A stretch of DNA of 64,000 bases from contig CAMARK010000010.1 of assembly GCA_945860205.1 (NCBI GenBank), positions 1 through 64,000 of the forward strand. The letters are read 5' to 3'. The notes under the pieces were generated by a model. That model did not search any database. It was given only the letters and a program-made list of their open reading frames with translations, and was not told where the DNA came from. The position numbers and the translations under genes were made by a program. This DNA is from Reyranella massiliensis 521 (lineage in GTDB: Bacteria > Pseudomonadota > Alphaproteobacteria > Reyranellales > Reyranellaceae). This document shows positions 1-64,000 of this stretch, piece after piece; position 1 is the first letter of the stretch, and every line of letters begins with the position of its first letter.

Positions 1-336
1 CGCAGGCTGATCCTGGCGCCCGACGGCGTCACGTCTCCCCTCTCGCCCCCGCCCGCGGTCGACGACACCATGCTGAAGCTGCTGATCAAGGCGCATCTCT
101 GGCGGCGGCGGATCGAGAGCGGCAAGGCCAGATCGATCACCGATCTGGCCGCCCAGGAGAAGGTGACCATCGCCTATGTCGGCAGGGTCTTGAACCTCAC
201 CTGCCTCGCGCCCGACATCGTCTCGGCCATTCTCGACGGACGTCAGCCACGCGGGCTCAGCGTCAACGCCATGCTCAAGGATGTGACGGCCGTCTGGGAT
301 CGGCAGCGCCAGGCGTGGGCGTTTCCAACGGGCTGA
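1..336 (+). CDS. Recombinase-associated hypothetical protein, 3' part
   Basis: The reading frame is open from the first base of the window, so the gene begins outside it. The visible part is about 111 residues and an internal ATG lies at 70. A central block (AAQEKVTIAYVGRVLNLTCL, then APDIVSAILDGRQP) has the shape of a helix-turn-helix followed by a short conserved tail. From family memory, this layout is common in small proteins encoded just downstream of large serine recombinases in alphaproteobacterial mobile elements. No catalytic residues are visible. The role, possibly DNA binding tied to the recombinase, is inferred. The missing upstream sequence would decide this. Confidence 0.6.
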   Translation, partial: RRLILAPDGVTSPLSPPPAVDDTMLKLLIKAHLWRRRIESGKARSITDLAAQEKVTIAYVGRVLNLTCLAPDIVSAILDGRQPRGLSVNAMLKDVTAVWDRQRQAWAFPTG

Positions 337-443
337 AGCGCGGTGTCGGGAGTGAAGGCATCCCCCGGAAACCGAAATACGTTGGCATCTTCGATGGAAA
401 CCCATCTTGAGCCAGAGCAACGAGGACGAGCCGTTGGCCAGCT

Positions 444-1190
444 TTACGGGTGGACTCGAAAAGCTTCAACAAGCTGGCAGCGATTACCGCTCCTGCGCAC
501 GGCACCAGAGATTGTCCAGCCTACACGACAGAGCTTGGTCACCTTATCGGGCAGTGTGATCGGTCCATAATTTCCACGGCCGTCTACATCCTCCAGCCAA
601 ACGCGGCCTGATTCTATTTTGGTGATCGCGAAATACCCTTCGATGTCTGAGTCGCGTGGCTCATGCCGACCGGATGTCAAATCGTAAAGAAGCATCGAGA
701 GCTTTTCCGCGACAGGTAAATCGCGCACCGCATCGGCCCCTTGCTCGATTGCCAGGTCGGCATCATCGCTTTTGACATACCCCTGCTCAACGAGCCACTT
801 CGCCAGCTTCTTCATGACGGTGCCGGATGACCGCAATGTATCAGCACCGGCAATGACCTTGTTGACCATGAAATAGTTCAAAAACTCTCCCACATTATCC
901 AGAATATGCTCGGGGCCGAAAATATCGCAGAACTCACGATGCTGATCCCCCGTGGCGTCGAAATGTTTGTTGAAACGCGCTCGCTCAAACTGATTGAGCG
1001 AATTTGCCGCGTAACCATTGAGACTATGAATGAACAGCCCGATGATATCGGCATATCGTGCATGGGTTTTCGGTGCCAAGCGGTTCTTCTCAGCCTGAAG
1101 ATATTCCGCCAGGACATCGGTGATTGTCGGCTTGTGGCCGCTGGCTGCTGGCCCAGGCTCACTTGGTTCAAGATGCAATTTGTCTCTCAT
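444..1190 (-). CDS. Hypothetical protein with integrase-like N-terminal SAM domain
   Basis: A 248-residue soluble protein. Residues about 25-60 (ITDVLAEYLQAEK and LAPKTHARYADIIGLF) resemble the core-binding domain of tyrosine recombinases. The R-H-R-Y catalytic half is absent, so it is not an integrase. The middle is mixed helix, and the C-terminus (GWTISGAVRR onward) looks like a small beta domain. From memory, full-length homologues of unknown function with the same ends occur widely, so this is probably intact and not a fragment. It sits between a recombinase-associated gene and a tRNA, which suggests mobile-element cargo. Its function is unknown. Confidence 0.6.
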   Translation of the reverse strand: MRDKLHLEPSEPGPAASGHKPTITDVLAEYLQAEKNRLAPKTHARYADIIGLFIHSLNGYAANSLNQFERARFNKHFDATGDQHREFCDIFGPEHILDNVGEFLNYFMVNKVIAGADTLRSSGTVMKKLAKWLVEQGYVKSDDADLAIEQGADAVRDLPVAEKLSMLLYDLTSGRHEPRDSDIEGYFAITKIESGRVWLEDVDGRGNYGPITLPDKVTKLCRVGWTISGAVRRSGNRCQLVEAFRVHP

Positions 1191-1778
1191 GGGAACACCT
1201 CGATCTTGGAGCCGGTGCCGGCGTGGGGCTGGCAGGAATTGCGCTTGGCGTTACCTACGACGTGTTCAACTGAAAATCATTCGGCATTGGAACACCGGAC
1301 CGGAGACCACGCCATAACCAGCATTACCACGATGCTCGATTCTCCGCAGCCGGCAGCCGAGATCAGTGTCGATCTTTTCCCTCGTCAACTGGTTCTATCC
1401 GATCGAGACCGAGGTGTGCGCTCGGGCGCGCGGGATCATCGGCGAGTTGATCGGCGGTGAACCCGATGCCGAGCGCGAGCAAAGAACAGCTAAACCGAGT
1501 AATTCGATCCCGGTGCCCCTCGCCACCCGGCGAAAAGTTCGAACCCGGCAAAAGGCAGGCTCCGTAAAACGCCGATAAACCGAGGGGAAAATAACTAAAC
1601 CGGATTCGAGGTCGGTTTAGTTGCTTCGGAGAGAACAGGCCCGAAGAGAGAGAAACCCGGCTTTTTCGGCGGCTGCCGACCGCAAGTCGGTTTAGCTATT
1701 TCTCGCCCACCCTTGCGGCATATGGGCTTTATCGGCAGCGTGAATTTCAGGGGAGAAAGTCACGCGCGGCGGTAATGG
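1191..1778. other. Gene-poor spacer at tRNA-Ser
   Basis: A spacer of 588 bases with no gene I can support. Bases 1201-1272 read, in one frame, as a glycine-rich membrane-like tail ending at a stop with no start codon. This may be a gene relic. A 70-codon frame at 1366-1578 has a GTG start but no family I recognise. Several inverted copies of TAAACCG lie at 1488-1697 and are listed separately. The stretch borders the 3' end of the tRNA gene, where integrative elements commonly insert. Confidence 0.5.
1488..1697. repeat. Nested inverted repeats of TAAACCG
   Basis: AGCTAAACCGA at 1488-1498 is matched by its exact reverse complement at 1687-1697. Nested inside, AACTAAACCG at 1593-1602 is matched exactly at 1613-1622. 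A further copy, ATAAACCGAG, starts at about 1574. That makes five copies of a YTAAACCG core in 210 bases, in converging orientation. They could be protein-binding sites or remnants of a mobile-element end. Confidence 0.6.
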
Positions 1779-1868
1779 CGGAGGGGATGGGATTCGAACC
1801 CACGATAGGGGTTTACCCCCTATAACGGTTTAGCAAACCGCCGCCTTCGGCCACTCGGCCACCCCTCC
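1779..1868 (-). tRNA. tRNA-Ser (GCU anticodon)
   Basis: On the minus strand the sequence folds as a class II tRNA of 90 bases. The acceptor stem is GGAGGGG/CCCCTCC with discriminator G. The D arm begins GGCCGAGTGG. The anticodon loop TTGCTAA carries GCT (reads AGC and AGU). A long variable arm (TAGGGGGTAAACCCCTA) marks it as serine, and the T arm contains GGTTCGAATCC. CCA is not encoded. The 3' end faces the presumed mobile element on the left. Confidence 0.95.
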
Positions 1869-1917
1869 GCAGCCCGTTAAAGCCCCGGTGATCGATATCC
1901 ACGACGGATGCGGGGCG

Positions 1918-1946
1918 GTTCTAGCGGGGGGCTCGCGGGGTGTCAA
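1918..1946 (-). promoter_or_regulatory. sigma70-type promoter of the tRNA-Ser gene
   Basis: On the minus strand a perfect -35 TTGACA (1941-1946) is followed, after exactly 17 bases, by TAGAAC (1918-1923) as the -10 element. The start point would fall near 1911, about 40 bases before the tRNA 5' end at 1868. The -10 matches TATAAT at only three positions, but the -35 and spacing are ideal. Confidence 0.7.
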
Positions 1947-2016
1947 ACAACCCCCCAATTTCGCAAGCGATATCAGGCTCTTGGCGTCCCGCCACGCGGC
2001 GTGCGACGGTACCCTC

Positions 2017-3186
2017 ATGATTGCCTCCGCCTCCAATTCAATTGATATGCTCCAGCGCCTGGTGGCGTTCGACACCACCTCGCGTAACTCCAATCTGGAG
2101 CTGATCCAGTACATCCAGGGCTACCTCGACGGGTTTGGCGTGAGCAGCACCCTGGTGCCCAACGACGAGGGCACCAAAGCCAACCTCTACGCCTCGATCG
2201 GGCCCGAGGCCGAAGGCGGCATCGTGCTATCGGGCCACACCGACGTGGTGCCGGTCGACGGCCAGACCTGGGTCACCGATCCGTGGACGCTGACCGAGAG
2301 GCCCGACGGCAACCTCTACGGCCGCGGCACCTGCGACATGAAGGGATTCATCGCCACCTGCCTTTCCCATGTCCCCGCCTTCCAGCGCGCGAAGCTCAAG
2401 GTGCCTATGCATTTCGCCTTCAGCTACGACGAGGAGATCGGCTGCCTGGGCGCCCACTCGCTGGCCGAGAAGCTGATGGGCAACGTGCCGCGCCCGCAGG
2501 CGGTGATCGTGGGCGAGCCCACCATGATGGGCGTGGTCAATGCCCAGAATGCCGGCGGCGGCCACGTCGCCACCTTCATCGGCGTCGAAGCCCATTCCTC
2601 GATGACCCATCTCGGCGTCAGCGCCATCCACTTCGCGGGCGACTTCATCCATTGGCTGAACGAGCTGCAGGTCGAACTGGCGCTCCGCCAGCGCACCGAC
2701 ATCGACACCGTGCCCGGCCACACCACGATCAACGTCGGCATCGTCGGCGGCGGCACCGCGGGCAATATCCTGGCCCGCGAATGCACGCTGCGCTGGGGCT
2801 ATCGCACGCTTCCCGGCGACGACGCTTGGGAAGTGCAGCGCCGCGCCGAGAAGTATGTTGCCGAGCTGCTGCTGCCCAAGATGAAGGCCAAGCATCCCGA
2901 CGCCAACATCACGCTGGAGCGTCGCTCCTTCGTGCCTGGGCTGAAACCCGAGGAGAACGAGGAAGCAGCCTCGCTCGCCCTGCAATGGACCGGCGGCAAC
3001 CGCACCTACGCCGTGCCCTACGGCACCGAAGCCGGCATCTTCCGCGGCCACGGCGTCCCGACCGTGATCTGCGGCCCCGGCGACATCTCCCAGGCGCATC
3101 AGCCCAACGAGTTCGTCGCCAAATCGCAGATGGATGCCTGCGATGCGTTCATCGGCAAGATGATCGGCTGGGCCGAGCGCCAGTGA
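2017..3186 (+). CDS. argE: Acetylornithine deacetylase
   Basis: Cytosolic M20-family metallohydrolase of 389 residues that would remove the acetyl group from N-acetylornithine in arginine synthesis. Metal-site motifs are in place: SGHTDVVPVDG (H74, D76), the bridging aspartate in CDMKG (D107) and the catalytic pair DEE (E139, E140). A dimerisation domain lies in the middle and a conserved final histidine region (SQAHQPNEF) near the end. Length fits the family. I chose the ATG at 2017. The frame is open upstream to 1888, but that part overlaps the tRNA promoter and lacks family similarity. Related M20 deacylases cannot be fully excluded. Confidence 0.85.
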   Translation: MIASASNSIDMLQRLVAFDTTSRNSNLELIQYIQGYLDGFGVSSTLVPNDEGTKANLYASIGPEAEGGIVLSGHTDVVPVDGQTWVTDPWTLTERPDGNLYGRGTCDMKGFIATCLSHVPAFQRAKLKVPMHFAFSYDEEIGCLGAHSLAEKLMGNVPRPQAVIVGEPTMMGVVNAQNAGGGHVATFIGVEAHSSMTHLGVSAIHFAGDFIHWLNELQVELALRQRTDIDTVPGHTTINVGIVGGGTAGNILARECTLRWGYRTLPGDDAWEVQRRAEKYVAELLLPKMKAKHPDANITLERRSFVPGLKPEENEEAASLALQWTGGNRTYAVPYGTEAGIFRGHGVPTVICGPGDISQAHQPNEFVAKSQMDACDAFIGKMIGWAERQ

Positions 3187-3280
3187 CGCATCGGACTCCG
3201 GCCGTCCTGAAGTTTTGTCGATCAGCGACTCGGAACGCTGCCGTCAACGCCTTGATGTGCCTCGTTTAATCGCCGCTGGC

Positions 3281-3301
3281 ATCGGACTCGGCGAGTCCGA
3301 T
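3281..3301. repeat. Perfect 9-bp hairpin in the argE-downstream spacer
   Basis: ATCGGACTC and GAGTCCGAT flank a 3-base loop. No T-tract follows, so it is a weak candidate for a rho-independent terminator of argE. It is the only distinct structure in the 342-base spacer 3187-3528, where I see no gene. Confidence 0.4.
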
Positions 3302-3528
3302 CAACGACGACATTCGGTGACCGCACCTCCCTCCGTTTCCTATTGAATGCGCGATGTACAGAGAACGCGGGTTTTCGATCGGTCTCTCCTCTCGTTTACT
3401 TCCTATCAAAAGCCGATCGAGCAGTCAAGCTTGACGCCGGACGCGCCATGCCGCCCGATCCTCTCCATGACTGCGCCGCGAGCAGCTCACGCCAGCGACG
3501 GTCAAGCGCAGCCAAGGGGAGAATTGTC

Positions 3529-4020
3529 ATGATCCTGGGAATGTCGCTCTCGACCTTCACGACCCTGCACGTCGTCACGAGCCTGATCGGGATCGCAACG
3601 GGCGTCGTCTGCCTGTTCGCCCTGCTGAGTTCGCAAGTCCCGTCCGGACTGACCGCGACTTTCCTGCTGACCACGGTCGCCACCAGCGTGACCGGCTTCT
3701 TTTTTCCCAATCTCAAGATCGGGCCGCCCGTCATCTTCGGCGTCGTGTCGCTCCTCGTGCTGGCACCGGTCCTGCTGGCGCTTTATCGCTACCGCCTGGC
3801 CGGACCGTGGCGCTGGATCTACATCGCCGGGGCTGCCTTCGCGCTCTATCTCAATTCGATCGTGGCCGTCGTCCAGGCCTTCCAGAAACTCGCCTTCCTG
3901 AAACCGCTCGCGCCGACGCAGTCCGAGCCGCCCTTCCTCGTAGCGCAACTCGTCGTCCTGGCGATCATCGCCGGGCTGACCGTCCTCGCCCTCAGGTCTT
4001 TCCGCCCCGCCTCCAGTTAA
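3529..4020 (+). CDS. Hypothetical multi-pass membrane protein
   Basis: A 163-residue hydrophobic protein with four to five predicted membrane segments (about 10-34, 41-58, 65-84, 96-115 and 136-156). There are short polar loops and no cofactor or catalytic motif. I placed the start at the ATG at 3529, preceded by AAGGGGAG. The frame is open further upstream but that segment is polar and lacks a ribosome site. The stop overlaps the stop of the convergent lipoprotein gene by four bases. I do not recognise the family. Confidence 0.65.
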   Translation: MILGMSLSTFTTLHVVTSLIGIATGVVCLFALLSSQVPSGLTATFLLTTVATSVTGFFFPNLKIGPPVIFGVVSLLVLAPVLLALYRYRLAGPWRWIYIAGAAFALYLNSIVAVVQAFQKLAFLKPLAPTQSEPPFLVAQLVVLAIIAGLTVLALRSFRPASS

Positions 4021-4451
4021 ACTCCGGCGCAGACCATGTGCTCGGTTCGGAAGACACCGTGCTGGCCGAAGCGCTTGTTGTAGGCATCGACGATGGCCTG
4101 GATCTTGTCGCGATGCCCCGGCGCGTCGAACACGACCACGACCAGCAGCTTGGTGCGCTCCCGCAGCGTTTGATTCATGGAATTGCGGGACTGCCCGGCG
4201 ACATTGAGGACGCTCAGCCCGTCGGGAAAGCGCGGCGTCACCTCGGCGCCCACGAACTCGGCCCACTGGCGCTCATTCACCTCGCCGCCGTTCTCGATGT
4301 CGCGGCCGAAGTAGAGATTGACCTCGAGCGCGGGCTTGAGCGGCGCGGCGCAGACTGCCGCTACCTGCGGCGGCTGCGACGGTGCGCCGCTCTGCGCGCA
4401 GGCGGAGAGAAGCCCGAGCGCAGCAAGCAAAGCGAGCTTGCGCAAGATCAA
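4017..4451 (-). CDS. DUF3574 lipoprotein
   Basis: A 144-residue exported lipoprotein. The signal peptide ends in the lipobox LSAC, with the lipidated cysteine at 18. The mature part carries the DUF3574 features I know from the family: an early FGRDIENG segment, then EVTPRFPDGLSVLNVAGQ and a hydrophobic KLLVVVVFD strand. The fold is likely a small alpha/beta sandwich. The function of the family is unknown. It lies immediately downstream of a glutathione S-transferase gene on the same strand, with a 4-base overlap, so the two are probably co-transcribed. Confidence 0.75.
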   Translation of the reverse strand: MILRKLALLAALGLLSACAQSGAPSQPPQVAAVCAAPLKPALEVNLYFGRDIENGGEVNERQWAEFVGAEVTPRFPDGLSVLNVAGQSRNSMNQTLRERTKLLVVVVFDAPGHRDKIQAIVDAYNKRFGQHGVFRTEHMVCAGV

Positions 4452-5074
4452 TTCAGGTACGGAACCGACATGCCCTTGGTCACGGCGGGACGGGCGTTGA
4501 CGATGTCGTACCAGCGCTTGACGTTGGCGAAGTCAGCCAGGTTCACCGTGTGCCATTCATGGCGCGCCGCCCAGGGGAAGATCGACATGTCGGCGATGGT
4601 GTATTCCTCGCCGGCGACGAAGGCGTTGCTGGCGAGCTGCTTGTCGAGAACGCCGTAGAGACGCTTGGCCTCGTCGACGTAGCGCTTCATGCCGTACTCG
4701 ATCTTGGTGGGCGCGGCGCGCAGGAAGTGATGGGCCTGGCCCAGCATCGGGCCGAAGCCGCCCATCTGCCACATCAGCCACTGCAACGCGTCGTAGCGCT
4801 TGGCGGCGTCCGCCGGCATGAACTTCTTCTTCTTGTCGGCGAGGTAGATCAGGATCGCGCCCGACTCGAACAGGCTGATCGGCTTGCCGCCTGGACCGTC
4901 GGGATCGACGATCGCGGGAATGCGGTTGTTGGGGCTGATGCGCAGGAACTCGGGCTTGAACTGCTCGCCCTTGGAGATGTCGACCTTGTGCACGCTGTAG
5001 GGCAGCCCGCACTCCTCGAGCATGATGGAGATCTTGCGGCCGTTGGGCGTGCCCCAGGTGTGAAGTTCGATCAT
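4448..5074 (-). CDS. Glutathione S-transferase family protein (YghU/YfcG-like)
   Basis: Cytosolic 208-residue protein with an N-terminal thioredoxin-like domain (about 1-83) and an all-helical C-terminal domain. SPNNRIPAI (47-55) contains the cis-proline and ESG (70-72) binds the glutathione gamma-glutamyl group. The layout fits the disulphide-bond oxidoreductase branch YghU/YfcG. It probably acts in thiol or peroxide metabolism. I took the ATG at 5074, with AGGGG ten bases upstream. An in-frame ATG at 5095 would add seven residues before the beta-strand that normally opens the fold. Confidence 0.8.
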   Translation of the reverse strand: MIELHTWGTPNGRKISIMLEECGLPYSVHKVDISKGEQFKPEFLRISPNNRIPAIVDPDGPGGKPISLFESGAILIYLADKKKKFMPADAAKRYDALQWLMWQMGGFGPMLGQAHHFLRAAPTKIEYGMKRYVDEAKRLYGVLDKQLASNAFVAGEEYTIADMSIFPWAARHEWHTVNLADFANVKRWYDIVNARPAVTKGMSVPYLN

Positions 5075-5115
5075 CTCTGCATTTCCCCTTTTCATTACGA
5101 ATTAGCTACGGCAGG

Positions 5116-5778
5116 TCAGGAGAAGTCGTCGCCTCCGCCACCCATGTCCTGCCCCATATCCTGGTCAAACGACGCCGTGTCGAAATCCTCCGACGCGCCG
5201 CCATCGGCGGCCTGGCTGTCACCCTGCGCCATCGCCTGCTGCTGCTCCTGCGCGTCGGGTGTCTGGCCCGGGGCCGCGGCCTGCTGCTGGCCGAACGGAT
5301 TGCTGCCCATCATGGAACTGATGCCCTGGAACAGCAGGGCGCCGCCGGCGACGCCGGCCGCCGTTGCCATCGCCGTGCGCAGGAAGCTACCGCCGCCTGC
5401 CTGTTGGGGCGCAACCGCGGCCTGCAGCGGCGAACGGGTCGTCGGTACCATGGAGGGCCGTGCGGGCGGGGCGCCGCCGGCTTGCGCGCCACTGGTCTGC
5501 CCGCCCCAAGGGCTCACCTTCGGCGCACTGCCGAGGAAACTCGGCGCCGCGGCCGGCGCAGCACTCACCTTAGCCTCAAGTTCGGTAATGCGCTCCTGCG
5601 CCGCCTTCAAAGCCTGCTCCTGCACCAGGACGGTCTGAATCAGCAGATAGGGCGCCGCGGGTTGCCGCGCGACCGAGCTCGCAATCAGCGCCTCGGCCTC
5701 GGGATCGCGAGCCTGCGTCTCGAATTGCTGAATCCGCCCGAACAGGCCGGAAATAAGGTCGCGTTCCTGGCTTTGCAT
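5116..5778 (-). CDS. DUF2076 domain protein
   Basis: A 220-residue protein matching the DUF2076 pattern. It opens with MQSQERDLISGLFGRIQ, then a coiled-coil stretch (about 45-80), a long Ala/Pro/Gly/Gln-rich linker, a small glycine-rich hydrophobic segment (AGVAGGALLFQGISSMMG) and an acidic tail of Asp and Gly ending at FS. No signal peptide is visible. The function is not established, although databases sometimes label the family as a periplasmic ligand-binding sensor. The start at 5778 has GGAGG seven bases upstream and an in-frame upstream ATG is less likely. Confidence 0.8.
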   Translation of the reverse strand: MQSQERDLISGLFGRIQQFETQARDPEAEALIASSVARQPAAPYLLIQTVLVQEQALKAAQERITELEAKVSAAPAAAPSFLGSAPKVSPWGGQTSGAQAGGAPPARPSMVPTTRSPLQAAVAPQQAGGGSFLRTAMATAAGVAGGALLFQGISSMMGSNPFGQQQAAAPGQTPDAQEQQQAMAQGDSQAADGGASEDFDTASFDQDMGQDMGGGGDDFS

Positions 5779-5865
5779 GACAGTGCCTCCAGCCCCTCCC
5801 AATTATGGGGCTCCGCCAACGTGGTTGTCCGTTGGCGGAGCGTCAAGGGCTGCCACGCCACGCTG

Positions 5866-6237
5866 TTATTCGACCAGCTTCCGGTATGACCGCTTCACCG
5901 CGACCTTGTCGTCCCTGATCGTCATGATGTCACAAGCCTGAAACTTTGCCGGCCTCCCGCCCGCGAGCGTGGCGGTCACCAGCAGCTCGACCACGACGAG
6001 ATCCGGGCCGAAGCTGCTGTGGACCAACTCGTAGCGAATGTCCGGCATCGCCCGGAAGGCATCGGCCATCGCGGCGCGAACCGCTGTCGATCCTTCGAAG
6101 CGCGTGCCATAGGGCTGGGAGCCTCGCGTGGTCTCCCAGATGCAATCGTCGGTCATCAGGGAGATCGCGCCTTCGACATCGTGCGCGTTCCATGGCTTGA
6201 GAAATTTTTCGACGAAGGCCTTGTCGTAAGTCTGCAT
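5866..6237 (-). CDS. NTF2-like/SnoaL-like protein
   Basis: A 123-residue cone-shaped alpha+beta protein of the NTF2-like superfamily. It opens with a helix (DKAFVEKFLKPWNAHDVEGA) and has the family's DDCIWETT and GTRFEGSTAVRAAM segments. It ends with strands carrying DIMTIRDDKVAVKRSYRK. Members act as small isomerases, hydrolases or binding proteins, and no specific substrate can be read here. It starts 8 bases after the upstream gene's stop on the same strand, so the two form a short operon divergent from a WYL regulator. Confidence 0.7.
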   Translation of the reverse strand: MQTYDKAFVEKFLKPWNAHDVEGAISLMTDDCIWETTRGSQPYGTRFEGSTAVRAAMADAFRAMPDIRYELVHSSFGPDLVVVELLVTATLAGGRPAKFQACDIMTIRDDKVAVKRSYRKLVE

Positions 6238-6245
6238 ATCGACTC

Positions 6246-6713
6246 CTACACGTGCGTGAAATCCATGTACCAGTTGGTCTCCCAACTGTTGCCTTCATCC
6301 GACGAGAACGCTTGCTCCCAACGCGCAGACGTCGCGGTGATAAGCGTCCAGAGGAAGCGGACGCGGATCGCACGACCCTCGAAGGCGTCGTCGCCCTCGA
6401 ACGTACCGATGCCATTGTCGAAACGGCCGAGCACGGGCGGATCGATGCGGCCGGGGTAGCGGCTGTCGAGCCAGTAGATCGACCAGTTGTCGCTCTTCGC
6501 ATCGTAGGTTCTGAGGGCGACACCGGCGTAGCGCCCCGATGGGTGGTGGATGTCGTCGTCGTCCATGTTGGCGTAGCCATCGAGGATCTTGCGCGTGCTG
6601 CTGGTGCCGGGGAATTCGATCCAGTCGGTACAGCCGGCCAGGCGGCGCAGCAGATAGCGGTGATGAACGGTCGACTTGCCGACGAGAAAATCGAATGCGT
6701 TGCGCTGAGACAT
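6246..6713 (-). CDS. DUF1579-like protein
   Basis: A 155-residue soluble protein dominated by beta strands. NAFDFLVGKSTVHHRYL at the start, the repeated tryptophans (DNWSIYWLD and SWETNWYMD) and GRFDNGIGTFEGDD fit the beta-barrel of DUF1579-like proteins. The function is unknown. It is the first gene of a two-gene minus-strand unit with the NTF2-like gene. Its start is 86 bases from the divergent WYL-type regulator, which is the most likely controller of the pair. Confidence 0.65.
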   Translation of the reverse strand: MSQRNAFDFLVGKSTVHHRYLLRRLAGCTDWIEFPGTSSTRKILDGYANMDDDDIHHPSGRYAGVALRTYDAKSDNWSIYWLDSRYPGRIDPPVLGRFDNGIGTFEGDDAFEGRAIRVRFLWTLITATSARWEQAFSSDEGNSWETNWYMDFTHV

Positions 6714-6799
6714 GATGGAGTCCTCCCTGGTTCGAAGGCCCCTTTCGTATCTCCCTATACCTCACATATTACGTCATGATTTATTGCTAGGTTTCCGAT

Positions 6800-7774
6800 A
6801 TGCGTGCGAGCCGCCTGCTGTCGATCCTGATGCTGCTGCAGAACCGCGGTCGGATGACGGCCGAGGCACTGGCCGCTACGTTCGAAGTCTCGGTGCGCAC
6901 GATCTACCGCGACATCGATCAATTGAGCGCCGCCGATGTGCCTGTTTACGCCGACCGGGGCCCGGGCGGCGGGTTCCAGTTGCTCGACAATTACCGCACC
7001 AAGCTGACGGGCCTCTCGTCCGCCGAGGCGGAGACGCTGTTCCTGGCCGGGCTGCCCGGCCCGGCGGCCGAACTCGGGTTGGCCAACGTGCTGATGTCGG
7101 CACAGCTGAAGCTGACGGCCGCACTGCCGGAACGCACCCGCGCGAGCGCGCGGCGAATCGGCACGCGCTTCCATCTCGATCCGATCGACTGGTTCCGCAG
7201 CGCCGACGCGGCCCGCCTCCTGCCGGCGATCGCCCAGGCCGCGTGGAGCGAGACCTGCATCGACATCCGCTACAAACGGGGCGCCGGTTCGGTCGTCCGT
7301 CGCTTGCAGCCGCTCGGCCTCGTGCTGAAGGCCGGCATCTGGTACGTCGTGGCCCAAGCCGTAACCCAAGTCGGCGAGCAGACGCGCACCTACCGCGTGG
7401 CCAACATCCTCGACCTCACCGTCACCCAGGAGCGTTTCGAGCGGCCCCGCGATTTCGACCTGGTGCGGTTCTGGACCGCTTCGGCGCGAGCCTACGAGGT
7501 CGGGCTTTACCGCGGCAAAGCCACGTTACGCATCGCGCCGCGCGGCCTGCCCAAGCTCGAACAGCTTGGTGCCGCCGTGCAGCAGGCCGCCCGCGACACC
7601 GCGGGCGCCGCCAAGGTCAGCGGCTGGGTTCAAGTCACCATCCCGATCGAGTCGATCGATCAGGCCGCCGCCGATCTCCTGCGGCTGGGCACCGACGTGG
7701 AAGTGCTGAAGCCCGCCGCGCTCCGTCGCCGCCTGTCGAAGTCGGCGCGGGAGATCGTGCGCCTATACGGCTGA
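6800..7774 (+). CDS. YafY-type HTH/WYL transcriptional regulator
   Basis: A 324-residue regulator. Residues 1-60 form a winged helix-turn-helix (MTAEALAATFEVSVRTIYRD) and residues about 140-220 a WYL domain (IDIRYKRG, then GIWYVVAQ), with a C-terminal extension (WCX-like) to 324. WYL domains sense ligands such as small molecules or nucleic acids. The divergent two-gene unit at 5866-6713 is the natural target. The 86-base intergenic region is AT-rich near 6765-6790 and would hold both promoters. Confidence 0.85.
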   Translation: MRASRLLSILMLLQNRGRMTAEALAATFEVSVRTIYRDIDQLSAADVPVYADRGPGGGFQLLDNYRTKLTGLSSAEAETLFLAGLPGPAAELGLANVLMSAQLKLTAALPERTRASARRIGTRFHLDPIDWFRSADAARLLPAIAQAAWSETCIDIRYKRGAGSVVRRLQPLGLVLKAGIWYVVAQAVTQVGEQTRTYRVANILDLTVTQERFERPRDFDLVRFWTASARAYEVGLYRGKATLRIAPRGLPKLEQLGAAVQQAARDTAGAAKVSGWVQVTIPIESIDQAAADLLRLGTDVEVLKPAALRRRLSKSAREIVRLYG

Positions 7775-7794
7775 GAACTCCGGAGTGGTCCCCG

Positions 7795-9084
7795 TCAGTT
7801 GACCATCGCCTGATAGACGAGATCGCGCATCAGGTAGCGATAGCGCAGCCGAGCCGCCGGCGACTGCATCATGTAGACGACGAACAGCCGTTCCTTGGGA
7901 TCGTGCCAGAAGTAAGTCCCGTAGGCGCCGCCCCAATAGTAGTCGCCCGGCGTTCCCGGCAGTGGGTTGCGGCCGACATCGGTGCGGACGGCAAAGCCCA
8001 GGCCGAAGCCCTGCCCCATGCGGGCACTGGGTTCGAGGGCCTCGAAGCGGAACATGTCGGCCCCCATCTTGATATCCGGCGGCAGGGCATCGGCCGTCAT
8101 GAGGTCGATGCTCTTGCGCGAGATCAGGCGCACGCCGTCGAGCTGGCCGCCGTTGGCGAACATCTGCAGGAAGCGCGCGTAGTCGGCCGCGGTCGAGACC
8201 ATGCCGCCGCCGCCCGACCTCCAGGTGAACTTTTCGGCGATGTCGGGGATCGACGGCACCTCGTTCTTCGGCCCCTCCTTCATCGGCTTGGCGCCGCGCG
8301 CCTTCTTGTCGGCGGCGATTTCGAAGGCGGTGTCACCCATCTTGAGGGGCTTGGTGATGCGCTCCTCGATGAACTTGTCGAGCGGCATGCCCGAGGCGAC
8401 CTCGACGACGTGGCCCAGCACGTCGGTCGACACCGAATATTCCCAGGTCGTGCCGGGCTGATAGAGCAGCGCGAGCTTGGCCAGCTTGTCGGCCATCTCG
8501 GCGTTGGTCTGGCCGCGATCGTTGACCTTCATGTCGAGGTAGGACTGCTTCACCGGATTGGCGCCGATCGCGCCATACGTAAGACCCGAGGTGTGACGCA
8601 TCAGGTCCTGCACCGTCATCGGCCGCGCCTGAGGTTCGAGCGCGATCTCGACCGTGCCATCGTCCTTCTTCTTGGGCACCGCCACCTTGGTCTCGCCGAA
8701 GGCCGGGATGTAGCGCGACACCGGGTCGGCCAGGGTGAGCTTGCCCTCTTCCATGAGGATCATCGCCGCCACCGAGACGATGGGCTTGGTCATCGAGGCG
8801 ATACGGAAGATGGTGTCGTTGGTCATCGCAACCTTGGCTTCCTTGTCGCGGAAGCCGAACGAGTCGAACATGACGATCTTGCCGTTGCGCACGATCAGCA
8901 CGACAGCGCCCGGCAGCTCGTTGTTCTTCACGCCGTCGTTGATCCGGTCGCCGAGCGTCTTGAGGCGGGTCGACAGGAAGCCCACTTCCTCAGGCGACTG
9001 CGCCCTGGGAATACCCTGCGCACTGGCGGGGACCGCCATGCCGAGGATGAGCGCCGCCGCGGCGGCCGTACGAAACATCGACAT
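7795..9084 (-). CDS. Exported serine hydrolase, beta-lactamase/family VIII esterase type
   Basis: A 429-residue protein with a signal peptide (1-22, ending ASA-QG). The penicillin-binding fold is marked by SMTK (S97, K100), where S97 would be the nucleophile. Y216 in YSV replaces the usual YxN, and WGGAYGT near the C-terminus takes the KTG place. The YSV and WGG variants favour a family VIII carboxylesterase over a true class C beta-lactamase. The start at 9084 is preceded by GGAGGAAA. The frame stays open upstream into the neighbouring gene but that part is not coding for this protein. The substrate is unknown. Confidence 0.82.
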   Translation of the reverse strand: MSMFRTAAAAALILGMAVPASAQGIPRAQSPEEVGFLSTRLKTLGDRINDGVKNNELPGAVVLIVRNGKIVMFDSFGFRDKEAKVAMTNDTIFRIASMTKPIVSVAAMILMEEGKLTLADPVSRYIPAFGETKVAVPKKKDDGTVEIALEPQARPMTVQDLMRHTSGLTYGAIGANPVKQSYLDMKVNDRGQTNAEMADKLAKLALLYQPGTTWEYSVSTDVLGHVVEVASGMPLDKFIEERITKPLKMGDTAFEIAADKKARGAKPMKEGPKNEVPSIPDIAEKFTWRSGGGGMVSTAADYARFLQMFANGGQLDGVRLISRKSIDLMTADALPPDIKMGADMFRFEALEPSARMGQGFGLGFAVRTDVGRNPLPGTPGDYYWGGAYGTYFWHDPKERLFVVYMMQSPAARLRYRYLMRDLVYQAMVN

Positions 9085-9118
9085 TGTCTTTCCTCCGGAT
9101 TTCCTTGGCCGCATCAGA

Positions 9119-9150
9119 GCAAAACGCCCCCGCTTGCGCGAGGGCGTTTC
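9119..9150 (-). terminator. Rho-independent terminator after the cyclase gene
   Basis: On the minus strand, AAACGCCC and GGGCGTTT pair around an inner GCG/CGC stem and are followed by TTTTG. It lies about 55 bases past the cyclase stop and just upstream of the hydrolase start, so it separates the two minus-strand units. Confidence 0.75.
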
Positions 9151-9187
9151 GGAGCGCGAGCCGCCGTGCGGTCGGCTCACGGCAGGC

Positions 9188-9217
9188 TCAGGTAACGGCG
9201 ACCTCAGGTAACGGCGA
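9188..9217. repeat. 14-bp tandem duplication spanning a stop codon
   Basis: TCAGGTAACGGCGA occurs at 9188-9201 and again at 9204-9217 (period 16). On the minus strand the right-hand copy encodes the last residues and TGA stop of the cyclase gene. The left-hand copy lies just beyond the stop. Confidence 0.85.
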
Positions 9218-10271
9218 TGGGCCCGCCGTTCGATCCCGTGGCGCCCTTGATCGGGGCCGGCGAGAAGATGTAGGCGAACTGGTACTTGCGGTCGGCGATC
9301 AGCGTCGTGAAGTCCAGGTTCTCGTGGTTGAAGATGCCGTTCTTGGTGATCAGCTCGGCATGCACCGGGAAAGCGAGATCCTTGTTCGGGTTGGGCACGA
9401 CCTCGGTCGCCCAGGTGTCGGCACCTGTCAGGGAAATGCCCTTGTCGATGCACCACTTCGCGACTTCCATGCCGATACCGGGCTCGCCACCGTTGAACTT
9501 GTCGTTGTTCTTCATCCAGAGTTCGCCCCAGCCGGTGTTGAAGAACACGGCATCGCCTTCCTTCACGTCGGCTTCCTGCATGTTCTGCTTCTGCAGGCAG
9601 GCGCGCAGATCGGCGACGGTGATCTCCTGGCCCGCCTCCATCATCGCGCCCTTGTGCGCCTTGAGGTCGAACAGATGTCCACGGGTGAAGAACGGCTTCA
9701 CCTGCTCGATGCCGAGCTTCTTCATGCCGTAGGCGCTGCCCATCTCCTGCTCGGTGACGCCGTTGTAGTAGCGCATTTCGTTCTTGTCGCCGTCCTTGCC
9801 CATCTGGATACCGATGTGCGCGAGGCCGTCGAACTGCGTGCCGGTCTGGCCGATCTCGGTCGAGAGATACTCGTCGTTGTAGATCAGCTTATTGGCGCCG
9901 AACGAGCCGCCAGTCGGGCCGCCCGGAATGCGCAAGGTGAAGGCGCGCTCGCCGAACTTCGGCATTGCCGATTCATAGACGCGGCCGATGCGGTAGACCT
10001 TGCCGTCCTTGATCAGCTTGACGGTGTCAAGGGTCTTGGCCGGCGTCATGTAGTTCGACGCGCCGGCCTGATCGTCCTTGCCCCACTTGGGATGCGGCCA
10101 CCAGACCGGCGTCGGCGCCTGCGCGATCTGCTGGGCGTGCGCTGCACCGGCCATCAACGTGCCCGCCGCGACGGCGCCGCCAACCAGTCCGGCGGTGAGG
10201 AAGTTGCGACGCTCCTCGTCGACGCCTGCTTCTTTGAGTTCTTCCTTGTCTTGGAGATATCTCGAGTCCAT
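9204..10271 (-). CDS. Tat-exported cyclase family protein
   Basis: A 355-residue protein of the kynurenine-formamidase-like cyclase superfamily. A twin-arginine leader is present (ERRNFL at 20-25, then a hydrophobic stretch ending AGAAHAQ), which implies export of the folded metal-bound enzyme. The metal-site region reads TGTQFDGLAHIG, a variant of HxGTHxDxxxH with Gln at two of the usual His positions. These enzymes hydrolyse cyclic amides or lactones. The substrate is unknown. It is divergent from a COG0523 metallochaperone gene, 116 bases away. Confidence 0.78.
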   Translation of the reverse strand: MDSRYLQDKEELKEAGVDEERRNFLTAGLVGGAVAAGTLMAGAAHAQQIAQAPTPVWWPHPKWGKDDQAGASNYMTPAKTLDTVKLIKDGKVYRIGRVYESAMPKFGERAFTLRIPGGPTGGSFGANKLIYNDEYLSTEIGQTGTQFDGLAHIGIQMGKDGDKNEMRYYNGVTEQEMGSAYGMKKLGIEQVKPFFTRGHLFDLKAHKGAMMEAGQEITVADLRACLQKQNMQEADVKEGDAVFFNTGWGELWMKNNDKFNGGEPGIGMEVAKWCIDKGISLTGADTWATEVVPNPNKDLAFPVHAELITKNGIFNHENLDFTTLIADRKYQFAYIFSPAPIKGATGSNGGPIAVT

Positions 10272-10387
10272 GGCCGCTCCTCCTTTGTTATCGTTTATTT
10301 GGAAAGCGTCCCGCCGCCGCGGTTTATCGTCAAGCCAAAGTCGCGGAGTTACTTTGTTACATATGCAAAAATGCTAGGGTTCCCTCC

Positions 10388-11419
<1,032 letters not shown>

Positions 11420-11422
<3 letters not shown>

Positions 11423-11892
11423 TGCGTTTTCTTGTCCTGGCCTGTGCTCTGGTTCTGGCGGGCACTGTCCTGCCGGCGGCCGCCCAGACAGAGATCAAGT
11501 CGACCTGCTTCTGCCAGCTCGGCAACGATCCCAAGCAGTTCACCGCCGAAGTCGCGGTCACGGATGCCAATCGCGCCGCCCTCGCAAGGATGATGACGGC
11601 CGGCGACTTCGATTTGCGCAAGACGGTGAAGGTCACCGGCGACGGATGCACCCCGGCCGAGTGGCGGAGGAACCGCCTGTGCGGCAGCACTTCGGTGACG
11701 ACGACGAAGCCCGACGGGACACGCGACAGCAAGTCGTTCGACAATACGCCGGTCTCGGGAACGAAGACCCTGCGGATCACCAACACCGGCAACATGCCCC
11801 GGAAGTCGGGCACGCCGTCCGGCAAGTTCGTGCTCGACGAGGATCGCTGGGCGAAGGTCCAGGTGATCCTGGTCGGCGGCCGCGAGGAATGA
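11420..11892 (+). CDS. Small secreted CxC protein, paralogue A
   Basis: The coding start is the ATG at 11422, which overlaps the metallochaperone stop (TGATG), so translation is probably coupled. The product is 156 residues with a signal peptide ending AAAQ (about 22). The mature part opens with STCFCQLG (C29, C31), then VAVTDANRAALARMM and two further cysteines at DGC and RLC. It shares CxC, a TDANRA block and the cysteine layout with the protein at 15469-15861, so the two are paralogues. The cysteines could bind metal or form disulphides. I do not recognise the family. Confidence 0.7.
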
Positions 11893-11896
11893 CGAT

Positions 11897-11922
11897 GGAC
11901 CGGGCGGCAAGCCGCCCGGTCC
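11897..11922. terminator. Bidirectional hairpin between convergent genes
   Basis: GGACCGGGCGGC and GCCGCCCGGTCC form a 12-bp perfect stem with a 2-base spacer, just past the stop of the secreted-protein gene and 10 bases from the stop of the convergent glutathione transferase gene. There is no T-tract, so termination strength is uncertain. Confidence 0.55.
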
Positions 11923-11931
11923 CTCCGTCCC

Positions 11932-12558
11932 TCAGGCCGCGTCCTGCTGCGGCAGCAGGTCGGCGTACTTCTTGAAGCCGGGCAGCTTCTCGACGCGGCC
12001 CATCCACGCCTTCACGTTGGCGTAAGGCGCGAGGTCGATGGCGCCTTCCTCGGCATAGGCGACATCGCCATAGACCGCGACGTCGGCGATGGTGGCCTCG
12101 TTGCCGACCAGGAAGGACGACTTGGCGAGCGAGGCGTCGAGCACCTTCAGGGCATCGTTGGCGAGGCCGGTGTAGAGCTGAAGGACGTTGTCGTCGGCCT
12201 TCATGAAGCCCTTCTTGATGGCGCGCGGGCGGTAGACGTTGGGCGCCAGGCGATCGAACTCCCAGAACAGCCACTCCCGTACGCGTGCCTTCTCCTCGGC
12301 GGTCTTGCCGCCCATCTTGCCGAACTTGTCAGCGAGATAGAGCAGGATCGAGCCCGACTGGCAGAGCTTGAGCTCGCCGTCGACCAGCGCCGGCACCTGG
12401 CCGTAACGGTTGACCGCGAGATACTCCGGCTGCTTGTGGGCGCCGGCGCGGAGATCGACGTGCTTGTAGGCAAAAGCCTGGCCCATCAGCGACATGGCAA
12501 GGCCCGCCTTGTAGGTTGGGCCGCTCAGCCAAATGCCGTAAAGCGTCATCTTTGACAT
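11932..12558 (-). CDS. Glutathione S-transferase
   Basis: Cytosolic 208-residue enzyme with a thioredoxin-like domain (1-80) and a helical domain. NRYGQVPALVD contains the cis-proline and QSGSILLYLAD the gamma-glutamyl-binding Ser. The N-cap sequence SFLVGNEATIADVAVY in the helical domain is typical of the family. It would conjugate or reduce electrophiles with glutathione. It is not close to the other transferase at 4448-5074. The start at 12558 has GGAGGAAAC just upstream. Confidence 0.82.
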   Translation of the reverse strand: MSKMTLYGIWLSGPTYKAGLAMSLMGQAFAYKHVDLRAGAHKQPEYLAVNRYGQVPALVDGELKLCQSGSILLYLADKFGKMGGKTAEEKARVREWLFWEFDRLAPNVYRPRAIKKGFMKADDNVLQLYTGLANDALKVLDASLAKSSFLVGNEATIADVAVYGDVAYAEEGAIDLAPYANVKAWMGRVEKLPGFKKYADLLPQQDAA

Positions 12559-12621
12559 GTTTCCTCCAGAAGAACGGTTAATGGCGCGGCATTAGCACGC
12601 CGCCTGCGGACAAGCATCCCA

Positions 12622-12654
12622 CTTGAGCGTGAGGCCCCCCTTGAGCGTGAGGCC
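12622..12654. repeat. 15-bp direct repeat, period 18
   Basis: CTTGAGCGTGAGGCC is present at 12622-12636 and 12640-12654, in the spacer between the divergent transferase and VOC-family genes. No hairpin is formed. It is too short to be a known element. Confidence 0.8.
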
Positions 12655-12675
12655 GTTGTGCCTGTATGACCGGGC

Positions 12676-13428
12676 ATGAAAATTTCGGCCCGCGACATCG
12701 ATCATCTCTCGGTCAACAGCACCGACCTCGAGACCACCGCCGCCAAGCTCCAGCAGCTCGGCTTCAACCTGACGCCGGAGGGGGTGGAGCCGCGCTGCAT
12801 CTGCTTCCAGCCCGACAGCGACGACATCCCGAACTACCTCGAACTGCTGACCGGCGACACCCAGCGCGTCGCCCTGGCGATGAACGTCGAGGAACTCGAG
12901 GGCGAGGAACGCACCCACGCCTGGGAAACCGAGGACGGTTTCGAGGTCGACGTCGGCGTGGTCATCGGTGAGACCGGCGGGCCGCTGCCCTGGTTCGCGG
13001 TCAAGAACGAGACGCCCGATGGCTTCATGGAGCCGGAATGGATCGTCCATCCCAACGGCGCGCTCGGCATGATGGCCATCCATGCCGTCGCCGAGAATCC
13101 GCGCGAGACCGCGAAGGCCCTGAAGGTCGCGTGGGGCGGCAAGACCGAGGAGATCTTCGACGGTTGCATGATGGTCAAGGCCGGCTCCGTGGAGCTGCTG
13201 ATCTGGTCGCCGCTCGCCTACCAGCTCGAATACAAGGCGCTCGAGATCATGGCGCCGCAGGACCTGCCGGTCATCGTCGGCGCCGCCATCGCGATCGAAC
13301 GCTCACGCCCGCTGCAGGCGCTGCTGCGCGCCAACAACGTGCCTTTCGCCCTGACCGAAGGCGACCGCGTACTCATCGCCCCCGAGCAGTCGGGCGGGCT
13401 GATGCTGGAATTCATGCCGCAGACCTGA
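12676..13428 (+). CDS. VOC-superfamily (glyoxalase-like) protein
   Basis: A 250-residue soluble protein with two betaalphabetabetabeta modules. The opening IDHLSVNSTDLETTAAKLQQ is the usual VOC first strand and helix, and WIVHPNGALGMMAIH begins the middle repeat. It fits the Glyoxalase_3-type layout. Expected metal ligands are not all obvious, so binding or hydrolase roles are as likely as a dioxygenase. Its end is 14 bases from the end of the convergent metallo-hydrolase gene. No substrate can be proposed. Confidence 0.68.
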   Translation: MKISARDIDHLSVNSTDLETTAAKLQQLGFNLTPEGVEPRCICFQPDSDDIPNYLELLTGDTQRVALAMNVEELEGEERTHAWETEDGFEVDVGVVIGETGGPLPWFAVKNETPDGFMEPEWIVHPNGALGMMAIHAVAENPRETAKALKVAWGGKTEEIFDGCMMVKAGSVELLIWSPLAYQLEYKALEIMAPQDLPVIVGAAIAIERSRPLQALLRANNVPFALTEGDRVLIAPEQSGGLMLEFMPQT

Positions 13429-13442
13429 TCACAGCGCCGGCC

Positions 13443-14210
13443 CTAGAAAGCAGGCGCCGGCGCCTGGGGGACGTCCTTCCAGAAATCGGGGTCATGGCCG
13501 AAGAACAGCCTGGCCCCGCCCCGCTCCAGCGCTTCGAGACGATCTAGCGACGCCAGCATCTGCTCGCGGTCGTAAACGAAGCGCGGCAGCCGGCGGTCGC
13601 GCAGCGTGCGGCAGAAGTAACAGGCGTCGCCGGTCAGCACGATCTCGCCAGCCTCGGTGCGCACCTTGAGCGACTGATGGCCGGGCGTGTGGCCATAGGT
13701 CGGCAGGCAGATCACGCTGCCGTCACCGAACAGATCGTGCTCGCCCTCGACCTGCTTCACCGGATGACCATGATCGAAATCGGCCTTGAAGAAGCCGACC
13801 TTGGCCGCGGTCTCGGGATCCTGTGCCGCCTGCCATTCCGGCCGCTGCACCACCATGGTCGCGTTGGGCACCAGTTCGTTGCCGCCGGCGTGGTCGAAAT
13901 GCAGGTGTGAGTTGACGATATAGTCGACCTTGCCGGGATCGCGGCCGATCGCTTCCAGGCGCGACTTCACGTCGTCGGCCGCACCGTACTGCTCGAAGCC
14001 GAAAATCCTGGCCACGCGCTCGCCCAGCCTGCCTGCGGCATCGATCCGGCATTGCGGGTGCATGCCGGTGTCGAACAGGGCGCGGCCCTTGGGATGCTCG
14101 ATCAGGTAGGACGGGATCGGCAGCGCCACCGGGCCGTCCTCGCCCTCGATCATGTCCTTGAGGCGTCCGACCAGCCGCCCGCAGGTCATGGCGTAGAGTT
14201 TCGCGGTCAT
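13443..14210 (-). CDS. N-acyl-homoserine-lactonase-like metallo-beta-lactamase fold hydrolase
   Basis: A 255-residue MBL-fold enzyme. The zinc site is complete: SHLHFDHAGG (H102, H104, D106, H107), then GHTPGH, GDACYF and FFGHD. Overall layout and length match AttM/AiiB-type lactonases, which open acyl-homoserine lactones or related lactones. Whether it quenches quorum signals here is only inferred, as no luxI/luxR genes are in view. The gene has no signal peptide. It is divergent from a secreted protein gene, with 63 bases between them. Confidence 0.8.
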   Translation of the reverse strand: MTAKLYAMTCGRLVGRLKDMIEGEDGPVALPIPSYLIEHPKGRALFDTGMHPQCRIDAAGRLGERVARIFGFEQYGAADDVKSRLEAIGRDPGKVDYIVNSHLHFDHAGGNELVPNATMVVQRPEWQAAQDPETAAKVGFFKADFDHGHPVKQVEGEHDLFGDGSVICLPTYGHTPGHQSLKVRTEAGEIVLTGDACYFCRTLRDRRLPRFVYDREQMLASLDRLEALERGGARLFFGHDPDFWKDVPQAPAPAF

Positions 14211-14273
14211 CGTTCCCTCACGCTGTCCCCTGACTGTCCCCGGGCGCTCTTTCGTCGGGCGAGCCTAACACAT

Positions 14274-15452
14274 ATGATTCGCGCCATGCGTCTCCTGCCG
14301 ATTCTCTGCCTCGCCCTGCTCTGCAGCCCCGTCCTCGCCCAGCCGCAACCGCGTGTCGCGCTCGACATCACCTTGCCGCCGCCGCCCGATCACCAGCTCT
14401 CGAGCTTCGGACCGCCAGGTCGTCTGGCGATCGGCCCCGACGGCACGCACTATGTGCTGCTGAGCAGTTTCGGCCCCTCGCCCGACGGCATCGCACCCGC
14501 GGCCAGCGCCCGTGTCGAACTGCTCGCTTACCGCCCCGACGGCGGTCTCAAGTTTCGTACCATGCTGCCGGTGCAGGCCCGCGTCGGTCCGCGCGGCTTC
14601 AATGCCACTTCGTTCGGCGTCGCGGTTACCTCCTCGGGCGAGACGGCGGTCTTCCTCAGCAGCTCTAACCAGGCGATGGCCACGCCGCAACGGGAGCGCT
14701 CGGTGACATCGATCTATCGCCTCACCGTCGACGGCAAGGTGCGGCGTACCACCGTCGTGCCGCCGGCAACACCGGGCGATCCGGCGTCCTACTATCAGAC
14801 CAAGTTCTACATCCCGACGGCCGACAACGGCCTGCTGGTCGGCGGCGGCTTCGGCCCCGGCCCATTCAACTGGTGGATCGGCAAGTTCGACGCCGAGGGC
14901 CAGCGTACCTGGCAGGCCGGCCCGGGGCCCGGCTATCCGGAAGATGTCTATGGTCTCGCCGTGAAGCCCGACGGCACCATTACCGCCACCGTCCAGGAGA
15001 TCCAGAGCGTCATGGCGCTCAGCCAATGGTACATCGCGCGCTTTGCCGCCGACGGCACGCCGCAGGGCCGGACGCCGTTCAACACGCAGGGCACGTCGTT
15101 CGCGCTGCTGCCCGCGGGATGGGTGTCGGCGCTCAGCCGGTTCGACACTTCGCGTCCACCGGAGATCGTGCGGATCGATGAGGCGGGAAATATCGCCAGC
15201 AGTGCGCCATGGCGCTACGGGCAGACGCGCCGCATGATCGCCGATGGCGATGGGTTCGTGGCCATCGTCTGCGACACGATGGATGGGCTGCCCTGCTACG
15301 TCGTGGCCGGCCGGACCGACGGACAGGTGCGCTGGCGGAGTCCGGCGGGCAACGTCAGCGACATCGCCCGGACACCGGACGGACAGATCGCGGCCCTGGT
15401 CTGGTCCGACGACAGTTTGACCGCGCGGCTGGTGCGCTACACCGTGCCCTAG
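14274..15452 (+). CDS. Secreted protein with repeat (propeller-like) sequence
   Basis: A 392-residue protein with a signal peptide (LPILCLALLCSPVLAQ, about 6-21). The mature part is rich in short strands and recurring (F/Y)xPDG, DADG and KPDG turns with hydrophobic blocks about 50-60 residues apart. This fits a beta-propeller. No catalytic motif is seen. The start could be the ATG at 14274 or the in-frame ATG at 14286. Both give a good leader. I do not recognise the family. Confidence 0.6.
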   Translation: MIRAMRLLPILCLALLCSPVLAQPQPRVALDITLPPPPDHQLSSFGPPGRLAIGPDGTHYVLLSSFGPSPDGIAPAASARVELLAYRPDGGLKFRTMLPVQARVGPRGFNATSFGVAVTSSGETAVFLSSSNQAMATPQRERSVTSIYRLTVDGKVRRTTVVPPATPGDPASYYQTKFYIPTADNGLLVGGGFGPGPFNWWIGKFDAEGQRTWQAGPGPGYPEDVYGLAVKPDGTITATVQEIQSVMALSQWYIARFAADGTPQGRTPFNTQGTSFALLPAGWVSALSRFDTSRPPEIVRIDEAGNIASSAPWRYGQTRRMIADGDGFVAIVCDTMDGLPCYVVAGRTDGQVRWRSPAGNVSDIARTPDGQIAALVWSDDSLTARLVRYTVP

Positions 15453-15468
15453 CCTCTTGCCGGCAGCC

Positions 15469-15861
15469 CTAGGGCTTGCCGCCGATCGTCAGCGTCTTGG
15501 CCTTGTCGAAAACGCTGACGTCATATGGCAAATCGCCGTCGAGCCGCCGATAGCCGATCTTTATCGTTTTGTTGCCGAGAAATACCTTGTTGCGACCGCA
15601 CAGCTTCGCTTCTTCAATGGAGAATGATTCAAGCAGCACGGTGTTGAAGGTATCGCCCTCGCCGGCCTCCATCCGCTTGCGGATGTCGGCCCGATTGGCG
15701 TCGGTAAGCGCGATCACGAGTTGAAAGGTCCCCGGCTCGTCGGCCCGCTCGCACAGGCACGAGCCTTCCCATTTCACTTTCTTTTCCTGGGCCAAAGCCG
15801 GACCAGCACCTGCAAGCCACGTGAACACCACGCACGCCAACGCTGCACCGAGCTTCGCCAT
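15469..15861 (-). CDS. Small secreted CxC protein, paralogue B
   Basis: A 130-residue exported protein with a signal peptide ending ALAQ (about 25). The mature part begins with WEGSCLCERA (C35, C37), then LVIALTDANRADIRKRM and a single later cysteine in LCGRN. The pattern CxC, about 12 residues, hydrophobic strand, TDANRA matches paralogue A at 11422-11892, about 3.6 kb away. It lies immediately downstream of gatB on the same strand, with 23 bases between them. Its function is unknown. The cysteines suggest a disulphide or metal site. Confidence 0.7.
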   Translation of the reverse strand: MAKLGAALACVVFTWLAGAGPALAQEKKVKWEGSCLCERADEPGTFQLVIALTDANRADIRKRMEAGEGDTFNTVLLESFSIEEAKLCGRNKVFLGNKTIKIGYRRLDGDLPYDVSVFDKAKTLTIGGKP

Positions 15862-15884
15862 GGGTTTCTCCCCCGTTGTGAGCC

Positions 15885-17333
15885 TTACCCGTCGAGTGCC
15901 TTCTTCAAGAGTTCGTTGACGATCTTGGGGTTGGCCTTGCCGCCGGTCGACTTCATGACCTGGCCGACAAACCAGCCCATCAGGGTGGGCTTGGCTTTAT
16001 AGGCCGTAACCTGGCCGGGATTGGCCTCGATCACTGCCTTGATGGCGGCCTCGATCGGGCCTGTATCCGTCACCTGCTTCAACCCACGTTCCTCGACGAG
16101 CACGGCCGGGTCCTTGCCGGTCTCTTCCATGGCAACGAAAAGATCCTTGGCGATGCGGCCCGAGATCGTGCCGTCGGCCTGCAGGTCGAGCAGCTTGCCG
16201 AGATGCTCCGCCTTGATCGGCGACTCCGCGATCGTGGCGCCACGCCGATTCAGCATCGCAAAGAAATCGCCCGTGACGAGCTTCACGGCTTCCTTTGCGT
16301 CGCGGCCCTTGGCCACCGTATCGAAGAACGCCGCCGTCTCCTTCTCAAGGACCAGCACGCCCGCATCGTAGGGCGTGAGACCGTATTCCTTGATGAAGCG
16401 GTTCTTCCGCGCATCCGGGAGTTCCGGCAGGCTGGCCCGGATCCTGTCGACATATTCCTGGGTGAAGACCAGCGGCAGTAGGTCGGGATCGGGGAAATAA
16501 CGATAGTCGTGCGCGTCTTCCTTGGATCGCATCGAGCGCGTCTCGTTGCGGCCGGGATCGTACAGGCGCGTCTCCTGCACGATCTTGCCGCCGCCCTCGA
16601 TGATCTCGACCTGGCGGCGCGCTTCGTATTCGATGGCCTGCTTGACGTAGCGGATCGAGTTCACGTTCTTGATCTCGCAGCGGGTGCCGAGCTCGGCGCC
16701 CGGCTTGCGTACCGAGACGTTGACGTCGCAGCGCATGGAGCCTTCATCCATGTTGCCGTCGCAAGTACCGAGATAGCGCACGATCGAGCGCAGCTTGGTG
16801 AGGTACGCCGCCGCCTCGTCGGCATTGCGCATGTCGGGCCGGCTGACGATCTCCATCAGCGCCACGCCCGACCGGTTGAGGTCGACATAGGTCTGGCTTG
16901 GGTGCTGGTCGTGCAGGCTCTTGCCGGCATCCTGCTCGAGATGCAGGCGCTCGATGCCGATGGCCTTGGTCGCTCCGTCGGCGAGATCGATCTCGACCGC
17001 GCCTTCGCCTACGATCGGGTCCTTGAACTGCGAAATCTGATAACCGGCCGGCAGATCGGCATAGAAGTAGTTCTTGCGGTCGAACACCGAGCGCAGGTTG
17101 ATCTGCGCGTTGAGCCCGAGGCCGGTGCGCACCGCCTGCTCGACACAGCGCTCGTTGATTACCGGCAGCATGCCCGGCATGGCGGCATCGACCAGCGACA
17201 CCTGGGTGTTGGGGTCGGCGCCGAACGTGGTCGGAGCGCCGGAAAAGAGCTTGGCTTCGGAGATGACCTGGGCATGGACTTCCAGCCCGAGCACGATTTC
17301 CCAGTCGCCCGTTTCGCCTTTGATCAGAGACAT
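15885..17333 (-). CDS. gatB: Aspartyl/glutamyl-tRNA amidotransferase subunit B
   Basis: Subunit B of GatCAB, which turns Glu-tRNA(Gln) and Asp-tRNA(Asn) into Gln- and Asn-tRNA. About 482 residues, the usual length. The kinase-like cradle begins [12 protein letters not shown] and includes [16 protein letters not shown]. The YqeY-like tail lies near the end ([17 protein letters not shown]). Start at 17333 chosen because homology begins there, with in-frame upstream ATGs lacking similarity. Unlike in many bacteria, gatB is not next to gatA. It is 3.2 kb away, with three receptor genes between. Confidence 0.94.
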
Positions 17334-17412
17334 GACGGGTAAATAGGGTCTTGCGCCTTCCCTGTCCATGCTTAGGCTCTCCCGCAACAAAGACGTTTTC
17401 TGGGAGGCTAAA

Positions 17413-18390
17413 GTGACCTATCTCCGCCGTCGTTCCGTCCTGGTCGGTGCCGCCGCTGCCACGCTCGGTGCACCTGCCATCGCCCACGCCCAGGCCGACT
17501 GGCCCAAGGGCCCGGTCAAGTTCGTCGTGCCGTTCCCCCCTGGCGGATCCACCGACCCGATCACGCGCATCATCCAGGCCAAGATGATCGAGAACACGGG
17601 CTGGAACATCGTGGTCGACAACAAGCCGGGCGGCACCGGCGTGGTCGGCGCCTCGGTCGTCGCCAAGTCGCCGCCCGACGGCCAGACTTGGCTGTTCGTG
17701 TTCGACAACCATATTCTCAATCCGATCTGGACGCCGTCGGTCCCCTACAAGGACAGCGAGCTGATGCCGGTCACGCAGATCGGCCGGAGCGCGCAAGGCA
17801 TCGCCAGCTTCCCGGCACGGCCTTTCCAGACATTCGCCGACGCCGTGAAGGCCGCCAAGGCCCAGCCCGGCAAGATCAGCTGCGCCGTGCTGTCGTCGAG
17901 CCTGGCGCAGGTGCTGTTCGCCTTCATGCAGAAGGAGAACGGCTTCGAGATGAACATGATCCCCTACAAGGGCGGCGGGCCGCTGTTCCAGGACGCGCTG
18001 GCCGGCGTGACCGACCTCTCGGTCTCGAGCCTTGCCAACATGGTGCCGCATGTCCGGGCGGGAAAGCTCAGGATGATCGGCGTCACTTCCGAGAAGCGCA
18101 GCGCGGCGTTGCCCGACGTACCGACTCTCGTCGAGCAGGGCATCAAAGCGGCGCCGTCCTACTCCTGGTGGGGCACCTATGCCCCGGCCGGCACGCCAAA
18201 ACCCATCGTCGACCGCATGTATGCCGAAATCGTCAAGGCCGTGCGCTCGCCAGACGTTACCCAGAAGTTCATCGAGCAGTTCGACATGGAAGTGATCCTG
18301 AGCACGCCTGCGGAATTTGTGGCTTATACGACCAAAGAGCAGGAATTTTGGGGCAAGATCATCAAGGACAACAACCTGAAGCCGGAATGA
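17413..18390 (+). CDS. Bug-family tripartite tricarboxylate transporter receptor
   Basis: Exported solute-binding protein of 325 residues. The GTG start at 17413 has GGAGG five bases upstream. A further-upstream ATG would add a non-family tail. The signal is Tat-like ([13 protein letters not shown], then AHAQ). Bug signature strands are clear: [28 protein letters not shown] and [12 protein letters not shown]. Such proteins capture carboxylates for the TctA/TctB membrane pair. Neither membrane gene is in this window. Closely related to the gene that follows. Confidence 0.88.
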
Positions 18391-18424
18391 CTTGACGGGC
18401 CGAATCCCAGCGAAAAGTCGTGCC

Positions 18425-19414
18425 ATGAGACTCGACCGCCGGGAATTCCTGCCCTTGATAGGTGCTGCGACATTGGCTGCACCCGCAACCGCCCGTTCGG
18501 AGAACCTGGCGCAAGGCAGCGACTGGCCCAAGGGCCCGATCCGCGTCGTCGTACCCTTCCCGCCCGGCGGCACCACCGACCCGGTGGCGCGTCTCCTCGC
18601 CGCCAAGGTCAGCGACAACACCGGCTGGGCGACGGTGATCGACAACAAGCCGGGCGCAGCCGGCGCGATTGGTGCTGCCATCGCGGCCAAGGCTCCGCCC
18701 GACGGCCAGACGTGGATGATCACCTTCGACAGCCACATCCTGAGCCCGGCCTTCACGCCGAACCTTCCCTACAGCGACTCCGAACTCTTCGGCGTGATGC
18801 AGGTCGGCCGGGCGCCGCTCGCCGTTGCCTGCCATCCCGACCGACCCTACCGCACCATCATCGACGCCGTCACCGATGCAAAGGCGCGCCCCGGCAAGGT
18901 GAGCGTTGGATTGCTTTCCGCGAGCGGCGCCCTGCTGCTGACGTCCTACCTGCAAAAGGCCAACGGCTTCGAGCTCAACCAGATCTACTACAAGGGCGGC
19001 GGACCCACGGTGCAGGACGTGCTGGCCGGTGTCACGGACATCACGGTCACCACGCTGGGCGCCCTGCAGCCACACTTCCGCAGCGGCAAGTTGCGACCGC
19101 TCGCGACCTCCGGCGACAAGCGAGCGCCCAGTCTGCCGGACGTTCCCACGGTGGCCGAGCAAGGCCTCACGACCTATCCGACTTATTCATGGTGGGGCGT
19201 CTATGTGCCGGCCGGCACGCCGCGACCGATCGTCGATCGCATGAGCGTCGAGCTCACCAGGGCCGCCCGCACGCCCGACGTGGCGCAGAAATTCGCCGAG
19301 CTGATCGACATGGAGATCGTGGCCAGTTCGCCCGAGGCGTTCGCCGCCTTCCAGAAGAGTGAGCAGGAACGCTGGTTCAAGGTGATCAAGGACAACAATA
19401 TCAAGAGCGACTGA
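18425..19414 (+). CDS. Bug-family tripartite tricarboxylate transporter receptor
   Basis: A 329-residue periplasmic receptor, similar in every motif to the preceding gene: [29 protein letters not shown] and YYKGGGPTVQDVLAG. The leader begins LDRREFLPLIGAATLAAP, a Tat-like motif. The ATG at 18425 is preferred over the in-frame TTG at 18392. It starts 34 bases after the stop of the first receptor, so the two are one unit and probably arose by tandem duplication. Its ligand is unknown, probably a di- or tricarboxylate or aromatic acid. Confidence 0.88.
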   Translation: MRLDRREFLPLIGAATLAAPATARSENLAQGSDWPKGPIRVVVPFPPGGTTDPVARLLAAKVSDNTGWATVIDNKPGAAGAIGAAIAAKAPPDGQTWMITFDSHILSPAFTPNLPYSDSELFGVMQVGRAPLAVACHPDRPYRTIIDAVTDAKARPGKVSVGLLSASGALLLTSYLQKANGFELNQIYYKGGGPTVQDVLAGVTDITVTTLGALQPHFRSGKLRPLATSGDKRAPSLPDVPTVAEQGLTTYPTYSWWGVYVPAGTPRPIVDRMSVELTRAARTPDVAQKFAELIDMEIVASSPEAFAAFQKSEQERWFKVIKDNNIKSD

Positions 19415-19498
19415 CGGCGCGGTTGTCACCCTGAGGCCAAGCCGAACGATCCCTGACTTAAGCTTCGACCCATCGGTCCCTGCCTCGTCGTAGCCAGG

Positions 19499-20482
19499 TC
19501 ATTCGATCGTGATATTGCCATCCCGGACGACCTTGCCCCATTTTTTGATTTCCTCCGCGACGAAGGCGGCAAAGCGCGCGGTCGACGCGCCACCCGGCGC
19601 CGCTCCCTGCTCGAACCAGGCCTTCTTCAGGTCGGCCGAGGAGAATGCCTTCTCGACCGCGGCCTGCATCCTGGCGATGATCGTCGGATCGGTGCCGGCA
19701 GGTGCCCACAGCCCGTACCACGACAGCGACTCGAAGCCCGGCAATCCGGCCTCCGCAGCCGTCGGGATGTCGGGAAAGGCCGGCGAGCGCTCGGCCGAGA
19801 ACACCGCCAGCGCCCTCGCCTTGCCGCTGCGGATATAGGGCGCCGCGCTGCCGAGGCCTTCGAATACCGCCGTCACTTCGCCGTTGATCAATGCCGCCGT
19901 CGCCGGGCCCGATCCTTTGTAGGGAACGTGCGTCATGGCGGTGCCCGTCATAGCGTTGAAGATCTCGCCCGCGAGGTGACGGGTCGTGCCGAGCCCGGCT
20001 GAACCGTAGTTCGTCTTGCCCGGGTTGGCCTTGCAGTAGGCGATGAACTCCCGAAGCGTGTTCGCCGGTGTTCCGGGGTAGATCACCAGCACGTCCGGGA
20101 CGGAAGCGACGCTCGTGACCGGAGCGAGGTCCTTCTGCAGATCGTACGGAAGTTGCTTGTAGGCGGTGACAGCGACGGCGTGGTGAACCGAACCGAGGAG
20201 AAACGTGTAGCCGTCTGGTTTCGCCTTGGCGACAATGGCGGCGCCCACGGTGCCTCCCGCGCCCGCGCGATTGTCGATCACGACCTGCTGGCCGAACTCC
20301 TGCGACAGCTTCGCGGCGAAGGGCCGCGCGAAGGTGTCGGTACCGCCGCCAGGCGCAAAGGGAACGACCAGCGTGATCGCCCTGCCAGGCCACGCCTGCG
20401 CTCGCACCACGCCCGGCAGAAGCCAGGACGCTGCGGCACCCGCCATCACGGCGCGACGCGCCGGCCCCTTTTCCATCGTCAT
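19499..20482 (-). CDS. Bug-family tripartite tricarboxylate transporter receptor
   Basis: A 327-residue receptor on the opposite strand to the previous two, and a more distant relative. Leader ARRAVMAGAAASWLLPG ends VRAQ. Signature strands are LVVPFAPGGGTDTFAR, DNRAGAGGTVGA and VPYKGSGPATAALI. Preceded by GGGAGG. It follows gatA on the same strand, with the gap 20483-20579 between. No TctA/TctB partner is in view. Such orphan receptors are abundant in some beta- and alphaproteobacteria. Confidence 0.88.
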   Translation of the reverse strand: MTMEKGPARRAVMAGAAASWLLPGVVRAQAWPGRAITLVVPFAPGGGTDTFARPFAAKLSQEFGQQVVIDNRAGAGGTVGAAIVAKAKPDGYTFLLGSVHHAVAVTAYKQLPYDLQKDLAPVTSVASVPDVLVIYPGTPANTLREFIAYCKANPGKTNYGSAGLGTTRHLAGEIFNAMTGTAMTHVPYKGSGPATAALINGEVTAVFEGLGSAAPYIRSGKARALAVFSAERSPAFPDIPTAAEAGLPGFESLSWYGLWAPAGTDPTIIARMQAAVEKAFSSADLKKAWFEQGAAPGGASTARFAAFVAEEIKKWGKVVRDGNITIE

Positions 20483-20579
20483 TGCGACCTCCCTCGTTAG
20501 CTCGCCTGCCTACGCATTGGCCATGACGCCTTCATGAAGGGAGACTGTCATGCAAGTGCTCCGATGTCGCCGCGGGAAC

Positions 20580-22052
20580 TCAGTACCCCGCAGGCCGCAT
20601 GGTGAAAGCCGCCGCCTTTTCCAACGCGGCGGCGGCGCGCAACATCGTTTCCTCGTCGAAGGCGCGGCCGATCAGCTGCAGGCCGAGTGGCAGCCCGTCC
20701 TTGTCGAGACCGGCCGGTACCGAGATGCCAGGCAGGCCCGCCATCGAGGCCGGGATGGTGAACATGTCGTTGAGATACATGGTCACCGGATCGTCCATCT
20801 TCTCACCGGCGGCAAAGGCCGCGGTGGGCGCAGTCGGCGTCAGCAGCGCGTCGCATTTCTCGAAGGCCTGATTGAAGTCGCGGGCGATCAGCGAGCGGAT
20901 CTGCTGGGCCTTCTTGTAGTAGGCGTCGTAGTAGCCGGCCGAGAGCACGTAGGTGCCGATCATGATGCGGCGGCGCACTTCCTTGCCGAAGCCAGCCCCT
21001 CGCGTGTTCTGGTACATCTCGGCCAGGTCCTTGCCCGGCACGCGCAAGCCGAAGCGCACGCCATCGTAACGCGCCAGGTTCGACGAACACTCCGCCGGCG
21101 CCACGATGTAATAGGCAGGTAGCGCGTACTTGGTATGTGGCAGCGAGACCTCGACCGGCACGGCACCCGCCGCCTTCAGCATTTCCATGCCGCGCGTCCA
21201 CAGTGCCTCGATCTCAGGCGATGTGCCGTCGACGCGGTATTCCTTGGGAATGCCGACCTTGAGTCCGTTGATGTCGGGGTTGCGCGCGGCGGCGGCGAAA
21301 TCCGGCACGGCGAGCGGTGCAGAAGTCGAATCCTTGGGATCGTGGCCGGCCATCGCCTGCAGCAGCAGGGCCGAGTCTTCGACGGTGCGGGCAAACGGAC
21401 CCGGCTGGTCGAGCGAACTAGCGAAGGCCACGACGCCCCAGCGCGAGCAGCGGCCATAGGTCGGCTTCAGGCCGACGATGCCGCAGAACGACGCCGGCTG
21501 GCGGATCGAGCCGCCGGTGTCGGTGCCGGTGCTGCCCGGCACCATGTAGGCCGCGACCGCCGCCGCCGAGCCGCCGGACGAGCCGCCCGGCACCAGCTTG
21601 CGATTGTCGCCCCTGCGCTTCCACGGATTCTCGACGCCGCCGAAATGGCTGGTCATGTTCGACGAGCCCATGGCGAATTCGTCGAGGTTGGTCTTGCCGA
21701 CCATCACCGCGCCCGACTTCCAGAGGTTGGTCGTCACCGTGCTCTCGTACTGCGGCACGAAGCCTTCGAGGATGTGTGAGCCGGCCGTGGTCTGCACGCC
21801 CTCGGTGCAGAACAGATCCTTGATTGCCAGCGGGATGCCCTCGAGGAGCCCCGCCTCGCCCTTGGCGCGGCGGGCGTCGGAGACCGCGGCCATGGCGCGC
21901 GCCTTCTCAGGCGTCTCGGTGATGAAGGCATTGAGCGCGCGATGCTCGTCGAGCTTCGCGAGGTGCGCATCGGCCACCTCGACGGCGCTCGCCTCTTTCT
22001 TGGCAAGTGCGGCGCCAAGCTGGGCGATGGTGAGATCGGTAAGAGCCGCCAT
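20580..22052 (-). CDS. gatA: Aspartyl/glutamyl-tRNA amidotransferase subunit A
   Basis: Amidase-signature subunit of GatCAB that releases ammonia from glutamine. Residues 490. The Ser-cisSer-Lys triad is visible: K78 in AIKDL, cis-Ser S158 in PGGSSGGS and nucleophile S182 in [11 protein letters not shown]. Start ATG at 22052, three bases after the gatC stop, so gatC and gatA are a coupled pair. The usual third partner gatB lies 3.2 kb away on the same strand. Confidence 0.95.
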
Positions 22053-22055
22053 GAC

Positions 22056-22373
22056 CTACTCCACCACCTTGGGAACGGTGAAGAAGCCGCCGGCATTCTT
22101 GTCGGACGGGTCGATGTAGACCGCGCCGCCCGGCGCATTGGCCAGCACCTTGGCCGCCATGGCGCCGTCGGTGATCTTGTCGGCGCGTAGCGGCAGGGTC
22201 ACGTCGGAGACACTCGACAACGGCTCGACGCCGCTCGTGTCGACCTCACTCAACTGCTCGATCCAGGCGAAAATCCCCGACAGTTCGCCGGCCAGAGGGG
22301 TGAGTTCCTCGTCCGGAACCTTCAGGCGGGCAAGCCGCGCGATGCGTGCCACGGTGTCCTTGTCGAGCGCCAT
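22056..22373 (-). CDS. gatC: Aspartyl/glutamyl-tRNA amidotransferase subunit C
   Basis: The 105-residue subunit that wraps around GatA and GatB and stabilises the complex. Typical opening ALDKDTVARIARLARLKVPD and central FAWIEQLSEVDTSGVEPL, then a tail reaching FFTVPKVVE. Start ATG at 22373 fits the family length. An upstream in-frame start would add about 25 unsupported residues. It is the first gene of gatC-gatA. Confidence 0.93.
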   Translation of the reverse strand: MALDKDTVARIARLARLKVPDEELTPLAGELSGIFAWIEQLSEVDTSGVEPLSSVSDVTLPLRADKITDGAMAAKVLANAPGGAVYIDPSDKNAGGFFTVPKVVE

Positions 22374-22463
22374 TCCGTTGTCTCCAAAACCCCGTATTGG
22401 GCGCGGTTGGTAGCCGTTTTGACCTGCCCCGGCAACCGATTGGGGCAACCGAGAGCAGCCCTT

Positions 22464-24986
22464 CTAGGAAGCAGCCTTGCTCTGGTTCAGGTTGTCGGCG
22501 ACCCGGCGTGCCGCGACCGCCTCGATTTCGGCGCGGACCTCGGGCCGGTGTCCCAGCACCTGATTGAAGTCCTTCTTGTAGAGCACGAGGAGGTGACAGT
22601 AGCCGTTGGCCACGACATCGGCGCTGCGCGGCTGCGCACTGAGCAGGCCCATCTCGCCGAAAAAGTCGCCCTCCTTGAGGGTTATCGACACAGTGCCGGC
22701 ATGGACCGTGACCTCGCCGGCCGCGACGAAATACATCGCATCCGGCTTTCCGCCGGCGGCAATGATCTTCTCACCCGGCAGCGCCACGAGGGCGCGCAGG
22801 CGCTTGCCGACCGCGATGATGGCCTCGCGGTCGAGTGCCGCGAACAGCGACACGCGACCGATCATGGCAACCAGTTCCAGGCCGAGGTCGAGCGGCGGAC
22901 GATGACTGATGGCGCCGCGACGCTCGGCGAGCTGTTGCCGCAGGTCGTTGTAGACCTCTCGGCTGATGATGCCCTCGCGCAGACGCCGGGCATATTCCGC
23001 CGCTTCGAAGCGGATCGCGGCCCGTTCGATCTGCCGGGCCTCGATCGACTCGGCATAGCCGGGATACTGCAGCGAGAGCGCGCGCAGCGCGCCTTCGACG
23101 GCGGTCTGACGATTGCCGATCAGCTCTGCCAGACGCGTCTCGGCGTCCGGTCCGAGCAGATCGGCGATTGAGCTGATGTTGAAGGCCGCGAGTTCGCCCA
23201 GAACGCTTTGCGAGACCATGAGGGTTTCGAAGCGGTCGGCAAGCCGCTCGGTCACCATGCCCTCGATGCCGAAGCGCCGATGCAGCCCCAGCGCAAGGCG
23301 GAAGCCGAGCTCGGGCCGGGCGATCTTGTCCAGCCACTCCTCATAGCCCGCGACGCCGCGGTCCCGAACCGTGTCGATTAGCCGGTCGGCGCGCGCCGCC
23401 AGCACCGCCACCATGCGCCTGGACAGGATCTGCTGCTCGAAGAGTTCGAGATAGAGCTCTTTCTCACGCGTGCACAGGGTCACGAGGCCGATCTTGACGC
23501 GCTCCTCGAGATCGAGCGCCAGTTCCTGGGGTACGGACTCGACCTCGGCGTCTCCGGCCGACGACGGATCGACATCAATCCCGCCGGCTCGTGCGTTCTG
23601 CTGCCGCATGATCTGCCGCAAGTGCCGGGCGACGTTGACCCGCGACAGCGCGAGCACGCGGTCGCGCAATGCCAATTCGAGGCGGCTCAGCTTGTCGAGC
23701 CCGAGCACGCGCATGACGAGGCCGAGCGTCGTGGCGTTGACGAACAGGGTGAACAGCACGAACAGCACGGCCGAAATCGCGATGAACTCGCGCACCTGGA
23801 TCGGCAATCTCAGGTCGCCGGCCGCCACCATCGCAAGCACGATGGTCACCGCGCCGCGCAGCCCACCCCAGACGAGGATGGCTTTGTAGCGATTGCCGAC
23901 CGGCTGCACGAGCTTGGTCGCCTCGAGCACCGGCAGCATGCCGAACACGACGAGGGCGCGCGCCGAGAAGGCCCCCACGGCGACCGCGGCGACGCCCCAG
24001 ACATAAAGCCAGCTGATGTGCAGCAGCACGTTGGCCGCCAGCATCGAGGCCAGCACGAAGATGAGGCAGCTCGCCCAGAATTCGAGCTGCGTCCAGATCT
24101 GTCGCAGCGCGGTCCATTGGCGCGGGTGAAGATGCGTGGGCCCATAGGCCGCCACGGTGAGCGCCGCCATGACGACCGAGACGACACCGGACACATGGAG
24201 ATAGCGGTCGGCGAGAACGAAGCTCAAATAGCAAAGGCTCACCGTCACCGACGCGATGGCCGCATCCGACTCGCCCAGCCTCGGCAGGATCACCATTGCA
24301 ACGCGGGCCATGGCGAAGCCCAGCAACAATCCGCCGATGAATTCACGGAGGAAGACGCCGATCGCGGACGTCGGATCGTTCTCGATGGTGGCCATGGGAT
24401 CGGCGATCGACTGCGAGGCGATGATGCCGATGAAGAGGCCGAACGCGGCGATGGCGACGGCGTCGTTCAGGAGCGACTCGCCTTCGGCCAGGATCGACAG
24501 CCGCTTGGGCGCGCCGACGTCGCGAAAGATGCCGATGACCGCCGCCGGGTCGGTGGTCGACACCACCGCGCCGAGCAGCAGGCAGACCACGAGGTCGATG
24601 CCGGTAGCAAAATGGACGACGCCTGCGACGCAGGCAATGCACACCAGCACCGCCACGATGGCCAGCAGCAGCACGGCATGGACCTCGTCCATCAGGCGCC
24701 GCACGTCGATGGTCAGGCCGGCGGTGAACAGCAGCGGCGGCAGGAACAGCGGCAGGAACACGTCGGTGCCGACCTCGAGCTTGTCGAGGCCGACAAAGGC
24801 GTCACCCACCGCCCCCAGCTTGATGTCGGCCGCGATGATCCACGACCCGAGAAAGCCCATGCCCATGCCGGCGATGGCCAGAAGGACGGTGTGCGGCAGT
24901 CGAAATCTCTCGGCCAGCGGCACGAGGACGCTGACCACAAGCAGCACCATCGCAATCGCCAGGAGGGCGTAGATCGTATCGTTCAC
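22464..24986 (-). CDS. CPA1-type Na+/H+ antiporter with cyclic-nucleotide-binding domain
   Basis: An 840-residue inner-membrane protein. Residues 1-430 form the NhaP/CPA1 transporter with about 12 membrane segments. The transport core includes STTDPAAVIGIFRD and GESLLNDAVAIAAFGLF, the latter with the conserved ND pair. A cytosolic region of about 280 residues follows. Residues about 700-815 form a cNMP-binding fold (GEKIIAAGGKPDAMYFVAAG, then EGDFFGEMGLLSAQPRSADV with the phosphate-binding Glu-Arg pattern). The build recalls plant SOS1 and suggests nucleotide-gated sodium or pH control. The GTG start at 24986 is inferred. It is divergent from the hydrolase gene. Confidence 0.87.
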   Translation of the reverse strand: MNDTIYALLAIAMVLLVVSVLVPLAERFRLPHTVLLAIAGMGMGFLGSWIIAADIKLGAVGDAFVGLDKLEVGTDVFLPLFLPPLLFTAGLTIDVRRLMDEVHAVLLLAIVAVLVCIACVAGVVHFATGIDLVVCLLLGAVVSTTDPAAVIGIFRDVGAPKRLSILAEGESLLNDAVAIAAFGLFIGIIASQSIADPMATIENDPTSAIGVFLREFIGGLLLGFAMARVAMVILPRLGESDAAIASVTVSLCYLSFVLADRYLHVSGVVSVVMAALTVAAYGPTHLHPRQWTALRQIWTQLEFWASCLIFVLASMLAANVLLHISWLYVWGVAAVAVGAFSARALVVFGMLPVLEATKLVQPVGNRYKAILVWGGLRGAVTIVLAMVAAGDLRLPIQVREFIAISAVLFVLFTLFVNATTLGLVMRVLGLDKLSRLELALRDRVLALSRVNVARHLRQIMRQQNARAGGIDVDPSSAGDAEVESVPQELALDLEERVKIGLVTLCTREKELYLELFEQQILSRRMVAVLAARADRLIDTVRDRGVAGYEEWLDKIARPELGFRLALGLHRRFGIEGMVTERLADRFETLMVSQSVLGELAAFNISSIADLLGPDAETRLAELIGNRQTAVEGALRALSLQYPGYAESIEARQIERAAIRFEAAEYARRLREGIISREVYNDLRQQLAERRGAISHRPPLDLGLELVAMIGRVSLFAALDREAIIAVGKRLRALVALPGEKIIAAGGKPDAMYFVAAGEVTVHAGTVSITLKEGDFFGEMGLLSAQPRSADVVANGYCHLLVLYKKDFNQVLGHRPEVRAEIEAVAARRVADNLNQSKAAS

Positions 24987-25052
24987 TTGGCCAACTTACT
25001 CCGGTTGCAGCCCGTGTCGACCCGGGCCAGGGACCGCCTTATAACCCTGCCG

Positions 25053-25820
25053 ATGGCCCGGCTGGCAGTCCTGATTCACGGCATGTGGGGAACCGCCGAC
25101 GTCTGGCGGAACTGGCGTCCTTTTCTTGAAACACGCGGGTGGCAGACGATCGTGCCGTCGCTGCGCCATCACGATGCGCCGCCGCAAGCCCCGCCGCCCG
25201 CGCTCGGCACGACCAGCCTGCACGACTATGTCGCCGACCTCGAGGCTATCCTGGAGGCCCTGCCCGAAAAGCCCGTCGTCATCGGCCATTCGATGGGTGG
25301 GCTGATCGCCTTGCTCCTCTGCGCAAAAGGCCTGGCCAGGGCCGGCGTCCTGCTCACGCCCGCGCCGCCCGCCAGCGTGGTTGCGATCAGGCCGTCCAAC
25401 CTGTTGGCCTTCCTGCGCATCCAGATGAGTTGGGCGTGGTGGCGCAAACCGCACCGGGCAGCGCTCGACGAGGCATTGGCCTACACTTTCAATACGACCG
25501 ACCCACGCGAGGCCGCGGAAATCCACGCCTCGTTCGTGCATGAATCGGGCCGCGCCCTGTTCGAGATCGCCCTGCCTTGGCTGGATGCCACGAAGGCCGC
25601 GACGGTCGATCCACGGCGCGTGACCGTGCCGCTGCTGTTCGTGGGCGCTGAAAAGGACCAGCTCGTGCCGCCCGCCGTCGTGCGCCGCACCGCGCGCCAA
25701 TTCGCGCATGTGTCGGACCACGCCGAGTACGAGGCCCAGGGTCACTGGGTCCTGGGCCAACCGGGCTGGGATCGCGTCGCCGAGGACACAATGACCTGGC
25801 TCGACGCCAAGGCTGGCTGA
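25053..25820 (+). CDS. Alpha/beta hydrolase
   Basis: Cytosolic 255-residue enzyme. The oxyanion loop region is LIHGMWGTADVW and the nucleophile elbow is GHSMGG (Ser about 82). An acid lies near FVGAEKDQLVPP and the catalytic His in AQGHWVLG, so the triad is complete. Lipase or esterase activity is likely but the substrate is open. I started at the ATG at 25053. The frame is open far upstream inside the antiporter gene on the other strand, which is not real coding. ruvX begins one base after its stop. Confidence 0.82.
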   Translation: MARLAVLIHGMWGTADVWRNWRPFLETRGWQTIVPSLRHHDAPPQAPPPALGTTSLHDYVADLEAILEALPEKPVVIGHSMGGLIALLLCAKGLARAGVLLTPAPPASVVAIRPSNLLAFLRIQMSWAWWRKPHRAALDEALAYTFNTTDPREAAEIHASFVHESGRALFEIALPWLDATKAATVDPRRVTVPLLFVGAEKDQLVPPAVVRRTARQFAHVSDHAEYEAQGHWVLGQPGWDRVAEDTMTWLDAKAG

Positions 25821-25821
25821 A

Positions 25822-26298
25822 ATGGCGATCGTGGACTTTCTCGAGTTGAAGGCGCTGCTGATCCGCGACGGTCGCCTGATGGCGCTCGACGTCGGCAGCA
25901 AGACGATCGGCCTTGCCACCTCCGATGCGCTCCGCATGCTGGCAACACCGCTTACGACCATTAAACGCAGCAAGCTCGCGGCCGACCTCGCGGTGCTTGC
26001 CGAGTTGGCGGAGAAGCACGAGATCAAGGCGCTGGTGATCGGCCTGCCGCTCAACATGGACGGCACCGAGGGACCGCGCTGCCAGTCCATCCGCCAGTTC
26101 GCGGCCAACATCGCCGCCCACGGGCCGCCGCTGCTGGCAGCGCTGCCTGTCGTCCTCCAGGACGAGCGCATGAGCACCGCCGCCGTGACCCGCGGCATGA
26201 TCGACGACTACGACATGAGCCGAGCCAAGCGCGCCGAGCGAGTCGACGCGGCCGCGGCGGCGTGGATCCTGGAATCGGCACTCGCGCGTTTGCGGTAG
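25822..26298 (+). CDS. ruvX: Holliday junction resolvase-like RNase YqgF/RuvX
   Basis: RNase H-fold nuclease of 158 residues. The first acidic residue lies in MALDVGSKTIGLA (D23), the second in VIGLPLNMDGTEG and the third in DAAAAAWILE (near the end). Known roles of the family are pre-16S rRNA 5'-end maturation and Holliday junction processing. The start ATG is one base after the hydrolase stop. The gene is often called yqgF. Confidence 0.9.
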   Translation: MAIVDFLELKALLIRDGRLMALDVGSKTIGLATSDALRMLATPLTTIKRSKLAADLAVLAELAEKHEIKALVIGLPLNMDGTEGPRCQSIRQFAANIAAHGPPLLAALPVVLQDERMSTAAVTRGMIDDYDMSRAKRAERVDAAAAAWILESALARLR

Positions 26299-26310
26299 GA
26301 GAAAGCGTTC

Positions 26311-26622
26311 ATGATCACATGTTTCCTGGAATATCGAATTGATCCCAAGAAGACCGCCGAGTTCGAACGGTATGGACACATGTGGATGGAGCTTGTTGAG
26401 AAATTCGGAGGAACGCACCACGGCCATTTTCTGCCGAGCGAGGGGCATGGCCATACAGCCCTGGCGCTTTTCAGCTTTCCAAGTCTTGCCGACTAGGAGG
26501 CGTATCGGATTGCTGCCGCGAACGACGAGGATGTGAAAGGTGCCGTGCGTTACATGGATGAGACGGGTTGCGTGCAAAGTTGGGATCGCCGGTTCTTCCG
26601 ACCAGCGTTGCCCGGCGGATAA
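26311..26622 (+). pseudogene. NIPSNAP-family gene interrupted by an amber codon
   Basis: The frame from the ATG at 26311 gives MITCFLEYRIDPKK and continues to SFPSLAD, then meets TAG at 26494-26496. In the same frame, without any shift, the family continues with EAYRIAAANDEDVKGAV, then GCVQSWDRRFFRPA and TAA at 26620-26622. The total of 103 codons equals the usual NIPSNAP length. The TAG stands where homologues usually have a tyrosine, which is one base change from TAC or TAT. Either the gene is dead, or TAG is read through. Function of the family: not settled; related proteins are ferredoxin-like dimers. Confidence 0.75.
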
Positions 26623-26650
26623 GCAGCCTGAGGCGGATTCTCGCGGCGGC

Positions 26651-27826
26651 CTAGGGGCAAAGCGGCGGCGGCGGCGCGCGCCGTGGCGGATCAGCGTCGA
26701 GCGAGCGCAGGAAGGCCACCAGATCGGTTCGCTCCTGCGGCGAGAGGCCCAGAGGACGCACCAACGGCGTGCCGTCGCTGTGCAGGCGGTCCGGATTCAC
26801 CTCGGCATAGTGGCGAACGACCTCCTCCAGCGTGGCGATGCTGCCGTCGTGCATGTAGGCCGTGCTGCGGCCGACCTGACGAAGGCTCGGGACCCGGAAC
26901 TCGCCGAAGTTGGTGTGCAGGCGCTGGACATGGCGCGTCCGAGCTGTGTTTGCGCCCGAGGCATCGTCGTTGTAGCGGCCGAGCAGATTGAAAGGACTGC
27001 CAGGCAGCCTGGCCAGTCCGCCGAGGCGGCCGGAGTCGACCTCGCCCGGCCGCACGAAAAAGGCGATACCGACATCGCCGAACTCGCCGTTGGTGAAGCG
27101 CGGCCCGAAATGACAGGTGTCGCAGTTGCCGGTGCCGACGAAGAGTTTCAGGCCGCGCTGCTCGGACAATGGATAACGTGCCGAGGCTGCGCGATCGCCG
27201 GCCACCAGCGCATCCCGGAACGCGTCGAACCTGGTGCGAGGCGTGACCAGGGTCTCCTGGAAGGCCGCCAACGCTTTGGCCGCATCGACCAGCAGCAGTT
27301 CATCGTCATTTCCGGCGGCGCCGCCGAAGGCGCGCCGGTAGCCGCAGGCGAGGTCCTTGTCGTCCCTCAGCAGGCCGGCGATGCGCGCGACGCTGCTGCC
27401 CATTTCCTGGGGATCCTCGATCGGCCGGATGGTCTGGGCCCAGAGCGAATCCCCCGCCCCGTCCCAACCGAACCAGTGGGCGTAGCCGACATTCCACAGC
27501 GACGGCGTACGGCGATGGAGATCAACCGTCCCAAATCCTTTCGCCCGGCCGTCGCTCCAGTCGCGTCCGGCCTGATGGCAGATGGCACAGCTCATCTGGC
27601 CGTTCCCGGAGAGCCGGGGATCGTTGAAGAGATGCTCGCCGAGAGCGATCCCGGCCGGCGTGCCGGAAACCCGGTTGGACGGATCGCGCACCGGCGGCGG
27701 CGGCCACGGACCGTGCCGCCCGACAGCGCGGACCTCGTCGGCCGACCAGTCGAGCAACTGCTGCGCCGCCGCCGGCGGCACGAACGCCGCCAACAACAGC
27801 ACCTGAAGCAGTAACAGTCTCCTCAC
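26651..27826 (-). CDS. Di-heme cytochrome c peroxidase (MauG/MbnH-like)
   Basis: A 391-residue periplasmic c-type cytochrome with a signal peptide (1-21). Two heme-attachment motifs are visible: CAICH (C80-H84) and CDTCH (C235-H239). RTPSLWNVGY and DGAGDSLWAQ are typical of the bacterial di-heme peroxidase/MauG superfamily. Such enzymes reduce peroxide or oxidise protein side chains. The GTG start at 27826 overlaps the upstream stop as GTGA, so translation is coupled. It is the last gene of a four-gene minus-strand run. Whether it is a peroxidase or a protein-modifying enzyme cannot be told from sequence alone. Confidence 0.87.
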   Translation of the reverse strand: MRRLLLLQVLLLAAFVPPAAAQQLLDWSADEVRAVGRHGPWPPPPVRDPSNRVSGTPAGIALGEHLFNDPRLSGNGQMSCAICHQAGRDWSDGRAKGFGTVDLHRRTPSLWNVGYAHWFGWDGAGDSLWAQTIRPIEDPQEMGSSVARIAGLLRDDKDLACGYRRAFGGAAGNDDELLLVDAAKALAAFQETLVTPRTRFDAFRDALVAGDRAASARYPLSEQRGLKLFVGTGNCDTCHFGPRFTNGEFGDVGIAFFVRPGEVDSGRLGGLARLPGSPFNLLGRYNDDASGANTARTRHVQRLHTNFGEFRVPSLRQVGRSTAYMHDGSIATLEEVVRHYAEVNPDRLHSDGTPLVRPLGLSPQERTDLVAFLRSLDADPPRRAPPPPLCP

Positions 27827-28224
27827 TTGAGAATGAAGTCGTGCGTCAGGCGTTCGCTTTCCTCGCCCGCCCGCACGTCGATGGAGAGTTCCCAGCGTCC
27901 AGGCATGTGAAAGATCAGGCCATCGACGCGATAACGGCCGTCCTTCCCCGCCAGGATGGTCGGCCGGTAGTTCATGCTGTGCTTGTGCTCCGGCATCGCG
28001 GCATCGACCGCCACAAGCTCGGCCGGGCTGTTCGACTTGGTGCAGACGTTGAACAACAGGGAGAACGGTTGGCCGACCTCGATCTTCATCGGATCGGGGC
28101 GAAAGGCGATCATGTAGTGATCGGAGAAGACCACCCAGCCGGTTCCGCGTCCCAGGTCGAGCGGGCAGTCCGCCCACGCGGCGTTCGCAAACAGAAGCGC
28201 GAACAATGCCGCGGGAAATCTCAT
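27823..28224 (-). CDS. YtkA/FixH-like exported protein
   Basis: A 133-residue secreted protein. The leader MRFPAALFALLFANAAWA ends at about 18. The mature part is an immunoglobulin-like beta sandwich with KIEVGQPFSLLFNVC, then PEHKHSMNYRPTI and YRVDGLIFHMPGRWELSIDV. The HKHxMNY block is the pattern of YtkA-like domains, whose relatives bind copper or assist oxidase assembly. Cysteines at DCP and NVC could form a disulphide. Start overlaps the upstream stop (ATGA) and its stop overlaps the downstream start (GTGA). Likely partner of the di-heme enzyme next to it. Confidence 0.7.
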   Translation of the reverse strand: MRFPAALFALLFANAAWADCPLDLGRGTGWVVFSDHYMIAFRPDPMKIEVGQPFSLLFNVCTKSNSPAELVAVDAAMPEHKHSMNYRPTILAGKDGRYRVDGLIFHMPGRWELSIDVRAGEESERLTHDFILK

Positions 28225-29045
28225 TGCGCGCCGCCAAACAATCGATCGCCGTTCTCGTAGGCAATCTTCCGGGCAACATCCGGCGGCAGGTCGGCAAGCC
28301 AGGCCCTGGACCAGCGGGCATGCTCGACGACGTAGTGCCAACGCTCCGGGGTGAAGGTGTCGGTGCCGACGACGAAACGGTCGGGAAATTCTAGGAAAGC
28401 CTCGCGCCAGGCCGGCGCCACCTTGCCGTTGGACGCGTGTGCGGTGAGGAACGCCAGGTCGCAGCTCAGCCTGGGATAGCGGCGCAGCATCTCGCGCACC
28501 TTCTCCGGGCGCTCGAAGCCGGAATGGGCCCACAGTACCTTGGCCTCGGGATCCTGCTGGAAATGACGCACGACGGCGTCGGCATCTGAATGCGAATGCA
28601 GGAACATGCCGTATTTCTTGGCGAGCTGGACGACGCCGCGCATGTTGGGCAGGTCGGCGTCGGCGCCGTAGATGTGGAACTCGCCGATGGCGACATACTT
28701 GCGCCTGGAAAGGAGGTCCTCGAGGAACGGCAGGACCGTCGGGTCCTTGGCCCAGGTCGAGAGCTCGCCGCGCGAGCGATAGGGCCGCAACTCCGGCACG
28801 ATCACGCCGGGCGCCACGTCCTGCAGCATCTTGGTGCCCTCGTTGTTCGAGCTCGAGACCATGGCGCGCTTCACACCCGCCTTCTTCAGGATCTCGACGA
28901 CCTCCTTGGGCGGCACCACCGTCCAGGCGTCGTGGCTGTAGTGCATGTGCGCGTCGAAGATCGGCAGTTCCTGGTCGGCGCGGGCCACGCCGGCCGCGGC
29001 GACCAGGGCCAGAGGCAAGGACAGCCAGACAAGCCCAATGCGCAT
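28221..29045 (-). CDS. Exported amidohydrolase-family protein
   Basis: A 274-residue TIM-barrel hydrolase with a signal peptide (VWLSLPLALVAAAGVARA, about 5-22). Metal-site signs include FDAHMHYSHD (the first HxH strand), GEFHIYG, FLHSHSDA, WAHSGF and a final GTDTF aspartate. These fit the amidohydrolase_2 group, usually mono-metal. The ATG at 29045 has GGAG six bases upstream, so I prefer it to an ATG five codons earlier. It begins 12 bases after the 2OG oxygenase stop and overlaps the next gene by four bases. Substrate unknown. Confidence 0.82.
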   Translation of the reverse strand: MRIGLVWLSLPLALVAAAGVARADQELPIFDAHMHYSHDAWTVVPPKEVVEILKKAGVKRAMVSSSNNEGTKMLQDVAPGVIVPELRPYRSRGELSTWAKDPTVLPFLEDLLSRRKYVAIGEFHIYGADADLPNMRGVVQLAKKYGMFLHSHSDADAVVRHFQQDPEAKVLWAHSGFERPEKVREMLRRYPRLSCDLAFLTAHASNGKVAPAWREAFLEFPDRFVVGTDTFTPERWHYVVEHARWSRAWLADLPPDVARKIAYENGDRLFGGAQ

Positions 29046-29056
29046 GAGATGCTCCT

Positions 29057-29704
29057 TCACCGGCGAGGCTTGGGGGCCCTGGCCTCAGGGGTCCAAGCGT
29101 AGTTGAAACTAATCGAGATGCGCTCGCCGGAGAAGCGCGCCGGCGGCACCTCGTGACGCAGCCAGCTCTCGAACAGGACCAGGTCGCCCTCCTTCGCCGG
29201 CACACCGACGAAGGAGCGGAAGCGCTCGGGTGCGCCGCCGCGGCGGGGCGGCGCCGCCATATGGTGCGGCAGCCGCGGATCCTCGAACTTGAGCGCGCCG
29301 GCGCCCTTCGGCACGGCGGCATAGTAAGTGCCGCTGATGAACGAGGTCGGATGCAGGTGCATCGAATGCACCACGCCCGCCGGCATGACGTTTGCCCAGC
29401 AGTCGGTCATGGCCACGGCGCGTCCGCCCAGGTCGTAGTGCAGGTTGCGAGCAAAACGCTTCACGACCGGATCGATGCGGCGGCGCAGGCGGTCGAACAG
29501 CGACGAGACGAGGTGCAGGCGGTCGAGCGACCCATAGGAGGTATAGCCACCGAGATAGTGTCGCGCCGACCAGCGCCGGCCCGCCGCATCGGAGACGGCA
29601 AGGGAGCAGCATTCGTCGGCCAGACTCCGGTTGAAGGCAGGCCATCCCGGCCGGACCAGGGACTCCTGGAGGATTAATGTCGGAAAAAGGGCACGGATCG
29701 CCAT
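29057..29704 (-). CDS. Putative 2OG-Fe(II) oxygenase (TIGR02466-like)
   Basis: Cytosolic 215-residue enzyme. HSMHLHPTSFISGTYY supplies the first iron ligands, SWLRHEV the distal His, and ERISISFNY the 2-oxoglutarate-binding Arg. Overall match to the small TIGR02466-type family is good, with an opening FPTLILQES. It is the first gene of the 29704-26651 run. Its start is 45 bases from the start of the divergent PhyH-type dioxygenase, so the two non-heme iron enzymes share a promoter region. The substrate is unknown. Confidence 0.77.
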   Translation of the reverse strand: MAIRALFPTLILQESLVRPGWPAFNRSLADECCSLAVSDAAGRRWSARHYLGGYTSYGSLDRLHLVSSLFDRLRRRIDPVVKRFARNLHYDLGGRAVAMTDCWANVMPAGVVHSMHLHPTSFISGTYYAAVPKGAGALKFEDPRLPHHMAAPPRRGGAPERFRSFVGVPAKEGDLVLFESWLRHEVPPARFSGERISISFNYAWTPEARAPKPRR

Positions 29705-29748
29705 TCCGTGATTATCTGCCAACCCGGCCGCTCGTGCTATTGTTTCGC

Positions 29749-30639
29749 ATGCTTACCGCGACACAGATCGAGACCTACCACCGCGACGGCTACCTGGTCA
29801 TCCCACGCCTCATCGAGGGCGACCAGCTTGCCGAATTGCGGGCACTGACCGACCGCATCGTCGCCGAGGCGCGTGGCGTGGCGGCCAACGACGAGCTCTA
29901 CGATCTCGAACCCAGCCACAACGCCACGCTGCCCCGGGTGCGGCGGCTAAAACCCACAATCTTCAAGCGATACAAATTCTTCCACGATCTCGTGCGCGAT
30001 CCCAAGATCACGGCCATTCTCACGCAGCTGATCGGCCCGGCAATTCGACACTATGGCGGCAAGCTCAACATGAAGTCGGCGGGTTATGGCTCGCCGGTGG
30101 AATGGCACCAGGACTGGGCTTTCTATCCGCACACCAACGACGACGTGCTGGCCACCGGCATCTATCTCGACGACTGCGATCTCGGCAATGGACCGCTGCT
30201 GGTGCTGCCCGGGACACATCACGGCCCGACCTACAGCCATCATGCCGACGGCCGGTTCTGCGGCGCCATGGACCCCGAATCCTGCGACCTCGACGTCAGC
30301 AAGGCGGTACCCCTGATGGGCCCGGCTGGCTCGATGACCATCCATCACGCCCGATTGGTGCACGGCTCGGCGCTCAACACCTCCAACCAGCAGCGCCGGC
30401 TGCTGCTGCATGAATACACGGCGTCGGACGCCTGGCCGTTGATGGGCATCGCCGACTTCGACGAATTCAACAGCCGCATGGTGCTGGGCGAGCCCAATGT
30501 TGAGCCCCGCGTTCGCGCCGCGCCTGTCCGCATGCCGCTGCCCGCGGCTGATCATCAGGGGTCGATCTACGAGAACCAACGTGCCGCCGGCCGGCGCTTC
30601 TTCGAGACCCATGAGGAGCGCGCCGGTGTTGCCAACTAA
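29749..30639 (+). CDS. Phytanoyl-CoA dioxygenase family protein
   Basis: A 296-residue Fe(II)/2-oxoglutarate dioxygenase. The facial triad is readable: WHQDWAF (H and D) and VHGSALN (distal His). The Arg that binds 2-oxoglutarate is probably in QQRRLLL. It begins MLTATQIETYHRDGY, typical of PhyH. Start ATG at 29749. The frame is open for 24 codons upstream, overlapping the divergent gene's start. PhyH-type enzymes hydroxylate acyl-CoAs, phosphonates or small natural products. The specific substrate is unknown. Confidence 0.85.
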   Translation: MLTATQIETYHRDGYLVIPRLIEGDQLAELRALTDRIVAEARGVAANDELYDLEPSHNATLPRVRRLKPTIFKRYKFFHDLVRDPKITAILTQLIGPAIRHYGGKLNMKSAGYGSPVEWHQDWAFYPHTNDDVLATGIYLDDCDLGNGPLLVLPGTHHGPTYSHHADGRFCGAMDPESCDLDVSKAVPLMGPAGSMTIHHARLVHGSALNTSNQQRRLLLHEYTASDAWPLMGIADFDEFNSRMVLGEPNVEPRVRAAPVRMPLPAADHQGSIYENQRAAGRRFFETHEERAGVAN

Positions 30640-30667
30640 AGCAGCCCAACACTGAGGACGGCAGGCG

Positions 30668-31204
30668 TTGCTTCCGACCTATCACGCCGCCGCCAAGGTA
30701 CTGCACTGGCTCACCGCTTTGGCGGTCTTCGGCCTGCTGGGCATCGGCCTGTGGATGACCGGCCTGCCGATTGGCCTGCAGAAGCTCCAAGTCTACAACT
30801 GGCACAAATGGATCGGCCTTGTCGTGCTGACTCTGACGGCGGCCCGCTTGTTGTGGCGATGGCGGCATCCACCGCCTCCGCTGCCCGATACGGTCACGCG
30901 CTGGGAGCGCGCGCTCGCGCCGATCGGCCATTGGGCGCTGCTGTTCCTCCTGCTCGCCATGCCGGCCAGCGGCTGGCTGATGAGTTCGGCCGGGGGTGTC
31001 AGCGTCTCGTGGTTCGGGGTTCTGCCTCTGCCCAACCCGGTGTCGCCCGATCGCGATCTTTTCGAGACGCTGCGCTCCATGCACTTCGTGCTGTCGCGGT
31101 GCCTGATCGCGGTCGTGGCGCTGCACATCGTCGCCGTGTTTCACCATGATGTCCTGCGCCGCGACGGAATTTTCCGCCGCATGTGGCCTTTGGGGAGAAA
31201 TTGA
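30668..31204 (+). CDS. Cytochrome b561-family protein
   Basis: A 178-residue inner-membrane di-heme b protein with four membrane helices (about 11-31, 44-60, 84-104 and 137-157). Histidines sit where heme b ligands are expected: H6/H13 in the first helix region, H46 in YNWHKWIG, and H139/H153 in the last helices. Such proteins move electrons between the quinone pool and periplasmic acceptors. The TTG start at 30668 fits the family opening YHAAAKVLHW. It overlaps the yceI-like gene by ATGA, so the two are coupled. Confidence 0.85.
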   Translation: MLPTYHAAAKVLHWLTALAVFGLLGIGLWMTGLPIGLQKLQVYNWHKWIGLVVLTLTAARLLWRWRHPPPPLPDTVTRWERALAPIGHWALLFLLLAMPASGWLMSSAGGVSVSWFGVLPLPNPVSPDRDLFETLRSMHFVLSRCLIAVVALHIVAVFHHDVLRRDGIFRRMWPLGRN

Positions 31205-31800
31205 TGCGCCGTTGGCTGATCGTCGCCGCCTTGCTGCTGGCACCGTCCGGACTAGCCGCGCCTGCCTTGGCTGGGCCCCAGGATGCGTGGACAATCGATC
31301 CGCGCGCCAGTTCGCTCACCTTCAGCGCCACCCAGACCGGCGCCTTCGTCAACGGGCGTTTCCCGGCCTGGAGCGGCAACATTGTGCTCGATCCCGCGGC
31401 GCTCGCCGGCGCGCGCATCGATATCGCCATCCAGATGGCGCCGATGACCGCCGGCAATCAGGATGTCGACTCCCTGATGAAGGGTGCGAACTTCCTCGAC
31501 ATCCGGAAGTTTCCCGAAGCGCGCTTCGTCGCCAGCACCGTCGTCGCATCGGGCGGCGACCGCTACGAAGCCCGCGGCAAGCTCACGCTCCGCGATGTCA
31601 CGCGCGATGTCGTACTGCCCTTCACCCTGGCCATCGTCGACAATCCCGCGCAGCCCGGTGCGGTGCGCGCCACGGCCCGCGGCAAGTTGATCATCAAACG
31701 CCTCGACTACGGCGTCGGACAGAACGAATGGGCCGGAACGGGCCAGGTCGCTAACGAGGTCACGATCGACCTCAATATCGTGGCGAGCCGCCCCAGGTGA
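31204..31800 (+). CDS. YceI-family periplasmic lipid-binding protein
   Basis: A 198-residue exported lipocalin-like beta barrel with a signal peptide (about 1-23, ending ALA-GP). Family marks are WTIDPRASSLTFSATQ at the start, MKGANFLDIRKFPEARF in the middle and GKLTLRDVTRDVVLPFTL. YceI proteins bind isoprenoid quinones or fatty amides in a hydrophobic tunnel. Pairing with cytochrome b561 is a recurrent arrangement and suggests quinone-linked electron transfer. It overlaps both neighbours by four bases (ATGA and GTGA). Confidence 0.88.
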   Translation: MRRWLIVAALLLAPSGLAAPALAGPQDAWTIDPRASSLTFSATQTGAFVNGRFPAWSGNIVLDPAALAGARIDIAIQMAPMTAGNQDVDSLMKGANFLDIRKFPEARFVASTVVASGGDRYEARGKLTLRDVTRDVVLPFTLAIVDNPAQPGAVRATARGKLIIKRLDYGVGQNEWAGTGQVANEVTIDLNIVASRPR

Positions 31801-32354
31801 TCGGCCGCCGGCGCGCCATGGGTGCCGCTGGCGCGTCGTTGCTGCTCGCGCCAGCCGCGCGCGCCCAGTACCCGCAGTGGCCGGACTGGCTCGGCAATTA
31901 TTCCGGTGCGCTGCGCTTCTATCGTTCGATCCCGCTCGAGGACATCTTCCCGCCGCCCAAAAATCCCCACGTCGACCTCGACGACCGCGCGCCATTCGGA
32001 GCCCAGTTCACCATCAGCGCCGCAGAAGACGTCGGCACGATCTGGCTGCGCATCGACGGCGGGCCGATGCAGACCTCGAGGAACGGCGAAACGCTGCGCT
32101 TCGGCGCCCTGATCGACGGCGTTGCCCTGCTCTCCTCGGCCGACGCGAAGCCTCTGCCGCGCTCCGCCACGCTGACGGTGCGGCCCGATTACTTCGGTAC
32201 CGAGGCGCTGTTCGTCCATGCCGACGGCACCTTTTGGCGACGCCACTTCACCGCCCGCTTCACGCCGGGCGGCGCCGACATGATCGTCTGGGTGTTCGAC
32301 GCCGCCGGCACGCGCGCGCGAACCTGGCGCGGCTCGGCCGTCCGCCGGAGCTAG
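31797..32354 (+). CDS. Tat-exported protein of unknown function
   Basis: A 185-residue protein starting with GTG at 31797, inside the yceI stop (GTGA). Leader IGRRRAMGAAGASLLLAPAA has an RRR motif and a cleavable AxA end, so it is probably a Tat substrate. The mature part is beta-rich with IPLEDIFPP, DLDDRAPFGAQFTIS and WLRIDGGPM. I see no cofactor motif and do not recognise the family. Its position makes it the third member of the cytochrome b561-YceI unit. Its 3' end overlaps the citrate synthase gene's end by four bases. Confidence 0.6.
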   Translation: MIGRRRAMGAAGASLLLAPAARAQYPQWPDWLGNYSGALRFYRSIPLEDIFPPPKNPHVDLDDRAPFGAQFTISAAEDVGTIWLRIDGGPMQTSRNGETLRFGALIDGVALLSSADAKPLPRSATLTVRPDYFGTEALFVHADGTFWRRHFTARFTPGGADMIVWVFDAAGTRARTWRGSAVRRS

Positions 32355-33433
32355 GGGCGCGGCCCGACGTAGTTCGACTGCGGGCGGATGATGCGGCCGC
32401 CCTTCTCCTGCTCGAAAATGTGCGCGCACCAGCCCGCCGCGCGGCCGACCGCGAATAACGCAGTGAAGGCGCTGCGCGGGATCTCGAGGGCCTCCAGCAG
32501 AAGCGCCGTATAGTACTCGACGTTGGTGTCGAGCCGCCGACCCGGCTTGTGCCGGCGCAGCGCCGCGATGGCGCTCTTCTCGACCTCGACGGCAAAAGCG
32601 AGCCGGCCCGCCGTTTGCGGCAAGGTCGCGACGGTGTTCTTGAGCACATCGGCACGCGGATCGCGCACCTTGTAGATGCGATGGCCGAACCCCATCAGGG
32701 TCGTGCCCTTGGAGAAGGCGTCGTCGAACCACGCGCCGGCCCAGTCGAGCGAGCCGATGTCGTCGAACATGTCGAGCACGGGACCGGGCGCGCCGCCGTG
32801 CAGCGGGCCTTTCAGGGCGCAAAGTCCCGCCAGCACCGAGGAGATGAGGCCGGCATGCGTTGAAGCCACGACGCGTGCCGTGAAGGTCGAGGCATTGAAG
32901 CCGTGATCGGTGATGGTGGTGAGATAGGCGTCGAGCGCCTGCTCGAATGCGGCGGGCGCTCGCTGGCCACGGATCATGCGCAGCAGGTCCTGCGCCGTCG
33001 TGAGCGTGGGATCCGGCGCCAGCGCCGACTTGCCCTCCGAGGTCCGCAGGAGTGCCGCGAGGAACACCGGCAGCGCACCGCAGACCAGATAGTGGTGCGG
33101 CATCGGCTCGGAGTCAGCCAGCATGCCGAGCCCGACACGCAGCCCTTCGACCGGCGTCAGGCCTTTGGCCGCCTGCAGCAGCTTCGGCAGTTCGGCAAAG
33201 GCCCGCACACGGGCCAGGGCGAAGCCTTCGCGGACCGCCGGCTCGTCGCCGCCGCCTTGCGCGAAACCGTCCCACAGCAGAGCCGCCACCCCTTCGAAGC
33301 CGCGGGTGGCGACCAGTTCCTCGATGGCATGGCCGCGCACGATCAGCCGGCCGGCCTCCCCATCGACTTCGCTCATCACCGTGTCGGCCACGATGATGCC
33401 GTCGAGGCCGCTGTTCACCCGTGTCTGCAGCAT
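32351..33433 (-). CDS. Citrate synthase family enzyme
   Basis: A 360-residue citrate/methylcitrate synthase-type protein. Condensation-site residues: H212 in GPLHGGA, H251 in GFGHRIY with RDPRAD following, and at the third position E306 in NVEYYT, where most citrate synthases have Asp (NVDFY). The lid region and GWCAHIFEQ are conserved. It would condense acetyl-CoA or propionyl-CoA with oxaloacetate. The start is the ATG at 33433. It is divergent from an HTH-fused citrate synthase, with 85 bases between, and is the likely target of that regulator-enzyme. Confidence 0.85.
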   Translation of the reverse strand: MLQTRVNSGLDGIIVADTVMSEVDGEAGRLIVRGHAIEELVATRGFEGVAALLWDGFAQGGGDEPAVREGFALARVRAFAELPKLLQAAKGLTPVEGLRVGLGMLADSEPMPHHYLVCGALPVFLAALLRTSEGKSALAPDPTLTTAQDLLRMIRGQRAPAAFEQALDAYLTTITDHGFNASTFTARVVASTHAGLISSVLAGLCALKGPLHGGAPGPVLDMFDDIGSLDWAGAWFDDAFSKGTTLMGFGHRIYKVRDPRADVLKNTVATLPQTAGRLAFAVEVEKSAIAALRRHKPGRRLDTNVEYYTALLLEALEIPRSAFTALFAVGRAAGWCAHIFEQEKGGRIIRPQSNYVGPRP

Positions 33434-33482
33434 CTGTTTCCCCTTCGTTTGCGTCGCTTGGAAGGTCGATCTGCACAAATAT

Positions 33483-33513
33483 ATTGTCAATCTTGATTAT
33501 ATTGATCAATATA
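33483..33513. promoter_or_regulatory. Palindromic operator-like sites between two citrate synthase genes
   Basis: TATATTGATCAATATA at 33498-33513 is a perfect 16-bp palindrome. ATTGTCAAT at 33483-33491 is a second dyad sharing the ATTG/CAAT arms. The 85-base intergenic region is strikingly AT-rich in a GC-rich chromosome. The palindrome ends five bases before the ATG of the HTH-citrate synthase, which has no Shine-Dalgarno sequence. This fits an autoregulated operator. Confidence 0.6.
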
Positions 33514-33518
33514 TAACT

Positions 33519-34736
33519 ATGACCCTTGAATTATTGACGTCCTGGGAAGCGGCACGGCGGCTGGGCGTGTCGGCCGCCACGCTCTACGCCTATGTCAGTC
33601 GCGGCCTGCTGCGCTCGGAGGCGGTCGACGGCAGCCGCGAGCGGCGCTACCGCGCCGACGACGTCGTGCGCCTAAAACGCCGCCGCGATGTCGGCCGCAA
33701 GGCCGAGTCGATCGCCAACCACGCGCTGGACTTCGGCACGCCGGTGCTCGAGTCGGCCCTGACGTTGATCGAGGGCGGCCGTCTCTATTATCGCGGCATC
33801 GACGCCGCCCGACTGGCAGAGACGGCCTCGCTGGAAGATGTCGCCCGGCTCCTATGGGACTGCGACGACAAGCCCTTCGCTGCGAGCAACCTGCCCCCGC
33901 TCACCACCGCCTTGCGCCGCGCCTGGATCGCCGCGGCTACCCTGTCGCCACCCGACCGCTGCCTCGTGCTGCTGCCGGCCGCCGCGGCACTCGATCATCC
34001 GAGCTGGGTGGAAGATCGCGCCGCCATGCTGGAGACCGGCGTACGCGTGCTGCGTTTGCTGACGGCGGCGGTGACGGCGCGCCCACTCTCCACCTTGCCC
34101 GTTCACGAACAGCTCGCGGTGGCGTGGCGCGTGCCGCCCGATCGCGTGCCAATGCTGCGGGCCGTGCTGGTGCTCCTGGCCGACCATGAGTTCAATGCCT
34201 CGGCTTTCGCCGCGCGGGTCGTCGCCTCCACCGGCGCCAATCTCTACGGCGCCACCATGGCGGGGCTGGCGGCGCTCAACGGTCCACGTCACGGCGGGGC
34301 CACGCGGCGGGTCGCGGCGATGTTCGACGATCTCAAGAACACCACCGACCTCGACGCCGACCTCGGGCGGATGCTGCGCGCCCGCGTCTACATCCCGGGA
34401 TTCGGCCACCAGCTCTATCCCGACGGCGATATCCGGGCGGCAACTTTGATGACCCTGCTGCGCAAGACCCTACCGGACTCGCCGGAACTGACGTTCGCCG
34501 AGCGCCTGTCGGCGGCGGTCGAGCGCCTGATCGACCGTAAGGCCAATGTCGATTTCGCCAGTGTGACTGTCGAACGCGTGCTCGGCCTGCCCAAGGATTC
34601 GGCGCTGGCGCTGTTCCTGCTCGGCCGCACCGTCGGCTGGATCGCCCATTCCCTGGAACAGGCGAACGGCGCATTGATTCGGCCGCGCGCGCGCTATACA
34701 GGACCGCGACCCGGAGCCCCACGACCCGAAGCCTGA
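33519..34736 (+). CDS. Citrate synthase fused to an N-terminal MerR-type HTH
   Basis: A 405-residue fusion. Residues about 6-55 form a MerR-like helix-turn-helix (LTSWEAARRLGVSAATLYAY, then RYRADDVVRLKRRRD). Residues 65-400 form a citrate synthase with H258 in GPRHGGA, H297 in GFGHQLYPDGD and D345 in NVDFAS, so the catalytic set looks intact. Known in databases as an HTH-containing citrate synthase family, but without an assigned role to my knowledge. The likely reading is an enzyme, or former enzyme, that senses acetyl-CoA or oxaloacetate and binds the upstream palindrome. Its start lacks a ribosome site, so it may be leaderless. Confidence 0.85.
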   Translation: MTLELLTSWEAARRLGVSAATLYAYVSRGLLRSEAVDGSRERRYRADDVVRLKRRRDVGRKAESIANHALDFGTPVLESALTLIEGGRLYYRGIDAARLAETASLEDVARLLWDCDDKPFAASNLPPLTTALRRAWIAAATLSPPDRCLVLLPAAAALDHPSWVEDRAAMLETGVRVLRLLTAAVTARPLSTLPVHEQLAVAWRVPPDRVPMLRAVLVLLADHEFNASAFAARVVASTGANLYGATMAGLAALNGPRHGGATRRVAAMFDDLKNTTDLDADLGRMLRARVYIPGFGHQLYPDGDIRAATLMTLLRKTLPDSPELTFAERLSAAVERLIDRKANVDFASVTVERVLGLPKDSALALFLLGRTVGWIAHSLEQANGALIRPRARYTGPRPGAPRPEA

Positions 34737-34748
34737 GGCCTCGCGCCC

Positions 34749-35321
34749 ATGACCCATGCCCTGATCGTCATCGACATGCAGCAAGGTTCGTTCGGCGAGG
34801 CCGCGCCGCGGCACGACTCCGTCGCGCTCGTTGGTCGGCTGAACGAACTGGCCGGCGCGGTGCGGACCAACGGTGGTGCCGTCGTCTTCATCCAGCACGA
34901 TGGCCCCGCGGGCGATCCCCACCAGCCGGATCTGCCGGGCTGGCGGCTGCTGGCCGACCTCGATGTGCATCAGGACGACACCATCATCCGCAAGACGTCG
35001 TGCGATGCCTTCCTCGACACGACGCTCGACGCGTTCCTGCGCTCCCGCGCCATCGAATGCCTGGTCATCACCGGGTGCGCCACCGACTACTGCGTCGACA
35101 CCACGGTCCGAAGCGCGCTGGCGCGCGGCTATCCGACGGTCGTGCCCTCGGACGGCCACACGGCGGCGAACCGGCCCCACCTGACGGCTGCAAAGATCAT
35201 CGAGCATCACAATGCGATCTGGGCCGACTTCATCGCGCCCGGCGGACCGGCGGTGGTCTGTCCCAGCTCGGACGTTATCCACCAAATCGGCGTCTTGCGG
35301 GACCGGCACCTGCGTGCTTAA
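34749..35321 (+). CDS. Isochorismatase-family cysteine hydrolase
   Basis: Cytosolic 190-residue enzyme. The catalytic triad is in place: Asp in LIVIDMQQG (D9), Lys in IIRKTS (about 82) and Cys in GCATDYCVD (about 116). The cis-peptide region ITGCATD is conserved. Members hydrolyse isochorismate, nicotinamide or ureido/carbamoyl groups. The start ATG is 12 bases after the HTH-citrate synthase stop, so it may be in the same transcript, and pyrB follows 12 bases later. Its substrate is unknown. Confidence 0.83.
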   Translation: MTHALIVIDMQQGSFGEAAPRHDSVALVGRLNELAGAVRTNGGAVVFIQHDGPAGDPHQPDLPGWRLLADLDVHQDDTIIRKTSCDAFLDTTLDAFLRSRAIECLVITGCATDYCVDTTVRSALARGYPTVVPSDGHTAANRPHLTAAKIIEHHNAIWADFIAPGGPAVVCPSSDVIHQIGVLRDRHLRA

Positions 35322-35333
35322 CGTCGCGCTTTA

Positions 35334-36299
35334 GTGACAAAGAAACGCATGGGCCTGCCGAGGCTGCCCCACCTCCTCGGCATCGAGGGACTTGCTCCCG
35401 AGACTATTTCGGGATTGCTCGACCTATCCGAAAATTACATCGACCAGAACAGATCGATCGACAAACGGCGCGACATGCTCGCGGGCCGGACCGTCATCAA
35501 TTTGTTCTTCGAGAATTCGACGCGAACGCGGACCAGCTTCGAGGTCGCCGCCAAGCGGCTGGGCTCCGATGTCATCAACATGGATGTCGCCACCTCCTCC
35601 GTGCGCAAGGGCGAGACGCTGCTCGACACGGCGATGACGCTCAACGCCATGCGGCCCGACGCCATTGTCGTGCGTCATCATGAGTCGGGGGCCGTGAATC
35701 TTCTGTCACAGAAGGTCAACTGCGCCGTCATCAACGCCGGCGACGGCCAGCACGAGCACCCGACCCAGGCCCTGCTCGACGCGCTCACCATCCGGCGACG
35801 ACGCGGCAGCCTGCAGGGGCTGCTGGTGGCGATCTGCGGCGACATCATGCACAGCCGCGTGGCGCGCTCGAACATCCACCTGCTCCAGATCATGGGCGCA
35901 CGCGTGCGCGTCGTCGGCCCGCCCACCCTGATGCCGACCGACATCGACAAGATGGGCGTAGAAGTCCACTACAACATGAAATCTGGCCTGGCCGACGTCG
36001 ACATCGTCATGATGCTGCGCCTGCAGACCGAGCGCATGCAGGGCACCTTCGTGCCCTCGATCAGCGAATACTTCCATTTCTTCGGTCTCGACCATGCCAA
36101 GCTGAAATATGCCAAGCCCGATGCGCTGATCATGCATCCCGGTCCGATGAACCGCGGCGTCGAGATCGACTCCGAGGTCGCCGACGATCTCGACCGCAGC
36201 GTCATTCACGAGCAGGTCGAGATGGGTGTGGCCGTGCGCATGGCCTGCCTCGAGGCGCTGATCGGCGGGCGACGCAACCAGATTGGAGCCGTCGCATGA
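35334..36299 (+). CDS. pyrB: Aspartate carbamoyltransferase
   Basis: Second step of pyrimidine synthesis, joining carbamoyl phosphate to aspartate. About 321 residues. Carbamoyl-phosphate loop STRTR (62-66), [10 protein letters not shown], and the aspartate-site [10 protein letters not shown] near the end are present. Start: GTG at 35334 or the ATG at 35349 (five residues later). Neither has a strong ribosome site. It overlaps pyrC by four bases (ATGA), as in many alphaproteobacteria, where the two products form a complex. Confidence 0.94.
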
Positions 36300-37645
36300 G
36301 TGGCAGCATCCACAAGACCGCGCCGCCGCACGCCGGCTCGACGGCCTACATCAATGCCCGCATCGTCGATCCCACGGCCGACAGCGAGTATCGCGGCGCC
36401 ATCCTGATCAGCGACGGCAAGATCGCCGACTTCGGCCCCAACCTGTTCGTCTCAGGCGCGCCCTACGGCATCGAATCGGTCGACTGCCGCGGCCTCGTTC
36501 TCGCCCCCGGCGTGGTGGACACCCGCGTCCATACCGGCGAGCCGGGTGAGGAGCACAAGGAGACGCTGGAGAGCGCCGGCGCCGCCGCCGCCGCGGGCGG
36601 CATCACCTCGCTGGTGCTGCTGCCCGACAACGAGCCGCCGTTCGATGATGCCTCGCTGATCGAGTTCGTGGCCCGCCGCGCCCGGCTGATCAAGCTGGTG
36701 AACATGTATGCCTACGGCGCGCTCACCGTGGGCCTCGAAGGCAGGGAACTGGCCGAGATCGGCCTGCTGGCCGAGGCCGGGGCCGTGGCCTTCACCGATG
36801 CCGACCACGCCGTGGGCAGCGCCCAGGTGATGCGTCGCGCGCTCTACTACTGCAAGGCGTTCGACGCGCTGATCGTCCATCTGCCGCAGGAGCCGACGCT
36901 CTCGGGCGGTCACATGACCAGCGGCGAGATGGCGACCCGGCTCGGCCTGTCGGGCAATCCGCCGCTGGCCGAAGTGATGATGGTCGAACGCGACATCCGC
37001 CTGGTCGAGATGACCGGCGGGAAGATGCATCTCGCCAAGATCTCGACCGCCGAATCTGTTGCGGTGATCGCGGCCGCCAAGGCACGCGGGCTGAAGATCA
37101 CCTGCGATACGGCAGCGCCCTATTTTGCGCTGAACGATCTGGCCGTCGGCGACTACCGCACTTTCGGGAAGCTGGTGCCGCCGCTGCGCGCCGAGAAAGA
37201 CCGCGCGGCAATTGTCGAAGGCCTCAGGAGCGGCGTGATCGACGCCATCGTCTCGGACCACCGGCCGCAGGACCAGGACAGCAAGCGCGTGCCCTTTGCC
37301 CAGGCGCTGCCGGGCGGCATCGGGCTCGAAACCCTGCTGCCGATCTCGCTCGAGCTGGCGCACAACGGCCATCTCACCCTGCCGCAGCTCTTCCAGCGGC
37401 TGTCGAGCACGCCGGCCCGCCTGTTCGGCCTCCCCGGCGGCCGCCTCGCCAAGGGCGCGCCTGCGGACCTCGTGGTGTTCGATGCCGACTATGCCTGGCA
37501 GATCGATCGCACCGATCTCTGGAGCAAGACCAAGAACACGCCGTTCGACGAGCGCCCGGTGCAGGGCCGTGTCATGGCCACCATCGTCGGCGGCCGCACG
37601 ATCTACCGCGACGACAGTTTCGTGACCGCCGCAGCAGCAGCTTAA
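36296..37645 (+). CDS. pyrC: Dihydroorotase-like protein PyrC, probably non-catalytic
   Basis: A 449-residue amidohydrolase-fold protein coupled to pyrB. In place of the first metal motif DxHxH it has DTRVH (75-79), so the first His is Arg. The second-sphere motif usually HVCHVST reads HLAKIST, with Lys248 for the second His, and the PHH segment reads APYFAL. H195 in VHLPQEP and D321 in VSDHRPQ remain. The family sequence is otherwise well conserved ([29 protein letters not shown]). This pattern is that of the PyrC' (pseudo-dihydroorotase) that supports PyrB assembly. Confidence concerns the family, not catalysis. Confidence 0.85.
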
Positions 37646-37710
37646 TTGCCGCCTCGAAACCGCCACTTCGTCTGGTATTGTCGCGGCGTACTCACGGATC
37701 AGGGCAATTC

Positions 37711-38523
37711 ATGATGTTTCGACAGTCGATCATTCTAAGAGCAGCGACTCTGGGAGCGGCGACCCTGGCGTTCGCCGGCGCGGGCCACGCCCAGACACGC
37801 GGCCCGTCGCGCGACGACCTGCTCGACGCGCTGACGCGCCACATCCAGATTTGCGGCGAGATGACCGCGACCGAGGCCAGGCTCGCCTGCTACGACCGGC
37901 TGCAGACGCAGGTCGGCGGCGTGCAGGGGGCCGCTCCTGCCGCCGTCGCGCCGACACCCATTCTCGCCCCCACACCGACGCCGCTTCAGGCCGGCGGTGT
38001 GGCGGCGCCGTCGACCGGCTCGTCGATCAGTTCCACGCCAATCACCCCGCAGCCGCTCGGCATCCCCGGCGGCGGCGTGGCGACGTTGGGTGCCGGCGCG
38101 CAGCCGCCGGCGAGCCCGCTTGGCCAGCCGCAGGATCCCAATGCCGCCTTCGACCCGCGCACCGCAACCCAGCCGCGCCCACCCGAGGGGCTGCAGCCCA
38201 AGCCGAGACCGCCCGTCCGCCGCACCGGGACGCGACCCATCCCCTTTTCAGCGACGCCGCAGCCCCTGGTGGTGCTGGGCGCCGCCAACCTGACCTACGG
38301 CGACTCACGCTACTGGCAGGTCTCGATCACGCTGACCTCGAACACGCAGCGTCCGATCGAGACACAAGCCCAGTGCACCTTCATGAACGCCGGCCGTCCG
38401 ATCGAGGATGTCTATTTCGGGCCGGTGACGATCCAGCCCGGCGAGCAGATCAGCACCGAGCTGGTCGGCCCGCCGACCACCGCCTATGTCGATTCCACGA
38501 ACTGCCGTGTCCTGAGTCCCTGA
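37711..38523 (+). CDS. Secreted protein with Pro/Gly-rich linker
   Basis: A 270-residue protein with a signal peptide ending GHAQ (about 28). Residues 33-65 are a conserved-looking helical segment with two cysteines (ICGEMTATEARLACYDRL), followed by a long low-complexity Pro/Ala/Gly/Thr linker to about 170. A beta-rich C-terminal domain follows, with QPLVVLGAANLTYGD and two cysteines (QAQCTF and STNCRV). The ACYDRL motif recurs in type VI/efflux-associated alphaproteobacterial proteins, but I cannot name this family. It sits alone between pyrC and plsY. Confidence 0.6.
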   Translation: MMFRQSIILRAATLGAATLAFAGAGHAQTRGPSRDDLLDALTRHIQICGEMTATEARLACYDRLQTQVGGVQGAAPAAVAPTPILAPTPTPLQAGGVAAPSTGSSISSTPITPQPLGIPGGGVATLGAGAQPPASPLGQPQDPNAAFDPRTATQPRPPEGLQPKPRPPVRRTGTRPIPFSATPQPLVVLGAANLTYGDSRYWQVSITLTSNTQRPIETQAQCTFMNAGRPIEDVYFGPVTIQPGEQISTELVGPPTTAYVDSTNCRVLSP

Positions 38524-38533
38524 GCCTGCGGCG

Positions 38534-39127
38534 ATGGTCTCGACGCTGATCCTGCTCCTGGGACCGTTCCTGCTGGGTTACCTGCTGGGATCGATCCCGT
38601 TCGGAATGCTGCTGACCCGGGCCGCGGGCCTGGGCGACATCCGCAAGGTCGGCTCAGGCAATATCGGCGCCACCAACGTGCTGCGCACCGGCCGCAAGGA
38701 CCTGGCCGCCGCCACCCTGCTGCTCGATGCCCTGAAGGGCCTGGTCGCGGTGCTGATCGCTGACCAGATCGGCGAACTCGCCGCCGTTGGCGCGGGAGCA
38801 GGCGCGGTGCTCGGCCACATGTTTCCGGTCTGGCTTTCCTTCAAGGGCGGCAAGGGCGGGGCGACCGTGCTTGGCGTCTTCCTGGGTTTGAGCTGGCCGA
38901 TCGTCGCCGTCGGCGCCGGCGTGTGGCTGCTGATCCTCGTGACCTTGCGCTATTCCTCGCTGGCCACCCTGATTTCCACGGCGCTCGCCGCCGCTTCGGC
39001 CTGGTGGCTCTCGCCCCGCCCGGTGGCCATGCTGGCGGCGGTGCTGGTGCTGCTGGTGTGGGCCAAGCACCACCAGAATATCCGCCGCCTGCTGGCTGGC
39101 AGCGAGCCGAAGATCGGACAGAAGTAG
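38534..39127 (+). CDS. plsY: Acyl-phosphate glycerol-3-phosphate acyltransferase
   Basis: Inner-membrane enzyme of 197 residues that makes lysophosphatidate from acyl-phosphate, starting phospholipid synthesis. Five membrane segments. The three conserved loops are visible: LLGSIPFG and SGNIGATNVLR (about 36-55), then FKGGKGGAT (about 97-108), where most PlsY have KGGKGVAT, and a final HHQNIRRLLAGSEPKI. Part of the pyr-pls-dprA chromosomal order, 10 bases after the preceding gene. Confidence 0.94.
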   Translation: MVSTLILLLGPFLLGYLLGSIPFGMLLTRAAGLGDIRKVGSGNIGATNVLRTGRKDLAAATLLLDALKGLVAVLIADQIGELAAVGAGAGAVLGHMFPVWLSFKGGKGGATVLGVFLGLSWPIVAVGAGVWLLILVTLRYSSLATLISTALAAASAWWLSPRPVAMLAAVLVLLVWAKHHQNIRRLLAGSEPKIGQK

Positions 39128-39219
39128 CAGGCAAGCCGCGCGAAGTCGTTGCAGCCGCCCTCGTCAAGCGCGCAGGCCTGCGTTAGGGTCGCTACACAAC
39201 AACTGCAGGAGGCAATGAC

Positions 39220-40800
39220 ATGTTCGTTGCACGTATCGCCGCCCTAACTGTCGCCACCCTTTGCCTGGCATCGGCCGTCGAGGCCAAGACGCTGCGCTGG
39301 GCGAGCCAAGGTGACGCCCTCACCATGGATCCGCACTCGCAGAACGAGGGCCCGACCACCGCGATGAACCAGCACATCTACGATCCGCTGATCCAGCGCG
39401 ACCCCAAGCTCGCCAAGGTCCCGAACCTGGCGCTGTCGTGGAAGCCGATCGCCCCCGACACCTGGGAGTTCAAGCTCCGGCCCGACGTCAAGTTCAGCGA
39501 CGGCACGCCCTTCACCGCCGACGACGTGGTGTTCAGCTACAACCGCGCACTGGCGCCGACCTCCGATTTCCGCGCCTACATCTCGAGCGTCAAGGAAGTG
39601 AAGGCGATCGATCCGCTGACGGTGCACATCATCACCAACGGGCCAAACCCCATCCTGCCCGACTACACGACCAGCATCATGATCATGTCCAAGGCGTGGG
39701 CAGAGAAGAACAACGTCACCAAGCCGCAGAGCTACAAGGACAAGGAAGAGACCTTCGCGGTGCGCAATGCCATGGGCACCGGGCCCTACATGGTGAAGCA
39801 ACGCGACCCCGACGTGCGCACCGTGATGACGAAGAACCCGACCTACTGGGGCGCCAAGCAGTTTCCCGACTATCCCGACGAGCTGGTCTACACGCCGGTC
39901 AAGGAACCCTCGACCCGCGTCGCCGCCCTGATCTCGGGCCAGGTCGACTTCGTGCTCGATGCACCGTTGCAGGACGTCGCGCGCATCAAGCAGACCGCCG
40001 GCCTCAAGACCGAGGAGACCGCGCAGGTCCGCTCGATCTTCCTCGGCCTCGACATGGGCTCGGCTGAGCTCAAATACTCCGACGTCAAGGGCAAGAACCC
40101 GTTCGCCGACAAGCGCGTTCGCCAGGCCATGTATCAGGCGATCGACATGAACGCGATCAAGACCAAGGTGATGCGCAACTTCGCGGCGCCCGCCGGCCTG
40201 GTCACCTCGCCCGGCGTGCACGGCTATACGCCGGCGCTCGACGAGCGCCAGAAATTCGACGTCGCGGCGGCCAAAAAACTCATGGCCGATGCGGGCTATC
40301 CCAACGGCTTCGGCGTCACGCTCGACTGCCCCAACGACCGCTACAACAACGACGAGCAGATCTGCCAGGCGGTCGCCGGCATGCTGGCCCAGATCGGCAT
40401 CAAGGTCGATCTGCAGGCGCGATCCAAGACGCTGCACTTCCCCAAGCTGCAGAAGAAGGACTCCAGCTTCTTCCTGCTGGGCTGGGGCGTGCCGACGCTC
40501 GATTCGCACTATGTCTTCACCTTCCTCTATCAGACCAGCGACGCGGCCAAGAAGGTGGGAAGCTGGAACTTCACCGGCTACAGCAACGCCAAGCTCGACG
40601 AGCTGAGCGACGCGATGCTGAAGGAAGTCGACCAGGCCAAGCGCGACAAGATGGTCGCCGACGCCTGGGCGACGGTGGTCGCCGACATGCCCTACCTGCC
40701 GATGCATCACCAGCTGATCGTCTGGGCGATGAGCGACAAGGTGACCATGCCGATCTTCGCCAACGACACGCCCAACTTCAAATACTCGAAGATCAAGTAA
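39220..40800 (+). CDS. Oligopeptide-type ABC transporter substrate-binding protein
   Basis: A 526-residue periplasmic receptor of the SBP_bac_5 (DppA/OppA) family. Signal peptide about 1-21. Family features: LRWASQGDALTMDPHSQN, FKLRPDVKFSDGTPFTADDVV, and AMGTGPYMVKQRDP. The C-terminal lobe contains MLAQIGIKVDLQARSK. It binds peptides, nickel-chelates, sugars or opines in related proteins, and this cannot be told here. RBS GGAGG lies at 39210-39214. The permease gene follows 32 bases later. No ATPase gene is in the window. Confidence 0.9.
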   Translation: MFVARIAALTVATLCLASAVEAKTLRWASQGDALTMDPHSQNEGPTTAMNQHIYDPLIQRDPKLAKVPNLALSWKPIAPDTWEFKLRPDVKFSDGTPFTADDVVFSYNRALAPTSDFRAYISSVKEVKAIDPLTVHIITNGPNPILPDYTTSIMIMSKAWAEKNNVTKPQSYKDKEETFAVRNAMGTGPYMVKQRDPDVRTVMTKNPTYWGAKQFPDYPDELVYTPVKEPSTRVAALISGQVDFVLDAPLQDVARIKQTAGLKTEETAQVRSIFLGLDMGSAELKYSDVKGKNPFADKRVRQAMYQAIDMNAIKTKVMRNFAAPAGLVTSPGVHGYTPALDERQKFDVAAAKKLMADAGYPNGFGVTLDCPNDRYNNDEQICQAVAGMLAQIGIKVDLQARSKTLHFPKLQKKDSSFFLLGWGVPTLDSHYVFTFLYQTSDAAKKVGSWNFTGYSNAKLDELSDAMLKEVDQAKRDKMVADAWATVVADMPYLPMHHQLIVWAMSDKVTMPIFANDTPNFKYSKIK

Positions 40801-40832
40801 GGCTGTCCTGAAGCAAAAGGAAAGCCGGCGCC

Positions 40833-41861
40833 TTGCTGGCTTTCATCGTTTCCCGTCTCCTGCAGTCGCTGGCGGTCATGCTGGCGGTGTCGTTCCTGTG
40901 CTTCGTGTTGTTCAACTTCGTCGGCGACCCGGTGAACAACATGGTCGGCCAGGAGGCGTCGGCGTCGGACCGCGAGGAGATGCGGCGCGACCTCGGCCTG
41001 GAGGACTCCGTGGCGGTGCAGTTCGCGCGCTTCCTCGGCAACGCCGTGACCGGCAATTTCGGCAAGAGCTATCGCCTGGCCCGGCCGGTGTCCGATCTGA
41101 TCGTGGAACGGATGCCGGCGACGCTGGAGCTGGTGGCGGTGGCGGCCCTGCTGGCGTTGTCCATGGGCATCCCGCTGGGCGTCCTGACGGCGCTGCGGCG
41201 CCACAGCGTCGACAGCGGCGCGATCATGACCTTCTCGCTGGCCGGCGTCGCCATGCCCACTTTCGTCATCGGCATTCTGCTGATTTATGTCTTTTCGGTG
41301 GAATGCATTTCGTGGGCGCCGGCGATCGGGCTGCCGGCGGGATGGTGCTTCCCCTCCTTCGGCCGCGGCGAGACGGTGAAGCTCGGCTGGTGGAATACGG
41401 GCCTGCTGACCGCGTCGGGGCTGAAGGCGATCGTGCTGCCGGCCTTCACGCTCTCGCTGTTCCAGATGACCCTGGTGCTGCGCCTGGTGCGCTCGCAGAT
41501 GCTGGAGGTGCTGCGCACCGACTACATCAAGTTCGCGCGCGCGCGCGGCCTCACCGACCGCGCGGTGCACTTCCGGCACGCGCTCAAGAACACGCTGCTG
41601 CCGGTGATCACCGTGATCGGCATCCAGATCGGCGGCCTGATCGCGTTCTCGATCATCACCGAGACGGTGTTCCAGTGGCCGGGCATGGGCCAGCTCTTCA
41701 TCCAGTCGGTGCAGTTCGCCGACATTCCGGTGATGGCGGCCTATCTCGTGATGGTTTCGTTCATCTTCGTGGCGATCAATTTCTTCGTCGACCTGCTCTA
41801 CGCCACCATCGACCCCCGGCTCCGGCTCGACCGCGCCCAGCTCGGCACGGCGGGCGGCTGA
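40833..41861 (+). CDS. ABC transporter permease, DppB-like
   Basis: Inner-membrane permease of about 342 residues with six membrane segments. Features: SRLLQSLAVMLAVSFLCF (first helix), GRARGLTDRAVHFRHALKN is read here as ARARGLTDRAVHF, the EAA-loop that contacts the ATPase, and NFFVDLLYATIDPRLR at the end. The TTG at 40833 with AAAAGGAAAG upstream is the likely start. It pairs with the DppC-like gene at 43042, but an MFS gene separates the two. The EAA loop predicts an external ATPase pair, not seen nearby. Confidence 0.88.
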   Translation: MLAFIVSRLLQSLAVMLAVSFLCFVLFNFVGDPVNNMVGQEASASDREEMRRDLGLEDSVAVQFARFLGNAVTGNFGKSYRLARPVSDLIVERMPATLELVAVAALLALSMGIPLGVLTALRRHSVDSGAIMTFSLAGVAMPTFVIGILLIYVFSVECISWAPAIGLPAGWCFPSFGRGETVKLGWWNTGLLTASGLKAIVLPAFTLSLFQMTLVLRLVRSQMLEVLRTDYIKFARARGLTDRAVHFRHALKNTLLPVITVIGIQIGGLIAFSIITETVFQWPGMGQLFIQSVQFADIPVMAAYLVMVSFIFVAINFFVDLLYATIDPRLRLDRAQLGTAGG

Positions 41862-41863
41862 CC

Positions 41864-43045
41864 GTGACTGCTTCACGCACGCTACCCCCTGCACTTCCCT
41901 GGGCCCTGATCGGGGCAGCCTGCCTCGGCTCCTTCGCCACCACCTCGAGCGGCACCACGCGCGCGCCCTTCCTGCTCGACATGGCGCGCGACCTCGACGT
42001 CTCCATGCCTCTGGTTGCCAACCTTGTCTCGCTGACGTCGGTCTCGTGGGGCGTCGCCTCGGCGTTCGGCGGCTGGCTGTCCGATCTCGTCGGCCGCCGG
42101 GCGCTGCTGGTCGCCTCACCCTTTGCGCTCGCCCTGTGCCTCGTGGCGCAAGCTCTGGCCGGGTCGTTCTTCTGGGTGGGCGTATGGGCGACGGTGGCTG
42201 GCGCCTGCTGCGGCGCCTTCACAGGCGTGGTGATGGCCGAGGTTTCGGGCCGCGTCGTCGATGGCCAGCGCGGCCGGGCGCTAGGCTGGGTGATGAGCGG
42301 CCAATCGCTTACTCTGCTGATCGGCGTGCCGATGGCAGCGGCCGTGGGCTCGCTGATCGGCTGGCGTGGCTGGCTGGTCTGCCTGGGTGGTCTTTCCCTC
42401 CTCGCCTGCCTCAGCCTGTTCTTCACGGTGGGACGCGGCACCGCCGGCCACACCCACCCGATGGCGCGGCCCTCGTTCCGGACCGCGCTGTCGCCTCGCG
42501 TGCTGGGTCTCCTTACCTCCGGTATCGCCGAGCGCATCTGCTACGGCCTCGCTGCGATCTATTTCGCGACCTTCCTGCAGGCGACCTATTACCTGTCGTT
42601 GATCCAGGTCGCCCTGCCGCTTGCGGTGTTCGCGATCGGCAACGTCGCCGGCACGATCCTGGGCGGACAACTTGCCGACCGCCTGCGCGACCGGCTGATG
42701 GTCTTCGCCGTTGCCATGGCGCTCTCGGCAGTAGCGGCCCTCGTTCTCTTCCTGTGGCATCCCAGTCTGGAAGTCTCCGTCGCCCTGGGCCTCGTCTATG
42801 TGCTGCTGAATGCGCTGGGCCGGCCCTCCTACATGGCGGCACTTGCCGCAGTGCCGGAAGATGTGCGCGGCACGGTCTTGGGACTGAATGGCACCACGGC
42901 GAGCGTCGGCTGGGTGGGCGCGGCGGCGCTTGGCGCCGCGATCATCAGTTGGGACGGTTTTGACGGCTTCGGCCCGCTTGCCGCCGTCCTGGCACTCCTG
43001 GGCGCGCTGGGCGCGCTCCTCTGCCGGCGGATGACGGTATCATGA
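41864..43045 (+). CDS. MFS transporter
   Basis: A 393-residue major facilitator with 12 membrane helices. The loop 2-3 signature is GGWLSDLVGRRALLVASP. Helix 4-5 features include GRVVDGQRGRALGW. The GTG start at 41864 lies two bases after the DppB-like stop and the stop overlaps the DppC-like start by four bases. So it is embedded in the ABC operon. Likely an exporter or importer of a compound related to the ABC ligand. Substrate unknown. No drug-specific motif seen. Confidence 0.82.
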   Translation: MTASRTLPPALPWALIGAACLGSFATTSSGTTRAPFLLDMARDLDVSMPLVANLVSLTSVSWGVASAFGGWLSDLVGRRALLVASPFALALCLVAQALAGSFFWVGVWATVAGACCGAFTGVVMAEVSGRVVDGQRGRALGWVMSGQSLTLLIGVPMAAAVGSLIGWRGWLVCLGGLSLLACLSLFFTVGRGTAGHTHPMARPSFRTALSPRVLGLLTSGIAERICYGLAAIYFATFLQATYYLSLIQVALPLAVFAIGNVAGTILGGQLADRLRDRLMVFAVAMALSAVAALVLFLWHPSLEVSVALGLVYVLLNALGRPSYMAALAAVPEDVRGTVLGLNGTTASVGWVGAAALGAAIISWDGFDGFGPLAAVLALLGALGALLCRRMTVS

Positions 43046-43965
43046 GCGACCGCAGCTCGACCCTCGCCCGCTTTCGCGACAGCGACATGTGGTGGAGCTT
43101 CCGCCACTCCCCGCTCACCGTGGCCGCTGCCGTGGTCACGCTGGTCTACTTCGTCGGGGCCGCCTTCGCGCCCTGGATTGCGCCGTTTGATCCGTTCGAC
43201 GTGAAGTCGCTCAACCTGATGGATGCCTTCACACCCCCGGCGTGGAGCGAGGGCGGCATGGCCAAGCATCCGCTGGGCACCGACAACCAGGGCCGCGACA
43301 TGCTGTCGGCCATTCTTTACGGCTGCCGCATGTCGCTGATGATCGGCCTCGCCGCGATCGTACTGTCGGTCACCACGGGCGTGCTGCTGGGCCTGCTGGC
43401 CGGCTTCCGCGGCGGTTGGGTCGAGGCGGTGATCATGCGCGTGGCCGACATCCAGCTCACCGTGCCCGCCATCCTGATCGCGCTCACCCTGGATGGCGTG
43501 GCGCGGGTGATGTTGCCCAAGGGCGTCCACGACAGCGTCGCCATCTGGGTGCTGGTGCTGTCGATCGGCTTCGCCTACTGGCCGCAGTTCGCGCGGGTCA
43601 CGCGGGCCACGACGCTGGCCGAAAAGAACAAGGATTATGTCAATGCCGCCCGCATCATCGGCGTGCCCGGCGTACGGATCGCACTGGGGCATGTGCTGCC
43701 CAATGCCTGGGGCCCCGTGCTGGTGATCGCCACCATCGAACTGGCGCTGGCGGTCATCGCCGAAGCCTCGCTCTCCTATCTCGGGGTCGGCATGCCGGCC
43801 ACACAGCCTTCGCTCGGCACGCTGATCCGCATCGGCAACGCTTTCCTGTTCTCGGGCGAATGGTGGATCGTCATCTTCCCGGCGCTGGCGCTGGTGATCC
43901 TGTCGCTGTCGGTCAACCTGCTCGGCGACTGGCTGCGCGACGCGCTCAATCCGAGGCTGCGCTGA
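43042..43965 (+). CDS. ABC transporter permease, DppC-like
   Basis: Second permease of the importer, 307 residues. N-terminal oppC_N helix (RHSPLTVAAAVVTLVYF), LGTDNQGRDMLSAILYGCR, and the EAA loop region NAARIIGVPGVRIALGHVLPN. Ends with the conserved SVNLLGDWLRDALNPRLR. The ATG at 43042 overlaps the MFS stop. Completes the receptor-permease-permease set. No ATPase gene follows. dprA starts 52 bases later on the same strand. Confidence 0.9.
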   Translation: MSDRSSTLARFRDSDMWWSFRHSPLTVAAAVVTLVYFVGAAFAPWIAPFDPFDVKSLNLMDAFTPPAWSEGGMAKHPLGTDNQGRDMLSAILYGCRMSLMIGLAAIVLSVTTGVLLGLLAGFRGGWVEAVIMRVADIQLTVPAILIALTLDGVARVMLPKGVHDSVAIWVLVLSIGFAYWPQFARVTRATTLAEKNKDYVNAARIIGVPGVRIALGHVLPNAWGPVLVIATIELALAVIAEASLSYLGVGMPATQPSLGTLIRIGNAFLFSGEWWIVIFPALALVILSLSVNLLGDWLRDALNPRLR

Positions 43966-44017
43966 ATACTACCTCTGGTTGTTTTACACTATTGATGTTC
44001 TCTCTTAGTGTCGCGGC

Positions 44018-45073
44018 ATGTTTGATGGTCCGCATACACTCGAGCTCGATCCTCAGGAACGCCGTGCCCGACTGAGGTTAGCGCGCAGCGCCCGCATCGG
44101 GCCCGTCACCTTCCACGAGGCGCTCGCCCATTTCGGCTCGGCGCGGGCGGCCTGCCAAAGGCTTGCCACCTGCGCCGATGCCGATATCGACCGCGAGGAC
44201 GCGAGGCTCACCAAGGCGGGCGGGCGCTTCCTGGTGATGGGCGACGCGGCCTATCCGGCTGCCCTGGCGGCCGTGCCCGGTGCACCGCCGGTCCTGTCGA
44301 CGGTCGGCGATCTGGCGCTGCTGGGCCGGCCGACCCTGGCGCTGGTGGGCGCCCGCGACGCCTCCCTGGCCGGCCGGCGCTTCGCCGCCGAACTGGCGAC
44401 GACCCTGGGCGCCGCAGGCTTCGTCATCGCCTCGGGCCTGGCGCGCGGCATAGATGCCGCCGCTCACGAAGCAGCCCTCGCCACCGGCACCGTGGCCGTC
44501 CTGGCCGGCGGGATCGACCAGATCTACCCGCCGCAGAACGCCGACCTGCACGGCCGGATCGCGGCCCGGGGCCTGATCCTGAGCGAAGCCGCCCTGGGCA
44601 CGCCGCCGGTTGCCCGCGCCTTTCCCCGTCGCAATCGCATCGTGAGCGGCCTGTCGGCGGGCGTGATCGTGATCGAAGCCGCCGCCCGGTCGGGCTCCCT
44701 GATCACCGCCCAACGAGCCGCCGAACAGGGGCGCGAGGTCTTCGTCGTGCCCGGCTCTCCCATGGACCCGCGCTATGCCGGATCCAATAGCCTTATCCGG
44801 GATGGGGCCATATTGGCCCGCGACGCCAACGATATTCTGGACGTTCTGGGCCGGCCATCGGCGCCCGCCCAACCCCTTGAGCAGAAAGGGCAAAAGCGGC
44901 CCGGCGGCGATGCGTCGAAGGTGCTCGAAGCCCTGGGGTCTGTCCCTACCGCGGTTGACGAACTGGTGCGCCGGTGCCAAGTGTCCGCCGCCTCCGTGGC
45001 GGAGGTCCTACTGGCCCTGGAGCTGGAGGGCCGCCTGGAGAGGCACCGGGGTAACCGCGTATCTCTGATGTAA
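44018..45073 (+). CDS. dprA: DNA processing protein DprA
   Basis: A 351-residue protein that loads RecA on incoming single-stranded DNA during transformation. The Rossmann-like core shows VGARDASLAGRRFAAEL, the basic ASGLARGIDAAAHEAAL, AGGIDQIYPPQNADLH, and VIVIEAAARSGSLITA. C-terminal winged helix (PTAVDELVRRCQVSAASVAEV, then ELEGRLERHRGNRV) is present. Together with topA it is a standard alphaproteobacterial pair. The ATG at 44018 is preceded by an AT-rich 52-base spacer. Confidence 0.93.
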   Translation: MFDGPHTLELDPQERRARLRLARSARIGPVTFHEALAHFGSARAACQRLATCADADIDREDARLTKAGGRFLVMGDAAYPAALAAVPGAPPVLSTVGDLALLGRPTLALVGARDASLAGRRFAAELATTLGAAGFVIASGLARGIDAAAHEAALATGTVAVLAGGIDQIYPPQNADLHGRIAARGLILSEAALGTPPVARAFPRRNRIVSGLSAGVIVIEAAARSGSLITAQRAAEQGREVFVVPGSPMDPRYAGSNSLIRDGAILARDANDILDVLGRPSAPAQPLEQKGQKRPGGDASKVLEALGSVPTAVDELVRRCQVSAASVAEVLLALELEGRLERHRGNRVSLM

Positions 45074-45124
45074 ATCAGTGATTAAGCTCCGGCCTTTGAT
45101 GTTTCACTGGAGCATGTTTCGCCG

Positions 45125-47866
45125 ATGGACGTGCTGGTCGTCGAGTCCCCGGCCAAGGCTAAGACCATTGGGAAATATCTCGGCCCCGGTTTCACCGTGC
45201 TGGCCTCCTATGGTCATGTCCGCGACCTGCCGTCCAAGGATGGCTCGGTCCGCCCGGATGAAGATTTCGCCATGGATTGGGAGATCGATCCCCAGTCGCA
45301 GAAGCGCCTCGATGCCATCGCCAAGGCCATCACCAAGGGCGGCAAGCTCTATCTCGCGACCGATCCGGATCGCGAGGGCGAGGCCATCTCCTGGCACGTG
45401 ATGGACATTCTCGGGCGCAAGAAGGCGCTCGACGGTGTCGACGTGAAGCGGGTCACCTTCAATTCCATCACCAAGCAGTCGGTGCTCGACGCCGTCGCCA
45501 ATCCGCGCGACCTCGACCAGCCGCTGATCGACGCCTACATGGCCCGCCGGGCGCTCGACTATCTCGTCGGCTTCACCCTGTCGCCGGTGCTGTGGCGCAA
45601 GCTGCCCGGCAGCCGCTCCGCCGGCCGCGTGCAGTCGGTGGCCCTGCGCCTGATCTGCGAGCGCGAAGCTGAGATCGAGGTCTTCAAGACCCGCGAATAC
45701 TGGACGGTCGATGCCATCTTCGGCACGGCCAAGAAGCAGGCACTTAAAGCCCGCCTCACCCATCTCGACGGCCGCAAGCTCGACAAGTTCGACCTCGACA
45801 ACGAGGAGCGCGCGCAATCGGCCAAGCGCGAGATCGAGCGCCGCGCCTTCTCGGTGGCCTCGATCGATCGCCGCCAGGTGCGCCGCAATCCGCCGCCGCC
45901 CTTCATCACCTCGACCCTACAGCAGGAAGCCTCGCGCAAGCTGGGCGTCGGTGCCGCCACCGCCATGCGCATCGCCCAGCGCCTGTATGAAGGTGTCGAC
46001 ATCGGCGGCGAGACCGTCGGCCTCATCACTTACATGCGCACCGACGGCGTCCAGCTCGCCCCGGAGGCGATCGGCCAGACCCGCCGCCTGATCGAGACAA
46101 AGTACGGCCAGAGCTACGTGCCGGAAAAGCCGCGCGTCTACACGTCGAAGGCGAAGAACGCCCAGGAGGCGCACGAGGCGATCCGCCCGACCGATCTCTT
46201 CCGCACGCCGCAGGATGTGGCGTCGCACCTGGATAAGGACCAGCTCGGCCTCTACGAGCTGATCTGGAAGCGCACCGTTGCCAGCCAGATGGAAAGCGCC
46301 GTGCTCGACCAGGTGACGGTCGACATCGCCAGCGGCGACAAGAACGTGCAGCTGCGCGCCACCGGCTCGGTCGTGAAATTCAACGGCTTCCTCACGCTGT
46401 ACGACGAGGGCCAGGACGAAAAGAGCGAAGACGAGGACGGCAACTCGATCCTGCCCGACGTCACCGAGAACGAAGCGATGGAACGCCGCGACGTGGTGCC
46501 GGAACAGCATTTCACCGAGCCGCCGCCGCGCTATTCCGAAGCCAGCCTGGTGAAGAAGATGGAGGAGCTCGGCATCGGCCGGCCGTCGACCTATGCCAGC
46601 ATCATCGAGGTTCTGCAGCGCCGAAATTATGTGAAGATCGACCGCAAGCGCTTCGTGCCCGAAGACCGCGGCCGCATCGTCACGGCGTTCCTGCAAAGCT
46701 ATTTTCCGCGCTATGTCGAATACGACTTCACCGCCCATCTCGAGGAAGAGCTCGACGACATCTCGAGCGGCAAGATCGACTGGCACGAAGTGCTGCGCGA
46801 ATTCTGGAAAGCCTTCTCGGCCGCCGTCGGCGAGACCAAGGAGCTTCGCGTCCGCGAGGTGCTCGACAAGATCGATGCCGAGCTCGGGCCCCACTTCTTT
46901 CCCGAGGCCAAGGACGGCAAGAATCCGCGCAACTGCCCGTCGTGCGACAACGGCCGCCTTGGGCTGAAGCTCGGCAAGTTCGGTGCCTTCATCGGCTGCT
47001 CGAACTATCCGGAGTGCCGTTTCACGCGCAAGCTCGGCATCGTCGATGCCGAGGCGGACGCGGCCTCAGGCGTCAATATGGACGGCCCCAAGATCCTGGG
47101 CGTGGACCCCGTCACCGGCAAACAGGTCACGCTGCGCAAGGGCCCGTATGGCCTCTATGTCCAGCTCGGCGAGCCGGAGGGCAAGGACAAGCCCAAGCGG
47201 CAATCGCTCCTGAAGGACATGGTCCCGGACGAGGTGACGCTCGACAAGGCGCTGGCGCTGCTGGCGCTGCCGCGCGAACTGGGCCCGCATCCCGAAGACA
47301 GCGAGATGATCCTGGCCGGCGTCGGCCGTTTCGGTCCCTACGTGAAGCACGGGCCGAAATACAAATCGATTCCCGCCGACGAGAGCGTGCTCGAGATCGG
47401 CATGAACCGCGCCGTGGCGCTGCTGGCCGAAGCCAGGGTGCCGGGCCGCGGCCGGGCCGCCGTCAAGCCGCTGCGCGTCGTCGGCAATCATCCCAACGAC
47501 GAAGCGCCGATCGAGCTCTACGACGGCCGCTATGGCCACTATGTGAAGCACGGCGGCATCAATGCGACGGTGCCGAACGACATCAAACCGGAAGAGCTCA
47601 CGCTCGACCACGCCGTGTCGCTGCTGGCCGAGCGTGCGGCCAAGGGCGGCGGCAAGAAGCCGGCGCGTGCCAAGAAGGCCGCAGCCCCCAAGGCGAAGCC
47701 GAAAGCCAAAGCCAAGGCGACCAATGGCGCGGTCGACGTAGCGGTGCCGGCCAACGACGCGGAGCCGAAGCCCCAGCTCAAATCCAAGCCCGCCGCCAAG
47801 AAGAAGGCGGCGCCCAAACGCAAGGCCAAGGTCGAGTCCCCGCCCCGCACCGGGACCGATGGCTAA
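45125..47866 (+). CDS. topA: DNA topoisomerase I
   Basis: Type IA topoisomerase of 913 residues that relaxes negative supercoils. TOPRIM domain at the start (LVVESPAKAKTI, DPDREGEAISW). Active-site Tyr at Y303 in ITYMRTDGV. A single zinc finger at about 604-630 (CPSC, then CSNYPEC) replaces the three to four fingers of E. coli, followed by three repeat units (VTLRKGPYGLYVQLGEP-type). A Lys/Ala-rich tail (about 835-905) probably binds DNA. The tail is low-complexity and may be nearly disordered. Overlaps rnr by eight bases. Confidence 0.95.
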   Translation: MDVLVVESPAKAKTIGKYLGPGFTVLASYGHVRDLPSKDGSVRPDEDFAMDWEIDPQSQKRLDAIAKAITKGGKLYLATDPDREGEAISWHVMDILGRKKALDGVDVKRVTFNSITKQSVLDAVANPRDLDQPLIDAYMARRALDYLVGFTLSPVLWRKLPGSRSAGRVQSVALRLICEREAEIEVFKTREYWTVDAIFGTAKKQALKARLTHLDGRKLDKFDLDNEERAQSAKREIERRAFSVASIDRRQVRRNPPPPFITSTLQQEASRKLGVGAATAMRIAQRLYEGVDIGGETVGLITYMRTDGVQLAPEAIGQTRRLIETKYGQSYVPEKPRVYTSKAKNAQEAHEAIRPTDLFRTPQDVASHLDKDQLGLYELIWKRTVASQMESAVLDQVTVDIASGDKNVQLRATGSVVKFNGFLTLYDEGQDEKSEDEDGNSILPDVTENEAMERRDVVPEQHFTEPPPRYSEASLVKKMEELGIGRPSTYASIIEVLQRRNYVKIDRKRFVPEDRGRIVTAFLQSYFPRYVEYDFTAHLEEELDDISSGKIDWHEVLREFWKAFSAAVGETKELRVREVLDKIDAELGPHFFPEAKDGKNPRNCPSCDNGRLGLKLGKFGAFIGCSNYPECRFTRKLGIVDAEADAASGVNMDGPKILGVDPVTGKQVTLRKGPYGLYVQLGEPEGKDKPKRQSLLKDMVPDEVTLDKALALLALPRELGPHPEDSEMILAGVGRFGPYVKHGPKYKSIPADESVLEIGMNRAVALLAEARVPGRGRAAVKPLRVVGNHPNDEAPIELYDGRYGHYVKHGGINATVPNDIKPEELTLDHAVSLLAERAAKGGGKKPARAKKAAAPKAKPKAKAKATNGAVDVAVPANDAEPKPQLKSKPAAKKKAAPKRKAKVESPPRTGTDG

Positions 47867-50129
47867 GGGCAAGGTTCCAACCCGCGACGAACTGCTGGCC
47901 TTCATCCGCGAGAGCACCACGCCGGTTGGCAAACGCGAGATCGCGCGCGCCTACAACCTAAAGGGCGACCAGCGCATCGAGCTGAAGGAGCTGCTGCGCG
48001 ACCTGCGCGATGCCGGCGAGATCACGCCCGACCGCGCCAAGACCTTCCGCGATCCCGCGGCGCTGACCGACATCACGGTTCTAGAAATCGTCCGGGTCGA
48101 CAACGACGGCCACCTGATCGCCGTGCCGCGTCACCACGACGAGGACAAGGACGGTCCCCCGGCCCGCATCGAAATCGATCCCGAAACGGCGCCGCGCAGT
48201 GGCCCGGCGCCGGCCGTCGGCGATCGCGTGCTGGCCAGCCTAAAACGCCGCGGCAAGGACGCCTACGAGGCCAAGATCATCCGCCGGCTGGGCAGCGGCC
48301 CCAAGAAGATCCTAGGCCTCTACGAGGAACCGCCGGGCCGCGACAGCCTCGGACTGGTGACGCCGACCGACCGCAAGCTCAGGATGAGCTTCGACGTCCG
48401 CCCGGCCGACAGGAATGGCGCATTGGCGGGCGACATCGTCTGGGTCGAAGCCACCGGCGGGGCGCTCGCCCGCCGCGCCCGCGTGCTCGAGCGCATCGGG
48501 CCGATGAGCGATCCGCGCACCGTCAGCCTGATCTCGATCGCCGCCAACAATATTCCGGTGGAGTTTCCCACCGCCGCACTGGAAGAAGCCGAGCGCGCCA
48601 AGGCAGCGCCGATGGGCGACCGGCTCGATCTCCGCCAGACGCCCCTGGTGACCATCGACGGCGAGGACGCCCGCGACTTCGACGACGCCGTGTTCGCCGA
48701 GCCGGACCCAGCCTATCCCGGCGGCTGGCGCCTGCTGGTCGCCATCGCCGACGTCGCCTGGTACGTGCGCCACGACAAGCCGCTCGACCGCGCCGCCTAT
48801 TTGCGCGGCACCTCGGTCTATTTCCCCGACCGCGTCGTGCCGATGCTGCCCGAGGCGCTCAGCAACCATTGGTGCTCGCTGGTGCCGCGCGAGGACCGCC
48901 CGGTGCTGGTGGCCGAGATGTGGATCGACGCCGAGGGCCATCTCAAGCGCCACAAGTTCCACCGCGCCATGATGCGCTCAGTTGCCCGCCTCACCTACAC
49001 CCGCGTCCAGCGCGCCATGGATGGCGCGCCCGACGAGGAGATCGCGCCGCTGATGGAAGAGGTCGTACGGCCGCTCTACGGCGCCTACCGGGTGCTGCTG
49101 GCGGCTCGCGAGGCGCGTGGTGCGCTCGACCTCGATTTGCCCGAGCGCCAGGTGACGCTGGGCGACAATGGCCGGATCGCCGAGATCGGCGTGCGCGAGC
49201 GGCTCGACAGCCACAAGCTGATCGAGGAGTTCATGGTGCTGGCCAATGTGGCGGCGGCCCAGGCGCTGGAGCAGCGCCATGCGCCCTGCCTCTACCGCGT
49301 CCACGACCAGCCCGACCTCGCCAAGCTCGAATCGCTGCGCGAGTTCCTCGGCACCTTGGGCATCAAGGTGCCGACCGGGCAGCGGCTGCGGCCGGCCGAT
49401 CTCAACCGCGTGCTGCACGAGGTCGCCGGCAAGCCGGTGTCCCAGCTGGTCAGCCAGACGGTGCTGCGCAGCCAGAGCCAGGCGGTCTACAGCCCCGACA
49501 ATCTTGGCCATTTTGGCCTGGCCCTCGCGCGCTATGCGCATTTCACCTCGCCGATCCGCCGCTATCCCGACCTGATCGTCCATCGCGCCCTGATCGCGGC
49601 CTATGGGCTGGGCGACGGCGGCCTGGCCGCGGCCGACGTTGGCCGCTTCGTCGAGTTCGGCGAGCATCTGTCTATGTGCGAGCGCCGCGCGGTCGCCGCC
49701 GAACGCGGCGCCATGGACCGCTATGTCGTAGCCTTCATGGCCGAGCACGTCGGCGCGACCTTCGCCGGCCGCGTCACCAGCGTCACCCGCTTCGGCCTGT
49801 TCGCCGCCCTCGACGGCACCGGCGCGGACGGTCTCATCCCGATCCGCTCGCTGGGGCAGGAGTTCTTCCGCCACGACGAGGGCCGCCAGCTCCTTATCGG
49901 TGAGCGCACCGGCGAGACCTTCGGCCTGGGCGACCGGCTCAATTTCAAGCTCGTGGAGGCCAATGCCGCCACCGCCGGCCTGCTGTTCGAGATCGTGGAC
50001 GTGATCGAGCGGGTCGAGCGCCAGGTCCTGCCGACCGGCGCCCGGGCCGACTCCCGCCGCGGGCCGCCGCGGCGTCCGGTCGCGCATCGCGGGCCCCCTC
50101 GGGACAAACGGTCACGCCGACGAAAGTGA
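47859..50129 (+). CDS. rnr: Ribonuclease R
   Basis: A 756-residue 3'-5' exoribonuclease that degrades structured RNA. Order of domains: N-terminal winged helix (ELLAFIRESTTPVGKREIAR), cold-shock domain(s), RNB catalytic domain (about 255-590, with EDARDFDDAVF carrying the metal-binding Asp residues), then S1 domain (GRVTSVTRFGLFAALD, about 640-710) and a basic tail. RNB continues with PRRYPDLIVHRAL read here as RRYPDLIVH. The gene overlaps topA by eight bases and the next start by four bases in one reading. Confidence 0.94.
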   Translation: MAKGKVPTRDELLAFIRESTTPVGKREIARAYNLKGDQRIELKELLRDLRDAGEITPDRAKTFRDPAALTDITVLEIVRVDNDGHLIAVPRHHDEDKDGPPARIEIDPETAPRSGPAPAVGDRVLASLKRRGKDAYEAKIIRRLGSGPKKILGLYEEPPGRDSLGLVTPTDRKLRMSFDVRPADRNGALAGDIVWVEATGGALARRARVLERIGPMSDPRTVSLISIAANNIPVEFPTAALEEAERAKAAPMGDRLDLRQTPLVTIDGEDARDFDDAVFAEPDPAYPGGWRLLVAIADVAWYVRHDKPLDRAAYLRGTSVYFPDRVVPMLPEALSNHWCSLVPREDRPVLVAEMWIDAEGHLKRHKFHRAMMRSVARLTYTRVQRAMDGAPDEEIAPLMEEVVRPLYGAYRVLLAAREARGALDLDLPERQVTLGDNGRIAEIGVRERLDSHKLIEEFMVLANVAAAQALEQRHAPCLYRVHDQPDLAKLESLREFLGTLGIKVPTGQRLRPADLNRVLHEVAGKPVSQLVSQTVLRSQSQAVYSPDNLGHFGLALARYAHFTSPIRRYPDLIVHRALIAAYGLGDGGLAAADVGRFVEFGEHLSMCERRAVAAERGAMDRYVVAFMAEHVGATFAGRVTSVTRFGLFAALDGTGADGLIPIRSLGQEFFRHDEGRQLLIGERTGETFGLGDRLNFKLVEANAATAGLLFEIVDVIERVERQVLPTGARADSRRGPPRRPVAHRGPPRDKRSRRRK

Positions 50130-50152
50130 GTCGAGCGCCCATATCTCAAGGG

Positions 50153-50563
50153 ATGAGTGACGACGAGGATTATGCCCCGGTCGACTTCTGGACCGCCCTG
50201 CTGCGCGGCTGGTGCGGACGTTGCCCGCGCTGCGGCAAGGGCGCCCTGTTCGGCCGTTTCCTGAAGATGCAGAGCCACTGCCCGGCCTGCAACCAGGCGC
50301 TCGAACCGTACCGCGCCGACGATGCACCGGCTTATTTCACGATCTTCGCGGTCGGTCACATCGTCGTGCCCCTGGTCCTGATCGTGGAGCGCTACGGCCA
50401 GCAGCCACCGCTGTGGTTTCACGCCCTGCTGTGGCTGCCCTTGTCGGTTTTGCTGGCGCTTTACCTGCTTCCCCACATCAAAGGGGCGGTCATAGCGCTG
50501 CTCTGGGCGCACCGGATCGGCGCGCCCAAACCCTCGGCCGGGGGTCTCGACGGTTCCTCTTGA
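50153..50563 (+). CDS. DUF983 membrane protein
   Basis: A 136-residue protein. An N-terminal zinc ribbon is formed by CGRCPRCGKG and HCPACNQ, followed by two membrane helices (about 62-80 and 87-108) and a basic tail. DUF983 proteins occur next to rnr and in cytochrome-oxidase clusters, with a suspected but unproven role in metal or oxidase assembly. I used the ATG at 50153. A GTG at 50126 overlaps the rnr stop (GTGA) and is the alternative. The gene order rnr-DUF983-(protease)-rpmG is a conserved alphaproteobacterial pattern. Confidence 0.82.
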   Translation: MSDDEDYAPVDFWTALLRGWCGRCPRCGKGALFGRFLKMQSHCPACNQALEPYRADDAPAYFTIFAVGHIVVPLVLIVERYGQQPPLWFHALLWLPLSVLLALYLLPHIKGAVIALLWAHRIGAPKPSAGGLDGSS

Positions 50564-50612
50564 AACGTGGCAGGCGGTCAACGGCTTGTGCTAGACTGGA
50601 AATCAGTTGGGT

Positions 50613-52202
50613 ATGATCGTTCCGTTGATTTCCTTCCTCCGGTGGACGCTGCCAGGTACGGCGGGCATTTTGCTCGTCGGAGCACTGGTTGCCTCCTGCG
50701 CGACCTCAACCGACACCCCCCAGGTCCTGGCCAAAGGCGGCCCCTCGGTCGCCGCCGACGTCAATATCGAGCGCGTCGTGCTGCAGGCCTATCGCGCGAT
50801 CGGCGATCGCCACCTCTACGAGCCCAATTTCCGCACTTTGTCGGCCGAGACCTACCGCGGCTTCGCCAACGCCGATCCGGCGCTGGCCCTTGAAACTTCC
50901 GACACCAGTTTCACGGTCAAGCGCGACGGCCGCGAAGTGCTGAGCCGGCCCACGCCCACCAGCACCTCGGACGGCCGGGCCTGGGGCGGTATGCTGGCCG
51001 AACTGATAGCCGGCTCGATCGACACCTCGCCGGCGCTGCGCGATAGCGACCGCCAGGCACTCATCCGCCAGGCCATGGCCGCCACCACCAAGCAGCTCGA
51101 CCGCAACAGTCGCTACGCCGACCCCGAAGAGGCCCGCGACAACCGCTTCCAGCGCGACGGCGGCGGCGGCATCGGCATCACCGTCGAACGGACCGACGAC
51201 AAGAAGATCCTGATCCGCGCCATCCAGGACGGCTCGCCCGCGGGCAAGGCCGGCGTCCAGGTGGGCGACCAGATCCTGGCCATCGACGGCGAAAACATGG
51301 TCGACCGGCCGCTGAGCGACATCGTGCGCTACCTGCGCGGCACGGTCGGAACGCCGGTGGTACTTACCGTGCTGCGCCCGGCCCAGGGCCGCGAAGTCAC
51401 GGTCGGCATGAAGCGCAGCCGCATTGTGCCCACCACGGTCGTCTACGAACGCCGCGGCGACGTCGGCCTGATCATGCTGAGCGGCTTCAACACCGCCACG
51501 ACCGACAACCTTCGCACCGCCATCGACAAGGCGCGGGCCGAGATCGGACGCGATATCGCCGGCCTCATCATCGACATGCGTGGTAATCGCGGCGGCCTGC
51601 TCGACCAGGCGCAGGCAGTGGCCGAGGTGTTCATCGGCGACGGCACCATCTTCTCGACCCAGGGGCGCCATCCCGACAGCCGCCGGACCTACAAGAGCTC
51701 GGCCGCGCGCAAGGCCGCCGACCTGCCGGTCGTGGTGCTGATGAACGGCGGCTCGGCATCGGCCGCCGAGATCGTGGCGGCGGCGCTGCAGGACCGCGGT
51801 CGCGCCGTCGTCGTCGGCACGACCAGCTACGGCAAGGGCACCGTGCAGACGGTCGTGCGCCTGCCCAACGAGGGCGAACTCATCCTGACTTGGTCGCGCC
51901 TGCAGGCGCCCTCGGGCTACACCTGGAACGAGCTGGGTGTCCTGCCCAGCATCTGCACCGCCAAGGCAGGCGCCGCCGGCCAGCTTGCGACGGCATCGTC
52001 AGTCGATTCCAACCAATCGTCGCTGATGCGCTGGCATGCGCTGCGCAACCCGACCCAGCAGGAAGTGACCGATCTGCGCAAGATCTGCCCGCCGGCCGAC
52101 AATTCGCCCGAGCGCGACATCGAGATCGCGAGCCAGCTCCTGCACGATCCCGTCCTTTATGCCCATGCCGTGCAGGTCGCGACCTATCAGGCGGCCCGCT
52201 GA
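50613..52202 (+). CDS. ctpA: S41-family C-terminal processing protease, lipoprotein
   Basis: A 529-residue periplasmic serine protease, probably lipid-anchored (lipobox VASC near 30). A PDZ domain lies at about 190-280 (GIGITVERTDDKKILIRA, then GDQILAIDGENM). The catalytic core contains NGGSASAAEI (nucleophile S381 or S383) and TSYGKGTVQT (K408). Such proteases trim or degrade envelope proteins. The C-terminus runs about 120 residues past the core and includes two further cysteine regions (SICTAK and KICPPA). The ATG at 50613 is chosen over a TTG two codons earlier. The gene symbol is a family guess. Confidence 0.84.
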   Translation: MIVPLISFLRWTLPGTAGILLVGALVASCATSTDTPQVLAKGGPSVAADVNIERVVLQAYRAIGDRHLYEPNFRTLSAETYRGFANADPALALETSDTSFTVKRDGREVLSRPTPTSTSDGRAWGGMLAELIAGSIDTSPALRDSDRQALIRQAMAATTKQLDRNSRYADPEEARDNRFQRDGGGGIGITVERTDDKKILIRAIQDGSPAGKAGVQVGDQILAIDGENMVDRPLSDIVRYLRGTVGTPVVLTVLRPAQGREVTVGMKRSRIVPTTVVYERRGDVGLIMLSGFNTATTDNLRTAIDKARAEIGRDIAGLIIDMRGNRGGLLDQAQAVAEVFIGDGTIFSTQGRHPDSRRTYKSSAARKAADLPVVVLMNGGSASAAEIVAAALQDRGRAVVVGTTSYGKGTVQTVVRLPNEGELILTWSRLQAPSGYTWNELGVLPSICTAKAGAAGQLATASSVDSNQSSLMRWHALRNPTQQEVTDLRKICPPADNSPERDIEIASQLLHDPVLYAHAVQVATYQAAR

Positions 52203-52227
52203 CCCGCCAATCGGCCGTTTCCGGCGC

Positions 52228-52255
52228 TTGACACCGCGCCCGCCCCGACTAATTT
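52228..52255 (+). promoter_or_regulatory. sigma70-type promoter of rpmG
   Basis: TTGACA (52228-52233) and TAATTT (52250-52255) are spaced by 16 bases, 46 bases ahead of the rpmG ATG. The -35 is perfect; the -10 is a 4/6 match. Confidence 0.65.
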
Positions 52256-52300
52256 GCCGCCTCTCGCAGAATTCGCCCTCCCGGGCATAAGGACAAGACC

Positions 52301-52468
52301 ATGGCCAAGCCGACCTCGATCCTAATCAAGATGGTGTCCAGCGCCGACACCGGCTTCTTTTACGTCACCAAGAAGAACCCGCGCACCAAGACCGAGAAGC
52401 TCGAGCTCAAGAAGTACGACCCGGTCGCGCGCAAGCACGTCGTCTTCAAGGAATCCAAAATCAAGTAA
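52301..52468 (+). CDS. rpmG: Ribosomal protein bL33
   Basis: A 55-residue basic protein of the large subunit that contacts the E-site region of 23S rRNA. The typical opening [20 protein letters not shown], then [20 protein letters not shown] and the terminal [11 protein letters not shown] are present. It lacks the zinc-ribbon cysteines, so it belongs to the C-minus form. The start has an AAGGACA upstream. Its stop TAA is followed at once by a second in-frame TAA, and a duplicated ATCAAGTAA lies next to it. A strong promoter and a terminator bracket the gene. Confidence 0.95.
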
Positions 52469-52484
52469 TAAGATCAAGTAAGGC
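52460..52484. repeat. Short duplication at the rpmG stop
   Basis: ATCAAGTAA, which includes the rpmG stop, occurs at 52460-52468 and again at 52473-52481. The 15-mer AAGATCAAGTAAGGC at 52470-52484 also matches the very end of the oligopeptide receptor gene (40789-40803). Confidence 0.85.
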
Positions 52485-52505
52485 ACCGACCGCCACCTGC
52501 CGCCA

Positions 52506-52530
52506 AAGCCGCCCTTTCGGGCGGCTTTTT
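52506..52530 (+). terminator. Rho-independent terminator of rpmG
   Basis: The stem GCCGCCC/GGGCGGC (52508-52514 and 52519-52525) has a TTTC loop and an adjoining T5 tract (52526-52530), 40 bases past the rpmG stop. Confidence 0.93.
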
Positions 52531-52574
52531 CGTGAGCTAGGCTCCGCCCCATCCAAGCAACCGGAGGAAATGAA

Positions 52575-54074
52575 ATGAGCGCCCAGCTTTCGCGCGATGA
52601 CTGGAAGACCCGTGTCGGAGCCCTCGCCTACCGCAACCAGGCCTTCATCGGCGGCAAGTTCGCGCCCTCCGTCTCGGGCAAGACTTTCGACTGCATCAAT
52701 CCGGCGACCGGCCAGGTCCTGACCAAGGTCGCGGCCTGCGACACCGCCGACGTCGACGCCGCCGTGAAGGCCGCCCGCGCCGCCTTCGACAAGGGCACCT
52801 GGGCCAACATGGCGCCGGCGCAACGCAAGCGCATCATGCTGAAGCTCGCCGAGCTGATGATGAAGAACCGCGAGGAGCTGGCGCTGCTCGAGACGCTCGA
52901 CATGGGCAAGCCGATCGCCTTCTCGACCACGGTCGACGTCCCGGGCTCGGCCAACACGGTGCAGTGGTTCGCCGAAGCCATCGACAAGATCTATGACGAG
53001 GTGGCGCCGACCCCCGGCAACGTGATCGCCATGATCACCCGCGAGGCCTCGGGTGTGGTCGCCTGCGTCGTGCCGTGGAATTTCCCGTTGCTGATGGCCT
53101 GCTGGAAGATCTCGCCGGCGCTGGCCGCCGGCAACTCGGTCATCCTGAAGCCCGCCGAGCAGTCGCCGCTCACCGCCATCCGCCTGGCCGAGCTCGCGGC
53201 CGAGGCCGGCATCCCCGAAGGCGTGTTCAACGTCCTGCCGGGCTTCGGCGAGACCGCGGGCCAGGCGCTCGGCCGTCACATGGACGTCGACGTTCTGGCC
53301 TTCACCGGCTCAACGGAAGTCGGCAAGTACTTCCTCAAGTACTCCGGCGACTCCAACATGAAGCAGGTCTGGCTCGAGTGCGGCGGCAAGTCGCCCAACA
53401 TCGTGCTGGCCGATGCCCCCAACCTCGACATCGCCGCGCGCCGCACCGCCTTCGGCATCTGGTTCAACCAGGGCGAGGTCTGCACCGCCGGTTCGCGCCT
53501 GATCGTCGAGGACAAGATCAAGGACGAGTTCCTCGCCAAGGTGATGGCGATCGGCCAGAAGATGATGCCGGGCGACCCGCTCGATCCCAAGACGCAGATG
53601 GGCGCCATGGTCGACGAGACCCAGACAAAGCGGGTCATGGGCTACATCGAGGCCGGCCAGAAGGAAGGCGCCAAGCTCGCCATGGGCGGCAAGCAGGTCC
53701 ACATCGACAATGCCGGCAGCTTCATCGAACCGACCGTGTTCGACGGCGTCGACAACAAGATGAAGATCGCCCAGGAGGAAATCTTCGGGCCGGTGCTGTC
53801 GGTGATCTCGGTCAAGGACGCCGAACAGGCGCTGACCGTCGCCAACGACACGATCTACGGCCTCGCCTCGGCGATCTTCACCTCGGACATCAACAAGGCC
53901 TTCAAGTTCGCCAAGGGCCTGCGCACCGGCTCGGTGTGGGTCAACACCTATGACGGCGGCGACATCACCACGCCGTTCGGCGGTTACAAGCAGTCGGGCA
54001 ACGGCCGGGACAAGTCGCTGCACGCCTTCGACAAGTTCACCCAGATCAAGACGACCTGGATCCAGTTGGGCTGA
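52575..54074 (+). CDS. Aldehyde dehydrogenase, PuuC-like
   Basis: A 499-residue NAD(P)+-dependent dehydrogenase. Catalytic Cys at about 303 (QGEVCTAGSR), general base Glu at about 268 (WLECGGKSP), and nucleotide-binding FTGSTEVGK. Segments VVPWNFPLLMACWK and LKPAEQSPLTAIRLAEL fit the gamma-glutamyl-gamma-aminobutyraldehyde (PuuC)/betaine-aldehyde branch. RBS CGGAGG is at 52561-52566. Bounded by terminators on both sides, so it is monocistronic. Exact aldehyde unknown. Confidence 0.88.
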   Translation: MSAQLSRDDWKTRVGALAYRNQAFIGGKFAPSVSGKTFDCINPATGQVLTKVAACDTADVDAAVKAARAAFDKGTWANMAPAQRKRIMLKLAELMMKNREELALLETLDMGKPIAFSTTVDVPGSANTVQWFAEAIDKIYDEVAPTPGNVIAMITREASGVVACVVPWNFPLLMACWKISPALAAGNSVILKPAEQSPLTAIRLAELAAEAGIPEGVFNVLPGFGETAGQALGRHMDVDVLAFTGSTEVGKYFLKYSGDSNMKQVWLECGGKSPNIVLADAPNLDIAARRTAFGIWFNQGEVCTAGSRLIVEDKIKDEFLAKVMAIGQKMMPGDPLDPKTQMGAMVDETQTKRVMGYIEAGQKEGAKLAMGGKQVHIDNAGSFIEPTVFDGVDNKMKIAQEEIFGPVLSVISVKDAEQALTVANDTIYGLASAIFTSDINKAFKFAKGLRTGSVWVNTYDGGDITTPFGGYKQSGNGRDKSLHAFDKFTQIKTTWIQLG

Positions 54075-54082
54075 CGTCAGCG

Positions 54083-54122
54083 AACCGCCCAGGAATCCCC
54101 CTCGGAATCCCTGGGCGGTTTT
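54083..54122 (+). terminator. Rho-independent terminator of the aldehyde dehydrogenase gene
   Basis: AACCGCCCAGG (54083-54093) pairs perfectly with CCTGGGCGGTT (54110-54120), giving an 11-bp stem with a 16-base loop and a short TTTT run at the end. It lies nine bases past the stop. Confidence 0.85.
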
Positions 54123-54535
54123 CAGCTCTCCGCACGCCGGAATGCCAACAACGCCGGGCTCAAAGCCCGATTGTCGTGGACGCCTGAATGTAACGCGTGT
54201 TGTCCACGCGGCTGTCCACAATTAGAGACAAGCCATTGTTCTACAGGCCTTTACGCGCCTCGCAGTTTCTTCGCCCCGGCGCGCCGTGTTTCCAGGCGTC
54301 GTTAAGTGTCCGTTCGCACGTCGTTATTAGGCGTGGCGTTGAGACGGGGTCGTTCTTGGGACTGTCCGCGGGTCAGGACCCGCGGCGGCTGCACCGAAGC
54401 TCAAGGCTGGACCCGCGGGCGTGCCGTGGGCGGTCGTGCCGGAATAAAAAGGCCGGCGAAATCCGCGCCAGCCTACAGGAAATATAGCCATATTTCTGCT
54501 GAACTTGCAACTCTCCTGCTGCTGACCGATCAAGA
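54123..54535. other. Spacer without a supported gene
   Basis: A stretch of about 410 bases between the aldehyde dehydrogenase terminator and the convergent phosphodiesterase gene. Open frames here have no family-like features and no ribosome sites. It holds a tight 9-bp inverted repeat (CCGCGGGTC at 54366-54374 and GACCCGCGG at 54377-54385), with GGACCCGCGGG recurring at 54409-54419. The left part is less GC-rich than the surrounding genes. I see no tRNA or promoter. Confidence 0.4.
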
Positions 54536-55801
54536 TCAGAACGCCAGGCATTTGCCGTCGAATCCGTCGCCCGGCAGCGCGAGGAAACGGGCGATGGTGG
54601 GCGCGATGTCGGTAATGCAGGTCGGACGCTGCAGCGTTCCCAACGAGCGCCCGCCGTCGTTCATCATCAGGAAGGGCCGGGTCTCGTCCGGTCCCCAGCC
54701 GCCATGCTGACCGCTGCCAATCGCGGCTGGCTTGTTCTGCTCGGCCGCAACCCAACGCCAGCCAGGAACGCCGTAGGGGTTCGCCTCACCCTGCCGCGCC
54801 ATGTTGACCGCGGCGACGGCCCCACCCAGCGCGGCAAAGCCCTGCTCGGCGAGCCGCTCATCCACGAGAACCTCGCCCGCCCACGGCGCACGGCTCATCT
54901 CGTCGAGAACGTCCAGCAGCGGCGTGCGTCCGCGGTCAGTCGCATAAAACAGCGCCGCCGTGCCCTGTCCGGCGACGGCAACGTCGCCGGCCGCCAAAAT
55001 CTTCCCGAGGCCATGCGCTGCCAGCCAGGCTTCCAGATCGACGCTGTCGCCGATCGTCTCCTGGCCGTGATCGGAGCCGACCAGCAGCAGGATCTCCTCG
55101 CCCTCCTGGCGCAGCCGCTCGACGGTACGGAAAACCTCGGACACGCAACGCCCGGCGGCCGCCAGCGCGTCGTGGTGAGTCGGAGAGCCGAGCGGCACAC
55201 CGTGCAGCGTGTGATCGGGATCGGCGAGCCACAGGAACGCAACGGCGGGTTTACGGTCACCCAGCACCTCGGTGCAGAAGCGCTCGGTCATCGCCCAGTC
55301 GCCGGCCGCGTCGTGGCTGACTTCGAGCGCGTGGGCGCCCTCGACGCGCGCGCCCCCCGGCCCGTAGGAGCCGGCACGATGGTAGATGTGCCCGAAATGC
55401 TCGGGGTCGAGGAAATAGGCGGCACCCGGCGAGACGTTCGAAAAGCCGATGAAGCCGCCCGCCTTCGCGACGCGTTCCGCCAGTGACGGCACGAGCAACG
55501 TGCCGCCGGTGACGCGCCGCATGTGCGTGCGGAAATCCGGGTTGCCGACATCGCGCACGACGATCTTGCCATCCTCGATCAGGCCCATGCGATTGCCGTG
55601 CAGGCCGTGGCGCGCAGGCAGGCAGCCGGTCGCCACCGACGCGGCCGAGACGCGCGTCACCGACGGGAACACGGCGCTGTGTGCATCGCACCAAAGGCTG
55701 CGCCGCCGAAGATCGTGCAGGACCGGCGTCGTGTCGGGCCGCACCCAATTGCGTCCCAGGCCGTCACAGCACACGAACACCGCCCGTCGAGACCCTGCCA
55801 T
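54536..55801 (-). CDS. Alkaline-phosphatase-superfamily phosphodiesterase
   Basis: A 421-residue enzyme of the type I phosphodiesterase/nucleotide pyrophosphatase group. Metal and nucleophile signs: VCCDGLGRN (D13), FPSVTRVSAAS with the nucleophile Thr at 49, LADPDHTLHG and GSDHGQE, and a late GQHGGWGPDE. No signal peptide. Substrate class, phosphodiester or phosphonate, is open. Two cysteines in VFVCCDG are next to the metal ligand. It faces a spacer at its 3' end and a flavin oxidoreductase gene at its 5' end. Confidence 0.83.
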   Translation of the reverse strand: MAGSRRAVFVCCDGLGRNWVRPDTTPVLHDLRRRSLWCDAHSAVFPSVTRVSAASVATGCLPARHGLHGNRMGLIEDGKIVVRDVGNPDFRTHMRRVTGGTLLVPSLAERVAKAGGFIGFSNVSPGAAYFLDPEHFGHIYHRAGSYGPGGARVEGAHALEVSHDAAGDWAMTERFCTEVLGDRKPAVAFLWLADPDHTLHGVPLGSPTHHDALAAAGRCVSEVFRTVERLRQEGEEILLLVGSDHGQETIGDSVDLEAWLAAHGLGKILAAGDVAVAGQGTAALFYATDRGRTPLLDVLDEMSRAPWAGEVLVDERLAEQGFAALGGAVAAVNMARQGEANPYGVPGWRWVAAEQNKPAAIGSGQHGGWGPDETRPFLMMNDGGRSLGTLQRPTCITDIAPTIARFLALPGDGFDGKCLAF

Positions 55802-55867
55802 GCGTCGTCCCTCTTGCGCTTCTTAGGTGATGGTAGTCGACTTCATCGTGAAACCCAGGAGGAAACG

Positions 55868-56974
55868 ATGCAGTTCGGATATTTCACGATGCCGTCTCAT
55901 CCGCCCGAGCGCTCCCTCAAGGACGGGCACGAATGGGACCTTCAAGTGATCCGCTGGCTCGACGAGCTGGGCTTCACCGAGGCCTGGATCGGCGAGCATC
56001 ACACCGCGCCCTGGGAACCGCATCCCTCGCCCGACCTGCTGGTCGCACAGGCGCTGATGCAGACCAAGAACATCCGCCTCGGCCCCGGCGGCTTCCTGCT
56101 GCCTTACCATCACCCGGCCGAACTCGCGAACCGCGTCGCCATGCTCGATCACATCTCGGGCGGGCGACTCAACTTCGGCGTCGCGGCGTCGGGCCTGCCC
56201 AGCGACTGGGCGATGTTCAATGTCGACGGCATGTCGGGCCAGAACCGCGACATGACGCGTGAGGCGTTAGAAATCATCCTGAAGCTGTGGAGTTCGACCG
56301 AGCCTTTCGACTACAAGGGCAAGTTCTGGCACGTCACCAAGCCCGATACGATGTTCGGGTTCCTGAAGCCGCACATCAAGCCGCTGCAGGCCCCACACCC
56401 GCCGATCGGTGTCGCCGGCCTGTCGAAGGGCTCCGACACGCTGAAGCTCGCGGGCGAAAAAGGCTACCTGCCGATGAGCCTCAATCTCAACCCGGCCTAC
56501 GTGCGCAGCCACTGGGAATCGGTCGAGATCGGTGCGGCGAAGTCCGGCCGCACGGCCGATCGCGGCCAGTGGCGCATGGTCCGCGAAGTGTTCGTCGCCG
56601 ACACCGACGAGGAGGCGATGAAGCTATCGGTCGGCTCGCACATGGGACGCATGATGCGCGAATACTTCCTGCCTCTCCTCGCCCAGTTCGGCTTCTTCGA
56701 ATATCTGAAGCACGACCAGAACGTCGCCGATTCGGATGTGACGCCGGAATATTGCGCCAAGCACAACTGGATCGTGGGCTCGCCCAAGACAGTCGTGGAA
56801 AAGATCGAGAAGATCTACGACGAGGTTGGCGGCTTCGGCCAGCTCCTGGTGTTCGGCTTCGACTACGTCGAGAACCCCAAGGCATGGCGGCATTCCCTGG
56901 AGCTGCTTTCCAAGGAAGTGATGCCCAAGGTGCAGCACCTCAAGCCCAAGACGGCGCGGCTTGCGGCGGAGTAG
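55868..56974 (+). CDS. LLM-class flavin-dependent oxidoreductase
   Basis: A 368-residue bacterial-luciferase-like TIM barrel that uses reduced flavin supplied by a partner reductase. Opening FGYFTMPSHPPERSL, then ELGFTEAWIGEHHTAPWEP, RLGPGGFLLPYHHP and GRLNFGVAASG are typical of the alkanal monooxygenase-like branch (limonene 1,2-monooxygenase-like). RBS GAGGAAA just before the ATG. Coupled by 11 bases to the DUF2867-like gene. Substrate unknown. Confidence 0.85.
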   Translation: MQFGYFTMPSHPPERSLKDGHEWDLQVIRWLDELGFTEAWIGEHHTAPWEPHPSPDLLVAQALMQTKNIRLGPGGFLLPYHHPAELANRVAMLDHISGGRLNFGVAASGLPSDWAMFNVDGMSGQNRDMTREALEIILKLWSSTEPFDYKGKFWHVTKPDTMFGFLKPHIKPLQAPHPPIGVAGLSKGSDTLKLAGEKGYLPMSLNLNPAYVRSHWESVEIGAAKSGRTADRGQWRMVREVFVADTDEEAMKLSVGSHMGRMMREYFLPLLAQFGFFEYLKHDQNVADSDVTPEYCAKHNWIVGSPKTVVEKIEKIYDEVGGFGQLLVFGFDYVENPKAWRHSLELLSKEVMPKVQHLKPKTARLAAE

Positions 56975-56985
56975 ACTGCCTCGGC

Positions 56986-57504
56986 ATGAAGGTCTCTCGA
57001 CGCGCTACAGCACCCGCCAGCGCATTTCTGGGCGATCTCGGCGGCTTCTACTACTGGGACGCCTACGAGGCGCCGCTGCGGCGCGGTGACCTCGCCATGC
57101 ACGAGATCTACCTCGCGCTTTTCGCGCATCATCCACGCTGGGCCAGATGGCTCCTGATCCTGCGCGGCAAGATCGTGGCACTGTTCGGGCTGCGGCCGAC
57201 GACGGCCGCTGATTTCGACAATATCAAGAACAAGCCGGCTTACGCCGTGGGCGAGAAGATCGCGCTTTTCACCCTGTTCGGACAGAGCGACACGGAGATC
57301 GTCACCGGCGGCAACGACAAGCATCTCGATTTCCGGGTGTCGGTGCGAAAGCTGACCGAGCACGGGGCGAACCGGGTGGTGCTCTCAACGGTGGTGAGTC
57401 CGCACAACTTCTTCGGCAGGGCCTACCTGTTCGCCATCCTTCCCTTTCACCGCTTTGGCGTCAGGAGCCTCTTGTCGAATGCAGTCGCGGCGGGGCGGGT
57501 GTGA
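56986..57504 (+). CDS. DUF2867-like protein
   Basis: A 172-residue soluble protein. Recognised by RRGDLAMHEIYLALFAHH, a central basic helix (WLLILRGKIVALFGL) and the beta-rich end with VSVRKLTEHGANRVVLSTVV and HNFFGRAYLF. This is the pattern of DUF2867, a family of lipid-binding-like domains often paired with oxidoreductases. It begins 11 bases after the flavin oxidoreductase stop, so probably acts with it. Convergent with the MFS gene, stop to stop four bases apart. Confidence 0.65.
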   Translation: MKVSRRATAPASAFLGDLGGFYYWDAYEAPLRRGDLAMHEIYLALFAHHPRWARWLLILRGKIVALFGLRPTTAADFDNIKNKPAYAVGEKIALFTLFGQSDTEIVTGGNDKHLDFRVSVRKLTEHGANRVVLSTVVSPHNFFGRAYLFAILPFHRFGVRSLLSNAVAAGRV

Positions 57505-57508
57505 GCCG

Positions 57509-58738
57509 TTACGCGTGTCGCTTCGACAGCCATGCCGCCGCGGCAAAGCCCATCGCCGCGACCAGCATGATGCCGGCCAGGCCCCACAGCACGACCGTGT
57601 AGCCGCCGAAGGCACCCCAGGCGAGCGAGGCCACGATCGGGCCGACCGCGCGCAGGATATTGGTCGGCATGGTGAGGGCACCGGAGACGACGCCGTAGCC
57701 CTCGGGGCCGATGAACTCCGGCACCGCCATGCCGCGCAGGATGGTGATCAGGCCGTTGGCGACACCGTAGATGATGGCGAACAGGATCAGGCCATAAACA
57801 TCGCTTACGCCCAGCGCCAGCATCGTCATCGCGATCGGGAAAGCGAAATAGATTCCAGCGCCGAGCTGGATGGTGGTGATGTGCTTCTGACCGACCATCA
57901 GCAGGACGCGGCCCACGACCTGCATTGGGCCGATCAGCGCGATGATGGCCATGACCACCGCAATGGGCACACCACGATCGCCAAGCAACGGGATCAGATG
58001 GAAGCTCATGGCCGAGAAAGCAAGACCGTAGCCGGCGAAGGCGACGACGAGCCCCCAGAACGCCGGCACGCGCACCGCGGCGGCGAGCGGACTCTTCTTC
58101 TTTACGCCTTCTACCTGTGGCCTGGGCGCGGCGATGGGGATGGCCTCGTCCCGCGGTCCCGGGACGAACAGCCAATGCATGAGCGCGACGCCCAGGATGA
58201 TCACGGCCATCACCTCGAGCGTCGGCCGCCAGCCGATGCGCTCGATCAGCAACTGGGCGAACGGGATGCCGAAGGTGCTGGCGAGGCCACCCAGGAAGGT
58301 CATCAGCAGGATAGCCTGCTTGTAACGTGGCCCGTAGACTCGGGTGATCACGGCGAAAGCGGGCTCGTAGAGGATGACGGCTTGGCAGGCACCGAGCCCG
58401 ATCCACATCACGTAGAAGACCGGCAGCGAGTCGATGCGCGACCACACGATCAGCAGGGCGGCGGCGAACACCGATCCGCCGGTCATCAGCAGGCGGCCAT
58501 GTCCGCGGTCGATCCAAGCACCGACGGGAATAGAGGAGAGGCCGGCCACCAGCAGGCCGGCCGACAGCGCCCCGAACATGGCACTGCGCGTCCAGCCGAG
58601 TTCCTGCTCCATCGGCACGACGAACAGCGGGAAAGTGTAATAGACGAGGCCCCAGGAGGTGAGCTGGCCCAGCGAGAGCATCCAGAGAATGGTCGACGGG
58701 CGCTTTCGCCACGGGCCGCCTGCCTTGCCCTTCGCCAT
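57509..58738 (-). CDS. MFS transporter
   Basis: A 409-residue major facilitator with 12 predicted helices. N-terminal basic tail, then WMLSLGQLTSWGLVYYTFP; the loop 2-3 GAWIDRGHGRLLMTGG contains the conserved Asp/Arg pattern. Middle loop of about 25 residues with Lys-rich KKKSP. The family resembles monocarboxylate/oxalate-type MFS proteins (OFA-like), judged from length and loop motifs only. Substrate unknown. Next to it lies a composite intergenic repeat. Confidence 0.8.
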   Translation of the reverse strand: MAKGKAGGPWRKRPSTILWMLSLGQLTSWGLVYYTFPLFVVPMEQELGWTRSAMFGALSAGLLVAGLSSIPVGAWIDRGHGRLLMTGGSVFAAALLIVWSRIDSLPVFYVMWIGLGACQAVILYEPAFAVITRVYGPRYKQAILLMTFLGGLASTFGIPFAQLLIERIGWRPTLEVMAVIILGVALMHWLFVPGPRDEAIPIAAPRPQVEGVKKKSPLAAAVRVPAFWGLVVAFAGYGLAFSAMSFHLIPLLGDRGVPIAVVMAIIALIGPMQVVGRVLLMVGQKHITTIQLGAGIYFAFPIAMTMLALGVSDVYGLILFAIIYGVANGLITILRGMAVPEFIGPEGYGVVSGALTMPTNILRAVGPIVASLAWGAFGGYTVVLWGLAGIMLVAAMGFAAAAWLSKRHA

Positions 58739-58823
58739 AATGCCGTCGACCCTGCCGTTTGACTGATCGACGACTCTAGAGCGTGTCCCTGGTGAATGGA
58801 ATCGGAGTTCAGATTGACGATAA

Positions 58824-58950
58824 CCTCATCCTGAGGAGGCTGCGCAGCAGCCCCGGCGCATTCACATGCGCCTTACTCGAAGGATGGGCACGAGCACCCT
58901 GTCTGTTGCCCATCCTTCGAGACGGCCCTTCGGGCCTCCCCAGGATGAGG
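58824..58950. repeat. Composite inverted-repeat element
   Basis: Outer arms CCTCATCCTGAGGAGGC (58824-58840) and GCCTCCCCAGGATGAGG (58934-58950) are complementary with one mismatch. Inner arms CTCGAAGGATGGGCA (58876-58890) and TGCCCATCCTTCGAG (58907-58921) are perfectly complementary. The transcript would form a two-stem structure. From memory, sequences of this type are high-copy intergenic repeats in some alphaproteobacteria (Bradyrhizobium-like genomes). Only one copy is in this window. Confidence 0.7.
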
Positions 58951-58984
58951 TGTCGGAACGACATCGAGGCCCCGGAGTGACGCC

Positions 58985-60010
58985 ATGACCGCAACCAAGC
59001 GCATCAATCTCGCCTTGCAGGGCGGCGGCTCTCATGGCGCCTTCACATGGGGCGTGATCGACGCGCTGATCGAGGACGGCCGGCTGGAATTCGAGGCGGT
59101 GAGCGGCACCAGTGCCGGCGCCATGAACGCCGCCATCCTGCTGCAGGGCTGGGCGAATGGCGGCCCCAAGGGCGCACGGACGGCGTTGCGCGCCTTCTGG
59201 ACCGAGCTCGGCTCGATGTCGGTTGCCAGCCCGATCCAGCGCACGCCGCTCGACCGCCTGCAGGGCAACTGGAACCTCGACGATTCGCCAGGCGCGCTGT
59301 GGGCCGACCTGATCCAGCGCACGCTCTCGCCCTGGCAGCGCAATCCGCTGAAGTACGATCCGCTGCGCGAACTGCTGCGCAAGCACTTCGACGAGAAGTC
59401 CGTGCGCGCCTGCCACGAGATCAAGGCCTTCATCGCCGCGACCAACGTGCGGACGGGCAAGGTCAGGATCTTCACGCGCGAGGAACTATCGATCGACGCG
59501 CTGCTCGCGTCCGCCTGCCTGCCCAACGTCTTCGACGCCGTCGTGATCGAAGGCGAGGCCTACTGGGATGGTGGCTTCCGCGGCAATCCGCCGATCTGGC
59601 CGTTCATCTACGACAGCGACAGCGCCGACGTGGTGATCGTCGAGGTCGATCCGCCCAGCCGCGAGGGTATCCCCCACTCCAACGCCGAGATCGCCGATCG
59701 GCTGAACGAGATCACCTTCGGCGGGGCCCTGATGGCCGAGATGCGCGCCATAGCCTTCGTGCAGGAACTGATCGACAAGGGCGCCATCACCGGCGAGTTC
59801 GGCAACCGCCTGAAGAAGCTGCTCATCCATTCCATCGCCGATCCGGCGACGCTGTCGCCGCTGGGCGCCGTCAGCAAATTCAACATCGAGCCCGATTTCC
59901 TCGATTTCCTGTTCAAGGCCGGGCGCGCGGCTGCAACCAATTGGCTGGCTTCGACGTTCAACAAGGTCGGCGTGGAGAACAGCGTCGACATACGCGCGCG
60001 TTTCCTGTGA
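58985..60010 (+). CDS. Patatin-like phospholipase
   Basis: A 341-residue lipid acyl hydrolase. Oxyanion loop LALQGGGSHGAF, nucleophile elbow GTSAG (S43), and the Asp of the catalytic dyad in WDGGFRG (D195). No signal peptide, so it may act on membrane lipids from inside or be exported by another route. The start ATG is 34 bases after the composite repeat. The next gene, an exported Ntn hydrolase, begins 49 bases past its stop. Confidence 0.88.
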   Translation: MTATKRINLALQGGGSHGAFTWGVIDALIEDGRLEFEAVSGTSAGAMNAAILLQGWANGGPKGARTALRAFWTELGSMSVASPIQRTPLDRLQGNWNLDDSPGALWADLIQRTLSPWQRNPLKYDPLRELLRKHFDEKSVRACHEIKAFIAATNVRTGKVRIFTREELSIDALLASACLPNVFDAVVIEGEAYWDGGFRGNPPIWPFIYDSDSADVVIVEVDPPSREGIPHSNAEIADRLNEITFGGALMAEMRAIAFVQELIDKGAITGEFGNRLKKLLIHSIADPATLSPLGAVSKFNIEPDFLDFLFKAGRAAATNWLASTFNKVGVENSVDIRARFL

Positions 60011-60018
60011 GATCGCGG

Positions 60019-60046
60019 CCAATGGGCAATCGCCAATGGGCAATCG
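60019..60046. repeat. Exact 14-bp tandem duplication
   Basis: CCAATGGGCAATCG is repeated back to back at 60019-60032 and 60033-60046, in the spacer just before the ribosome site of the Ntn-hydrolase gene. Confidence 0.9.
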
Positions 60047-60059
60047 AAGGGAGGCGATC

Positions 60060-61157
60060 ATGACGCGGCGGCATTCCAGGCTCTCGGTACTGGCACTTTC
60101 CGCCGTGCTTCTAGCCAGCACGGGAATCGGCACTGCTCTGGCCTGCACACGCACGCTCTACGTCGGCGCCGACAACATCGTGCTCACCGGCCGCAACATG
60201 GACTGGAAGGAGGACATGGTCTCCAACCTGTGGGTGTTGCCGGCCGGCATGAAGAGCAATGGCGCGGCCGGGCCGAAATCCCTCGAGTGGACCTCCAGGC
60301 ATGGCAGTGTCGTGGTCTCGGGCTACGAGGCAGGTAGCACCGACGGCATGAACGAGAAGGGCTTGGTCGCCAATCTCCTCTACCTCGCGGAGTCGGAATA
60401 CCCCAAGGCCGACCCCTCCCGGCCCTACATCTCGATCTCGACATGGGTGCAGTACGTCCTCGACAATTTTGCGACGGTAACGGAGGCCGTGACGGCGCTG
60501 CGCACACAGCCTTTCAACATGCTCGCCCCTTCGCTGCCCAACGGAGCGCCGGCTGCCTTGCATCTGGCGATCTCCGATTCCTCCGGCGACTCAGCCATCT
60601 TCGAGTATGTCGGCGGCAAGCTGGTGATCCACCATGGCAAGCAATATACCGTGATGACCAACTCACCGATCTACAGCGAGCAGCTCGCTCTCAACGACTA
60701 CTGGAAGGGCATCGGCGGCTTGACCTTCCTGCCCGGCACCAACCGGGCAGCCGACCGTTTCGCGCGCGCCTCATTCCTGCTGGGTGCGATCCCGACGAAG
60801 GCCGATCCGAACTACATCAAGAGCGTTCCACAGCAATCCTTCGCCTATCAGGCGGTGGCGAGCGTCATGAGCGTACAGCGCGCCGTCAGCGTGCCCTTAG
60901 GCATCACGACGCCGGATCAACCCAACATTTCCTCGACTATCTGGCGCACCGTCTCGGACCAGAAGAACCTCGTCTACTATTTCGACTCGGCCACGCGGCC
61001 GAACACCTTCTGGGTGTCGTTCGACAAGCTCGACCTCAAGCCTGGCGCCCCGGTGAAGAAACTTACCATCCAGAACGGCGAGGTCTTCTCGGGCGAGACC
61101 GCCGACCAGTTCAAGCCGGCCGAGCTCTTCAAGTTCCTGCCGGCCACGCCGCAGTAG
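60060..61157 (+). CDS. Exported choloylglycine-hydrolase-family Ntn amidase
   Basis: A 365-residue linear-amide C-N hydrolase. The signal peptide ends ALA and the next residue is C29 (CTRTLYVG), which would become the N-terminal nucleophile of the mature enzyme. Family marks: RNMDW, SGYEAGSTDGMNEKGLVANLLYL, and MTNSPIY. Relatives cleave conjugated bile salts, penicillin V or N-acyl-homoserine lactones. AAGGGAGG is six bases before the ATG at 60060. Three bases separate its stop from the ROK gene. Confidence 0.85.
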   Translation: MTRRHSRLSVLALSAVLLASTGIGTALACTRTLYVGADNIVLTGRNMDWKEDMVSNLWVLPAGMKSNGAAGPKSLEWTSRHGSVVVSGYEAGSTDGMNEKGLVANLLYLAESEYPKADPSRPYISISTWVQYVLDNFATVTEAVTALRTQPFNMLAPSLPNGAPAALHLAISDSSGDSAIFEYVGGKLVIHHGKQYTVMTNSPIYSEQLALNDYWKGIGGLTFLPGTNRAADRFARASFLLGAIPTKADPNYIKSVPQQSFAYQAVASVMSVQRAVSVPLGITTPDQPNISSTIWRTVSDQKNLVYYFDSATRPNTFWVSFDKLDLKPGAPVKKLTIQNGEVFSGETADQFKPAELFKFLPATPQ

Positions 61158-61160
61158 GTC

Positions 61161-62066
61161 ATGCGGATCGGCATCGACCTCGGCGGCACCAAGATCGAAG
61201 GCATCGTGCTCGGCACCGATGGCGTCGAGCGGGCCCGGCTGCGCGTGCCCACACCGGGAAGTTCCTACGAGGACAATGTCGCGGCGATCGTCAACGTCGT
61301 GCGCGAGCTGGAGCGGCAGGTCGGCACGCAATGTTCGGTGGGGATTGCCACGCCGGGCGCGATCTCACCGGCCACCAGCCTGATCAAAAACGCCAATTCG
61401 ACCCACCTGAACGGCCGGCCGCTGCATCGCGATATCGAGCGCGCGCTCGGCCGGGAGGTGCGGATGGCCAACGACGCCAACTGCTTCACTGTCTCGGAAG
61501 CCACCGATGGTGCCGCCGCCGGCTGCAAGACCGTGTTCGGCGTGATCCTGGGCACCGGCGTGGGCGGCGGCGTCGCGATCGACGGCAGGCCGATCACGGG
61601 CGCGCAGGCGATTGCCGGCGAATGGGGCCACAATCCGCTGCCTCAGCCGCGCGACGACGAGCGGCCCGGCGTGCGCTGCTATTGCGGGCGCACGGGCTGC
61701 ATCGAAACCTGGCTGAGCGGCCCCGCCCTGCAACGTCAGTTCGCCGAGCGCAGCGGCCGGACCTTGCGCGCCACCGAGATCGCCAAGGCGGCCGTGGCCG
61801 GCGACCTCGAGGCAGCCGACCAGATGGAACTTTATTGCGACCGCCTTGCCCGGGCGCTCGCCGTCGTCATCAACATCCTCGACCCTGACGCCATCGTGCT
61901 GGGCGGCGGCCTGTCACGCATGGTCCAGCTCTATGGCCGCGTGCCCGAGTTGTGGAAGCGCGAGGTCTTCTCCGAGTCCGACAGCATCGTCACCCTCCTG
62001 CTGCCACCCAAGTACGGTGATTCGAGCGGCGTGCGCGGCGCCGCATGGCTTTGGCCTGAAGCCTAG
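61161..62066 (+). CDS. ROK-family sugar kinase
   Basis: Cytosolic 301-residue kinase. N-terminal phosphate loop IGIDLGGTKIEG; the sugar-site ANDANC region (MANDANCFT) and GTGVGGGV. The zinc motif CYCGRTGCIE (about 173-182) is typical of the fructokinase (Mak)-like branch of ROK; WGHNPL before it is the conserved His. No DNA-binding domain, so it is a kinase and not a repressor. Substrate sugar, fructose or an amino sugar, cannot be fixed. Its stop lies inside a 14-bp repeat. Confidence 0.86.
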   Translation: MRIGIDLGGTKIEGIVLGTDGVERARLRVPTPGSSYEDNVAAIVNVVRELERQVGTQCSVGIATPGAISPATSLIKNANSTHLNGRPLHRDIERALGREVRMANDANCFTVSEATDGAAAGCKTVFGVILGTGVGGGVAIDGRPITGAQAIAGEWGHNPLPQPRDDERPGVRCYCGRTGCIETWLSGPALQRQFAERSGRTLRATEIAKAAVAGDLEAADQMELYCDRLARALAVVINILDPDAIVLGGGLSRMVQLYGRVPELWKREVFSESDSIVTLLLPPKYGDSSGVRGAAWLWPEA

Positions 62067-62099
62067 GCACCGAAGCCTAGGCATCGGCACCTAGGCACC
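62058..62099. repeat. 14-bp repeat, three units, spanning two stop codons
   Basis: GAAGCCTAGGCACC (62058-62071), GAAGCCTAGGCATC (62072-62085) and GGCACCTAGGCACC (62086-62099) are tandem units sharing CCTAGGCA. The TAG of the ROK kinase lies in the first unit and the TAG of the convergent membrane-protein gene in the third. Confidence 0.85.
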
Positions 62100-62441
62100 A
62101 ACGAGGGCAAGCGCACTCGCCACTGTCATCGCCACCCAACCGACTTGCCGCCCGCGCGTAACCCAGGCGTTGCTGACGGCGGCGACGCTGTATGTACCGA
62201 TCGCCGCGCCGGCGATCCAGAGGCGAGCCACATCCGAGCCCATGTGAGGCGCTGCAACAAGCAGAACGCCGAAGCCGACCCAGGCAACGGTACCGCATTG
62301 CCAGATCAGGCGGAGCATCAGCTTGATCCAGGCAGGCTCGATGTGGGCCTTGGCGAAGATTTTCGTCTCGCCCAGAACGCCATGAACGATGGCGGTCAGT
62401 ATGGCGATGCCGCCGGCCGCCTGGATCGCGAGATCGCGCAT
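62091..62441 (-). CDS. Small membrane protein divergent from a TetR regulator
   Basis: A 116-residue protein with four membrane helices (about 5-24, 41-63, 71-88 and 96-113). It lacks known motifs. It begins RDLAIQAAGGIAILTAIVHG. The His and Glu near the N-terminus (VHGVLGE) are the only polar membrane residues of note. Its start is 76 bases from the TetR-type gene and its own promoter region holds an operator copy (62451-62468), so it is the likely TetR target. I do not recognise the family. Confidence 0.65.
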   Translation of the reverse strand: MRDLAIQAAGGIAILTAIVHGVLGETKIFAKAHIEPAWIKLMLRLIWQCGTVAWVGFGVLLVAAPHMGSDVARLWIAGAAIGTYSVAAVSNAWVTRGRQVGWVAMTVASALALVGA

Positions 62442-62450
62442 TGTCTCTTT

Positions 62451-62513
62451 CCATACATATCTGTATGGTTTCGTAGCGGCGCGGATCGAGCCCGTCAATA
62501 CACAACTGTATGG
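62451..62513. promoter_or_regulatory. Paired operators in the TetR divergent promoter
   Basis: CCATACA-N4-TGTATGG is a perfect dyad at 62451-62468. CAATACA-N4-TGTATGG at 62496-62513 differs by one base. Their centres are 45 bases apart. The first lies ten bases upstream of the membrane-protein start; the second five bases before the TetR ATG. Such placement is typical of TetR autoregulation plus control of the neighbour. Confidence 0.8.
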
Positions 62514-62517
62514 AATC

Positions 62518-63063
62518 ATGGCAGACGATCGTCTGACATCGCTGGATTGGGTGAATGCCGGCCTGAAGGCATTGGCCAAGTCGGGCTTCACCGCTCTCAA
62601 GGCCGACACGCTGTCAAAGGTGCTCGGCGTCTCGCGCGGCAGCTTCTACTGGCACTTTGCCGATGTCGGCGCATTCCATGCTGCCGTCCTGCAACGCTGG
62701 CGTGAGATCGCCTACGAGAACGTCGTCCGGGAGGTTGAGGTCGCGCCCGAGAATCGCCTCGCTGCCCTGCTTGACCGCGCCTTCCGGGCCGATGTCCGCC
62801 TCGAAATGGCCGTGCGAAGCTGGGCAACAGCGGAAGCCAGGGCAAAAACCATGGTCGAGGCCGTCGATAGCCGGCGCCTGAAGTACATTCGGGAACTGCT
62901 GACTGAGGCGGGCCTCACCTCGAACCAGGCCTCGGCTCGGGCAAGTATTCTCTATTGGGCCTACCTCGGCCAGGGCCTGTCGGCGCACAAGCCCGACCCG
63001 GCGGAATGGCGTCGGATCCTGGACGAGCTCGCCCGCCTGGCGACCGCGGCAAAAACCGCCTAG
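62518..63063 (+). CDS. TetR/AcrR-family transcriptional regulator
   Basis: A 181-residue repressor. The N-terminal HTH is LDWVNAGLKALAKSG, then ADTLSKVLGVSRGSFYWHF (about 30-48), which is the conserved recognition helix region. The rest is an all-helical ligand and dimer domain. The ATG at 62518 is in frame; a nearby upstream ATG is not. Operators CCATACA-N4-TGTATGG flank it. The inducer is unknown. Its stop overlaps the convergent EipB-family gene by four bases. Confidence 0.9.
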   Translation: MADDRLTSLDWVNAGLKALAKSGFTALKADTLSKVLGVSRGSFYWHFADVGAFHAAVLQRWREIAYENVVREVEVAPENRLAALLDRAFRADVRLEMAVRSWATAEARAKTMVEAVDSRRLKYIRELLTEAGLTSNQASARASILYWAYLGQGLSAHKPDPAEWRRILDELARLATAAKTA

Positions 63064-63863
63064 TTGCAGACGGGCTTGGGCAGCGCTTCTAGGCGGGTGA
63101 TGCGGTATTCGATACCACGGTCGGTCTCTTCATGGGTGCCGAAGAGTTCGATGCCATTGTCGAGTGTAAGACTGGCCATCTCGAACGCGGGCTCACCCTG
63201 CCCCTTGGTTGCGGCATCGAAGAAGCCGGCGCGGTAGTAGATCCGCGTGCGGCCGTCGGCCAGAGCCTCCGCGCCCTCCGGGATCTTCACTTCGGCCAGG
63301 CGTTTCGGCACCTTTCCGATCAGGATGTTCACCGATTGTGGCGGCTTTACCTTGTCGCCGAAGAAGAACAGGGCATCGAGTCCCGTCTCACCCGCCTTGG
63401 CCTGACGGATCGTGGCGCGCGCGATGGCGACGGGAAACAGCGTGCCGGCCTGCAGTGCTACGGTCTGCCCCTCGGGGTCGACGAACCTCGCTTGCCCGTT
63501 GCCGTCGTCGGCGATCAGCGCCTCTCCCTTGACCAGCGCCGTCTGCTTGCCATTGGAGGTCGTGCGATGTTCGAAGACGAGCTTCCTGCCGTCGCGGCTC
63601 TCCGTCATCTGCGACTGCTGCTCGGTCACGGTCGAGCCTCGCGCACCGGCCATTTCCAGCCTCAGGCGCTGATGGACGACGTAGCCGTCGCACGTGAGCT
63701 TGAGTTCGAAGGCATAGGTGCCGGGCGCTTCGCCGCTCGGCTTGCCCTTGTCCAGGGTGGTGACCGAATAGACGGCGCGATGAGGCGCAAAGTCCTGCGC
63801 TGAGGCGGGGCCCGCCACGACGGCGATCAGGATTGCGGGCACGAACACACGAAGATTCAACAT
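63060..63863 (-). CDS. eipB: EipB-family periplasmic envelope protein (DUF1849)
   Basis: A 267-residue exported protein with a signal peptide ending PASAQ (about 23). HRAVYSVTTLDKG, a single early cysteine in LTCDGYVV and a C-terminal cysteine in KPVCN fit the two conserved cysteines that form a disulphide in the family. FEHRTTSNGK, then FVDPEGQTVALQAGTLFP and DALFFFGDK are typical. EipB in Brucella is a beta-barrel-like protein needed for envelope integrity. Its ATG overlaps the stop of the preceding minus-strand gene, so the pair is coupled. Confidence 0.82.
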   Translation of the reverse strand: MLNLRVFVPAILIAVVAGPASAQDFAPHRAVYSVTTLDKGKPSGEAPGTYAFELKLTCDGYVVHQRLRLEMAGARGSTVTEQQSQMTESRDGRKLVFEHRTTSNGKQTALVKGEALIADDGNGQARFVDPEGQTVALQAGTLFPVAIARATIRQAKAGETGLDALFFFGDKVKPPQSVNILIGKVPKRLAEVKIPEGAEALADGRTRIYYRAGFFDAATKGQGEPAFEMASLTLDNGIELFGTHEETDRGIEYRITRLEALPKPVCN

Positions 63864-64000
63864 TTCGGCCTCGGCAGCGCTTGGAGTTGAACAAGACGAG
63901 CATCGACTGCGAAGTCACCGTAGTCGAGCAGCATCGACCGGGCGATTCCGTTACCCAGCAGGTCGAGCGCCAACTCGTACTCGGGGTTGGTGCCCTGATC
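63857..64000 (-). CDS. Unknown protein, C-terminal end only
   Basis: The last 47 codons of a minus-strand gene that starts beyond the window. The visible end reads YELALDLLGNGIARSMLL, then DYGDFAVDARLV and ends PRPKC. Its TGA overlaps the eipB start (ATGTTGA), so the two are likely co-translated. I cannot name the family from so little. Confidence 0.55.
   Translation of the reverse strand, partial: DQGTNPEYELALDLLGNGIARSMLLDYGDFAVDARLVQLQALPRPKC

Follow-up and report, generated by a model that had tools for sequence, protein, structure and literature searches.

A citrate synthase-fold protein with a MerR-type DNA-binding domain is a probable local transcription factor with a conserved candidate operator

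Why would a citrate synthase carry a DNA-binding domain? In Reyranella massiliensis 521, two citrate synthase-family genes face away from each other within the window (the whole 64,000-nucleotide stretch of DNA analysed here), and the product of one of them is fused to a MerR-type helix-turn-helix (this fusion is called HTH-CS below; Table 1). An initial annotation, made from the sequence alone, had described this divergent pair and the 85-base AT-rich gap between the genes, and proposed a metabolic enzyme that senses acetyl-CoA or oxaloacetate and controls both its partner and itself. The pair and the gap are as described; the gap (33434-33518) is 63.5% AT, and its last 45 bases are 80% AT. 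Citrate synthase catalyses the entry step of the Krebs cycle. The same Reyranella genome encodes a third, canonical citrate synthase elsewhere, so the cycle's main enzyme is not one of the divergent pair. The isochorismatase-family gene behind HTH-CS is possibly co-transcribed with it; such a gene also lies 3' of HTH-CS in about 14 Reyranella loci.

Table 1. Positions of the genes, domains and candidate regulatory elements, counted from the first letter of the window.
Feature	Position	Strand	Remark
Partner citrate synthase, CitA/PRK12350 type, Caulobacter CitB type, Glu for catalytic Asp	32351..33433	-	360 aa
Candidate -35 of the inferred HTH-CS promoter, TTGTCA	33484..33489	+	34/34 Reyranella loci
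Candidate conserved operator, RTCAATMTTGAT-N7-ATCAAYA	33486..33511	+	sole match at <=3 mismatches in 5-Mb genome
Left arm of the 17-bp dyad, TTGAT	33493..33497	+	
Initially annotated 16-bp palindrome	33498..33513		overlaps operator; not conserved as such
Right arm of the 17-bp dyad, ATCAA	33505..33509	+	
Candidate -10 (inferred), TATATA	33510..33515	+	20 bp from -35
HTH-CS, MerR-type winged HTH and citrate synthase fold, proposed transcription factor, Caulobacter CitC type	33519..34736	+	405 aa
Winged-HTH domain of HTH-CS, N-terminal, residues 5-56	33531..33686	+	recognition helix TLYAYVSRG near invariant
Citrate synthase domain of HTH-CS, residues 73-390	33735..34688	+	H223, H258, H297, R306, D345, R370, R388 conserved
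Isochorismatase-family hydrolase	34749..35321	+	12 bases 3' of HTH-CS

Pfam searches confirmed the MerR-type domain of the plus-strand product (MerR_1, PF13411, residues 10-54, 34.8 bits vs a cut-off of 21.6) and the citrate synthase domain that follows it (Citrate_synt, PF00285, 221.6 bits), with no GntR or aminotransferase match in the domain search; the partner has the Citrate_synt domain only (304 bits). An AlphaFold2 model of HTH-CS built from 54 sequences (mean pLDDT 90.3) contains a helix at residues 46-57, a low-confidence linker at residues 62-74 and then the citrate synthase fold, which resembles solved citrate synthases in Foldseek (E 2e-16). For the isolated HTH, the top folds were the DNA complexes of SoxR, NmlR, BldC and GlnR; these matches are weak (best E 5e-3), as expected for only 60 residues. 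Classical MerR regulators (SoxR, CueR, MtaN) share PF13411 above the cut-off and have the closest HTH folds in the PDB. However, the coiled-coil dimerisation helix and small C-terminal sensor of these proteins were not found in the HTH-CS model, where a whole enzyme fold takes the place of the effector module. Phylogenetically, HTH-CS forms a single clade (support 100/100) with a deep split from the partners (98/99). The pairwise distances of partner and HTH-CS correlate (r 0.83), a value to which shared species history contributes.

Is the citrate synthase half still an enzyme? The catalytic residues H258, H297 and D345, reported as intact in the initial annotation, are conserved in 96-99% of 77 homologues; this conservation fits an active enzyme too. 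H223, R306, R370 and R388, which we take to be oxaloacetate-site residues by correspondence with the pig and E. coli citrate synthases, are invariant; with the catalytic residues included, conservation is 96-100% across homologues. In 45/49 HTH-CS proteins, a proline replaces the basic residue of the Y-K/R loop (after GH-x-x-Y), and the loop (GHP-LYP) resembles that of PrpC (GHP-VYT). In the partner, the catalytic Asp is replaced by Glu (34/34), a replacement also present in the PDB sequences of 2c6x ('citrate synthase 1', the partner's best PDB match) and Mycobacterium tuberculosis CitA.

The pair has very probably been studied before, under other names, in Caulobacter. Three Caulobacter loci, all from congeners of C. 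crescentus, carry both the pair and the candidate operator (the genomes covered are C. segnis, C. radicis and Caulobacter sp. Root655; C. crescentus NA1000 is not among them). The C. segnis partner has 29.9% identity to E. coli GltA and 37.6% to 2c6x, and C. segnis HTH-CS has 33.7% local identity to GltA. These values match those in the available text of Berge et al. (2020, PMC7083601) for CitB (30% and 37%) and CitC (33%), and on this match we assign the partner and HTH-CS to citB and citC, very probably the same gene pair (CCNA_03757 and CCNA_03758, respectively). According to the same text, CitB is functional and CitC is not; growth of an E. coli gltA mutant was supported by CitB, but not by CitC. 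It attributes cell cycle control to CitA rather than to CitB or CitC, and, as far as available, it mentions neither an HTH in CitC nor a regulatory role, and reports no phenotype specific to citC loss. In another study (PMC11475020), the CCNA_03757 promoter serves only as a negative control for IscR.

Could HTH-CS nevertheless be a trigger enzyme, that is, a fully active citrate synthase or a related synthase using acyl-CoA that doubles as a repressor or activator at the operator, with PutA-like switching between catalysis and DNA binding? The conserved catalytic and oxaloacetate-site residues, the PrpC-like loop and the Glu of the partner would all suit such a protein. However, the proline in the Y-K/R loop and the failure of CitC in gltA mutants speak against it, and citrate synthase is often already supplied by the divergent partner. 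That CitB works despite its Glu, while CitC fails despite its intact triad, favours a dedicated sensor over an active enzyme, and this is the better reading. A trigger enzyme as described seems unlikely; one with another substrate is possible. Of the initial proposal, the regulator of itself and its neighbour has become very probable with the conserved dyad found at homologous loci, but a simultaneously working enzyme is so far unsupported, given that Caulobacter CitC failed to replace E. coli GltA (PMC7083601, available text).

A close HTH-CS homologue occurs in 35/37 Reyranella genomes and in 45/386 alphaproteobacterial genomes. Genera with HTH-CS include Caulobacter, Phenylobacterium, Hyphomonas, Rhizobium, Mesorhizobium, Bosea and Methylobacterium, as well as Variovorax, Duganella, Caballeronia, Herbaspirillum and Pandoraea, and the gene is plasmid-borne in Agrobacterium fabrum C58, Azospirillum, Roseomonas, Comamonas and a Deinococcus. 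In 89 named loci, with neighbour classes assigned by one similarity test, the divergent gene is a CitA-type citrate synthase in at least 62, a family III CoA transferase in nine and a DUF2332 protein in one. Other neighbours include an HMGL-like enzyme (at the Deinococcus locus), MFS transporters and DinB proteins.

Comparing the intergenic palindromes of homologous loci, as the initial annotation had suggested, revealed a conserved dyad. Alignment of the intergenic gaps gave the element RTCAATMTTGAT-N7-ATCAAYA, which reads GTCAATCTTGATTATATTGATCAATA at its position in R. massiliensis. The core of the element, TTGAT-N7-ATCAA, is an inverted repeat of 17 bp and extends to ATMTTGAT-N7-ATCAATAT. 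Across 113 dereplicated sites, most of which have this 5-N7-5 geometry, the TCAA and TTGA positions are 99-100% conserved and the right arm ATCAA 94-98%, while the flanks are near 0 bits. We scored the operator in 200-bp upstream regions, using first-order (dinucleotide) shuffles as a control; the best score reached at least 15/19 in 140/152 HTH-CS loci vs 5/3040 shuffles, well outside what chance would give. The initial annotation had instead pointed to a 16-bp palindrome and to a second dyad. The second is present as described (ATTGTCAAT at 33483-33491). The palindrome is perfect here, but only in 7/34 Reyranella loci, and we rejected it as the operator; it arises because the seven middle bases of the operator happen to read TATATTG.

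How specific is this element to HTH-CS? We scanned whole genomes with the sequence pattern alone, using the reversed pattern as a control. Of the 17 matches that the exact pattern had in 372 alphaproteobacterial genomes, 16 immediately precede HTH-CS; the exception lies in a stretch that, as far as it was read, has no HTH-CS. A slightly wider pattern had 31 matches in 397 phylum-wide genomes, all in HTH-CS loci. Of these, 30 are directly upstream of the gene, and the other heads an operon that ends with HTH-CS 2.9 kb downstream. As two genomes are common to both scans, this makes 46 distinct matches, of which 45 belong to HTH-CS loci. Neither scan gave more than one match per genome, and the reversed pattern gave none in either. 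In the 5-Mb genome of R. massiliensis, the 26-base site is unique even at three mismatches, and we consequently rejected a genome-wide regulon. Looser half-patterns of the operator had many matches and no signal.

The element also persists where the neighbourhood changes. It is retained next to CoA transferase, DUF2332 and HMGL-like neighbours and in Deinococcus, and at one locus it is present without a divergent partner, the upstream gene running in the same direction. In Burkholderia arboris and Paraburkholderia hospita, HTH-CS is the last gene of an operon; in B. arboris, where the gene content was read, it is preceded by genes for an SDR, an MFS transporter and a glyoxalase-like protein. 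Two operator copies lie 2.9 kb from the start of HTH-CS, between this operon and a 2-hydroxyacid dehydrogenase gene that diverges from it. Judged by its linkage, the candidate operator follows HTH-CS, not citrate synthase, and its retention across changing neighbours would not be expected of a mere promoter core or of a citrate synthase-specific element. It is absent at six HTH-CS loci in a Caulobacterales lineage, where the neighbour is of cation-efflux type, and also upstream of HTH-CS at two further loci. In Duganella, both arms are altered symmetrically (TTGAC-N7-GTCAA), and TTGAC half-sites go with helix residue 25 of HTH-CS being N or S rather than Y. This covariation, found mainly in one clade, supports direct readout of the operator by the protein.

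Another regulator might instead bind the operator and control both genes, with the HTH of HTH-CS serving something else. The HTH-CS genes without an operator would agree with this, and DNA binding by HTH-CS is itself deduced. However, exact sites are almost confined to genomes and loci with HTH-CS, and the site accompanies the gene even at the head of the long Burkholderia-type operon and on a Deinococcus plasmid, which makes a separate regulator very improbable.

In Reyranella, the dyad lies inside the 20-bp spacer between the candidate -35 and -10 hexamers, with a TA-rich hexamer near the HTH-CS start codon. Classical MerR promoters have a 19-20 bp spacer that holds the operator, and the candidate TTGTCA-N20-TA arrangement of Reyranella would be similar, but it is not definable in other families. 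We dropped this arrangement as a universal feature and kept the long-spacer reading for Reyranella only, because outside this genus neither the -10 nor the upstream TTG is conserved. A consensus promoter scan found only one weak promoter (33458-33485). It is hardly credible that the conserved sequence is simply a strong promoter core, as the TTGTCA and TATAAT-like hexamers of all Reyranella loci might suggest, given that no fixed promoter fits all families, that the dyad is conserved but the -10 hexamer is not, and that such cores would be common in every genome while this site occurs once.

Taken as a whole, HTH-CS is probably a dedicated transcription factor with a citrate synthase-fold sensor, which would bind the dyad and control itself and the divergent minor citrate synthase; for its local, autoregulatory character, the comparative evidence is strong. 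The analysis yielded the conserved architecture and operator, their linkage, the residues of the pocket and the predicted folds; from these we infer DNA binding, binding as a dimer, the identity of the ligand and the sign of regulation. The citrate synthase fold is dimeric in known enzymes. Two MerR/GlnR-like HTH heads on such a dimer could bind TTGAT-N7-ATCAA in the HTH-CS promoter region, and the bound protein would control its own expression and that of the partner. Autoregulation is the firmest prediction, since in Reyranella the dyad sits in a candidate MerR-like spacer facing the HTH-CS gene. Control of the partner, positive or negative, would follow, as the same operator is also upstream of it. 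Most likely, the pocket would sense a small ligand and have the partner made when this metabolite calls for it; the ligand could be citrate, an acyl-CoA, oxaloacetate or some other 2-oxo acid. Citrate synthase, CoA transferase, HMGL-like synthase/lyase and hydroxyacid dehydrogenase, which are encoded next to HTH-CS, all handle acyl-CoA or small organic acids, suggesting such a ligand through guilt by association; acetyl-CoA or oxaloacetate, as initially proposed, may be among the candidates.

Several known systems resemble parts of this proposal. In GabR/MocR regulators, an HTH is fused to an enzyme fold turned sensor, and the protein regulates its own gene as well as a divergent metabolic operon. 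The principle is the same as that proposed for HTH-CS, but these proteins combine a GntR-type HTH with an aminotransferase fold and are unrelated in sequence. In Bacillus subtilis, the minor CitA-type citrate synthase is divergent from its own regulator, CitR, which is of LysR type, whereas HTH-CS has a citrate synthase fold. The GlnR/TnrA branch of the MerR family (Bacillus, Paenibacillus) has a MerR-type winged HTH, as HTH-CS does, and the GlnR box is a 17-bp inverted repeat, TGTNA-N7-TNACA (PMC6191146), with the same 5-N7-5 geometry as TTGAT-N7-ATCAA; this is a likeness only, and we do not claim membership. GlnR and TnrA are coupled to feedback-inhibited glutamine synthetase (PMC9249791), but there the enzyme and the DNA-binding protein are separate, while HTH-CS holds its citrate synthase module in a single chain. 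Our search of the open literature, with subscription literature outside its scope, found no description of a citrate synthase-fold regulator or of a TTGAT-N7-ATCAA operator; only PMC7083601 proved relevant. Enzyme-derived regulators are already known as a kind (GabR/MocR); what would be new is the citrate synthase fold in a regulator.

More broadly, HTH-CS probably represents a family of one-component regulators that is widespread in Alphaproteobacteria and Burkholderiales, with sporadic members elsewhere, and that includes Caulobacter CitC. These proteins would use the former active site of a citrate synthase-fold sensor to read an acyl-CoA or oxo-acid, and would control genes for a minor citrate synthase or for other small-acid/CoA functions. 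If so, the proteins that many genomes list as no more than 'citrate synthase family protein' would gain a function, and it would be explained why CitC is not a working citrate synthase. It would also offer predictions for laboratory strains, with a single operator of known sequence per genome and a pocket with known ligands, and HTH-CS would be a candidate scaffold on which to build biosensors for acetyl-CoA or oxaloacetate. A citrate synthase fold used as a sensor would tie central-carbon status directly to transcription.

Glutamate replaces the catalytic aspartate (NVE vs NVD) in all partner citrate synthases, that of the window and 34 partner proteins alike, and is common to PDB 2c6x and Mycobacterium CitA. 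Caulobacter CitB, a citrate synthase of the partner type, is functional despite this glutamate (PMC7083601). Downstream of the HTH-citrate synthase fusion (HTH-CS), an isochorismatase-family homologue recurs in about 14 Reyranella loci, and the two genes may therefore possibly share a transcript. The cytochrome b561 and YceI-family genes are a frequently met pair.

Coordinates of the partner gene, flanking genes and the DUF2332 gene
Feature	Location	Strand	Remark
PhyH dioxygenase	window 29677-30639		ahead of the b561/YceI-family pair
Cytochrome b561 gene, then YceI-family gene	window 30668-31800
Partner citrate synthase	window 32351-33433	-
Isochorismatase-family hydrolase	window 34749-35321	+	starts 12 bases 3' of HTH-CS
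DUF2332 (PF10094, unknown function)	L116 2837-3904		opposite HTH-CS

Three observations concern the predicted operator in the compared loci (L-numbers). In L017 (genome G032), an additional stretch separates the pair (764 bp gap), with a near-complete operator on the citrate synthase side and a degraded copy on the HTH-CS side, as if the operator had been duplicated or broken through insertion. The operator is absent from six loci (L094, L106, L140, L141, L164, L211) where a Caulobacterales-type HTH-CS diverges from a cation-efflux-type transporter; the recognition helix is unchanged in those that were read. The sole exact match without HTH-CS nearby (L137, G150:C21:13947), in a small, AT-rich genome, is probably due to chance.

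Other genes also lie opposite HTH-CS or its operon. In Burkholderia/Paraburkholderia (L115, L120, L250), an SDR-MFS-glyoxalase-HTH-CS operon diverges from a 2-hydroxyacid dehydrogenase, with two operator copies facing each other (L115 positions 1092 and 1261), possibly forming an organic-acid catabolic locus controlled by HTH-CS. In L116, DUF2332 replaces citrate synthase, as does DUF2332 or a similar-looking upstream gene in L096, L100 and L101, and all four retain the operator, which suggests a role for DUF2332 in organic-acid or CoA metabolism.
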